NCBI RefSeq assembly: GCF_013184745.1
Contig: NZ_JAATVU010000054.1
Span: forward strand, 1 to 41,185
DNA from: Mangrovicoccus sp. HB161399
GTDB lineage: Bacteria; Pseudomonadota; Alphaproteobacteria; Rhodobacterales; Rhodobacteraceae
DNA length: 41,185 nucleotides
Direction: 5' to 3'
Position 1 is the first letter of the stretch; each line of letters opens with the position of its first letter. This document shows positions 1-41,185 of the stretch, piece after piece. The notes beneath the pieces are model-generated. The model had not been told where the DNA came from, made no database searches, and saw nothing but the letters and a program-made list of their open reading frames with translations. The translations under genes and the position numbers were made by a program.

Positions 1-719
1 ATGCCGCACGCCCGGGCAGGCAAGGATCGACATGTCCGCAAAGATGGGCGCATAGTGAACATCCGCCCAGTCCGGGAGCCGGGGGCAAGGTCATCGTGCT
101 TTGTGCCAGTGTAACAGTCTGTCAGCTTGCGGCCCGGGATGCACGCGCGCATCCCCTGCCTCCAAGGCTTCCCGGAACCAATCAGCGTCGTAGCCGCGTT
201 CCCCGGGCAGCCATTCGACATTGGGCAGGCGACGCGCCCGCGCTCCGATGCCGTCGCTGACCTGGCCGACCGCAATGATTAATTTGAGCGGTCGCCCCTC
301 GCTGCCACAAGCGGCATGCAGCTTGGTGTTCATGCCGCCCTTGGTTCGAGAAATCAGTCGTCCACGACCGCAGTTAGATGTGCCTTCAGGTAGGTCGCGT
401 CGATCATCGCAGTCTTCCCTCGCCGTGTCCGGCGGTCAATCCCGCCATGATCCGGGCCAAGACGGCCTTGCCGCTCCAACGTTTCCAACGGTTGCAGAGC
501 GTCTCCGGGGATGTCGCGGCACCACTTGCGCCACGGTCCCCTTCAGCCATCAGGACCGTATTGCTGTGGAGCATCCCGCCAGCGCAATCCGCTGCGATTG
601 ATGAAGATAATGCGGTTCGGCACAGGGCGGTCATCGACCCGCGGCTTGCCATGGGACTTGGGGAAGCAGGGCTTCAGACGCGCCAACTGCGCATCGCTGA
701 GCCCGAATAGATAAGACAT
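1..719 (-). pseudogene. IS5-family transposase remnant, multiply frameshifted
   Basis: Degraded DDE transposase read right to left from an ATG at 719. The first frame gives MSYLFGLSDAQLARLKP, then RSGLRWRDAPQQYGPDG and a stop. The next pieces lie in other frames: LCNRWKRWSGKAVLARIMAG, then MIDATYLKAHLTAV, then KGGMNTKLHAACGSEGRPLK through ERGYDADWFREALE (to about 150), then CIPGRK in yet another frame. The order matches the usual IS5 order, including the MIDATYLKAH and DRGYDADWFR catalytic regions. At least three frame changes plus internal stops are seen, so this is not the single programmed frameshift of IS427-type elements. The 3' end is recognisable only weakly near 30-60 and may run off the window. 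No inverted repeats could be fixed. It lies just downstream of the 827-8590 operon. Confidence 0.85.
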
Positions 720-826
720 GCCACCGGTACGGCGTTCGATCTTCAGCCGGAGAATCCTGGCACTTGGCTGACATCAATGGGTCCAGACCCAGGCTTCCGG
801 GGGGCAATCCCGAACCGGCGGCCGCT

Positions 827-2113
827 TCAGGCCGGAACCAGCGCGCCCAGCCGCGCCAGCTCCGCAACTGCCGGAGCGGCGGCCTGCGACGGACCCAGCC
901 GCGCCAGCCGGGCGGCAAACTCGTCCGCCGTGCCGGGCTGTGCCAGCGCGGCCAGCAGCGCCGCCGCCGGATACGGGCCGAGCCGCGCCAGTTGCGTCCC
1001 GTCCGTCCGAAGCTCCATGCCACGCGCCCATTGGATATGCCCGCCGGCCATCAGCGGGACCTGCGCCGCGACAGCGGCCAGGCGCAGCCGGCCGGGCGGC
1101 GGCGATGACGGCAGGGCAGGAGTCGCCGGCATCTCCTGCCAGAATGCCGTGCGGTGCCGCCCCTGCTCGGCATGGGAGGCTGCGGTTGCCGCCCGTGCCG
1201 CCGTGCAATCCGTCCGGTGCCGCAGCCGCAGGAACTGTTCTGCCGCGCCGCGCTCTGCCGGATGGCGCAGCCATGTGGCCGCCGCGGCTGCCCCCTGCGC
1301 GGCGCTGCGCAGCGCGTGGACCAGCCCGTGCGCCCCGACCGGATCGCGGGCCAGCGCCGCGTCGCCGATCCGGATGATCCCGGGCACGGCCAGCGGGTCC
1401 GCCGCCGCAAGCCCGGCCGGGACCGGCGTTCCTGTCTCGCAGGTTTCGGTTATTGGATGGCCGGATGCCCTGAGCCAGCCTTGCCGTCCGGCGGCATCCA
1501 TCCCGGCCAGCGTGCCGGGCGCGGCAACGCGGAGTCCCTGCAGCTCTCCGGCGGCTGCGGCCCACCAGAGCCAGCCATCGGCCAGCGCGGCAAGTCCCAT
1601 GCTGGGCTGCTCTCGGCGGGCGTTCCCTCGGAAGGGCAGGGCGGCGCGCGGCGGCCCTAGCGGCGCCAGGCCGCCTGCGGCGCGTCCCCTGGCGTCGAGG
1701 ATGACCGCGGCCACGAGGACGGCACCGCTGCGGCAGGCGGCGCGGCCCGGCTCGAGCCTGTCGATGCGTTCCGCCGCGAGTTCCGCACCGGCGGCGAAGG
1801 CGGCGCGGCGCAGCGCGGCATGAAGGCGCGGCCGGGACAGCAGCAGCGGACCGGCATGGCCGAAACTGCGGATCTCGCTGTCGGGCCGCCAGGCAAGTTC
1901 GATGCGTTCCGCGGTCCCGAGGATGGCGTCCGACAGCGCCGGGGCCAGTCCCAGCTCGGCGGCCAGCCTCTGACCGGCGGCGGGCAGGCTCTCAATCCGC
2001 GGCGGGACGGGCGGGCAGGGATCGGCGAGCGTGACGCGGAAGCCCTGCCGCGCGAGGATTGCCGCCGCGGCGCAGCCGGCCGGCCCGGCCCCGGCGACCA
2101 GGATCTCAGCCAT
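827..2113 (-). CDS. FAD-dependent oxidoreductase, LodB/QhpG-like candidate maturase
   Basis: 428 residues starting with a Rossmann dinucleotide motif, MAEILVAGAGPAGCAAAAIL (G8, G10, G13), followed by a group-A flavin monooxygenase/halogenase-like fold with a second flavin segment around IIRIGDAALARDPVGAHGL. Known: flavoproteins of this class (LodB, GoxB, QhpG) are needed to form protein-derived tryptophylquinone cofactors in partner oxidases. Inference: it matures the LodA-like polypeptides encoded upstream in the same operon. It overlaps the radical SAM gene by 8 bases, so the two are probably translationally coupled. It is the last gene of the operon; the only hairpin behind it is a weak TGGGTC/GACCCA stem at 778-791 next to the IS remnant. 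A small-molecule hydroxylase or halogenase cannot be excluded. Confidence 0.7.
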   Translation of the reverse strand: MAEILVAGAGPAGCAAAAILARQGFRVTLADPCPPVPPRIESLPAAGQRLAAELGLAPALSDAILGTAERIELAWRPDSEIRSFGHAGPLLLSRPRLHAALRRAAFAAGAELAAERIDRLEPGRAACRSGAVLVAAVILDARGRAAGGLAPLGPPRAALPFRGNARREQPSMGLAALADGWLWWAAAAGELQGLRVAAPGTLAGMDAAGRQGWLRASGHPITETCETGTPVPAGLAAADPLAVPGIIRIGDAALARDPVGAHGLVHALRSAAQGAAAAATWLRHPAERGAAEQFLRLRHRTDCTAARAATAASHAEQGRHRTAFWQEMPATPALPSSPPPGRLRLAAVAAQVPLMAGGHIQWARGMELRTDGTQLARLGPYPAAALLAALAQPGTADEFAARLARLGPSQAAAPAVAELARLGALVPA

Positions 2114-3419
2114 CGGCGAACCAGCCGGGCCGCGCCGCCATCAGCCGCCCATAGGCGCCGATCGCGAAATCCAGCCAGCCGCGCACGAAATCGCATGCCG
2201 GGCGCCCGGCATGCAGCACCTCGTGGTGGCAGCCGCCGCCGCAGAGCCGCCGGGCCCAGCAGGACGCGCAGTCCGCCTGTGCCTCGACCTGCCGCTCGGC
2301 GAGGAAGCGCTGCCGTGCCGCAACGTCCGGACCGCCCGAAAGATCGCCCATCCCGCCCAGCGGATCGTTCACGAACCGGTGGCAGGCGGCGTAGTTTCCC
2401 TCGGCATCGACCGCCAGGTAGTCGCGCACCGCGCCGCAGGAATGGCTGCGCGGGCGGCCGCGGTGCAGCTCGCCGAGCGCTGTGGCGAGATTGGCGAAGG
2501 CGTGGGGGCGGCCCGCGATCGTGGCTGCCAGCCAATCCTCCCCCGCGGCGGTCATGGCCTCGAGCAGCAGCGGGAATTCGGCTGCGCCGAGCGCGCCCGA
2601 GCCGGTGGGCGAGGCCAGCATCGGCGAGACCCCGACCGAGCCGAAGCCCAGATCCGACAAGGCCGCCACCGTGGCGGGGATGTCCAGGTTTTCCGGCGTC
2701 ACCGTCACCCGTGCCGACAGCTTGATCCGGTCGGACCGTGCCGAGAGCGGACCCAGCCGCGCCGCCACCCGGTCGAAGCTGCCCGCCCCGCCGGCCATCG
2801 GCCGCAGCCTGTCATTTGCCGCCCGATCTCCGTCGAGGCTGACCGTCACGGCAAAGCGCTGTTCGGCCAGGAACTCGGCATCGGCCTCCCGCAGCAGCGT
2901 CGCATTGGTGGTCATGGCGAAGCCGACCTTCACCGCCCGCGCCCCGGCGCGGCGCCGGGCGAAGGCGACCGTGTCGCGGATCAGCCCGCTGGCCATCCAG
3001 GGCTCTCCGCCCATGAAGGCGATCTGGACCGTGCCGCCCGGAGGCGCATCGGCGACCAGCCGCTCCACCGCAGCCTTCGCGACCCCGGACGGCATCTGCC
3101 GCTGCGGCCCGCCGAAGGCGCCGCCTGCGGCATAGCAGTAGCCGCAGGCCATGTTGCACGCCTGGGACACGGTCAGCGCCAGCGCCCGGACCGGCGGCGG
3201 GGCGCCCTGTTCCGGCAGGGCAGGTTCCGCCGCATCGAGGCCGAGACGCGCCAGCATCGCCGCGGCGGCCCGGTCGCCCGACCGCAGGGCAGTTTCCATC
3301 TCCTCCGCCTGCGCGGGGGACAGCGCGTAGAGCGCGGCGCTTTCGGCATGCAGCAGGAGTGTCCCGGACAGATGTGCCAGGCGGCTCTGCAGGCGGGGAG
3401 GGGGGGCGCCGTCAGCCAC
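2106..3419 (-). CDS. Radical SAM/SPASM peptide-modifying enzyme
   Basis: 437 residues. The radical SAM cluster site is C88-C92-C95 (QACNMACGYCYA), followed by the GGEP motif at 137-140 (FMGGEPW). The C-terminal SPASM region has C328, C346, then CASC (384-387), C393, C397 (CGGGCHHE) and C409, with the classic CxxC, x5, CxxxC spacing that binds auxiliary Fe-S clusters. Known: such proteins install thioether or other crosslinks in peptides; QhpD does this for the quinohemoprotein amine dehydrogenase gamma subunit and carries a similar GGGC-H-E stretch. Inference: it crosslinks one of the LodA-like proteins in this operon. Translation starts at a GTG (3419) inside the end of the preceding gene. 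No short precursor peptide gene was found nearby, so a protein substrate is more likely than a RiPP. Confidence 0.85.
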   Translation of the reverse strand: MADGAPPPRLQSRLAHLSGTLLLHAESAALYALSPAQAEEMETALRSGDRAAAAMLARLGLDAAEPALPEQGAPPPVRALALTVSQACNMACGYCYAAGGAFGGPQRQMPSGVAKAAVERLVADAPPGGTVQIAFMGGEPWMASGLIRDTVAFARRRAGARAVKVGFAMTTNATLLREADAEFLAEQRFAVTVSLDGDRAANDRLRPMAGGAGSFDRVAARLGPLSARSDRIKLSARVTVTPENLDIPATVAALSDLGFGSVGVSPMLASPTGSGALGAAEFPLLLEAMTAAGEDWLAATIAGRPHAFANLATALGELHRGRPRSHSCGAVRDYLAVDAEGNYAACHRFVNDPLGGMGDLSGGPDVAARQRFLAERQVEAQADCASCWARRLCGGGCHHEVLHAGRPACDFVRGWLDFAIGAYGRLMAARPGWFADG

Positions 3420-5280
3420 CGCAGCCGCCCCGGAACGGCGCGAAGAACGGGATGCCGATGCGCTGCTTCGCCAGTTCCTCGCCCTTTTCCCAGAGCAGGT
3501 GCATGATGTCGCGCGCCTCGACGATCAGCGCCTCGGACGCCGCCCGGTCGGCATTGCTGCGGGCGGTTTCCGCCTCGGCGCGGTAGCCGTCCTGCAGTGC
3601 CGCCACCGCCGCTTCGAGCAGCTTGAGCGCGGGCGCCACCGCCGCGTCGCTTGGATCGGCAAGCGTCACCCCGCGCAGGTAGAGATGCTCCAGCTCCGAA
3701 TAGGGGGCGAGGATCGCGTGGACATCGCGGAACTTGTGGTAGTGCTGCAGCCCGTCGCTGTCGATCCGCACCGCCAGCTGGAACAGCCCCGGCGGATAGC
3801 CGTCCTCCTCGCGCAGGTGCTTCACCAGCTGGGCATATTCGGTGTCGATGTCGCCGCCCGGCCGCTCCAGCGCGACGAACTGCTCGATGATCCCCGGCGT
3901 GGCCGGGTCGAGGCTCAGGCTGTGCTCCGGGTCGGCATGGCCGGATGTGGGACCGACCACGGGCCGGTAGGCCGGCAGCACGTCCGGGCGCAGGGCTGTC
4001 AGCGACCACAGCATCTGGTTGACCCAGCGCAGGTGGGTCATCTCGCTGATGGCAACCGACAGCAGGATCTGCCGCGCCGCGCGCAGGTCGTCGGCAAGAC
4101 CCGGCCAGGCGGCGGCTTCGGCGGCGGTCACCTCCTCGGGCGCGCGGATCGAGAAGGTCGCGTAGAGATAGCGCAGCGCCAGGATGAATTCGAGCGGGCC
4201 CAGATTGTCCCGCAGGTCCGCGCAGATCGCCGGCAGCGAAGGACCGGCAACGTCCGGATCCGCGGCGGGAAGCTCGCCGTCGGGGGTGACATTCGCTTCC
4301 TGGCCCTGCAGCACGAAGTCGAGCTCCTGCCAGTGCAGGTTGATTTCGTAGGGGTCGTAGCGGTAGGGCCGCGCGCCGTCGATCGTGGTGGCTGCCTGCA
4401 CGTCGGCGGCCGGATCCGTGCGGCGGCGCATCCAGTCCAGGAAGCTCACCGGCTGCAGCGGATCGGTCTCCGACGTGCGGTCGGGGATTTCCTGCCCGGA
4501 TTGCATCCGGCCGCGGTCGTTCGGGTCGGGCACCTCGCCCAGCACGACGTCGGGGTGGTTCGAGGCCCAGTACTGGCAGGCGCAGTCGCGGAAATCATGC
4601 GTCCAGGGACTGCACATCGAGGCGGTCAGCTCGCCGGGATGGTAGACATCCGGGATCATCCCCTCGCCGTCCAGATAGGCGCGCCGCTTGCCGGTCAGCA
4701 CCACCGGCACGCCCATGGGCTGGCCCTGCGGGTCGCGCTGGGTCAGCGCGATGGCCAGGTCGGCCTCGGCCGGATCGGCGCTGCGCTCGATCAGGCGGAT
4801 GATCCACCAGGCGATCTCGCCCTCGTAGGGGGTGTAGAGCAGCGCGTTCTGCCAGACCGAGATGTCGTAGAGCTCGATCCGGCGGCCCTTCTGCTCGACA
4901 TAGTGCAGGTACCACTGGCCGCTGCCCAGAGCCGAGCCCTCCGGTCCGTTCAGCTTCTGCGCGAGGTCCTGCACCCAGGGCCAGGCCTCGTCGAAAACCG
5001 GGTCGCCGGTGGTGTCGGCATAGACGAGCTGCGCCCCCTGCGTGCCGTCCGGCCCGTCCGGCGTCACGCCCGGAAAGGCGAAGACGAGGCCGGGGAAGAA
5101 GCGCACGTCGAGCTGGCGCAGGTCGAATTCCAGCCCCGGAAAGCAGTTGCCGACGCCGGAATCCATCAAGGTGGCGACGGAATTTCCCAGCACCGGCTCG
5201 GGATAGGCGGGCAGGTCCGGCTCGGCCTGGCGCGCGGCCATGTTCAGGGGGCGGATCTTGCGGTCGGGCGTGTCGGTCAT
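3412..5280 (-). CDS. LodA C-terminal-like segment fused to a VioB-type ferritin-like domain
   Basis: 622 residues in two parts. Residues about 30-260 resemble the C-terminal, cofactor-bearing part of LodA/GoxA quinoprotein oxidases: GVGNCFPGLEFD at 42-53 (family pattern around FxPGIE) and, later, MCSPWTHDFRDCACQYWASN at 222-241, like the family's PW..D...C....YW region. Residues about 340-615 form a helical ferritin-like domain with an ExxH metal-type motif (SEMTHL, E413/H416) and FVALERP, as in the VioB-type Ferritin-like family. Candidate cysteine tryptophylquinone residues are Cys46 and Trp238, but the exact equivalence to LodA Cys/Trp is unproven; Cys223, 233 and 235 are alternatives. The start ATG at 5280 overlaps the stop of the LodA-N-like gene (ATGA). 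Domain assignments come from recalled motifs, not a search. Confidence 0.65.
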   Translation of the reverse strand: MTDTPDRKIRPLNMAARQAEPDLPAYPEPVLGNSVATLMDSGVGNCFPGLEFDLRQLDVRFFPGLVFAFPGVTPDGPDGTQGAQLVYADTTGDPVFDEAWPWVQDLAQKLNGPEGSALGSGQWYLHYVEQKGRRIELYDISVWQNALLYTPYEGEIAWWIIRLIERSADPAEADLAIALTQRDPQGQPMGVPVVLTGKRRAYLDGEGMIPDVYHPGELTASMCSPWTHDFRDCACQYWASNHPDVVLGEVPDPNDRGRMQSGQEIPDRTSETDPLQPVSFLDWMRRRTDPAADVQAATTIDGARPYRYDPYEINLHWQELDFVLQGQEANVTPDGELPAADPDVAGPSLPAICADLRDNLGPLEFILALRYLYATFSIRAPEEVTAAEAAAWPGLADDLRAARQILLSVAISEMTHLRWVNQMLWSLTALRPDVLPAYRPVVGPTSGHADPEHSLSLDPATPGIIEQFVALERPGGDIDTEYAQLVKHLREEDGYPPGLFQLAVRIDSDGLQHYHKFRDVHAILAPYSELEHLYLRGVTLADPSDAAVAPALKLLEAAVAALQDGYRAEAETARSNADRAASEALIVEARDIMHLLWEKGEELAKQRIGIPFFAPFRGGCGG

Positions 5281-7067
5281 GCCTCGTCTCCGGTCGGGGC
5301 TTCGGGCGCCGCGCGCCAGTCGGGATCGTGTTCGAGCTTGTCGAGATAGGCCATCAGCAGGTCGTATTGCCGCCGCGTGATGGACAGGGGCACGCCCATC
5401 GAGTGGCGCATGAAGGGCGGCATCCGCATGTCGTAGGAGGTGTCGGGCAGGGTGCGCGGATCGCGGAAGCGCAGAGGTTCCTTGCCGGCGCGGCCGGTTG
5501 CGGCCGGCACCTCGGCGGGCTTGGTCACGCCGGGCCGTGCGGGCAGTTCCGACACCCAGCCGAAGGGCGGGCGGACGATCTCGCGCACCCGGTCGGGACG
5601 GCGCGACAGGAAGGCGCGCAGCACCGGGCTGTCTGCCATCCGGACATGGACCTGCTGCACCACGGTCGTGTAGGGCAGCCGCTCCGACGCGCCGGACGCG
5701 GGGGCCAGCGTTGCGCCCTGTCCGGGCGTGTAGTCCGGCGTCAGATCGGCATAGGGCTTGTCGGCGCGGCGCATGCTTTCCGGACCGAGCCGCGGGCTGA
5801 TGCCCTCGTCCCAGTTCGGATCGTTCTTGTTCCTCGCGCCGTGCATCCAGGCATTGCCCGACAGCGCCCAGTGCCGCCGCTGGTCCAGGTTGACGAGGCT
5901 CGCGGTCTCGAAGACGCGGCGGAAGAGGTCGAGGATCTCCAGCGGCGTGGTCTCGATGTCGAGCTTGGCGGGCGGTAGCTCGCGGTCCTCCAACTCGTCG
6001 CGGATCGAATACATCGGGCGGCGGTCCGGGGCGAAATCCGGCGGCCCGGCAAAGGCGCGGGCCTGCGCGACATGGAGCTGCCCGGCCACGGCCAGGCGCG
6101 CCTCCACCACCAGGTCGCATGTGTCGTCGATCAGCCCCCAGCTCTGGCCGGGATCGATCCGCGCACCGTCATAGCTGTCCATCGGCGTCGGCCATTTCGG
6201 CTTGCTGTCCGCGCCGAAGCTGTAGCCGAGCCAGGGCGAGCCGCTCGACAGGATGCGGTTCTCCGGCCGGGTCATGCGGTGGATGCGGCCGTACTCGGTG
6301 ACATGCGGCACGAAATCTCCGGGGGCCAGCGGCGAGGCGACGGCCTCGGAGGCCTCGGGCGGGCCGAAGCTGTCCCCCTTGCCCGGGGTGAAGCGCAGCC
6401 GCACCTGGTCGAGCCGCGTGCGGCAGGACCAGTCCTCGTGGTTGGGCGCGAAGGTCTGGACATGGCCCAGCGGCAGCGGCGCGTCGGGGCGCACCAGCGG
6501 AACCTCGCCCTCGACATGCGGGCTGACCGCATCGAGCGGCTGCGGGTCGTAGTCGGTGGCGCGGAACACCGTGCGGGCGATGGCGGCATCGGCTGCCCGC
6601 TTGGTGCGCGCCTGCGCCTTGCGGTTCGCGGCGGTCACGGTGAATTGCAGCGCGCCGGGATCGGTCCGGTGCTCTGCCAGAAGCGCGGCAGTGACGGGCA
6701 CGGCGGTGACCTTGCCCGAGCGCGCCTGCATCCGCGCCCAGAGCTCGAAGAACGGCGCGACCGGCTTCACCCGGTTCTCTCTGTCCTTGAAGGCGATCCG
6801 CTCCGGCAGCCGCACCTCCAGCTTCATCGGCGGATAGCCGGTGGTTTCCGTCGATACCGGCACCAGCGTCGGCGCGGGCTCGACCATGGTCTGCACGCCG
6901 CGATGCGGGTTCTCGTCGGTCTTCCAGCGGTAGGCGTCCAGCGGTTCCGGCGAAGCGCCCACGCGGGCGATGGCCATCGGCGGGTCGAAGAACAGTCCGA
7001 TCATCCGCTCGCCCTCGGCGTCGCGGCTGCGCCAGGGCGCGCAGGGGCCGTCATGCGTGCAGGTCAT
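5277..7067 (-). CDS. LodA N-terminal-like protein (separate subunit)
   Basis: 596 residues from ATG at 7067. After a short cysteine-containing leader (MTCTHDGPC) comes LFFDPPMAIARVGASPEPLD, which matches the start of LodA/GoxA proteins (HPAIGIARVGNSP type), then RIAFKDRENRVKPVAPFFEL, the typical FKDxxGRVKRQ.ARFR region. It ends in SITRRQYDLLMAYLDKL, resembling the LodA LTxTQxQYxLLK segment that directly precedes the cofactor domain. So it seems to be the N-terminal part of a LodA-like oxidase ending exactly where the next gene's LodA-C-like segment begins. Stop and start codons overlap on both sides (ATGA at 7064 and 5277), implying coupled, possibly stoichiometric synthesis. No signal peptide is evident. 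Inference: it pairs with the 3412-5280 product to rebuild an amino-acid or amine oxidase. Confidence 0.65.
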   Translation of the reverse strand: MTCTHDGPCAPWRSRDAEGERMIGLFFDPPMAIARVGASPEPLDAYRWKTDENPHRGVQTMVEPAPTLVPVSTETTGYPPMKLEVRLPERIAFKDRENRVKPVAPFFELWARMQARSGKVTAVPVTAALLAEHRTDPGALQFTVTAANRKAQARTKRAADAAIARTVFRATDYDPQPLDAVSPHVEGEVPLVRPDAPLPLGHVQTFAPNHEDWSCRTRLDQVRLRFTPGKGDSFGPPEASEAVASPLAPGDFVPHVTEYGRIHRMTRPENRILSSGSPWLGYSFGADSKPKWPTPMDSYDGARIDPGQSWGLIDDTCDLVVEARLAVAGQLHVAQARAFAGPPDFAPDRRPMYSIRDELEDRELPPAKLDIETTPLEILDLFRRVFETASLVNLDQRRHWALSGNAWMHGARNKNDPNWDEGISPRLGPESMRRADKPYADLTPDYTPGQGATLAPASGASERLPYTTVVQQVHVRMADSPVLRAFLSRRPDRVREIVRPPFGWVSELPARPGVTKPAEVPAATGRAGKEPLRFRDPRTLPDTSYDMRMPPFMRHSMGVPLSITRRQYDLLMAYLDKLEHDPDWRAAPEAPTGDEA

Positions 7068-8590
7068 GCCAATTCTCCGCAGGGCAGGTCGAGCGGAATG
7101 GACTGCTCGTATTCGAAGAGGTTGCCGGGATCGTGGCGGCGCTTTATCTCCACCAGCCGTTCGAGGTTCTCCCCGAAATACTGGCGCAGGAAGCCCGGAT
7201 TTCCGCGGCGCGGATAGTTCTGGTAGCGGTGCCCGTCCGACATTGCCCCGGCGATCCGGCCGAATTCGTCGAGCCAGGCCGTGCTGGCCCCGCGGTGCGC
7301 GTCGAAGGTCCAGAACGCCCAGGAGAACAGGTCGAGGCTGGCATCGCGGTGGCGGTAGGCCATCTCGTCCGGGGCCGGCTCGTTGATTTCGCCGCCGTAG
7401 AATTCCGCGGCGATGAAGCAGGTCAGGTCGGGCGCCTTGAGGAAATGGTCGAGCATCTCGCGCCAGCGCTCGGCCGGATGCGATTTCGCGATGATCCGTC
7501 CGTCGACCAGCGGCTTGGTGTTCATCGAGACATTCGGCATGTCGATCCCCGGCGGGTCGACCGTGGCCAGCAGCGCCTCGTTGACCTCCAGGTAGCGTCC
7601 GGCGCGCCAGATCTCCAGCTGGCTCTTGCGGTCCTCCAGCTGTTCCAGGAGCGGCCCGATCGCCGCGGCGCATTCGGCCTCGGTGCCGTCATAGAGCCCG
7701 CGGATCAGCAGGAAGGGGAGCTGCGCGCCCGGCTGCTCCTTGGTCGGCAGGTACATCATCAGCGCCTGGTGGCCCATCTTCGCCGGTCCGGTGACCGCGT
7801 AATCGGCCTGCAGCTGCGCCATGACCCGCGCGGCGCGGGCGATCCCTGCCTCGTCGGAAAGCGGGAACTTCAGCCCGAAGGCCCAGACCTCCTCCAACGG
7901 GACAAGCCGGTACTCGATCTCGGTGAGCACGCCGAACTGGTTGCCGGTGCCGCCGCGCGCCGCCCAGAAGAGGTCGGCGTTTTCCTCCCGGTTGCAGCGC
8001 CGGATCTGCCCGTCGGGCGTCACCATGCGCAGCGACAGGACATTGTCGCAGTTCAGCCCGAAGATCCGCGAGGTGAAGCCGTAGCCGCCGCCCTGCATGT
8101 AGCCCGCGACCGCCACAGTTTCGCAGCCGCCGCCCGGAACGTGCAGCGAGTAGTGGTCGAGCACCCGGTTGAGCTTGTGGAAGATCGTCCCGGCGCCGAC
8201 CCGTGCGGTGCGGTGCACCGGGTCGACCAGCACATGGTCGATCCGGCTGGTGTCGATCACGATCTGGTCGTTCGAGGAATAGCCGGCGGTGGAATGCCCG
8301 CCCGAGCGGGCGGTGACCTTCAGCTTCTGCGCCTGCGCGAAGTCGAGCGCGGCGATCACGTCGGTCTCGCAGGCGGCATGGATGATCAGCTGCGGATAGG
8401 CCTGGTAGCTGTGCATGAAGACCATGCGGTCGTCATTGTAGCCCGGATAGCCCGGCTGCTGCACGTCGCCGGCGAGCTTGGTTTCCAGCTCGGCAAGCGC
8501 TTCGGCGGAATAGGACAGGAGCCCGGTCTCCGTCCGCTGGTATTCGGTCCAGGGGGAGGGCCGTAGTTTTTTCTTTCGAAATCTGGTCAT
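7064..8590 (-). CDS. Berberine-bridge-type FAD-linked oxidase
   Basis: 508 residues. The FAD-binding type 4 domain carries ARSGGHSTAGYSS with H99 and VPGGGCETVAVAGYMQGGGY with C156, the His and Cys that in this family attach FAD at two points (bicovalent flavin). The C-terminal BBE motif is present near the end as YQNYPRRGNPGF and RRHDPGNLFEYEQSIPL. Such enzymes oxidise alcohols, sugars or alkaloid-type amines with O2. The start at 8590 has GAGACG and GGCAGGACA upstream; a longer in-frame reading to 8977 would run through the divergent promoter region and is not used. First gene of the five-gene operon. There is no signal peptide, so it is probably cytosolic. The substrate is unknown; it may act on the same compound as the LodA-like oxidase or on its product. 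Confidence 0.85.
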   Translation of the reverse strand: MTRFRKKKLRPSPWTEYQRTETGLLSYSAEALAELETKLAGDVQQPGYPGYNDDRMVFMHSYQAYPQLIIHAACETDVIAALDFAQAQKLKVTARSGGHSTAGYSSNDQIVIDTSRIDHVLVDPVHRTARVGAGTIFHKLNRVLDHYSLHVPGGGCETVAVAGYMQGGGYGFTSRIFGLNCDNVLSLRMVTPDGQIRRCNREENADLFWAARGGTGNQFGVLTEIEYRLVPLEEVWAFGLKFPLSDEAGIARAARVMAQLQADYAVTGPAKMGHQALMMYLPTKEQPGAQLPFLLIRGLYDGTEAECAAAIGPLLEQLEDRKSQLEIWRAGRYLEVNEALLATVDPPGIDMPNVSMNTKPLVDGRIIAKSHPAERWREMLDHFLKAPDLTCFIAAEFYGGEINEPAPDEMAYRHRDASLDLFSWAFWTFDAHRGASTAWLDEFGRIAGAMSDGHRYQNYPRRGNPGFLRQYFGENLERLVEIKRRHDPGNLFEYEQSIPLDLPCGELA

Positions 8591-8612
8591 TGTCCTGCCA
8601 AGCGTCTCACGT

Positions 8613-8629
8613 CGGTCAATCAATGACCG
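8613..8629. promoter_or_regulatory. 17-bp palindrome, candidate operator of the oxidase operon
   Basis: CGGTCAATCAATGACCG has perfect 6-base arms (CGGTCA/TGACCG) around ATCAA. It sits 23-39 bases upstream of the oxidase start, in the 251-base gap shared with acuI. Position and size suit a dimeric repressor of the TetR or GntR kind; no cognate regulator gene is in the window. Confidence 0.4.
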
Positions 8630-8841
8630 GGACCCTAGCAGCGGGATCTTGGTTAATGAAAGGATAATTGACGTCCGGTCGCCGGGATTGTCGTCCGGGC
8701 CCGCCGCGCGGCGCCGGCCCGGCCACATTCCGGACGGCAGGGATCGACATCGCCGGAGGCAAGGTTCCATACTGCGCGCGGGGCAGGCCGGGGAAGGCGG
8801 GATTTTCCGGCGGCCCGTAGGAGCAAACGAAGGACGTCCAA

Positions 8842-9834
8842 ATGTTCGATGCCATCCTGGTGGAGAAACCCGGCGACACCCAGACCGTGTCGCTGACGCA
8901 GGCGGAGGAGGCCCAGCTGCCCGAGGGCGACGTGACGGTCGACGTGGCCTGGTCGACCCTGAACTACAAGGACGCACTGGCGATCACCGGGCGCGCGCCG
9001 GTGGTGCGCAAGTTCCCGATGGTGCCGGGGATCGATTTCGCGGGCGTGGTCGCCGAAAGCTCCCATCCGGACTGGAAACCGGGCGACCGGGTCGTGCTGA
9101 ACGGCTGGGGCGTGGGCGAGACCCATTGGGGCGGGCTGGCAACGAAGGCCCGCGTCAAGGGCGACTGGCTGGTGGCGCTGCCCGAAGGCTTGAGCATGCG
9201 CCAGGCGATGGAAATCGGCACGGCCGGCTACACCGCGATGCTCTGCGTGATGGCGCTGGAACGCCACGGTGTGCTGCCGGAGTCGGGCGAGATTGCGGTG
9301 ACCGGCGCCGCGGGCGGGGTCGGCAGCGTCGCGACCGCGCTGCTTTCGAAGCGCGGCTACCAGGTGGCGGCCGTCACGGGGCGGGCCTCGGAGGCGGAGT
9401 ACCTCAAGGGGCTGGGCGCCGCCTCCATCGTCGGCCGCGAGGAACTGTCGGGCAAGCCGCGGCCGCTGGGCAAGGAACGCTGGGCCGGCGGGGTGGATGT
9501 CGCGGGCAGCACGGTTCTGGCGAACCTGCTGTCGATGATCCGCTACGGCGGCACGGTGGCGGCCTGCGGCCTGGCGGCGGGGATGGATCTGCCCGCGACG
9601 GTGGCGCCCTTCATCCTGCGCGGCGTGACGCTGGCGGGCGTCGACAGCGTGATGTGCCCGATCGCCCGGCGCCGCGAGGCCTGGAGCCTGCTGGCGGCAG
9701 AACTGGACCTGGACAAGCTCTCGGCGCTGTCGGTGGAACTGCCCTTCGAGGCGGTGATCGAAACCGCGCCGAAATTCCTCGACGGCCAGATCCGCGGGCG
9801 CGTGGTCGTGCCCGTGGCGCCGGATCTCGGCTGA
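8842..9834 (+). CDS. acuI: Acrylyl-CoA reductase (NADPH), AcuI
   Basis: 330 residues, zinc-independent medium-chain dehydrogenase/reductase of the AcuI/YhdH group. Visible marks are [14 protein letters not shown] near the N-terminus, PGIDFAGVV, and the NADPH-binding loop [20 protein letters not shown]. AcuI reduces toxic acrylyl-CoA to propionyl-CoA with NADPH, detoxifying the acrylate released from DMSP. The gene directly downstream is a DMSP lyase, the pairing known from Rhodobacter sphaeroides (acuR-acuI-dddL), which makes the assignment firm. A GAAGGA ribosome binding site precedes the ATG. No acuR repressor gene lies upstream; the 8591-8841 gap instead separates it from the divergent oxidase operon. 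A generic YhdH quinone reductase would be the alternative without this context. Confidence 0.92.
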
Positions 9835-9843
9835 GGGCACGCG

Positions 9844-10551
9844 GTGGCGATCGCGGTTGCCGGCCCGGAGGAGATCGGGCAGATGCATCTCCAGGACTGT
9901 CCCGGCTGGTTCTACCTGCTGCGGGAATACGACATGCTCTACCGGCACGGCTCGTCGGGGGGCAGCCGGCTGATCCGGTCGCACCGCAAGCGGGTGCGCG
10001 ACCGGCTGTCCCATGTCATCGACGCCAATCCCGCGATCCTGCCGCGGGCGCCGCAGGAAAAGCCGGTGACCGCGCATCTGCCGCGGGCGCTGGATCTGGG
10101 CGAACGCGGCGCGGTTGCGGGCATGGCACGCGCGCTGTCCCGCGTCGCGCCGCTGCTGACATGGGAATACGGCTACGAGAAGGTGCCGAAGGCGCTGGCC
10201 CGGAAATACGCCTACTGCGAAATCCTCGGCCCGCGCGGCCCGGTATTCTGCGACGGGCTGATCCTCGGCTTCGTGCTCTTCGCGCCGAAGACCACCTATC
10301 CGCAGCACAGCCACCGGGAGATCGAGGAAAGCTACGTCTCGGTCGCGGGCGCCTGGTCGGAGAACGATGCGGCCGTGCATGCGCCCGGATCGCTGATCCT
10401 CAACCGTCCGGACCAGGAGCACCGCATCACCACCGACGACCTCGCGCCCTGCCTCCTGGCCTATGCCTGGACCGGGCCCGAGACGCGGCTGCATGCGCCG
10501 GGGATGAAGCTGAGCGCGACCCGCAAGGCGCGGATCGCACAGGGCATCTGA
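9844..10551 (+). CDS. dddL: Dimethylsulfoniopropionate lyase, DddL
   Basis: 235 residues, the usual DddL size. The cupin metal site is readable as PQHSHREIEESYVSV (H155, H157, E161, with Y164 as the likely base) and DQEHRITT (H193). Conserved family stretches YEKVPKALARKYAY and APGSLILNRPDQEHRITT are present. It cleaves DMSP into dimethyl sulfide and acrylate. It starts at a GTG nine bases after the acuI stop with GAGGG as binding site, so the two are cotranscribed and AcuI can remove the acrylate product. DddL differs from DddQ and DddW in length and N-terminal helices; the 235-residue size and the acuI linkage favour DddL. Catalysis needs a divalent metal, consistent with the intact ligand set. 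Confidence 0.92.
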   Translation: MAIAVAGPEEIGQMHLQDCPGWFYLLREYDMLYRHGSSGGSRLIRSHRKRVRDRLSHVIDANPAILPRAPQEKPVTAHLPRALDLGERGAVAGMARALSRVAPLLTWEYGYEKVPKALARKYAYCEILGPRGPVFCDGLILGFVLFAPKTTYPQHSHREIEESYVSVAGAWSENDAAVHAPGSLILNRPDQEHRITTDDLAPCLLAYAWTGPETRLHAPGMKLSATRKARIAQGI

Positions 10552-10560
10552 CAGCCGCCC

Positions 10561-10577
10561 CGGCGGCCGGACCGCCG
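10561..10577. terminator. GC-rich hairpin between convergent dddL and amidase genes
   Basis: CGGCGG-CCGGA-CCGCCG forms a perfect 6-bp stem in the 38-base gap between the two convergent stops. No U-tract follows on either side, so termination is only plausible. Confidence 0.4.
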
Positions 10578-10589
10578 TGGCGGCCATTC

Positions 10590-12029
10590 TCAGGCGCGGC
10601 CCGAGAACAGCTCCTTCTTGACGATGGCATGGACGCCCCAGTTGCCGTCCACCACCTGGGTGATGCCGAAATCGACGCCGACGGACATCAGCGAATGGGT
10701 CTCGTCCTCGGTCAGCCCCTTGGTGGTCATCAGGAACTTGCGCATCTTGCGGAAGGCGTCGCGCATGGCGTCGTCGATCGAGCTCTTGCCGTAGATGTCG
10801 GACTGCGCCGTCGCGCCGAGGGTCCCGAGGTAGTTCGGCACCGAGAAGCCGTGTACGACCCATTCCGACTGGGTTTCCAGCATCGGGTGGTCCATTTCCT
10901 CCAGCGGCGTGCCGGCGAGGTCAGCCTTCTTGTGCAGGATCAGCTGGAACGTGCCGGTCAGCGAGCATTCGATCGCGGTGCCGCAGAGCTCGCTGTCGCC
11001 CTGGCTGGCATGGGGGTCGCCGACCGACAGCAGCGCACCCTCGACCGAGACCGGGTAGTACATCACCGCGCCCTTGCCGATCCGCCAGTTGTCGACATTC
11101 CCCCCGGTATAGCTCGGCGGCACGGAATCGACGAAATCCGCCTCGGCGGGCGCGACGCCCAGCGTGCCGAAATGCGGCCGGATCGGGATGCGCACGCCCT
11201 TGAGCACGTCGTAGTTGCGGCTGGTGAGCCCATGGTCCACCGGCACGCCGGGATAGTCGATGGTCGGATGGGTCACGCCGAACGGATCGGTCTGCGGCAC
11301 CCACTTGAAGTTGTAGACGGCTTCCGCCCAGTTGCGGTCGCCGCTGGCATCGACTTCGTAGATGGTGATGACCTCGCGCTTCGCGCCGTTCAGCATGTCA
11401 TTGTAGTGGTATCCCCACCAGGCCGCCGCGTTCGAGCCGAAGCTCTTGCCGGTGAATTCGGGATTGGCGCAGGGGCGCGGCTTGCAGTCGAGGATGCGCA
11501 CCTCCAGCACGTCGCCGGGCTCCGCGCCGCGGACGTAGACCGGGCCGGTGAGGATGTGCACGCCCTGGCCGTCGCCGGACCCGACCTTGTATACGGCCGG
11601 ATCGGTCGAGCCCGCGCCGCGGCGGTCGACGCCTTTCTCGGTCGCGGTCCATTTGTAGACGCTCTCGGCCCCCTCGTCGCCCTGCACCATGCGCTCCAGG
11701 TCGTCGGCGGCATGGTGGGTCAGCGTTTCGATCGTCACGTAGTCGCCGCTGTCGACCTCGACCTTCGGGGCCAGCGTCTTCGAGAAATAGCCCCAGTGCA
11801 CCGTGTCGGAATTTGCGGGCAGGTAGTGGTAGGACGGCGCCGCGGGCGCCTTGGCCGCGCTGGTCTGGGCCAGTGCCGGGGTCACCAGCGACAGCCCGCC
11901 CGCGGCGAAGCTGCCCGCGCCGATCAGTCCTGCCCCCAGGAAGCCGCGGCGGCCCGGGTTGATCTCCTCCTTGAACTGCCGGAAATGCGCCTCGAAATCG
12001 GGGCAGTTGACGTCGTCTCCCATGCACAT
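10590..12029 (-). CDS. Tat-exported acetamidase/formamidase family protein
   Basis: 479 residues. A twin-arginine signal lies at GRRGFLGAGLIGAGSFAAGG (R27, R28) after a 25-residue charged leader, with likely cleavage after ALA near 54, so the enzyme acts in the periplasm. The body is an FmdA/AmdA-type amidase: VHWGYFSKTL, FGSNAAAWWGYHY, RPHFGTLGVAP, PPSYTGGNVDNW and the metal-site-like GDPHASQGDSELCGTAIE. Such enzymes hydrolyse acetamide, formamide or similar short amides to ammonia and an acid. Start 12029 is supported by AGGAGAG seven bases upstream. It is transcribed away from the AraC-amidase fusion, whose amidase half is roughly half identical to it; the two look like products of duplication. 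Substrate is not predictable from the sequence. Confidence 0.85.
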   Translation of the reverse strand: MCMGDDVNCPDFEAHFRQFKEEINPGRRGFLGAGLIGAGSFAAGGLSLVTPALAQTSAAKAPAAPSYHYLPANSDTVHWGYFSKTLAPKVEVDSGDYVTIETLTHHAADDLERMVQGDEGAESVYKWTATEKGVDRRGAGSTDPAVYKVGSGDGQGVHILTGPVYVRGAEPGDVLEVRILDCKPRPCANPEFTGKSFGSNAAAWWGYHYNDMLNGAKREVITIYEVDASGDRNWAEAVYNFKWVPQTDPFGVTHPTIDYPGVPVDHGLTSRNYDVLKGVRIPIRPHFGTLGVAPAEADFVDSVPPSYTGGNVDNWRIGKGAVMYYPVSVEGALLSVGDPHASQGDSELCGTAIECSLTGTFQLILHKKADLAGTPLEEMDHPMLETQSEWVVHGFSVPNYLGTLGATAQSDIYGKSSIDDAMRDAFRKMRKFLMTTKGLTEDETHSLMSVGVDFGITQVVDGNWGVHAIVKKELFSGRA

Positions 12030-12091
12030 GGCTGTCTCTCCTGTCGGTTTTTTCTGCTGTTGTTCCGCCAGTAGCGGGCCGCCGCGGCCGC

Positions 12092-12221
12092 GGGGCAAGC
12101 TTTGCCGCGGATGCCGGAATCGCCGGTGTCCGGGGCAGAAAGCTGCGCGGTGGCAAGGGCTTGCGCTGCGTCTCCGGGGCGGTGCCGGACAGGCGCTGCG
12201 TCCCGGGGCAAGGCTTTGTGC
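12092..12221. promoter_or_regulatory. Cluster of repeated imperfect palindromes in the divergent amidase promoter
   Basis: The 311-base gap (12030-12340) between the two amidase genes holds repeated elements near GCAAG-N2-CTTGC: GGGGCAAGCTTTGC at 12092-12105, GGGGCAGAAAGCTGC at 12132-12146, GGCAAGGGCTTGC at 12152-12164 (GCAAG/CTTGC perfect) and GGGGCAAGGCTTTG at 12205-12218. A direct repeat GCGCTGCGTC(T)CCGGGGC occurs at 12163-12180 and 12193-12209, 30 bases apart. Iterated, helically spaced sites are typical for AraC-family activators; the fused regulator encoded beside them is the obvious candidate. Confidence 0.45.
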
Positions 12222-12340
12222 ATCTGGCGGCAAGGCGCGGACCCGCCGCTGCACAAGAAAGCGGCAGGCCCGGCGGGGCAGGGCGCCAGGGCCACGATTG
12301 CAGGCGCGGGGCGGCGGATTCCGCGCTAGGCTCGGCTCCC

Positions 12341-14668
12341 ATGGAGATGCTGACCGGCACCGATCACCTCGACCTCTCGACTCTTCCCGCAGCCGCACGG
12401 GCCGAGGGATGGCGGCTGCGCCTCGGTGCGCTCGGCCTCGCGCCCGCGGGCGAGGCGCCGCCAAGCGGCACGCTCAGCGTGCTGCGCGCCGCCAGCGGAC
12501 TGCGGCTCGCCCGTCTGGTCGCGCCGCCCCAGGCCCTGCGCCCGCTGGCGCCGCGGCCGCGCCCGGCGCCCTTCCTGGTCATCCTGACGCTGCGCAGCCG
12601 CGGCGTGCTCTCGGCCGGGGAACATGTGCAGTACCTCGCGCAGAACGACCTGAGCGTCGCCGACCAGGCTTCCGCCTGGCAGATCGCCTGGGACTCCGAC
12701 GTCAAGGCGATACTGCTGGAGCTGCCCCGCCCGCTGGTCGCCGCGCGGCTCGGCGCGCACCGGCCGCACCTGCCGCAGGTGCTGGGCGCCTCGGTGGAGG
12801 CCGACATGCTGCGCGCCATGGCGGGGGTGCTGGGCGCCCAGATGGACAGCCTCGCGCCCGAGGATCTGGCCGGCAGCGAGGGTGCGCTCTTGGACCTGCT
12901 GTGCAACGCGCTGATCCGCGAGGCGCTGCCCGAGGACGGCGCGATGACGCCGGTGCAGGCCGCGCAGTTCCGGCGGGTCTCGGCGGCGGTGGAGACCGGG
13001 CTGTCGCGGACCGACCTGTCGCTGCCGGACGTGGCCGGGGCGGCGGGACTGTCGGCGCGCTACGTGCAGCGGCTGTTCGAGCTTTCGGGCGAAAGCTTCT
13101 CGGCGCATCTGCGGCGGCGGCGGCTGGAAAGCAGCCGCGCCGACCTGCTCGACGCCGGTCAGGCGGGCGTGTCCATCGCCCAGATCGCCCATCGCCGCGG
13201 CTTCGCCAGCGCGCCGCATTTCAGCCGGTCCTTCCGAGACGCCTACGGCCTGTCGCCGAAGGAGTTCCGCGAGGCGCAGCGCACCGCCCCCTTGCCCTAT
13301 GCCTTCCGCGGCAATCCCGGCCAGGGTGTCCGTCCGCCCGCGCCGCGCAGCGCCCCCGCGGCCGGCCCCTGCGCCGGTGCGTCGCCGCCGTTGCCGATGC
13401 AGGCGGAGGACGCGGATTTCGTGCTGCCCGCCCATGCCGGAACGGTGCATTGGGGCCATCTCAGCCGCTCCCTGCCGCCCGCGCTGTTCGTGCCCTCGGG
13501 CGCAACCGTGCGGGTCGAGACCCTGACCCAGCATGGCGGCGACGACCCGGCCCGCTTCATCGAGGGCGATCCGGGCGCCGAGAGCGTGTTCCGCTGGACC
13601 GCCGAGGGCAAGGCGGTGGACCGGCGCGGAGCGGGGCCGATGGATGCCTCGATCTTCGGCCGCGGCGCGGGCGAGGGGTTCGGCGTGCATATCTGCACCG
13701 GCCCGATCCATGTCGCGGGCGCGCGGCCAGGGGACGTGCTGGAGGTGGAAATCCTCGGCATCGCGCCGCGGCCCTGCGCCAATCCCGAATTCGCCGGCAA
13801 GGCCTTCGGCTCGAATGCTTCGGCCTGGTGGGGCTACCAGTACGGCGATCCGCTGGCAGGCACGCAGCGCCACGAGACTGTGACGCTCTTCGAGGTCGAC
13901 CTGGCGCAGCCGCACATTGCGCGGGCGATCTGCCAGTATGACTGGGTGCCCCAGACCGATCCGTCGGGCGTGCGCCACGATACGATGGACTATCCCGGCA
14001 TCCCGGTCGATCCGGACAGCGTCACCCGCCGGCCGGCCCTGCCCGGGATCGCGGTGCCTGCGCGTCCGCATTTCGGCTTCGTCGGCGTCGCGCCGCGCGA
14101 GGCGGAGATCGTGGACACCATTCCGCCGGGATATTTCGGCGGCAATGTCGACAACTGGCGCGCGGGGCCGGGGGCCAAGATCTACCTGCCCGTGGCGGTC
14201 GAGGGTGCGCTGCTGTCGATCGGCGACGGCCATTTCAGCCAGGGCGACGGCGAGATCAACGGGACCGGGCTGGAGATGTCGCTGACCGGCACGGTGCGGA
14301 TCGTGCTGCACCGCCAGGGAGAAAGCGCGCTGCCGCAGATCCGCGGCCTGTCCGCGCCGCTGATCGAGACCCCGGAGGAATGGGTGATCCAGAGCTTCGC
14401 CTTCGAGAACCACCTGCGCGATCTCGGCCGTTCCGCGCAGACCGACGTCTATACCCGCTCCACCGTCGACATGGCGCTGCGCAATGCCTTCCGCCAGGCG
14501 CGGCGCTTCCTGATGGATGTCTACGCCCTGGGAGAGGACGAGGCGCATGCGCTGCTGTCCGTCGCGGCCGATTTCAGCGTCACCCAGGTGGCCGACGGCA
14601 ATATCGGCGTCCATGCCTGCCTGCGCCGGTCGCTGTTCGAACCGGGCACCGGAGCCGGTCAGCGGTAG
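12341..14668 (+). CDS. AraC-type regulator fused to an acetamidase/formamidase domain
   Basis: 775 residues in one uninterrupted frame. Residues about 70-200 match an AraC-binding-2-type sensor region; 213-315 are a double helix-turn-helix (LPDVAGAAGLSARYVQRLFE, then IAQIAHRRGFASAPHFSRSF and YGLSPKEFR). A proline/alanine-rich linker at about 316-353 leads to a full amidase domain (354-770) with VHWGHLSRSL, FGSNASAWWGYQY, RPHFGFVGVAP, PPGYFGGNVDNW and GDGHFSQGDGEINGTGLEMS, the last being the canonical family metal/catalytic stretch. The domain closely resembles the neighbouring Tat-exported amidase but has no export signal, so it is cytosolic. ATG 12341 is chosen because upstream codons lie in the repeat-bearing promoter. 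It may be an amide-sensing activator, a moonlighting enzyme, or both. Its 3' end overlaps the convergent LysR gene by 10 bases. Confidence 0.88.
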   Translation: MEMLTGTDHLDLSTLPAAARAEGWRLRLGALGLAPAGEAPPSGTLSVLRAASGLRLARLVAPPQALRPLAPRPRPAPFLVILTLRSRGVLSAGEHVQYLAQNDLSVADQASAWQIAWDSDVKAILLELPRPLVAARLGAHRPHLPQVLGASVEADMLRAMAGVLGAQMDSLAPEDLAGSEGALLDLLCNALIREALPEDGAMTPVQAAQFRRVSAAVETGLSRTDLSLPDVAGAAGLSARYVQRLFELSGESFSAHLRRRRLESSRADLLDAGQAGVSIAQIAHRRGFASAPHFSRSFRDAYGLSPKEFREAQRTAPLPYAFRGNPGQGVRPPAPRSAPAAGPCAGASPPLPMQAEDADFVLPAHAGTVHWGHLSRSLPPALFVPSGATVRVETLTQHGGDDPARFIEGDPGAESVFRWTAEGKAVDRRGAGPMDASIFGRGAGEGFGVHICTGPIHVAGARPGDVLEVEILGIAPRPCANPEFAGKAFGSNASAWWGYQYGDPLAGTQRHETVTLFEVDLAQPHIARAICQYDWVPQTDPSGVRHDTMDYPGIPVDPDSVTRRPALPGIAVPARPHFGFVGVAPREAEIVDTIPPGYFGGNVDNWRAGPGAKIYLPVAVEGALLSIGDGHFSQGDGEINGTGLEMSLTGTVRIVLHRQGESALPQIRGLSAPLIETPEEWVIQSFAFENHLRDLGRSAQTDVYTRSTVDMALRNAFRQARRFLMDVYALGEDEAHALLSVAADFSVTQVADGNIGVHACLRRSLFEPGTGAGQR

Positions 14669-15561
14669 CGCGCGTCGAGCGCCCGCTCGATCTGCCCCGC
14701 GAATTTCGCCGCCGCCACCGGCAGCGCGCGGTTGCGCAGCTGGCAGAGATAGAGCCGCCCCGAGGGCAGGTCGCGCGGGTCCACCGGACGCGCGGCGATG
14801 CCGGAGCCGGGCTCGCCCTGCGGCAGGCCGATCGGGATCTGGAAGCCGATGACCTGTTCATGCCGCGGATAGTTGCGTAGGAACTCGAAACTGTCGGCCT
14901 CCAGTGCCACGTCGAGCGGCAGCGAGCTGTTGAGCACCGCGCTGTCCCACAGGTGCCGCACGCCGAAGCGCTGCGAGGGCAGGGCCAGCGGATAGTCGGC
15001 GCAGTCGCGCAGGCGGAGGACGTCGCAGCCCGCCAGCGGATGGTCCCGCGACATCACCCCGTAGACCGGCTGCGGCACGGCGGCGATCACCTGCACCTCG
15101 CGCAGCCGCACCGGCTCGAAGATCAGCGCGATGTCGGCGGAGAGATCGACCAGCGCCTCCTCGGCGACCTCGCGGTCGCGCACCGAGACGCCGAAGGTCA
15201 CGCGCGGATGCTCGGCGCGGTATTCGGCGATCTGCTCGGGAAGGAAATAGGGCACCAGCGCCTGGCTGCAGGCGATGTTCACATGGCCGCGCCTTTCGCC
15301 CGCCAGGTCGGCGAGCTGGCTCTTCAGCTTCTCGAATTCCGATTGCTGGGCACGGACATGCGCGATCAGAAGCTCTCCGGCGGTCGACAGCCGCACGCCC
15401 CTCGGCAGCCGCTCGAAGACCGGCACGCCCAGCTCCGCCTCCAGCGCCAGCACGCGGCGGTTCAGCGCCGTCGAGGTGATCGCCAGCGTTTCCGCCGCCT
15501 TGCGGATCGAGCCCGCCTTCACGATCGCCTCGACATATCCCAGCTGCTCAAGGTGCCGCAT
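14659..15561 (-). CDS. LysR-family transcriptional regulator
   Basis: 300 residues from ATG 15561, beginning MRHLEQLGYVEAIVKAGSIR with the winged helix AAETLAITSTALNRRVLALE and ELGVPVFERLPRGVRLSTAG, followed by a substrate-binding-like domain starting near GHVNIACSQALVPYFLPEQI. GGAGGAG lies seven bases before this start; two further in-frame ATGs (15585, 15597) would place the operator-like repeats inside the gene and lack such a site. It is divergent from the BMP transporter/amidohydrolase operon and is very likely its regulator, responding to the imported compound or a breakdown product. The stop overlaps the convergent AraC-amidase gene by 10 bases. Confidence 0.9.
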   Translation of the reverse strand: MRHLEQLGYVEAIVKAGSIRKAAETLAITSTALNRRVLALEAELGVPVFERLPRGVRLSTAGELLIAHVRAQQSEFEKLKSQLADLAGERRGHVNIACSQALVPYFLPEQIAEYRAEHPRVTFGVSVRDREVAEEALVDLSADIALIFEPVRLREVQVIAAVPQPVYGVMSRDHPLAGCDVLRLRDCADYPLALPSQRFGVRHLWDSAVLNSSLPLDVALEADSFEFLRNYPRHEQVIGFQIPIGLPQGEPGSGIAARPVDPRDLPSGRLYLCQLRNRALPVAAAKFAGQIERALDARYR

Positions 15562-15580
15562 CGGCGCGCTCCTCCACCGC

Positions 15581-15608
15581 TGCATAATTTGCAGCACTCA
15601 GATGCAAA
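15581..15608. promoter_or_regulatory. LysR-type operator in the divergent promoter
   Basis: Two overlapping dyads: TGCATAATTTGCA (15581-15593), which fits the LysR T-N11-A pattern with TGCA arms, and TTTGCA (15588-15593) with TGCAAA (15603-15608) around a 9-base spacer. A further TGCAAA half-site is at 15630-15635. It lies between the LysR gene start and the transporter operon, where autoregulation plus activation would be expected. Confidence 0.55.
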
Positions 15609-15694
15609 CTTAGCAGGAGACATCAGCAGTGCAAAGGTTAACCCTTGGCCCGAGATTTCCCGCAGCCCTAGCCGCATCAGACCCGGAGCCTGCC

Positions 15695-16807
15695 ATGACG
15701 CTTCCCAAGTTCTCCCGCCGCACCTTCCTGTCGACCTCGGCCGCGCTGGCGGCCGGCGCCGCGTTCGGCCCGCTTCCGGCCCGCGCCGCGGGCGGCATGA
15801 CCGTCGGCTTCATCTATGTCGGGCCGAAGGACGATTTCGGCTACAACCAGGCCCATGCCGAAGGCGCGGCCGCCGTGGCTGCCATGGACGGCGTGACCAT
15901 CGTCGAGGAAGAGAACGTCGCCGAGACCACCGACGTGCAGAAGTCGATGGAATCGATGATCAACTTCGACGGCGCCTCGCTGATCTTCCCGACCTCCTTC
16001 GGCTATTTCGACCCCCATGTCCTGGAAGTCGCGCCGAAGTATCCGGATGTCCGCTTCGAGCATGCTGCCGGGCTCTGGACCGAGGGCATGCCCTCGAACA
16101 TCGGCAGCTACTTCGGCTATATCGGCATGGGCCAGTACCTCAACGGCATCACTGCGGGCCACATGACGGCTTCGAAGAAGATCGGCTTCGTCGCCGCCAA
16201 GCCGATCCCGCAGGTGCTGCTGAACATCAACTCCTTCCTGCTCGGCGCCCGCGCGGTCGATCCCTCGATCACCTGCCAGGTGATCTTCACCGGCGAATGG
16301 TCGCTGGCCGTGAAGGAGGCCGAGGCCACCAACGCGCTCGCGGATGCGGGCTGCGACGTGATCACCTGCCATGTCGACGGGCCGAAGGTGGTGATGGAGA
16401 CGGCTGCGGGACGCGGCTGCTACATCTGCGGCTACCATGCCGACCAATCGCCGCTGGCGCCCGAGAAATACCTGACCGGGGCAGAGTGGAACTGGGCCGG
16501 GGTCTATCCGAAGATGGTGCAGACCATGCTCGACGGCGGGACGATCCCGAACTTCCTGCGCGGCGGTCTGGCCGACGGCTTCGTCAAGATGTCGCCGCTG
16601 GGCCCGGCGGTCACCGACGCGGCGCGCACCCAGTTCGAGGCCACGAAGGCCGAGATCATGAAGGGCGGCTTCCAGGTCATCAAGGGACCGCTGAAGGACA
16701 ACAAGGGCAACGAGATCGCGGGCGCCGGCGAAGGCTTTGCCGAGGACGACATCCGCCTGGAAAGCATGGACTACCTCGTCGAGGGCGTGATCGGCGCCAC
16801 TTCCTGA
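15695..16807 (+). CDS. BMP-family ABC transporter substrate-binding protein
   Basis: 370 residues. A twin-arginine-type signal SRRTFLSTSAALAAGAAFG (R9, R10) is followed by GGMTVGFIYVGPKDDFGYNQ, the standard start of PnrA/BMP-type periplasmic binding proteins. The WNWAGVYPKMVQTML region and DGFVKMSPLGPAV near the C-terminus fit the family. It captures a solute outside the inner membrane and delivers it to the permeases encoded next. BMP-type systems usually carry nucleosides or purine-like compounds; the enzymes in this operon suggest a small amide or ureide instead, which is an inference. ATG 15695 is preferred over an upstream in-frame codon at 15629 because of GGAG at 15684 and because the signal peptide then starts correctly. 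First gene of an eight-gene operon. Confidence 0.92.
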   Translation: MTLPKFSRRTFLSTSAALAAGAAFGPLPARAAGGMTVGFIYVGPKDDFGYNQAHAEGAAAVAAMDGVTIVEEENVAETTDVQKSMESMINFDGASLIFPTSFGYFDPHVLEVAPKYPDVRFEHAAGLWTEGMPSNIGSYFGYIGMGQYLNGITAGHMTASKKIGFVAAKPIPQVLLNINSFLLGARAVDPSITCQVIFTGEWSLAVKEAEATNALADAGCDVITCHVDGPKVVMETAAGRGCYICGYHADQSPLAPEKYLTGAEWNWAGVYPKMVQTMLDGGTIPNFLRGGLADGFVKMSPLGPAVTDAARTQFEATKAEIMKGGFQVIKGPLKDNKGNEIAGAGEGFAEDDIRLESMDYLVEGVIGATS

Positions 16808-16828
16808 CCTTCCTGGGGGATCCCCGCC

Positions 16829-17938
16829 ATGAGTGACCGTACCATTGCCGCCCCCGCAGGGGGCGGGCTCTCCCCTGACGGCCTGCTTGCCGGGATCGCG
16901 CGGCGCTCCGAGGCGGTTCTGATCCCGCTGGGCGCGCTGCTGATCGGGCTGGCGATCTTCTCGCTGTTCCTGCTGACCCAGGGAAAGAGCCCGGCGGAGT
17001 ATTTCGCCCTCGTCTACAAGGCGGGCTTCGGCACCGCCTTCTCCTGGCAGAACACGCTGAGCCGCACCGCGCCCCTGCTGCTGGCCGCGCTCTGCGTCGC
17101 GCTGCCCGCCCGGCTCGGCCTGACCGTGATCGGCGGCGAGGGGGCGATCGTGCTGGGCGGCGTCGCCGTCGGCGCGCTGGCCCTGCCGCTCTCGGGCTTT
17201 CCTGCCGTCATCGCCATCCCGGTCTTCCTGGCCGCGGGCGCGCTGGCAGGCGGCCTCTGGATCGGCGCAGTCGGCGCCCTGCGCCACTGGCGCGGGGTGA
17301 ATGAGACAATCGCCTCGCTCCTGATGGCCTATATCGCCATCGCGCTGATGAACCACCTCGTCGAGGGCCCGCTGCGCGACCCCGCCTCTCTCAACAAGCC
17401 CTCCACCCATCCGCTGCCCGATGCCCTGCGGATCGGCAACATCCCCGGCTGGGACGTGCATTGGGGACTGGTCGCCGGGATCGTCGCCTGCATCGTCTCC
17501 TGGGTGCTGATCGACCGCACCACGCTGGGCTTCGCCGCGCGGGTCGCGGGCGGCAATGTCCGCGCCGCGCAGGTGCAGGGGCTGCCGGTGGGCAAGCTGA
17601 TCGTCGGCTTCACCGCCTTGGGCGGCGCCTTTGCCGGGCTGGCCGGCGCGTTCGAGGTCGCTGCCGTGCAGGGCAGCGCCAATGCCTCGCTCGCCGCGGG
17701 CTACGGCTATACCGGCATTCTCATCGCCTTCCTCGCCCGTCACAACCCGCTGGCCATCATTCCGGTGGCGATCCTGCTGGCCGGGTTCGAGGCCTCCTCC
17801 GGTCTCGTGCAGCGCCGTATGGGCCTGCCGGACGCCTCCACGCTGGTGCTGCAGGGCATCGTCTTCACCGTCATCCTGATCAGCGACACCGCCTACGGCC
17901 GGTGGAAGCTCTTCTCCCCCGAACGCTGGAGGTCCTGA
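16829..17938 (+). CDS. ABC transporter permease 1 (BMP-type system)
   Basis: 369 residues with about eight to ten hydrophobic helices and the BPD_transp_2 pattern (LGLTVIGGEGAIVLGGVAVG; RVAGGNVRAAQVQGLPVGKL, the cytoplasmic coupling loop). Inner-membrane channel half, partner of the next permease and the double ATPase encoded at 20561. GGGGG upstream serves as binding site after a 21-base gap from the binding-protein gene. Its TGA overlaps the start of the second permease (TGATG). Confidence 0.93.
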   Translation: MSDRTIAAPAGGGLSPDGLLAGIARRSEAVLIPLGALLIGLAIFSLFLLTQGKSPAEYFALVYKAGFGTAFSWQNTLSRTAPLLLAALCVALPARLGLTVIGGEGAIVLGGVAVGALALPLSGFPAVIAIPVFLAAGALAGGLWIGAVGALRHWRGVNETIASLLMAYIAIALMNHLVEGPLRDPASLNKPSTHPLPDALRIGNIPGWDVHWGLVAGIVACIVSWVLIDRTTLGFAARVAGGNVRAAQVQGLPVGKLIVGFTALGGAFAGLAGAFEVAAVQGSANASLAAGYGYTGILIAFLARHNPLAIIPVAILLAGFEASSGLVQRRMGLPDASTLVLQGIVFTVILISDTAYGRWKLFSPERWRS

Positions 17939-18861
17939 TGGAAACCGATCTCGGTCTCTGGGCCGTTCCCATCGCCATGCTGGGCGGCGCGATCCGCGTC
18001 TCCACCCCGATCCTCTTCGTCTCGCTCGGCGAGACCCTGACCGAGCGGTCGGGCCGCATCAATCTCGGGCTCGAAGGCACGCTGGTCTTCGGCGCCATGT
18101 CGGGCTATGCGCTCGCGGTCATGACCGGCTCGCCCTGGCTCGGCGTCATCGCCGCGGCGATCACCGGCGCGCTCTTCGGTCTGGTCCACGGGCTGATCTG
18201 CTCGCTGCCCAAGGTCAACGACATCGCCATCGGCATCGCGATGATGCTGCTCGGCATGGGGCTCGCCTTCTATTTCGGCAAGCCCTTCATCCAGCCGGTC
18301 GCCCCCGACCTGCCGGCCATCCCGCTCGGCTGGTGGTCCGACCTGCCGCAGGTCCGGGCCGCGCTGCAGGTCAACGTGCTGTTCCTGATCGGGCTGGTCG
18401 CGGCGGGCGTGCTGTGGTGGATGCTGAAGGCCACCAAGATCGGCCTGACCCTGCGCGTCGTCGGCGACAGCACCGATGCCGCCCGCGCCCTCGGCCTGAC
18501 CCCCTCGCTCGTGCGCACGCTGGCCACTGCGGCGGGCGGGGCCTTCGCCGGGATCGGCGGCGCCTACCTGTCGCTCTACTATCCGGGCAGCTGGAACGAG
18601 GGCATCTCCTCGGGGCAGGGCCTGATGGCGGTGGCGCTGGTGATCTTCGCGCGCTGGAACCCGATCGCCTGCGTCGGCGCGGCGATGCTGTTCGGCGCGG
18701 CGGGCGCGCTCGGCCCGGCGCTGCAGACCATCGGCGTCAGCTCCGGCTACTACCTCTTCTATGCCGCGCCCTACGTGCTGACGCTCGGGGTGCTGATCGC
18801 CACCTCCTCGCCCACGCAGGCGCTGTCGGGCGCGCCCGGCGAACTGTCCATCAACAAGTAA
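17938..18861 (+). CDS. ABC transporter permease 2 (BMP-type system)
   Basis: 307 residues, second permease of the same importer, with SGRINLGLEGTLVFGAMSGY near the N-terminus (the family's R-x-x-N-L-G-x-E-G signature) and the coupling loop TLRVVGDSTDAARALGLTPS. BMP-type importers use two different permeases, as here. The ATG at 17938 shares bases with the stop of permease 1, so translation is coupled. A 12-base gap with AGGAG separates it from amiF. Confidence 0.93.
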   Translation: METDLGLWAVPIAMLGGAIRVSTPILFVSLGETLTERSGRINLGLEGTLVFGAMSGYALAVMTGSPWLGVIAAAITGALFGLVHGLICSLPKVNDIAIGIAMMLLGMGLAFYFGKPFIQPVAPDLPAIPLGWWSDLPQVRAALQVNVLFLIGLVAAGVLWWMLKATKIGLTLRVVGDSTDAARALGLTPSLVRTLATAAGGAFAGIGGAYLSLYYPGSWNEGISSGQGLMAVALVIFARWNPIACVGAAMLFGAAGALGPALQTIGVSSGYYLFYAAPYVLTLGVLIATSSPTQALSGAPGELSINK

Positions 18862-18873
18862 GGAGCCAATCCC

Positions 18874-19890
18874 ATGAACGGACTCGGCGGACTGAACAAA
18901 TCCCCGAACGGCGTGGTCATCGGTCTCGTGCAGCTGCAGCTTCCCGTCGTGGAAACGCCGGACGACCTGGCGCGCCAAACCGCGAAGATCGTGGACATGG
19001 TCGGCAAGGCGCGGCGCAACATGGGGACGATGGATCTGGTCGTCTTCCCCGAATATTCGCTGCACGGCCTGTCGATGGACACCAATCCCGAGATCATGTG
19101 CCGGCTCGACGGTCCCGAGGTCGCGGCCTTCAAGGCAGCCTGCATCGGGAACCGGATCTGGGGCTGCTTCTCCATCATGGAGCTGAACCCTGGCGGCATG
19201 CCCTACAATTCCGGCCTGATCATCGACGACCAGGGCGAGATCAAGCTCTACTACCGCAAGATGCACCCCTGGGTGCCGGTGGAGCCGTGGGAGCCCGGCG
19301 ACCAGGGCATCCCGGTCTGCGACGGTCCGAACGGATCGAAGATCGGGCTGATCATCTGCCATGACGGCATGTTCCCGGAAATGGCACGCGAGACCGCCTA
19401 CAAGGGCGCCGAGATCATGATCCGCACCGCGGGCTACACCGCGCCGATCCGCGGCAGCTGGCGCTTCACCAACCAGTCCAACGCCTTCTGCAACCTGATG
19501 GCGACGGCGAATGTCTGCATGTCGGGATCGGACGGGACCTTCGACTCGATGGGCGAGGCGATGATCTGCAATTTCGACGGCTCGGTGATCGCCCACGGCA
19601 CCTCGGGCCGTCCCGACGAGATCATCACCGCCGAGCTGCGTCCCGACCTGATCCGCGAGGCCCGCAACGGCTGGGGGGTGGAGAACAACATCTACCAGTT
19701 CGGCCATCGCGGCTATGTCGCGGTCAAGGGCGGCGCGCAGGACTGCCCCTATACCTACATGACCGATCTCGCCGCCGGGCAGTACCGCCTGCCCTGGGAG
19801 GACGAGGTCCGCATCACCGACGGCACGGGCGAAGGCTTCGCCGCGCCCACCCGCGTTTACGGCCAGCCAGCAAAGGATGCCGCGGAATGA
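18874..19890 (+). CDS. amiF: Formamidase, AmiF (nitrilase superfamily)
   Basis: 338 residues. The nitrilase triad is clear: E60 in VVFPEYS, K129 in LYYRKMHPW and C162 in [11 protein letters not shown]. The regions [54 protein letters not shown] and [13 protein letters not shown] match the formamidase AmiF (rather than broad amidase AmiE) family and length (about 334). It hydrolyses formamide to formate and ammonia in the cytosol. Placed inside the transporter operon and overlapping the next hydrolase gene (ATGA at 19887), it suggests that formamide is either imported or produced by a pathway step here. Confidence 0.92.
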
Positions 19891-20564
19891 CGACGCTTGC
19901 CTCGACCCCCTATGCCTGGCCCTGGAACGGCGACCTGCGGCCCGAGAACACCTGCCTGATCATCATCGACATGCAGACCGATTTCTGCGGCGAGGGCGGC
20001 TATGTCGACAAGATGGGCTATGACCTGTCGATGACCCAGGCGCCGATCGGGCCCATCAAGTCCGTCCTGACCGCGATGCGCGAAAAGGGCTACCACATCA
20101 TCCACACCCGCGAGGGGCACCGGCCAGACCTGGCCGACCTGCCGCCGAACAAGCGCTGGCGCAGCCAGCAGATCGGCGCGGGCATCGGCGATGCGGGCCC
20201 CTGCGGGCGCATCCTGGTGCGCGGCGAGCCCGGCTGGGACATCATCCCGGAGCTCTATCCCGAGCCCGGCGAGCCGATCATCGACAAGCCCGGCAAGGGA
20301 TCGTTCTGCGCCACCGACCTGGAGCTGATCCTCAACACCCGCGGCATCCGGAACATCATCCTGACCGGCATCACCACCGATGTCTGCGTCTCGACCACGA
20401 TGCGCGAGGCCAATGACCGCGGCTTCGAATGCCTGATCCTGTCGGATTGCTGCGGCGCGACGGACAAGGGCAACCACGAGGCGGCGCTGAAGATGGTGAC
20501 CATGCAGGGCGGGGTCTTCGGCGCGGTCTCCGACAGCGAAACCCTGATCGCGGCGCTGCCATGA
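19887..20564 (+). CDS. Biuret hydrolase-like cysteine amidohydrolase (isochorismatase fold)
   Basis: 225 residues. The Asp-Lys-Cys triad is D28 (IIIDMQTDF), K134 (IDKPGKGSF) and C167 ([10 protein letters not shown]). Long stretches, such as [36 protein letters not shown] and [20 protein letters not shown], closely resemble rhizobial biuret amidohydrolase (BiuH) as I remember it, more than RutB or nicotinamidase. BiuH converts biuret to allophanate and ammonia. No allophanate hydrolase gene is in the window, so the fate of allophanate would lie elsewhere. Overlaps amiF upstream and the ATPase gene downstream by ATGA, so the three are coupled. A related ureide or carbamate substrate remains possible. 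Confidence 0.8.
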
Positions 20565-22084
20565 AGACGGAGCACGAGAACGGCGCGATCGGCGTCGAGA
20601 CCCTTGGCATGACGATGCGCTTCGGCGGCTTCACCGCGCTCGACAATGCTTCCATCGCCATACCGGCGGGCACGTTCCACGCGCTTCTGGGCGAGAACGG
20701 CGCGGGCAAGTCGACGCTGGTGAAATGCATGATGGGCTTCTACCACGCGACATCGGGACAGATGCTGGTCGCGGGGCGCGAGGCGAAGATCGCCGATCCG
20801 AAAGCCGCCCATGCGCTGGGGCTGGGGATGGTCTACCAGCATTTCACGCTGGTCCCGTCGCTGAGTGCCGCCGAAAACCTGGTGATCTCGCGCGAGGATG
20901 CGCCGAAGATCATCGACTGGCGCAAGGAACGCGCCGATCTGGGCGCCTTCATGGAGAGGATGCCCTTCGCCGTGCCGCTCGACCGGCCGGTGCGGACGCT
21001 CTCCGCGGGCGAGAAGCAGAAGCTGGAGATCCTCAAGCAGCTCTATCTCGGGCGCCGCTTCCTGATCCTCGACGAACCGACCTCGGTGCTGACCCCGGAC
21101 GAGGCCGACGAGGTCCTGGGCCATGTGCGCGGTCTCTGCGAGGCCGGCGAGATCTCGGTGCTGATGATCAGCCACAAGTTCCGCGAGGTGACCGCCTATG
21201 CCGACGACGTCTCGGTGCTGCGCCGGGGCCGGCTGGTCGGGCAGGGGCGGGTCGCCGACCTGTCGCACCAGGCCATGGCCGACATGATGATGGGCGGGCA
21301 GAGCCTGGCCAAGCCTGCCGCCCGCTCGGGGCAGAGGGGCGAAACCGTGCTGGCGCTCGACGGCGCCAAGGCGCGCGACCGCTCGGGCCTGAAGGACATC
21401 CTGATCGAGCGGCTGGAGGTCGCCAAGGGCGAGATCGTCGGCATCGCGGGCATTTCCGGCAACGGCCAGACCGAGCTGATGGAGATGCTGACAGGCCAGC
21501 GTCCGCTGGAGGCCGGGACGATGACGGTCGAGAGCACGCCCTATACCGCGACGCGGTCCGAGACCCGGACGCTCGGCGTGCGCGTCCTGCCGGAGGAGCC
21601 GCTGCACAATGCCTGCGCGCCGAAGATGAGCGTGGCCGAGAACATCGCGCTCAGGAGCTTCGACGCGAATGGCGAGGGCACCCGCTTCTGGCTGAAGCCC
21701 TCCGCCATGAAGGCGCTCGCCGACCGGCTGGTGGGCGAGTACAAGGTCAAGACCGCCTCTCTGGAAAGCCCGATCGCCTCGCTGTCGGGCGGCAATGTCC
21801 AGCGCGCGGTGCTGGCGCGGGAACTGACCGGACGGGTGGACCTGCTGATCGTTGCGAACCCCTGCTTCGGCCTCGATTTCACCGCCGTGGCCGAGATACG
21901 CGCGCGGATCATGGATGCGCGCAACCGCGGTGCCGCCGTGCTGCTGATCTCGGAGGACCTCGACGAGATCCTGGAGCTGGCGGACCGGGTGCTGGTCATG
22001 TCCGAAGGGCGCATCGCCTACGAGACGCCGATCGCCGGGGCCGACACCGCCACGATCGGCCATTACATGGCGGGGCACCAATGA
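20561..22084 (+). CDS. ABC transporter double ATPase (BMP-type system)
   Basis: 507 residues with two nucleotide-binding halves. The first has Walker [10 protein letters not shown], signature [11 protein letters not shown] and Walker [19 protein letters not shown]. The second has the degenerate [12 protein letters not shown] loop, signature [14 protein letters not shown] and [13 protein letters not shown], the pattern normal for RbsA/BMP-type ATPases in which one site is weak. It powers import through the two permeases encoded 2.6 kb upstream; the enzyme genes amiF and the biuret hydrolase-like gene are inserted between them, so transport and hydrolysis are expressed together. Confidence 0.94.
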
Positions 22085-22749
22085 TGGCCGTCATCCCCTC
22101 CGCAGAGCCCTTCGCCTTCGAGTTCGATCCCGAGAAGACGGCGCTGGTCGTCATCGACATGCAGCGCGACTTCCTGGAGCCGGGCGGCTTCGGCGAGACG
22201 CTGGGCAACGACATCGCCCCCTGCGCCGCCATCGTGCCGACCGTGGCCGCGCTGATCGCGGCCTTCCGCGATGCAGGGCTGCCGGTGATCCATACCCGCG
22301 AATGCCACGCGCCGGACCTGTCGGACTGTCCGCCCGCAAAGCGGACCCGCGGCAGGCCGTCCCTGCGGATCGGCGACGAAGGCCCGATGGGCCGCATCCT
22401 GATCGCAGGCGAGCCGGGCGCCGACATCGTGCCCGAGCTCTATCCCGCCGAGGGCGAGATCGTCATCGACAAGCCCGGCAAGGGCGCCTTCTACGCGACC
22501 TCGCTGCCGGACGACCTCGCCCGTCTCGGCATCGACACGCTGGTCTTCGCCGGCGTCACCACCGAGGTCTGCGTCCAGACCACGATGCGCGAGGCCAATG
22601 ACCGCGGCTTCCTCTGCCTGCTCGCCGAGGATGCCACCGCCAGCTATTTCCCGGAATTCAAGGCGGCTGCCCTTGCCATGATCCGCGCCCAGGGCGCGAT
22701 CGTCGGCTGGACCGCCCCCACCGCCAAGATCGCGGAGGCCCTGCAATGA
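22081..22749 (+). CDS. Second isochorismatase-fold cysteine amidohydrolase
   Basis: 222 residues, paralogous to the product of 19887-20564 with triad D26 (VVIDMQRDF), K131 (IDKPGKGAF) and C164 ([10 protein letters not shown]). It shares [20 protein letters not shown] and [12 protein letters not shown] with the first enzyme but lacks the Trp-Pro-Trp N-terminus and has [20 protein letters not shown] in place of the histidine-bearing C-terminal stretch, so substrate specificity probably differs. Starts at 22081 or 22084 (adjacent ATGs), overlapping the ATPase stop. Likely acts on a second amide, carbamate or ureide in the same route. Confidence 0.85.
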
Positions 22750-23081
22750 CCGAGAAGACCGCCTTTCCCGGCCTCGCCACCGGCTATGCCGCGCAGGAGT
22801 TCGAATTCTTCCGCGAGGGCGTCGAGATATGCCATCTCCGGCGCGAAGATCCGGCCGTTGCGCTCCTGCGCTACGCTCCCGGCGCGCGGGTGCCGCGCCA
22901 CCGCCATGCCGGGCTGGAGACCATCCTCGTGCTCGAAGGCACCCAGTCGGACGAGCGCGGCAGCTACGGCACGGGCAGCCTTATCCTGAACCCGGAAGGC
23001 ACGGAGCATTCGGTCTGGTCGGAACCCGGCTGCGTCGTGCTGATCCAGTGGGAACGCCCGGTGGAGATCCTCGGGGACTGA
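22746..23081 (+). CDS. Small cupin protein, ChrR-like fold
   Basis: 111 residues with a single cupin barrel: [20 protein letters not shown] (H-x-H with a following Glu) and [20 protein letters not shown] (second His). This is the ChrR/anti-sigma-type cupin pattern with complete metal ligands. No N-terminal zinc-binding anti-sigma domain is present, so it is not a full ChrR. Last gene of the operon (ATGA overlap at 22746). Could be a metal-dependent enzyme or a sensor acting on the imported compound; function unknown. Confidence 0.8.
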
Positions 23082-23095
23082 CCGTCGGCCTCGCG

Positions 23096-23986
23096 TCAGG
23101 GGATCGGCGCGAGCAGCTCCTCGGAGGTCACCAGCTCCCGCACGCCGTGGCTGTGATCCTCCTCGAAGGCATTGCCCCCCGCGGCCCAGGCATGCAGCGA
23201 CAGCAGGTTCAGCTTCATGCAGGCGGGGCGCACGCTCCAGGTCACCTGGTAGGGCGAGCATGCGGCCCCGGTATAGCTCGGGCCGGTGGTGGAGCCGTGA
23301 TAGACCACCGGTTCTCCGGTTCCGGCCGGCAGCGCGTTCGGCTGGTGGAACCCGCCGCGCTGCGTCCCGGCATAGGCGAAGGCGGAGAAGCTGGTGGCCT
23401 CGGGGTCGTTCACCAGCATGAACACCTGGGCCTCCACCCGCAGCTGCGGGTTCACGCAGGCATCGCTGACGCAGGCGCCCAGGCTCTTGCCCGGCGCCAC
23501 GTCGCAGGAGGTGAAGACCCAGTGCACCTCGACCGTGTCGCCCGGCGCGACATTGCCGAAAGGACCGACGCCGGCCCAGGGGTCTGAGCGTTCCGCCGTC
23601 GAAAGCATGGCGGCTTCGTTGCACATCCAGCCGGCCTTCGGCTCGGCATGGGCAGCCGCTGCGGCGGGCGCCGCGCCATGGCCGTCGCTGCCATGGCTGC
23701 TGGCGGCCATCTCCACCGCGCCTTGGGCGGCATCGGCCATTTCCGGCGGCGGGGCGGGCAGGCTGAAACCCGGTCCCTTGTGCTCCGCATAGGTATGGGT
23801 GTGGATGTTGCACAGGTTCATCGCCCAAGGCTGCGGCGCGAGGTTGAAGACCCGCTGGTTCGCGCCCGCCTTCTGCGAGATGTCGCGCGGCGATTGCGGT
23901 CCGAAGCCCTGGCAGAGCTCCGCCCCCCCTGCCGCAAGGGGGGCTGCGGCCAGCAGAGCTGCCGCCGCGATCTTCCGTCTCCGCAT
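23096..23986 (-). CDS. Delta-class carbonic anhydrase, periplasmic
   Basis: 296 residues with a signal peptide (MRRRKIAAAALLAAAPLAAG, cleavage near 20-22). The core PQPWAMNLCNIHTHTYAEHK (52-71), then GPGFS, matches the NLCNIHxHxxAEHKG motif of bacterial delta-class (CA-like) carbonic anhydrases, with His62, His64 and Glu68-His69 as zinc/proton-relay candidates. Cysteines at 25, 59, 122 and several near the C-terminus suggest disulfides, in keeping with export. A low-complexity Ala/His insert (SSHGSDGHG to AAAAAHAEP, about 96-115) interrupts the fold and may be a loop. Converts CO2 and water to bicarbonate. Convergent with the cupin gene, 14 bases apart; no functional tie is obvious, although hydrolysis of ureides would release CO2. 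Confidence 0.75.
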   Translation of the reverse strand: MRRRKIAAAALLAAAPLAAGGAELCQGFGPQSPRDISQKAGANQRVFNLAPQPWAMNLCNIHTHTYAEHKGPGFSLPAPPPEMADAAQGAVEMAASSHGSDGHGAAPAAAAAHAEPKAGWMCNEAAMLSTAERSDPWAGVGPFGNVAPGDTVEVHWVFTSCDVAPGKSLGACVSDACVNPQLRVEAQVFMLVNDPEATSFSAFAYAGTQRGGFHQPNALPAGTGEPVVYHGSTTGPSYTGAACSPYQVTWSVRPACMKLNLLSLHAWAAGGNAFEEDHSHGVRELVTSEELLAPIP

Positions 23987-24135
23987 GATGTCCCGTCCTC
24001 CTGCGCCCGCGCGGTTGCCCGCGGAAATGTGGCAGCATCGTGGCGGACGGAGCCTTTCCGGGAGGTTGCCGGGGCCATGGGCCGGGACCGCTGAATCCGC
24101 GGGGTTTTACGCGAATCCAGCGGACCGGGGCAGGA

Positions 24136-24591
24136 TCAGGGCTCCGCGCCGCCGAAGAGCTCGGCGAAGGCGCCGTAGCCCTCGGCCTCCAGTTCGGCGA
24201 GGGGCACGAAGCGCAGAGCGGCGGAATTGATGCAGTAGCGCATGCCGCCCGCCTCGCGCGGCCCGTCCGGGAAGACGTGGCCCAGATGGCTGTCCGCCCC
24301 GGCGGAGCGCGCCTCGACCCGGACCATGCCGTGGCTGGCATCGCGGTGCTCGGTCACGGCATCGCCGAAGACCGGGCGGGTGAAGCTCGGCCAGCCGGTG
24401 CCGCTGTCGAACTTGTCGACCGAGGCGAAGAGCGGCTCGCCCGAGACCACGTCGACATAGAGCCCGGGCTCCTTCAGATCCCAGTAGGGATTGGCGAAGG
24501 GCCGCTCGGTGCCGTTCTGCTGGGTCACGCGGTACTGTTCCGGGGTCAGGCGGGACAGCGCGTCGTCCTTTTCCTTCGTCGCGTCGGTCAT
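24136..24591 (-). CDS. msrB: Peptide-methionine (R)-S-oxide reductase, MsrB
   Basis: 151 residues. The catalytic segment [11 protein letters not shown] is intact, with the substrate pocket [14 protein letters not shown] and [19 protein letters not shown]. It reduces methionine-R-sulfoxide in proteins using thioredoxin. The two CxxC pairs that bind structural zinc in many MsrB proteins are missing ([13 protein letters not shown] stands where one would be), so it belongs to the zinc-free subgroup. ATG 24591 is chosen for its AGGAGA site; a longer in-frame start at 24672 has none. Divergent from the antiporter gene. Confidence 0.93.
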
Positions 24592-24758
24592 GCTTGCGTC
24601 TCCTGTGGTTCCCGCAGGGATCTCGGGTCTCGGGAACGAAACATCAAGCCCCGGCGCGCATGCTGGCCGCATTGCTGCCCTTGCGGCAGACAGGACGCTT
24701 ACCTCAGCCGCGGAGCTGTCCTATCCTGCGGCAGAGACTGGAAGATCCGGAGACCCGC

Positions 24759-25940
24759 ATGACTGCCACGCTCATCATCGCGATCGTCACGGCCGGCTAC
24801 TGCCTGATGGCGCGCCGCCTGTCGCGGACCATCGTGACCGCCCCGATCGTGTTCATCCTGATGGGATACCTGCTGGCGCAGGCGGGGGGCTCCGGCGAAG
24901 CAGAGGTAGTCCATGTGCTGCATGCCGTGGCCGAGGTGGCGCTGGTCGTGCTGCTTTTCCTCGACGCGGCGCGCACCGACCTGCGCAAGCTGCGCAGCCA
25001 CCGGCAATGGCCGGTGCGGATGCTGCTGGTGGGCATGCCGCTGGCGATCCTGTTCGGCACGGGGATGATCGCCGCGCTGGCGCCGAACTGGCCGCTGGCG
25101 GCGGCGGCGCTTTCGGCGGCGATCCTGGCGCCGACCGATGCCGCGCTGGGACAGGCGGTGGTATCGAACCCGGAGGTGCCCGAGCGCCAGCGCCAGGCGC
25201 TGACCGTGGAAAGCGGGCTGAATGACGGGCTGGCGCTGCCGGTCGTGCTGATGCTGGCCAGCCTTGCCGCCGGGGTGGAGACGCAGGAGACCGGCTACTG
25301 GCTGCGCTTCGCGGCCGCTCAGGTGCTGCTGGGACCGGCGGCCGGGATCGCGGTCGGCTGGATCGGCGCGCGGCTGCTGAACCTCGCCTCTGCGAAAGGC
25401 ACCACCTCGGAAGCCTTCGAGGGCATCGCCACGCTGGCCATGGCCGCGGCCTGCTACGTTCTGGCCGACCTGATCGGCGGCAACGGCTTCATCGCCGCCT
25501 TCACCGGCGGGCTGGTCTTCGGCCATGTCGCCACCGCGCGCTCCGACTTCATCTTCGAATTTGCCGAGGGGGAGGGGCAGATCCTGGCCTGGGCGGCCTT
25601 CCTGCTGATCGGGCTGGGCCTGATGCCCGAGGCGGTGGCCTATCTGGACTGGCGGATGCTGGCGGTGATCCTGCTCAGCCTCTTCGTGGTGCGGCCGCTG
25701 GCGATCTGGCTGTCGCTGGCGGGCACCGATGCCGATCCGGGGACGCGGATCTTCTTCGGCTGGTTCGGGCCGCGCGGGCTGGCCACGGCGCTCTTCGCGC
25801 TCCTGGTGGTGCCCGACATCGATCCGCTGCAGGCGGTGCCGATCCTGCATCTGGCGGTCAACGCGGTCTGGATCAGCGCGCTGCTGCACGGGGTGACGGC
25901 GGCGCCGGGGGCGCGGCGCTTCGCGAGGGCGCGGCGATGA
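24759..25940 (+). CDS. Cation/proton antiporter (CPA1, NhaP-like)
   Basis: 393 residues, nearly all hydrophobic, about 11-12 transmembrane helices. The antiporter core shows VVLLFLDAARTDLRKLR, ILAPTDAALGQAVV (the helix carrying a TD charge pair), ESGLNDGLALPVVL (ND pair, as in Na+/H+ exchangers) and FGWFGPRGLATALFALLV near the end. Exchanges Na+ or K+ for protons across the inner membrane. GGAG at 24748 supports the start. Its stop overlaps the AraC-type regulator gene (ATGA at 25937), so both come from one transcript and the regulator may control it. Confidence 0.9.
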   Translation: MTATLIIAIVTAGYCLMARRLSRTIVTAPIVFILMGYLLAQAGGSGEAEVVHVLHAVAEVALVVLLFLDAARTDLRKLRSHRQWPVRMLLVGMPLAILFGTGMIAALAPNWPLAAAALSAAILAPTDAALGQAVVSNPEVPERQRQALTVESGLNDGLALPVVLMLASLAAGVETQETGYWLRFAAAQVLLGPAAGIAVGWIGARLLNLASAKGTTSEAFEGIATLAMAAACYVLADLIGGNGFIAAFTGGLVFGHVATARSDFIFEFAEGEGQILAWAAFLLIGLGLMPEAVAYLDWRMLAVILLSLFVVRPLAIWLSLAGTDADPGTRIFFGWFGPRGLATALFALLVVPDIDPLQAVPILHLAVNAVWISALLHGVTAAPGARRFARARR

Positions 25941-26974
25941 TCGCGGCCGGGGCAGGGACCGGCGATTTCACCGTTCCGGCCGACTGGGTGCGCAGCGCGA
26001 TCCAGGTCTCCGGCGCGGGTCCGAACCTGCTGGCGCGGGTGCTGGCCGCCGCCGGGCTGGAGGAGGCGGACATCGAGGGCGAGGATGCCGCCATCGGCCA
26101 GCGGCAGGAGGCGCTGTTCTTCCACGCCTTCGCCGAGCAGATGGGCAATCCCTATTTCGCCGCCGAGCTGGGGCTGCGCATGCCGGGGCGGACCAGCACC
26201 ATCGTCAGCTATGTCTTCCATGGCTCGCGCAGCCTCGGCGACGCGATGGCGGCGACGGCGCGGCTGCTGCGGCTGACCCGGCCGGGGCTGCAGATGGACT
26301 TCTCGCGCGAGGGCGAGACCGGGCGCTGGATCCTCCGCAGCATCGACCCCTGGGTGCTTCAGCTCGCCGCCTACCAGGAATTCGCGGTCTCCTCGGTGAT
26401 CGCCGATTTCCGCAACGCGACCGGGACCGCGCTGGTCCCGGATGCCGTGCAGCTGCCCTCGGCGGCGCGCGGCCACGAGGCGCGGCTGGCGCGGCTCTGG
26501 GGCTGCCCGGTGGATACCGGCGGCGAGCGGCTGGTCCTGACCTTCGGCGCGGCGGCGCTGGCGCTGCCCCTGCGGCGGCACGATCCCGACCTGCTGAAGC
26601 ACCTGCAGCGCTACGGCGAACTGCTGCTGCGCGACGCGCCCGAACCCGAGGAGGGGCTGCTGCACCGGGTCGAAAGCGCAGTGCTGGAGCATCTTCCCGA
26701 GGGTGGCGCGCCGCCGGTCGCGCTGATCGCCGAGGACCTGGGGCTGAGCGTGCGGACGCTGACCCGCCGCCTGGCCGAGGAGGGGCAGGGCTACCGCGAG
26801 CTGGTCGAGGACGTGCGGCGGCGCAAGGCGCAGCTGATGCTGTCGGACCGCACGCTGAGCCTCGCCGAGATCGCCTTCCTGCTGGGCTATTCCGAGCAGA
26901 GCAGCTTCACCAACGCCTTCCGCCGCTGGACCGGACGGGCGCCGGGGGCCTATCGCAGCGACCTTCTGCGCTGA
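25937..26974 (+). CDS. AraC-family regulator with arabinose-binding-type sensor
   Basis: 345 residues. The N-terminal about 200 residues follow the OruR/ArgR-like (Arabinose_bd) sensor layout, for example LLARVLAAAGLEEADIEGED and NPYFAAELGLRM, and the C-terminal domain is a double helix-turn-helix: IAEDLGLSVRTLTRRLAEEG and LAEIAFLLGYSEQSSFTNAF followed by RRWTGRAPGAYR. Translationally coupled to the antiporter gene. Effector unknown; proteins of this class often control lipid or amino-acid catabolism rather than ion transport. Confidence 0.9.
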   Translation: MIAAGAGTGDFTVPADWVRSAIQVSGAGPNLLARVLAAAGLEEADIEGEDAAIGQRQEALFFHAFAEQMGNPYFAAELGLRMPGRTSTIVSYVFHGSRSLGDAMAATARLLRLTRPGLQMDFSREGETGRWILRSIDPWVLQLAAYQEFAVSSVIADFRNATGTALVPDAVQLPSAARGHEARLARLWGCPVDTGGERLVLTFGAAALALPLRRHDPDLLKHLQRYGELLLRDAPEPEEGLLHRVESAVLEHLPEGGAPPVALIAEDLGLSVRTLTRRLAEEGQGYRELVEDVRRRKAQLMLSDRTLSLAEIAFLLGYSEQSSFTNAFRRWTGRAPGAYRSDLLR

Positions 26975-27199
26975 CGGATGCCCTCCGGCAGGGCCCGCTG
27001 CCCGGAGCTGCGATGAGTCGCACTCCGCCCTGTCTGGGCAAGCCTGCCCGATTCCTGTGCGATTTCATCGTGCAACGCCTTTCCGGCAACCCTTAATGCC
27101 ACGGTCACCATTGCAGTGGCAGGCTATCGGGCAGGTGAGAGCGTCCGGATGCCGGCTGGATGATTTCCCGCATGGACGTCACAGGTGCGTGATGCTGAT

Positions 27200-28810
27200 A
27201 TGATCAATGCAGAAGCTGGGGAGCTGGAAAGTTCTGTCATGGCGAGTTCTGACTTGGGCACATATCGCGACGGCGGCTGGAGCCGCCGCCACGGCGCGTT
27301 CCTTCCGCGGCCGCAGGCTTGGCTGGTCCGGTCGCGCGACGGCGGGGACGGCACCGGTTTCGCCCTGCTGGACAGCGAGCCGGGGGCCTGGCTGAGGCCG
27401 TCGCGCTCGGGCTACGCCGTCCGGCTGTCGGATATGCCGCCGGAGCCGTTGGCGATGCCGCTGCCGCCGCTCGGGAAAACCTCCTTCGGCCGCGCGGGGT
27501 GGAGCTGCTGGAAGGCCGTGCCGCGGGACGTGCCGCTGCTGCTGTCCGTAGCGGCCGGACGGGCGGGGCGCGGTCCGGTGCGCAGGCTTCAGGTGCCGCT
27601 GGCCGCGGAAGGCGGCGCGCGGGCCTGGCTCGATGCCGGGCGGATCTCGGGACCGTTCCCGGCCGCGGGCGGTCCCGCGCATTGGACTCTCGGCTGGCAG
27701 CTTCCCCCCGGCATCGGCGGAGAGATGGCCGGCGCGCTGATCCTGCTGGGGCTGCAGGGCGTCATGGAGGCGCTGTCGCGCCCGCTCTGCGAACGGCCCT
27801 TCCTGCTGCAGCTCGATCTCGCCGGGCTCGGCCTCGACCGCAACGCCATCCGGCGGCTGGAATGCGCGCTCTCGGAAGAGATGAAGCGCTTCTCGATGAT
27901 CACCGGGCGCGGCGCGCTGCTGGTCGGCGAGCTCGGCTTCGTCCAGGAATATGCCGATGCCAGCGTCATCCTGCAGCCCGGCCGGGCGGTGCGGATGGAC
28001 CTGCTCCTGCCAAAGAAGCGCAGCGCGCCGGTTTTCCTCGACCTGCAGCAATCCGCCGGATCCGGCGCTTGCGGGCCGCTCGCGCTGTCGCTTCAGGCGC
28101 AGTCGGGAGAGCGGCTCGACATCGTAACCGGCCGACAGCAGGAGGAGGGCTGCAGCGAAATCCGGACCGGCAATGGCGGGCTTGCCGCCAAGGTCTGCGC
28201 CGATCCGCGCAGCGGCACGGCGGCAGCGCGCCTGTCGCATGTCATCGGCTTCGCGCCGACCTTCGCGCTGTCCGCCTTCGGCCGCAACCGTGCCGAGCCG
28301 GGCGAATGGAACCTGATTTTGCGCAACATCGGCAGGGAAACCGCGCGGCTGACCTTCGACCTGGACAACGCCATGCCGCTCCTGCCGGATTGGCAGATGC
28401 CGCGCGCCAGCCTGCAGATGAGCCGGTCGCAGGAATGGGATGCCGAGATGCTGGACTATGTCCGGCCGGAATTCTTCGGCTATCGCGGCCGGTTCGAGGC
28501 GCTGGTCAAGCGCGCCGATGCCGTGCCGCCGCTGGTGATGCGCCGCTATGTCGAGGTCGGGTCCTGGCCGGTCGCCTCGGTCTCCGCCGGCACGGAGATC
28601 CATCCCATGCCGGTGCTGGGGGCCAGGACCCGGGCTGGCTTTCCCGCCATGTCCCTGCCGGTCCCGGTCCGCGAGGCCATGGCGCAGGAGCTGTCGCCCG
28701 CGCCGCAGGAGGACCGCCTTCTGGGCCTGTGCATCGAATTGCTGGCAAACGTGCCGCCGCGCGGCCTGGCGCAGCGCCTGGCCGAAGCCGTGGCCTCCGC
28801 CCGGGGCTGA
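27200..28810 (+). CDS. Unrecognised 536-residue protein
   Basis: No family was recognised. The reading frame is long, uninterrupted and has codon use like its neighbours, so it is very probably real. The sequence starts with an aromatic/basic stretch (DGGWSRRHGAFLPRPQAWLV), has many Trp, no transmembrane helix long enough to be convincing, no signal peptide and no nucleotide-binding or metal motif. The middle (ALSEEMKRFSMITGRGALLV) looks helical, later parts look beta-rich (ARLTFDLDNAMPLL, RRYVEVGSWPVASV). The start is uncertain: GTG 27185, ATG 27200 and ATG 27239 are all in frame with weak binding sites. The 210 bases upstream hold a TGCCAC/GTGGCA dyad at 27097-27121. It ends 13 bases from a convergent gene and is not part of an obvious operon. 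Confidence 0.7.
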   Translation: MINAEAGELESSVMASSDLGTYRDGGWSRRHGAFLPRPQAWLVRSRDGGDGTGFALLDSEPGAWLRPSRSGYAVRLSDMPPEPLAMPLPPLGKTSFGRAGWSCWKAVPRDVPLLLSVAAGRAGRGPVRRLQVPLAAEGGARAWLDAGRISGPFPAAGGPAHWTLGWQLPPGIGGEMAGALILLGLQGVMEALSRPLCERPFLLQLDLAGLGLDRNAIRRLECALSEEMKRFSMITGRGALLVGELGFVQEYADASVILQPGRAVRMDLLLPKKRSAPVFLDLQQSAGSGACGPLALSLQAQSGERLDIVTGRQQEEGCSEIRTGNGGLAAKVCADPRSGTAAARLSHVIGFAPTFALSAFGRNRAEPGEWNLILRNIGRETARLTFDLDNAMPLLPDWQMPRASLQMSRSQEWDAEMLDYVRPEFFGYRGRFEALVKRADAVPPLVMRRYVEVGSWPVASVSAGTEIHPMPVLGARTRAGFPAMSLPVPVREAMAQELSPAPQEDRLLGLCIELLANVPPRGLAQRLAEAVASARG

Positions 28811-28823
28811 GGCCGGGGCGCAG

Positions 28824-29978
28824 CTACTCGGCCGCCATCTGCCGCGGCCGGGCATTGCCGAGGAAACGGACAGCGGCCGCGCCGCAGAGATGCGACAGCC
28901 GTCCGCCGCAGACCGTCGCCTCCACCTTTCCCGTCGCCTCGTTGACGAAGGCCAGATCCGCCCGCGCGCCCAGATCGAGCCGCCCGCGGCCGGGCAGGCG
29001 CAGCAGCCGTGCCGGGTGGTCGGAAACCAGCGCCCAGGCCCGCGGCAGCGGCAGGATACCGGTTTCGGCGAGGTGGAGGGCCAGATCTGCCAGCGGCATC
29101 CGCGCCCCGTCGGAGACGATGGCGTCGCAGCGCGCCAGCTGCTCGGGGTCGAGCGTGCGGGTCTGCAGCTGCTCGGTCAGCTCGCGCGCCGATATGGCCA
29201 CCGGATCGCAGACCGCCCGCGCCGCCGCCGCCGCGCGGTAGCTGGACGGCGTCATGCAGAGCCCGGCGCCGATCATCGAATGGTGTTCGCGGGCCTCGCC
29301 GCTCTCGTCCTCGGCGGAGCCGTAGATCACCCCGGCGGTGTCGAACTGCTCGGCCAGGTCGCAGAGCGCCCGCGGCACCGACGGCGCGCCTGCGGCCAGC
29401 CCGTCGAGCACCTCCGACAGCGCCGCAGCATCCCGGCCGGTGCGCGCGGCCAGCGCCGCGAAGCCCGGCGGATCGGCATCGCGCAGGTCGCGGGCCGTCG
29501 CGGCGCGGTTGGAAAACAGCACCAGCTCGATCCCGCTGCCGCGCACCAGCTCGAGGATGCGCATCGTGCTGCGGGCCATTGCGTGCTCGATCCGCAGTGC
29601 CAGCCGCAGGTCGGTCAGCGTCTTCCCGGCCATCCCGGCAAGCGCAGCGGCTAGTTCCTCCGCCGCTTCGGGCGATTCCGAGGGGCCCTCCCAGGACCAT
29701 CCCTGCTGCAGGCACTGGGTGGTCACGCCATGGGCGGCGCCGGTCCTGTCGGCGGCTTCGAGAAGTTGCGTGCAGCTGTCCCAGCCGCCGCGGCGCAGCG
29801 GGCGGGCGGCCATCATGTCGATCACGCCCGGCAGGATCAGGTAGCCGCTCATGTCGACGGCCGGCAGCGGACCCTTGGTGATCCGCCCCTCGGCAATCGC
29901 GATGGAGCGTTCCTGCAGGGCGCCGTCGCGCAGGATGCGCGCGCCCGTGAACCGCATGGGGGGAAGCTGGCCTGACAT
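28824..29978 (-). CDS. PhnM-like amidohydrolase lacking metal-ligand residues
   Basis: 384 residues with the layout of PhnM (alpha-D-ribose 1-methylphosphonate 5-triphosphate diphosphatase): ILRDGALQERSIAIAEGRIT, LILPGVIDMM, a middle barrel, and the C-terminal small domain LPLPRAWALVSDHPARLLRL then GRGRLDLGARADLAFVN. The residues that bind metal in PhnM are absent: where LPGLIELHTDN is expected there is LPGVIDMMAARP, and where SHDDAT is expected there is YGSAEDES. It is therefore either inactive in the PhnM reaction or has taken another role. No other phosphonate (phn) gene is in the window. Divergent from the pterin dehydratase gene. Confidence 0.65.
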   Translation of the reverse strand: MSGQLPPMRFTGARILRDGALQERSIAIAEGRITKGPLPAVDMSGYLILPGVIDMMAARPLRRGGWDSCTQLLEAADRTGAAHGVTTQCLQQGWSWEGPSESPEAAEELAAALAGMAGKTLTDLRLALRIEHAMARSTMRILELVRGSGIELVLFSNRAATARDLRDADPPGFAALAARTGRDAAALSEVLDGLAAGAPSVPRALCDLAEQFDTAGVIYGSAEDESGEAREHHSMIGAGLCMTPSSYRAAAAARAVCDPVAISARELTEQLQTRTLDPEQLARCDAIVSDGARMPLADLALHLAETGILPLPRAWALVSDHPARLLRLPGRGRLDLGARADLAFVNEATGKVEATVCGGRLSHLCGAAAVRFLGNARPRQMAAE

Positions 29979-30142
29979 GTCCTCGCTCGCATGGTTTCAG
30001 CCAGAGGTAGCGATTCTCTGTGTCGCCGGTGTGACAGCGGCGCGGCCTGTTGCATTCTGGCCGCGCCGCGGCATCGACGGGGGCGGGCTGGCGCGCGCGG
30101 CTGCGGGCGCTAGGTCGTCCAGCAGGACAGGAGGGACATGAC

Positions 30143-30436
30143 ATGACCGAACTGATTGCGCCGGAAACGCCGCTGGCGGAGATCGCCCCGGACCTCGCCG
30201 AGGCGGGCTGGAGCCGGATCGGAGACGCCGGCGCCATTGCCAAGAGTTTCAGATTCCGTGGATTTCCAGAGGCTTTCGCCTTCATGACCCGGGTGGCCTT
30301 CGCCGCCGAGGCGGCCAACCACCATCCCGACTGGCGCAATGTCTGGAACCGGGTCGAGGTCGAGCTGAGCACCCATGACGCCGGCGGGCTGACGGAGAAG
30401 GACATCGCGCTGGCCCGCGCGATGGAGGCGCTCTAG
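30143..30436 (+). CDS. phhB: Pterin-4a-carbinolamine dehydratase
   Basis: 97 residues, the normal size. Active-site motif EAANHHPDWRNVWNRVEVEL (with H-H-P-D-W) followed by STHDAGGLTEKDIALA. Dehydrates 4a-hydroxytetrahydropterin, recycling the cofactor of aromatic amino acid hydroxylases; a moonlighting dimerisation or assimilatory molybdopterin role is also known in bacteria. A strong AGGAGGG site lies before the ATG. No phenylalanine hydroxylase gene is adjacent. Confidence 0.92.
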   Translation: MTELIAPETPLAEIAPDLAEAGWSRIGDAGAIAKSFRFRGFPEAFAFMTRVAFAAEAANHHPDWRNVWNRVEVELSTHDAGGLTEKDIALARAMEAL

Positions 30437-30511
30437 CCCGCTTCATCGGGTCCGCTTGCATGCTGCATGGCAGCAAAGTACGTTCTGCGAAGTCTCCGGA
30501 GGACCCCTGCC

Positions 30512-31306
30512 ATGACCGATGCCGCCGAACTGACCCCGCTCGACCTGGCCCATGCGAAGATGGAGGCCGCACCCGAAGAGGATGCGGCGAGGCTTGGATT
30601 CTACGGCACGCTCGGCGCGTCCGAGCTGTTCCTGCTGCTCGACCGCGAGGCCGAGGGCGACAGGATCACCCCGCGGGTCTTCGACGTGGAATCGGGGCAG
30701 ATCGTGCTGGTCTTCGACCGCGAGGCGCGGCTGGCCGAGTTCGCCGGCGAGATCGCGCCCTATGCCGGCATGTCCGGCCGCGTGCTGGTCGAGATGCTGG
30801 CCGGGCAGGGGATCGGGCTGGGGGTCAATCTCGACGTGGCGCCCTCGGCGATCATCCTGATGCCCGAGGCGGTCGACTGGCTCAACGAGCAGCTGCAGCA
30901 CCGTCCCGAGGAGGGCGAGGCGCGCCCGTCGGAAGTGCGTGCGCCGAAGGGGCTGCCGGAAGCGCTGGTCGAGGGGCTCGACGGCAAGCTGGCATCGGCT
31001 GGCGGGCTGGCCGATCTGGCCTATCTGGTGGGCGTCACCTATGCCGACGGCCGCAACGGCCACCTGCTGGCCTTCGTCGATGCGGTGCCCGGTGCGGAGC
31101 CCGCGCTGGCACGCGCCGTGCACGAGGCGCTGATCTTCTCCGGGCTTGCGGCGGGCGAACTGGACGTGGCCTTCTTCCCGGCATCGGACGGGATCGCGCC
31201 GCAGCTGGCCAAGGTCGGTCTGCGCTTCGACCTGCCGAAACCTGCCGAGCGGGTGCAGCGCGCCGCGCCCGGCATGAATCCGGACGCGCCGCCGATCCTG
31301 CGCTGA
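30512..31306 (+). CDS. SseB-family protein
   Basis: 264 residues with the SseB N-terminal layout: LFLLLDREAEGDRITPRVFD, then VLVFDREARLAEFAGEIAPY, and GLGVNLDVAPSAIILMPEAV. The C-terminal half (SGLADLAYLVG to LGLRFDLPK region) resembles the SseB C-terminal domain. Family members' functions are largely unknown; some relate to sulfurtransferases or enhanced serine sensitivity. Start chosen at 30512 for the CCGGAGGA site; an ATG at 30467 lies inside a TGCTGC/GCAGCA dyad (30461-30475) and is less likely. Convergent with the acyl-CoA dehydrogenase gene. Confidence 0.82.
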   Translation: MTDAAELTPLDLAHAKMEAAPEEDAARLGFYGTLGASELFLLLDREAEGDRITPRVFDVESGQIVLVFDREARLAEFAGEIAPYAGMSGRVLVEMLAGQGIGLGVNLDVAPSAIILMPEAVDWLNEQLQHRPEEGEARPSEVRAPKGLPEALVEGLDGKLASAGGLADLAYLVGVTYADGRNGHLLAFVDAVPGAEPALARAVHEALIFSGLAAGELDVAFFPASDGIAPQLAKVGLRFDLPKPAERVQRAAPGMNPDAPPILR

Positions 31307-31355
31307 GCCTCGAGGACCGGAGAAGGTGCCGACGCGGCGGCCGGGACGGGGCGGC

Positions 31356-33125
31356 TCAGAACGCCTCCGCCTCCAGCGCCATGACCGGTTCCGCCCCCGA
31401 CTGGATGCGCGCAAGATGCATGGCCGTCGCGGGCAGCTGGCGCGCCATGTAGAAGCGGGCGGTTGCCAGCTTGGCCTGCCAGAAGGCCGGATCGCCGTCA
31501 TCGGCCGCGAGCTTCTCCAGCGCCACCTTCGCCATCCGCGCCCACATCAGGCCGAGCGCGACATGGCCGAAGAGATGCATGAAGTCGTAGCTGCCGGACA
31601 GCGCCGCGTTCGGATCCTTCATGCCCGACTGCATGAAGAACATGCCCGCCGCCTGCAGGTCCTTCGACGCGGCCTTGAGCGGGCCGGTGAAGGCGGCCAT
31701 CTCCTCGCCGTCATTCTCCCTGCAGAAGGCCTTGACCATCTCGAAGAAGGCCATCAGCGCCTTGCCGCCCTGCGCGGGCAGCTTGCGCGCCACGAGGTCG
31801 AGCGACTGCACCCCGTTGGTGCCCTCGTAGATCATGGTGATGCGGGCGTCGCGGACGAACTGCTCCAGCCCCCACTCGCGGGTGAAGCCCGAGCCGCCCA
31901 GAGTCTGCTGCGCCAGCACCGCGGTCTCGAAGCCCTTGTCGGTCAGGAAGCCCTTGATCACCGGGGTCAGCAGCGAGATCAGCGCCTCGGCGTCGTCGTC
32001 GCCCGAATGGGCCGCATCGATCAGCGTCGCCCCCCAGAGGACGAGCGCGCGGCCGCCCTCGACGAAGCTCTTCTGCATCATAAGCCCGCGCCGAACGTCA
32101 GGGTGGACGATGATCGGATCGGCCGGACCGCCCGGGTTCTTGGCGCCGGTCACGTCGCGGCCCTGCAGCCTGTCCTTCGCGAAGGCGGCAGCGTTCTGGT
32201 AGGCGACCGCGCCCTGCGCCAGTCCCTGCAGCCCGACGCCCAGCCTTGCCTCGTTCATCATGGTGAACATGGCGCGCATGCCCTTGTGCATCTCGCCGAT
32301 CAGGAAGCCCTTGGCCCCGTCGTAATGCATCACGCAGGTGGCGTTGCCGTGGATCCCCATCTTCTCTTCGAGCCCGCCGCAGGTCACGCCGTTGCGGTCG
32401 CCGAGGGAGCCGTCCTCGTTGACGAGGAATTTCGGCACGATGAAGAGGCTGATCCCCTTCACGCCCTCGGGTCCGCCGGGGATCTTGGCCAGCACCAGAT
32501 GGATGATGTTGTCCGTGAGGTCGTGCTCGCCCGCCGAAATCCAGATCTTCTGGCCGGTGATCGAATAGCTGCCGTCCGCCTGCGGTTCCGCCCTGGTGCG
32601 GATCAGCCCCAGATCGGTGCCGCAATGCGGCTCGGTCAGGTTCATCGTGCCCGACCAGCTGCCCTCGACCATCTTCGGCAGGTAGGTGGCCTTCTGCTCG
32701 TCCGAGCCATGGGCATGGATCGCCGAGATCGCGCCGTGGCTGAGGCCCTGGTACATGTTGAAGGCCATGTTGGCGGAGACGAACATCTCGCCCACCGCGC
32801 AGTTCAGCACGTAGGGCATGCCCTGGCCGCCGTAATCCGGGTCGCAGTCGAGGCCGATCCAGCCGCCGTCGCAGATCGCGCGGTAGGCCTCCTTGAAGCC
32901 GTCCGGCGTGCGCACCACGCCGTTTTCCAGCCGGCAGCCCTGCCGGTCGCCGACCGGGTTCAGCGGCGCCAGCACCTCGACGGCGAGGCGGCCGGCCTCT
33001 TCCAGGACCTGGGCGGTGAAGTCCGCATCCAGATCGGCATGGCCCGGCAGCGGGCTCTCGCCCAGCCGCAGCACGTCCTGCAGCACGAACTGGATGTCCC
33101 GGGTGGGCGCCGCATAGCTCGGCAT
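31356..33125 (-). CDS. Acyl-CoA dehydrogenase, DmdC-like
   Basis: 589 residues, the longer acyl-CoA dehydrogenase form with an extra C-terminal domain. Seen are [20 protein letters not shown]-like start (as [13 protein letters not shown]), [59 protein letters not shown], and the catalytic base E434 in [14 protein letters not shown]. This is the architecture of DmdC, which oxidises methylmercaptopropionyl-CoA in DMSP demethylation; the DMSP lyase locus in the same window makes it plausible, but many paralogues with other acyl-CoA substrates exist. AGGGAGAG precedes the ATG. Transcribed from a region with an 18-bp palindrome, downstream of a MerR gene on the same strand. Confidence 0.8.
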
Positions 33126-33143
33126 GGTCTCTCTCCCTGCTAT

Positions 33144-33161
33144 CCGGACCGCTCGGTCCGG
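33144..33161. promoter_or_regulatory. 18-bp palindrome just upstream of the acyl-CoA dehydrogenase gene
   Basis: CCGGACCGCTCGGTCCGG: two perfect 8-base arms around CT, ending 18 bases before the ATG. It could be an operator over the promoter core or an mRNA hairpin. A related sequence sits upstream of the second MerR gene (34193-34210), which favours a regulator site. Confidence 0.45.
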
Positions 33162-33213
33162 CCTCCGAAAAAGCGGCGCGCCCCCTCTTGGACGGGGGGC
33201 TGCGCCAAGCGGC

Positions 33214-33612
33214 TCAGGCCGCCTCAGTCTTTCCCAGATCCGCGATCTGCTCCTCGCCCCAGTCGAGCTGTTGCTGCAGGTCGTTGATTGCCTGGTTCAG
33301 CGCGTCGCGCTGCTCGGTCATCTCCGCCAGGTGCACCCGGCCGAGGCGCATGGCCTCGCGCATCTGGATGCCGTGGCGGTCGTTCGGATCGTAGAGGTCG
33401 AGGAGCTGGCGGATCTCTTCGAGGCTGAAGCCGAAGCGCTTGCCGCGCAGGATCAGTTTCAGCCGAGCGCGGTCGCGCTTCGTGTAGAGCCGCTTCTGGC
33501 CGATGCGGATCGGTCCGAGCAGTTCCTTCGACTCGTAAAACCGCAGCGCACGCGCGGTCACGCCGAAGGCGTCGCACATGGCACGGATGGTCATCGTTTC
33601 TTCTTGCGTCAT
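33214..33612 (-). CDS. MerR-family regulator 1
   Basis: 132 residues: [26 protein letters not shown] is the N-terminal winged helix, [20 protein letters not shown] the second part, and a coiled-coil dimer helix follows ([20 protein letters not shown]). No cysteine cluster for metals is present at the C-terminus, so it senses something other than a heavy metal; MerR regulators of this kind control acyl-CoA and branched-chain catabolism. It is transcribed toward the acyl-CoA dehydrogenase gene 88 bases downstream. Paralogous to the next MerR gene. Confidence 0.88.
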
Positions 33613-33683
33613 TGCTTTTTCTCTTGTTTCCGCCAGTAGACACGGCGGCACATGTACTCTGCGTAAGGCGGTTACAACACCAC

Positions 33684-33716
33684 TTGACCCCTACGTAAGC
33701 GGAACGTCACGTCACG
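33684..33716. promoter_or_regulatory. Candidate operator of MerR 1
   Basis: Upstream of the first MerR gene the + strand reads TTGACCCCTACGTAAGC then GGAACGTCACGTCACG, a run of CTACGT and CGTCA elements. A similar ACCCTACGTCA block lies before the second MerR gene at 34231-34250. Confidence 0.35.
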
Positions 33717-33767
33717 GCAAAGAATTGGCGTGTCAAAACAAGTTGCAGGTAAGTGACCAAGGGTAAG

Positions 33768-34169
33768 CTATGCATCCAGGTCATGGCGGGACAGCCGCGC
33801 GGCGGCCTGGTCGCGGAGTTCGCGCAGCTCTTCGATGGTCTCGCCCAGCTGGCGGCGCTGCTCCTCCAGGGTCTCCAGCTGGCGAGTCGCAAGCTCGGCC
33901 CAGGCCTGCATCTGGGCATCGGTGCCCTTCTCCTCGTAGATGAGCAGCCACTGCCGGATCTCCTCGAGCGCGAAGCCGAAGCGGCGGCCGCGGAGGATCA
34001 GCGTCATGCGGGCAAGTTCGCGCGGCCCGTAGAACCGGGCCGATCCCTCGCGTTCGGGGAACAGCAGCTCGATGGACTCGTAATAGCGCAGCGTGCGCGG
34101 CGTCACGTCGAATTTCGCGCACATCTCCTTGAAGTTGAGTCGCGGACTCCCGCCGCAATCGGCTGTCAT
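33768..34169 (-). CDS. MerR-family regulator 2
   Basis: 133 residues, paralogue of regulator 1: LNFKEMCAKFDVTPRTLRYY, LILRGRRFGFALEEIRQWLL, then a long coiled coil ending in LRDQAAARLSRHDLDA. No metal-binding cysteines at the C-terminus. AGGGAGGA supports the start. Divergent from two thioesterase genes and a MATE exporter gene across 133 bases, which it probably controls. The pair of MerR genes around acyl-CoA genes suggests a common effector such as an acyl-CoA. Confidence 0.88.
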   Translation of the reverse strand: MTADCGGSPRLNFKEMCAKFDVTPRTLRYYESIELLFPEREGSARFYGPRELARMTLILRGRRFGFALEEIRQWLLIYEEKGTDAQMQAWAELATRQLETLEEQRRQLGETIEELRELRDQAAARLSRHDLDA

Positions 34170-34192
34170 GTCGGTCCTCCCTTGTCTGGACG

Positions 34193-34250
34193 CTATCCGG
34201 GCGGTCCGGCTGAGGCAATTCGGCACGCTGCGTCACGGACCCTACGTCAT
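34193..34250. promoter_or_regulatory. Operator-like elements between MerR 2 and the thioesterase operon
   Basis: CTATCCGGGCGGTCCGGC (34193-34210) repeats the sequence flanking the dehydrogenase palindrome, and CGTCACGGACCCTACGTCAT (34231-34250) carries two CGTCA elements and the CTACGT core also seen before MerR 1. Good candidates for binding by one or both MerR proteins. Confidence 0.4.
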
Positions 34251-34302
34251 GGATATGGACCTGACGCCTCTTTGCCACAATATCTGGCACAGGAGAATCG
34301 CC

Positions 34303-34746
34303 ATGGGCCCTGATGCTTTCGAAGAAATGAAGAGCTTCACCGAGGAGCTGCCGCAGGCGCGCGCGCTGGGGCTGAAGGTGGAGCATGTCGAGCCGGGCGT
34401 GGCGGTGCTGTCCATGCCCTGGTCCGCAGAGCTGGTCGGCGATCCCGAGACCGGGGTGATCCATGGCGGCGCGGTCTCGACCCTGATGGACACCTGTTGC
34501 GGCGGGGCGGTGATCACCCATCCCGACATGCTGGAGGCGACGACGGCGACGCTGGATCTGAGGATCGACTACATGCGCCCCGCCCAGCCCGGCAGGACCA
34601 TCTTCGCCCGCGCCGAATGCTATCACGTGACCCGCACGGTCGCCTTCGTGCGCGCCCAGGCCTGGACCGAGGGTGACGGGGACCGCCCGGTCGCGGCCGC
34701 CACCGGGGCCTTCACCGCCAGCGGACGCAGGGGGGCAGGACAATGA
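34303..34746 (+). CDS. PaaI-type hotdog thioesterase 1
   Basis: 147 residues. The hotdog catalytic pattern is TGVIHGGAVSTLMDTCCGGA (H-G-G followed by helix with D), with the beta strands ATLDLRIDYMRPAQPGRTIF. Hydrolyses acyl-CoA thioesters in the cytosol. Start at 34303 after AGGAGAA. Overlaps the next thioesterase gene (ATGA at 34743). Confidence 0.88.
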   Translation: MGPDAFEEMKSFTEELPQARALGLKVEHVEPGVAVLSMPWSAELVGDPETGVIHGGAVSTLMDTCCGGAVITHPDMLEATTATLDLRIDYMRPAQPGRTIFARAECYHVTRTVAFVRAQAWTEGDGDRPVAAATGAFTASGRRGAGQ

Positions 34747-35243
34747 GCCCGGAACCGATGCAAGTCGTCAAGGAACGCCGCGACGCCGCGCTGAAGGCGC
34801 TGGAGGCGCGGATCCCCTACATGCGCTTCATCGGCGCGACCATGGAGCGGCGCGGCGACGAGCTGACCGGCCTGCTGAACTACGCGCCGCACCTGATCGG
34901 CAATCCGCAGGGCCCGGCGCTGCATGGCGGCGTCACCTCGGCCTTCCTGGAGGTCACCGCGCTGATCGAGCTGGCCTGGGGGCCGCTCTGGCAGCAGATC
35001 GAGACCGGCGAGGTCACGGTCGAGGCGCTGCGCGATCCCGGCTTCCGGCTGCGCATGCCCAAGACGATCGACTTCACCACCGATTTCCTGCGGCCGGGCC
35101 TGCCGCGCGATGCCTATGCGCGGGCGCGGGTGAACCGGTCGGGCCGCCGCTATGCCTCGGTCCATGTCGAGGCCTGGCAGGACAACCGCAGCCGCCTCTT
35201 TGCCCAGGCCACCGGGCATTTCCTGATGCCGCAGGATGAGTGA
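34743..35243 (+). CDS. PaaI-type hotdog thioesterase 2
   Basis: 166 residues, second hotdog protein: QGPALHGGVTSAFLEVTALI gives the H-G-G motif with Glu rather than Asp in the following helix, and MPKTIDFTTDFLRPGLPRDA the strand region. The two may form a heteromer or act on different acyl-CoA chain lengths. Overlaps the MATE gene by eight bases, so the three genes are one operon. Confidence 0.85.
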   Translation: MSPEPMQVVKERRDAALKALEARIPYMRFIGATMERRGDELTGLLNYAPHLIGNPQGPALHGGVTSAFLEVTALIELAWGPLWQQIETGEVTVEALRDPGFRLRMPKTIDFTTDFLRPGLPRDAYARARVNRSGRRYASVHVEAWQDNRSRLFAQATGHFLMPQDE

Positions 35244-36564
35244 CGCGGTCGCGGCGGCGCCGTTGACCCATGCACGGGTCTGGCGGATCGCCGGCCCGAT
35301 GGTCCTGTCGAACGCCACCGTGCCGCTGGTCGGCGCGGTCGACACCGCCGTCGTCGGCCAGCTCGGCGCGGCCGCCCCGATCGGCGCCGTCGCAGTGGGC
35401 GCGGCGCTGCTCAACGCCTTCTACTGGATCTTCGGCTTCCTCCGGATGGGCACGACCGGCATGGCCGCGCAGGCGCTCGGCGCGGGCGACCGCGGCGAAC
35501 TGGTGGCGCTGCTCGTCCGGGCGCTGCTGATCGGCGGCGCGGCGGGGCTGGCGCTGATCGCGCTGCAGCTGCCTCTGTTCCATCTTGCCTTCGGGCTGTC
35601 CACAGCGACGCCGGACGTGCAGGAGATGGCCCGCGCCTATTGCGCGATCCGCATCTGGTCGGCCCCGGCGATCATCGCCAGCTACGGCATCATCGGCTGG
35701 CTGATCGCAAACGAGCGCGCGGGCGCCGTGCTGGTCGGGCAGGTGGCGATCAACGGCGTCAACATCCTGCTGGACCTGTGGTTCGTGCTGGGCCTCGGCT
35801 GGGGCGTCGAGGGCGTGGCCTGGGCGACTTTCGCCGCCGAATGGGCCGGGCTGGCGGTGGGCCTGTGGTTCTGCCGCGACGCCTTCCGCGGCGCTGCCTG
35901 GCGCGGGCGGGCGCGGATCTTCGACCGCGCGCGGCTGGCCAACATGGCCTCGGTCAATGCCGACATCATGATCCGCTCGGTGCTGCTGCTGTCGGTGGTG
36001 ATCAGCTTCGTCTTCTTCTTCTCGCCGGCCTTCGGCGAGGTGCCGCTGGCAGCGAACCAGATCCTGATGCAGTTCATCTCGATCACCGCCTTCGCGCTGG
36101 ACGGGCTGGCCTTCTCGGTGGAGACGCTGGTCGGCCAGGCGATGGGTGCGCGCGACCGCTGGCGGCTGCGCCGCGCCGCGGTGATGTGCAGCCAGTGGGG
36201 GCTGGCCGTCGGCGCGCTGCTGACGCTGGGCTTCGCGATGGCGGGCGGGACGCTGATCGACCTGATGACCACCGCGCCGCTGGTGCGCGAGGAGGCACGC
36301 GAATACCTGCCATGGATGGCGCTGGTGCCCGTTCTCGGCGTGGCGCCCTGGATGCTCGACGGCATCTTCATCGGCGCGACCCGCGGGCGCGACATGCGCA
36401 ACATGATGTTGGTGGCCACGGCCGTCTATTTCGGCGCCGCCTTCGCGCTGATCCCGGTCTTCGGCAATCACGGGCTCTGGGCGGCGCAATGCGTGTCCTA
36501 CATCGCCCGCGGCGCGGCGCTCGGCTTCCGCTATCCGGCGCTGGAGCGCGCCGCAGGGCGTTAG
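35236..36564 (+). CDS. MATE-family multidrug/metabolite exporter (DinF-like)
   Basis: 442 residues with about 12 transmembrane helices in two halves. Family marks include AGPMVLSNATVPLVGAVDTA near the start (as IAGPMVLSNATVPLVGAVDT), FGFLRMGTTGMAAQALGAGD, and FALDGLAFSVETLVGQAMGA at the start of the second half. DinF-subgroup proteins use H+ or Na+ gradients to expel organic cations or acids. Coupling with thioesterases suggests it exports a free acid released from CoA, which is an inference. Confidence 0.9.
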   Translation: MSDAVAAAPLTHARVWRIAGPMVLSNATVPLVGAVDTAVVGQLGAAAPIGAVAVGAALLNAFYWIFGFLRMGTTGMAAQALGAGDRGELVALLVRALLIGGAAGLALIALQLPLFHLAFGLSTATPDVQEMARAYCAIRIWSAPAIIASYGIIGWLIANERAGAVLVGQVAINGVNILLDLWFVLGLGWGVEGVAWATFAAEWAGLAVGLWFCRDAFRGAAWRGRARIFDRARLANMASVNADIMIRSVLLLSVVISFVFFFSPAFGEVPLAANQILMQFISITAFALDGLAFSVETLVGQAMGARDRWRLRRAAVMCSQWGLAVGALLTLGFAMAGGTLIDLMTTAPLVREEAREYLPWMALVPVLGVAPWMLDGIFIGATRGRDMRNMMLVATAVYFGAAFALIPVFGNHGLWAAQCVSYIARGAALGFRYPALERAAGR

Positions 36565-36631
36565 GGCTGCATTAGCGATGCTGCCGGTTTCCGGCGGATC
36601 CCTTCCCGGATTTCCGGTACGTCCGTCGTCA

Positions 36632-36651
36632 GCCCCGGCCAGCGCCGGGGC
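36632..36651. terminator. Bidirectional hairpin between convergent MATE and zapE genes
   Basis: GCCCCGGC-CAGC-GCCGGGGC, a perfect 8-bp stem in the 108-base convergent gap. No U-tract, so efficiency is uncertain. Confidence 0.5.
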
Positions 36652-36672
36652 AGGGAGGCGGAACCGGGGGCG

Positions 36673-37812
36673 TCAACCCGGATCCGTCGCCCAATCCTTG
36701 TCCTGCATCTCGCGCAGGCGGCTGGCGGAGCGCTCGAACTCGAAGCTGCCGGTGCCGTCCATGTAGAGCCGCTCCGGTTCGTCGGCGGCCGAGACGATCA
36801 GCTTGACCTTCGCCTCGTAGAGCGCGTCGACCAGCGTGACGAAGCGCTTCGCCTCGTTGAACTTCTCCATGCCCAGCCGGGGCACGTCCTCGAGGATCAG
36901 CACCCGCACGGCGCCCGCGATCGCCAGGTAGTCGCCCGGGCCCAGCATGGCGCTGCACAGATCCCAGAAGGAGGCGCGGCCGACGCCGTTGCGGAACCGC
37001 GGGATCACGACGTCGCGGCCCTTGATCTTCAGCACCAGCTCCTCGCCGCTGCGGTGGCGCTGCTCGGCCATCCGCGTTCCCTTGGTGGGCGCGTCGCCGC
37101 GCACCCGCGGCGCGCCGGTCATCTCGTGCCAGATCGCGTCGATCTTCTCGCGCGCGGCGGCGTTGGCGGGATGGAAATAGACCTGCTCGCCCGCCAGCCT
37201 GTCCTGGCGGTAATCGGTGGGAGAGACCAGTTCCCAGACCACTAGCCGTTCCTTGATCTCCTGGATGAAGGGCAGGAAGAGCTGGCGGTTCAGCCCGTCC
37301 TTATAGAGATCGTCGGGATGGCGGTTGGAGGTCGTCACCACGGTCACGCCGCGCTCGAACAGCCGCTCGAACAGGCGTCCGACGATCATTGCGTCGGTGA
37401 TGTCGGTGATGGTCATCTCGTCGAAGGCCAGCAGCCGCACGTCGTCGGCGATCTTGTCGGCGACCGGCACGACCGCGTCGGAGGCGCCCGCCTTGCGCGC
37501 CTCGTTCAGCCCGGCGTGGATTTCCTGCATGAAGGCATGGAAATGCACGCGGCGCTTGGGCACCTGCACGTGGCTGACGAAGAGGTCCATCAGGAAGGAC
37601 TTGCCGCGGCCGACGCCGCCCCAGAGATACAGCCCCTTGACCGGCTCGGGCGCCTTCTTCGATCCCAGACCGAACAGCCCGCGCTTCGGCGGCGGCGCGT
37701 TCAGCCCCGCGCGGATTCGCTCGAACTCCGGCAGGACCGCCTCCTGCGCGGAGTCCGGACGGATGGTGCCCTCTGCGGCACGGGTCGAATAGATGTACTT
37801 GAGCTCGGTCAT
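36673..37812 (-). CDS. zapE: Cell division ATPase ZapE (AFG1-like)
   Basis: 379 residues. Walker A GLYLWGGVGRGKSFLMD, then HFHAFMQEIHAGLN, Walker B RLLAFDEMTITDITDA and TSNRHPDDLYKDGLNRQLFL are the AFG1/ZapE hallmarks, and YLAIAGAVRVLILEDVPRLG lies near the C-terminus. ZapE acts at the Z-ring during constriction under stress; AFG1 homologues assist membrane protein turnover. An in-frame ATG at 37821 is an alternative start; neither has a good binding site. Divergent from lon across 313 bases. Confidence 0.92.
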   Translation of the reverse strand: MTELKYIYSTRAAEGTIRPDSAQEAVLPEFERIRAGLNAPPPKRGLFGLGSKKAPEPVKGLYLWGGVGRGKSFLMDLFVSHVQVPKRRVHFHAFMQEIHAGLNEARKAGASDAVVPVADKIADDVRLLAFDEMTITDITDAMIVGRLFERLFERGVTVVTTSNRHPDDLYKDGLNRQLFLPFIQEIKERLVVWELVSPTDYRQDRLAGEQVYFHPANAAAREKIDAIWHEMTGAPRVRGDAPTKGTRMAEQRHRSGEELVLKIKGRDVVIPRFRNGVGRASFWDLCSAMLGPGDYLAIAGAVRVLILEDVPRLGMEKFNEAKRFVTLVDALYEAKVKLIVSAADEPERLYMDGTGSFEFERSASRLREMQDKDWATDPG

Positions 37813-38025
37813 GCGCCGCATTTAGCGCGGAAGCGCCGCAGGGGGAACCGCCATTGTGCCGCGCTGCCGCATCCGCGGGACGCGCGGGAAAGGGGCGCTG
37901 CGGCTAAATTTCAGCCGCTTCGCAAGGCCCTGTTAACCTTGTCCCGAAGGCTCCGGAAATGTCTCCGGGGCCATCTTGCCAGCGCCCTGCATTCCATCCA
38001 TGGTGGTGGGCAGGCTCTGGCGATG

Positions 38026-38059
38026 CTTGAAAGACCGGGAGCTTCGTACCATGTACGAA
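38026..38059 (+). promoter_or_regulatory. Heat-shock-type promoter of lon with a palindrome over the -10
   Basis: CTTGAAA (38026-38032) and ACCATGT (38048-38054), 15 bases apart, match the sigma-32/RpoH pattern CTTGAA ... CCCATNT well. Overlapping the -10 is a perfect inverted repeat TTCGTAC-CAT-GTACGAA (38043-38059). The promoter fits lon being a heat-shock gene; the palindrome could bind a further repressor. The rest of the 37813-38125 gap has a GCGGCT/AGCCGC stem at 37900-37918 and nothing else clear. Confidence 0.6.
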
Positions 38060-38125
38060 ACCTTACCGGAGAGGAGGGAGTTGCCTAGCCTAGGGACTCC
38101 CGTCCGCTGCCACGAAGGATGAACC

Positions 38126-40534
<2,409 letters not shown>

Positions 40535-40574
40535 TCGAGGCGCGGCCTGCTGCGCCCCGGACACGGACATCCAG

Positions 40575-40604
40575 CGCCCCCGCCTTTCCGGCGGGGGCGT
40601 TTCC
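40575..40604 (+). terminator. Rho-independent terminator of lon
   Basis: CGCCCCCGCC-TTTCC-GGCGGGGGCG, perfect 10-bp stem with a 5-base loop, followed by TTTCC, 40 bases after the lon stop. Confidence 0.8.
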
Positions 40605-41168
40605 GCATCGGCGGGATGCTTGGCGGCGGACGGGTCCAGGCTGCCATCCTTGGGCATTGGAGCACCGAGAGAGTTGACGCGGCTGGCGAAAGGCTGGCGG
40701 CGGGCAGCATTGCCCAGGGCGACAGGTCGATGCACCCGGCTATCGCGATGCCGCGGGCCTGCACGACCGCGGGCGACAGATTTTGGTGGAAATCCCACGC
40801 ATGCCCGCGTCGCCGCTCCCGTGGAAACGGCTCCGAGCCTGCGCGATGGCGCTCCGAATGCTCCAGCGTTCCTGGCGCCATGCGGAACAACGTTCCAACT
40901 TTGGGTCCTTTTCGTCTGCTGCGCGGTTTTTCGACGGCATCGGCATGCTGCGGACACTGGAGCGGCCCGTCACCGAGCTCGAGCGGCAGGTCGGCGAAGC
41001 CGAGCGCAACCGCCGGGCAGAGAGGGTCCCGAACCGCCGCCTGCTTGCGGCTTTGGCTCAGCATTGAAAAGTCCCCCGGCATCCGGGCGATAGGCTCTGA
41101 AAGGGGGCTCTGACTCAATTTTGATGCAGGCCGCGCATTCGGGGCACCTATCTTTCTGACGTAAGTTC
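40605..41168. other. Stretch without a confident gene
   Basis: About 560 bases between the lon terminator and a ribosome binding site at the right edge. Several short open frames exist on both strands (for example 40783-41067 on +, 40740-41009 on -), none with a recognised family, a good start or coherent composition. It is slightly less GC-rich around 40880-40930 than its surroundings. It may be a degraded insertion or simply a long promoter region. Confidence 0.5.
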
Positions 41169-41174
41169 AGGAGG
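41169..41174 (+). promoter_or_regulatory. Ribosome binding site of a gene starting at the window edge
   Basis: AGGAGG followed nine bases later by AT at the last two positions, so an ATG probably begins at 41184. In many proteobacteria the gene behind lon is hup, encoding the DNA-binding protein HU; that identity is inferred from gene order only. Confidence 0.55.
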
Positions 41175-41185
41175 ATAAGCGAGAT

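Follow-up and report, generated by a model that had tools for sequence, protein, structure and literature searches.

A split LodA/GoxA-like protein with a putative QHNDH-type maturation system in Mangrovicoccus sp. HB161399

The contig NZ_JAATVU010000054.1 of Mangrovicoccus sp. HB161399 (assembly GCF_013184745.1; GTDB lineage Pseudomonadota; Alphaproteobacteria; Rhodobacterales; Rhodobacteraceae) carries, in the stretch of 41,185 nt analysed here as a whole (the window), a block of five genes, all on the minus strand, that probably encodes a two-chain CTQ oxidase of the LodA/GoxA kind, matured in the style of QHNDH and bridging LodA/GoxA and the QHNDH gamma subunit. A wider reading, of which we are slightly more doubtful than confident, is that these split oxidases would carry thioethers installed around CTQ by a QhpD-like enzyme, followed by a QhpG-like step, that QHNDH and LodA/GoxA would owe their CTQ modules to one crosslinked ancestor instead of to convergence, and that a single chain would couple the quinone and a di-metal domain. 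The genes and motifs concerned are the following:

7064..8590, minus strand: BBE-type FAD oxidase, heading the five-gene block (PF01565, 107.1 bits; PF08031, 50.8 bits)
5277..7067, minus strand: N-chain, LodA/GoxA-like N-terminal half, 596 aa (hhalign family profile, fold match)
3412..5280, minus strand: C-chain, LodA_C-like segment and PF12902 ferritin-like domain, 622 aa (PF18417, PF12902)
5128..5145, minus strand: C46...E51 in NCFPGLEFD, a motif and possible counterpart of QHNDH-gamma Cys7/Glu16 (PGWE)
4549..4614, minus strand: CTQ/crosslink segment of the C-chain, C223-x5-D229-x3-C233-x-C235-x2-W238-x5-D244
4567..4584, minus strand: predicted CTQ pair C233 and W238, equivalent by alignment to LodA C516 and W581 (numbering from PDB chain 3WEU)
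3436..4248, minus strand: ferritin-like domain, limits approximate (ligands E364, E413xxH416, E472, D509, H513)
2106..3419, minus strand: QhpD-like radical SAM/SPASM enzyme (TIGR03906 as best NCBIfam model; CNMACGYC)
827..2113, minus strand: QhpG-like flavin monooxygenase (NF049967 QhpG)

The ORFs of the N-chain and C-chain overlap by 4 bp (ATGA). Both halves were matched at 16/16 related genome loci (L002 with only the last ~80 residues of the N-half, L013 with the N-half in two frames) and at all 13 distant plasmid loci fetched (L042 with the N-half in two frames), the latter drawn from 17 plasmid matches after the same-species repeats H7, H8, H12 and H17 were left out. The distant loci come from cyanobacteria, actinobacteria and proteobacteria, and at some of them a radical SAM gene is located between the two halves. 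Relatives were found in 2 of 398 genomes of the phylum sample (the genome itself and one weak match over the ferritin-like part) and in 4 of 295 genomes of the family sample, again counting the genome itself. The two-chain organisation proposed in the earlier note is thus found as separate genes both in the window and in its relatives, and the split LodA is a conserved family, neither one broken gene nor a product of chance.

The window N-chain, which had been read as the N-terminal half of a LodA/GoxA-like oxidase, has no Pfam match by itself. PF17990 (LodA_N) was detected at E<=1 in five of 15 aligned N-chains (best 1.2e-4), the window N-chain not being among these five, and its cut-off was exceeded by one of the seven distant N-chains scanned. 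The reading holds at the level of profiles and folds: the N-chain family (L042 being omitted because of its two frames) matches five single-chain LodA-like proteins with an E of 4.9e-12 (hhalign, profile-profile), and none of 100 column shuffles was as good. The fold match to GoxA has an E of 2.5e-7, and the 41 PDB chains matched at E<=0.001 are every one GoxA; for QHNDH alpha the listed values are no better than E 0.11 and 0.32. A PDB sequence search gave nothing relevant with query A1 and only weak GoxA matches with query A2 (E 0.41-0.75).

In the overlapping gene, a LodA_C-like segment had been described as running on into a ferritin-like domain, and both parts were recovered. The Pfam searches proposed at that time give a graded answer: PF12902 reaches 45 bits in the window C-chain for a cut-off of 22.3, LodA_C (PF18417) lies slightly below its 25-bit cut-off at 23.3 bits, and the N-chain is without match. 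PF18417 and PF12902 were both matched at E<=0.1 in the 13 aligned C-chains, including that of the window, and three of ten distant C-chains exceed the LodA_C cut-off. Compared with the same five LodA-like proteins, the C-chain family gives an E of 9.4e-7 (hhalign, profile-profile), and its LodA-like part was equalled by 0/98 shuffles. Judged from their sequences, the N-chain is similar to the N-part of LodA and the first half of the C-chain to its C-part.

PDB chain 3WEU served to locate LodA residues D512, C516 and W581, the last of which lies within a WWP motif. C233 and W238 of the C-chain occupy the C516/W581 positions, and the Cys and Trp that had been looked for at the cofactor positions of homologues are kept in all 26 split chains (13 of the window type, the window counted, and 13 distant; the incomplete L002 and L013, and L007 and L016, in which extraction ran through the stop, are excluded). 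The predicted CTQ pair is C233-W238 and not C46-W238, because C233 and W238 are aligned with QHNDH-gamma Cys37/Trp43, also kept in LodA-like proteins. The Trp assigned previously was therefore right, and C46 (GVGNC) is rejected as the CTQ cysteine, LodA C516 being aligned with C233. W317, in a W..L.FV motif, was also considered as the CTQ Trp and dropped, as the 3WEU numbering places W581 in the WWP motif. By alignment, D229 is the conserved Asp near the CTQ pair. The Cys-to-Trp distance is 5 in split chains, 65 in LodA and 13-35 in eight LodA-like proteins, and the full pattern from C223 to D244 is present in 26/26 split chains versus 0/8 single-chain LodA-like proteins. In the model of the C-chain, the CTQ segment has a pLDDT < 50.

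This segment was compared with QHNDH-gamma, whose crosslink assignments are taken from PMC8172795, in a MAFFT alignment of the 26 split chains, eight LodA-like proteins and ten QhpC. In the alignment, C223, D229, C233, C235, W238 and D244 correspond to QHNDH-gamma Cys27, Asp33, Cys37, Cys41, Trp43 and Asp49. The Asp33, Cys37 and Trp43 positions are D, C and W in all 44 sequences; the Cys27, Cys41 and Asp49 positions are C, C and D in 26/26 split chains, 0/8 LodA-like proteins and 10/10 QhpC, the latter having been found by a regular expression that itself demands most of the Cys pattern (11/13 loci found, ten unique sequences used). The same Cys/Asp/Glu/Trp residues were seen on inspection in the two QhpC loci that it missed (L064 and L065), and PDB chains 1JMX_G and 1JJU_C have them too. 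The hhalign register agrees with that of MAFFT except at Cys41, where C235 falls opposite Asp39 or Pro40; the C235-Cys41 pairing is seen with MAFFT only and needs an added gap. The equivalents of Cys27/Asp33, Cys37/Trp43 and Asp49 are supported by the two aligners in 26/26 split chains, and the crosslink spacing is identical to that of QHNDH-gamma for C223-D229 only. The C46 position is occupied by Cys in 24/26 split chains and the E51 position by Glu in 26/26; C46 does not distinguish the split family, since five of eight single-chain LodA-like proteins have Cys there in the MAFFT alignment, and E51 is paired with Glu16 by motif only. Over the whole profile, the similarity between QHNDH-gamma and the split C-chain is not significant (40/200 shuffles as good); it is modest for the CTQ segment alone (5/300), and 0/200 shuffles were as good for QHNDH-gamma against LodA-like profiles. 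The PF08992 gamma-subunit domain gave no match in Pfam scans of 13 window-type and ten distant C-chains.

The radical SAM protein, which contains the CxxxCxxC motif (CNMACGYC), has TIGR03906 (QhpD) as its best NCBIfam model with 292.3 bits, below the equivalog cut-off of 453. A QhpD-like radical SAM gene adjoins the split C-chain at all 13 distant loci (386-597 bits). Near eight single-chain lodA genes, one weak radical SAM match (65 bits) was found and no other at E<=1e-5; QhpD itself reaches 291-320 bits at 8/8 qhp loci. The monooxygenase is best described by NF049967 QhpG (205.8 bits for an equivalog cut-off of 240), followed by GoxB (49.8) and LodB (24.5). It was matched at 12/13 distant loci (none at L035), with scores of 43-69 bits at L033, L034, L036 and L040, lower than the 78-96 bits of LodB; the monooxygenase tree was made without L004 and L064, and L061-L063 gave no monooxygenase match. 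The earlier note had overlooked both maturase-like genes as well as the QHNDH-gamma-like crosslink residues.

The ferritin-like domain PF12902, which we take to be of the VioB type, is fused or encoded nearby in 25/26 split systems. The ExxH previously pointed out corresponds to E413xxH416, and the six di-metal ligand positions (E, E, H, E, D/E, H) are intact in the 19 fused chains. The C-chain model resembles ferritin-like folds in Foldseek, none at E<=0.001 (best 3HL1, E 0.018). The split chain and its ferritin-like fusion are supported. The ferritin association of LodA in itself is not wholly new, because PMC4417212 already reports redox domains (catalase-like, pfam14518) joined to LodA and, in fungi, PF12902 genes next to lodA. 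The maturase genes and crosslink residues are a larger novelty than the ferritin fusion. The fused di-metal domain probably handles peroxide or an imine product.

We infer that maturation of the C-chain would proceed as in QHNDH, in which a QhpD/QhpG-type pair builds the thioether-crosslinked, CTQ-bearing gamma subunit (crosslinks as in PMC8172795). The QhpD-like radical SAM enzyme would act first, forming the Cys-to-Asp/Glu thioethers C223-D229, C235-D244 and possibly C46-E51; the QhpG-like monooxygenase would next hydroxylate W238, whose bond to C233 would then complete CTQ. The mature two-chain enzyme would oxidise a primary amine or an amino acid, with electrons most likely passed to O2, as no haem protein is encoded in the operon, yielding H2O2 together with an imine or aldehyde. 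The di-metal domain, whether in the same chain or in a nearby gene, would most likely consume the peroxide or act on the product. Since the split active-site segment combines features of both systems, QHNDH and LodA/GoxA may be related: QHNDH-gamma would be a minimal form of the CTQ module of the split family, and in LodA/GoxA the additional crosslink residues would have disappeared along with the radical SAM step, and a loop would have arisen between the Cys and the Trp.

Nothing except the split itself speaks for a pseudogene or a sequencing break in an ordinary single-chain LodA, a reading of negligible probability that is already refuted, because the halves are separate genes at related genome loci and at plasmid loci of three groups, some with the radical SAM gene in between. 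It is unlikely, but less remote, that CTQ is formed by the monooxygenase alone, with the radical SAM enzyme acting elsewhere or aiding folding and the extra cysteines being structural or metal-binding. In the discussion of PMC7876137, LodA and GoxA are described with only a flavoprotein partner, the radical SAM protein falls under the QhpD equivalog cut-off, direct similarity to QHNDH-gamma is not significant and hhalign does not put C235 on Cys41; against this, the radical SAM gene is present at 13/13 distant split loci with no strong match near the eight lodA genes, and C223, C235 and D244 are kept in 26/26 split chains and absent in 8/8 LodA-like proteins.

Two other alternatives concern the reaction itself. 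The quinone chain could make an imine that the ferritin-like domain and the BBE oxidase couple or oxygenate into a secondary metabolite, a role compatible with QHNDH-style maturation and one that we consider possible but rather improbable. The di-metal ligands intact in 19/19 chains fit this role, as does the BBE oxidase that heads the window-type operon (matched at 15/16 related genome loci), for which bagremycin/ferroverdin enzymes are the top NCBIfam models; however, this match is far under the cut-off (152 bits for 800), the BBE gene was unmatched at the 13 distant plasmid loci, and no further biosynthetic gene was recognised among ten neighbouring ORFs scanned. Least favoured among the alternatives compatible with an intact split enzyme is a QHNDH-like dehydrogenase giving electrons to a cytochrome instead of O2: the maturases and CTQ segment are QHNDH-like, but the N-chain is LodA/GoxA-like, with the QHNDH alpha subunit only at insignificant fold matches, and no CxxCH haem motif occurs in the five operon proteins, hence no di-haem alpha subunit by this test. 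The two-chain oxidase with QHNDH-style maturation remains our preferred reading.

Among the titles and abstract openings covered, none reports a radical SAM gene together with a split LodA, and the sections of PMC4417212 covered mention neither a split chain nor a radical SAM gene (zero occurrences of 'radical sam'). The split family would add a predicted class of radical-SAM-crosslinked oxidases, found in three bacterial phyla and matched weakly by Pfam and NCBIfam models, and, as predicted from sequence, a case in which nature has fused a quinone site with a di-metal one. Tryptophylquinone systems, including QHNDH and LodA/GoxA, are presented as convergent in the abstract and discussion of PMC7876137; because the split family unites a LodA body with crosslink residues like those of QHNDH-gamma and with maturases of the QHNDH kind, their common ancestry can be tested directly.

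With LodA/GoxA, the split family shares the N-chain fold and profile, the LodA_C segment, the Asp-x3-Cys motif, the position of the CTQ Trp and a flavin monooxygenase in the operon. It differs in having two chains instead of one, a CTQ Trp 5 residues after the Cys (versus 65 in LodA or 13-35), the Cys27, Cys41 and Asp49 equivalents, a QhpD-like gene and PF12902 fused to the C-half. The catalase-like and pfam14518 domains of the LodA-like fusions in PMC4417212 likewise link LodA to peroxide- or iron-handling functions, but are N-terminal, and the fungal PF12902 proteins are separate genes. With the PF12902 family, the fused domain shares an over-cut-off match and intact di-metal ligands, and differs by its fusion to a quinoprotein half. 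With the gamma subunit of QHNDH (QhpC with QhpD and QhpG), the split family shares the Cys/Asp/Trp pattern of the CTQ cage, radical SAM and QhpG-like partners and a similar Cys-to-Trp distance (5 versus 6 in QHNDH gamma). The split block differs from QHNDH in having no haem motif and no protease or transporter gene among its five genes, in giving no PF08992 match, and in maturases that score below family cut-offs; QHNDH gamma is a protein of 79 aa, whereas its split counterpart is part of a 622-aa chain with a LodA-like N-chain as partner.

ORF calls and domain matches place five closely spaced genes on the minus strand of the window:

8590-7064, minus strand, BBE-type FAD oxidase gene (first of five)
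7067-5277, minus strand, N-chain gene, a LodA/GoxA-like N-half (second of five)
5280-3412, minus strand, C-chain gene, a LodA_C-like segment followed by a PF12902 domain (third of five)
3419-2106, minus strand, radical SAM/SPASM enzyme gene (fourth of five)
2113-827, minus strand, flavin monooxygenase gene (fifth of five)

C-chain residues are numbered from M1 at 5280. A genome scan returned 16 related loci, 13 of which carry the same five genes in the same order (the contig end truncates the last gene of L004); the contigs of L010 and L013 are short. The split family is uncommon, with matches in 4 of 295 genomes sampled from the window's family, Mangrovicoccus sp. HB161399 counted. In Mangrovicoccus ximenensis (L002:7552-10352), the match is limited to the last part of the N-chain plus the greater part of the C-chain, the C frame is longer, and the copy is either rearranged or misassembled. 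Several window-clade N-chains have a Cys-rich start (C...CAPWCGRD; window 7067-7020, minus strand) that is absent in Bradyrhizobium.

Scanning plasmids brought in 17 records that are more distant, from Nostoc, Streptomyces, Embleya, Rhizobium, Bradyrhizobium, Microvirga, Mesorhizobium, Novosphingobium and Mycetohabitans; 13 of these records were analysed. The N- and C-halves are matched as separate genes in all 13 (the N-half of L042 in two frames) and a radical SAM gene adjoins them each time; a BBE oxidase match was found in none of the 13.

Single proteins of the split family score weakly against LodA models, and the relationship is clear from profiles. Compared with five single-chain LodA-like proteins, the N-chain profile (27 rows) gave an E-value of 4.9e-12 and the C-chain profile (26 rows) 9.4e-7; no column shuffle equalled the real score, out of 100 for the N-chain and 98 for the C-chain (LodA-like part). 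The predicted N-chain model (mean pLDDT 55) is confident mainly in the N-terminal beta domain; all 41 of its PDB matches at E<=0.001 are to GoxA, with low TM-scores (0.20-0.27 by query). The end of the N-chain aligns only weakly (E 0.011) with the LodA stretch preceding the cofactor half, so the precise position of the break is inferred. The same genome also encodes a single-chain LodA-like protein and a LodB-like monooxygenase (G000:C258:92987-93415; L030, L052). Three single-chain LodA_C proteins (L023, L027, L029) carry Phe where the later W..LGFI motif has Trp, and retain the CTQ Trp.

Among NCBIfam models, the radical SAM protein scores best with TIGR03906, the QHNDH maturase (292 bits, cut-off 453), and lower with PapB (242); the monooxygenase scores best with QhpG (206 bits, cut-off 240) and lower with GoxB (50) and LodB (24). 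The other loci were scanned with profiles of the window-type proteins. The radical SAM profile matched all 13 distant split loci at 386-597 bits and all eight qhp loci at 291-320 bits; in the eight single-chain lodA regions (about 16 kb each), it found nothing at E<=1e-5 in seven and a 65-bit match in one. The monooxygenase profile gave 152-226 bits in the seven plasmid loci with short C-chains, 78-96 bits in the eight lodA loci, 124-169 bits in four qhp loci (32 in a fifth, no match in three) and, among the six plasmid loci with a fused ferritin-like domain, 95 bits in L032, 43-69 in four and no match in L035. In unrooted trees, a single branch separates each of QhpD (96/100), QhpG (97/99) and LodB (99/98) from the other sequences; monooxygenases of the split family form no single group. 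QhpD installs the Cys-to-Asp/Glu thioethers of QHNDH, and dihydroxylation of the CTQ Trp is carried out by QhpG (PMC7876137). A literature search of titles and abstract openings found no report of a split LodA accompanied by a radical SAM enzyme.

The ferritin-like domain is part of the C-chain in six of the 13 plasmid loci; the other seven have short C-chains (263-292 aa) without it. A separate PF12902 gene lies near six of these seven short systems (none was recognised near L043), so that, with the 19 fused chains, 25 of 26 systems have the domain either in the C-chain or encoded close by. All 19 fused chains retain the ligand positions E364, E413, H416, E472, D509 (D or E) and H513. The mostly confident model of the domain resembles CC_0557 (3HL1) and bacterioferritin, with no match at E<=0.001. 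Searched against the eight lodA regions, the fused-domain profile gave one weak match (18 bits). PF12902 genes adjoining fungal lodA genes, and LodA fused to catalase-like and pfam14518 domains, are already known (PMC4417212). The N-chain of Nostoc sp. UHCC 0302 (L034:4046-5680) itself opens with a PF12902 domain (136.6 bits, residues 17-243), and its C-chain has another.

Since none of the five operon proteins contains a CxxCH haem motif, the system would more likely be an O2-using oxidase than a QHNDH-like dehydrogenase. Gene content, similarity and residue conservation are established from the sequences, and CTQ, the crosslinks, oxidase activity and the role of the ferritin-like domain are predicted. 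Candidate roles for this putative di-metal domain are the removal of peroxide and the processing of an imine. Divergent from the operon, a DMSP lyase gene (PF16867, 152.8 bits; 9844-10551, plus strand) adjoins a zinc-type dehydrogenase gene (8842-9834, plus strand). Two further ORFs match acetamidase/formamidase (FmdA_AmdA; 10590-12464, minus strand, and 12161-14668, plus strand), the latter also containing an AraC-type regulator and perhaps representing two genes read as one.

In PDB chain 3WEU, matched with a LodA-like query, C516 is the Cys of PWQADFFNC, D512 lies four residues ahead of that Cys, and the second Trp of YSYWWPPQ corresponds to W581; C516 and W581 are the CTQ residues of LodA (PMC4417212). 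With this numbering and the split-chain segment C223-SPWTH-D229-FRD-C233-A-C235-QY-W238-ASNHP-D244, C233 and W238 are the predicted CTQ positions of the C-chain. In the QHNDH gamma subunit (QhpC; PDB 1JMX and 1JJU chains), three Cys-to-acid thioethers join Cys7 to Glu16, Cys27 to Asp33 and Cys41 to Asp49, and the CTQ bond joins Cys37 to Trp43 (PMC8172795). One MAFFT alignment equates Cys27/Asp33 with C223/D229, Cys41/Asp49 with C235/D244 and Cys37/Trp43 with C233/W238, and these six residues are invariant in the 26 split chains and 10 QhpC, suggesting that similar crosslinks may form. Hhalign, with QhpC and split chains only, gives the same register for Cys27, Asp33, Cys37, Trp43 and Asp49 and sets C235 opposite Asp39 rather than Cys41, or opposite Pro40 once LodA-like proteins are added. 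C46 and E51, within NCFPGLE, resemble the GC...PGWE motif holding Cys7/Glu16, the Glu not being placed by alignment; Cys is absent at the C46 position in 2/26 split chains and present in 5/8 LodA-like proteins. The LodA-like part contains exactly four Cys in the window C-chain and four to six across the 26 chains. Novosphingobium sp. RL4 carries a split LodA system (L042) and a divergent QhpC (L064) on one plasmid.

Tryptophylquinone systems have been described as convergent (PMC7876137). Shuffles scored as well as QhpC against the LodA-like profiles in 0/200 cases, against the whole LodA-like part of the split chains in 40/200 (not significant), against their CTQ segment alone, picked after the LodA match, in 5/300, and against split and LodA-like proteins combined in 0/300; the three-way relation therefore rests on the LodA link and on residue placement, not on a direct score. 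Cys27, Cys41 and Asp49 have equivalents in 0/8 LodA-like proteins, unlike in the split chains and QhpC, whereas Asp33, Cys37 and Trp43 have equivalents in 8/8, as in both of these groups. The Cys-to-Trp distance of 5 in the split chain contrasts with 65 in LodA and 13-35 in the eight LodA-like proteins, and compares with 6 in QHNDH (Cys37-Trp43).
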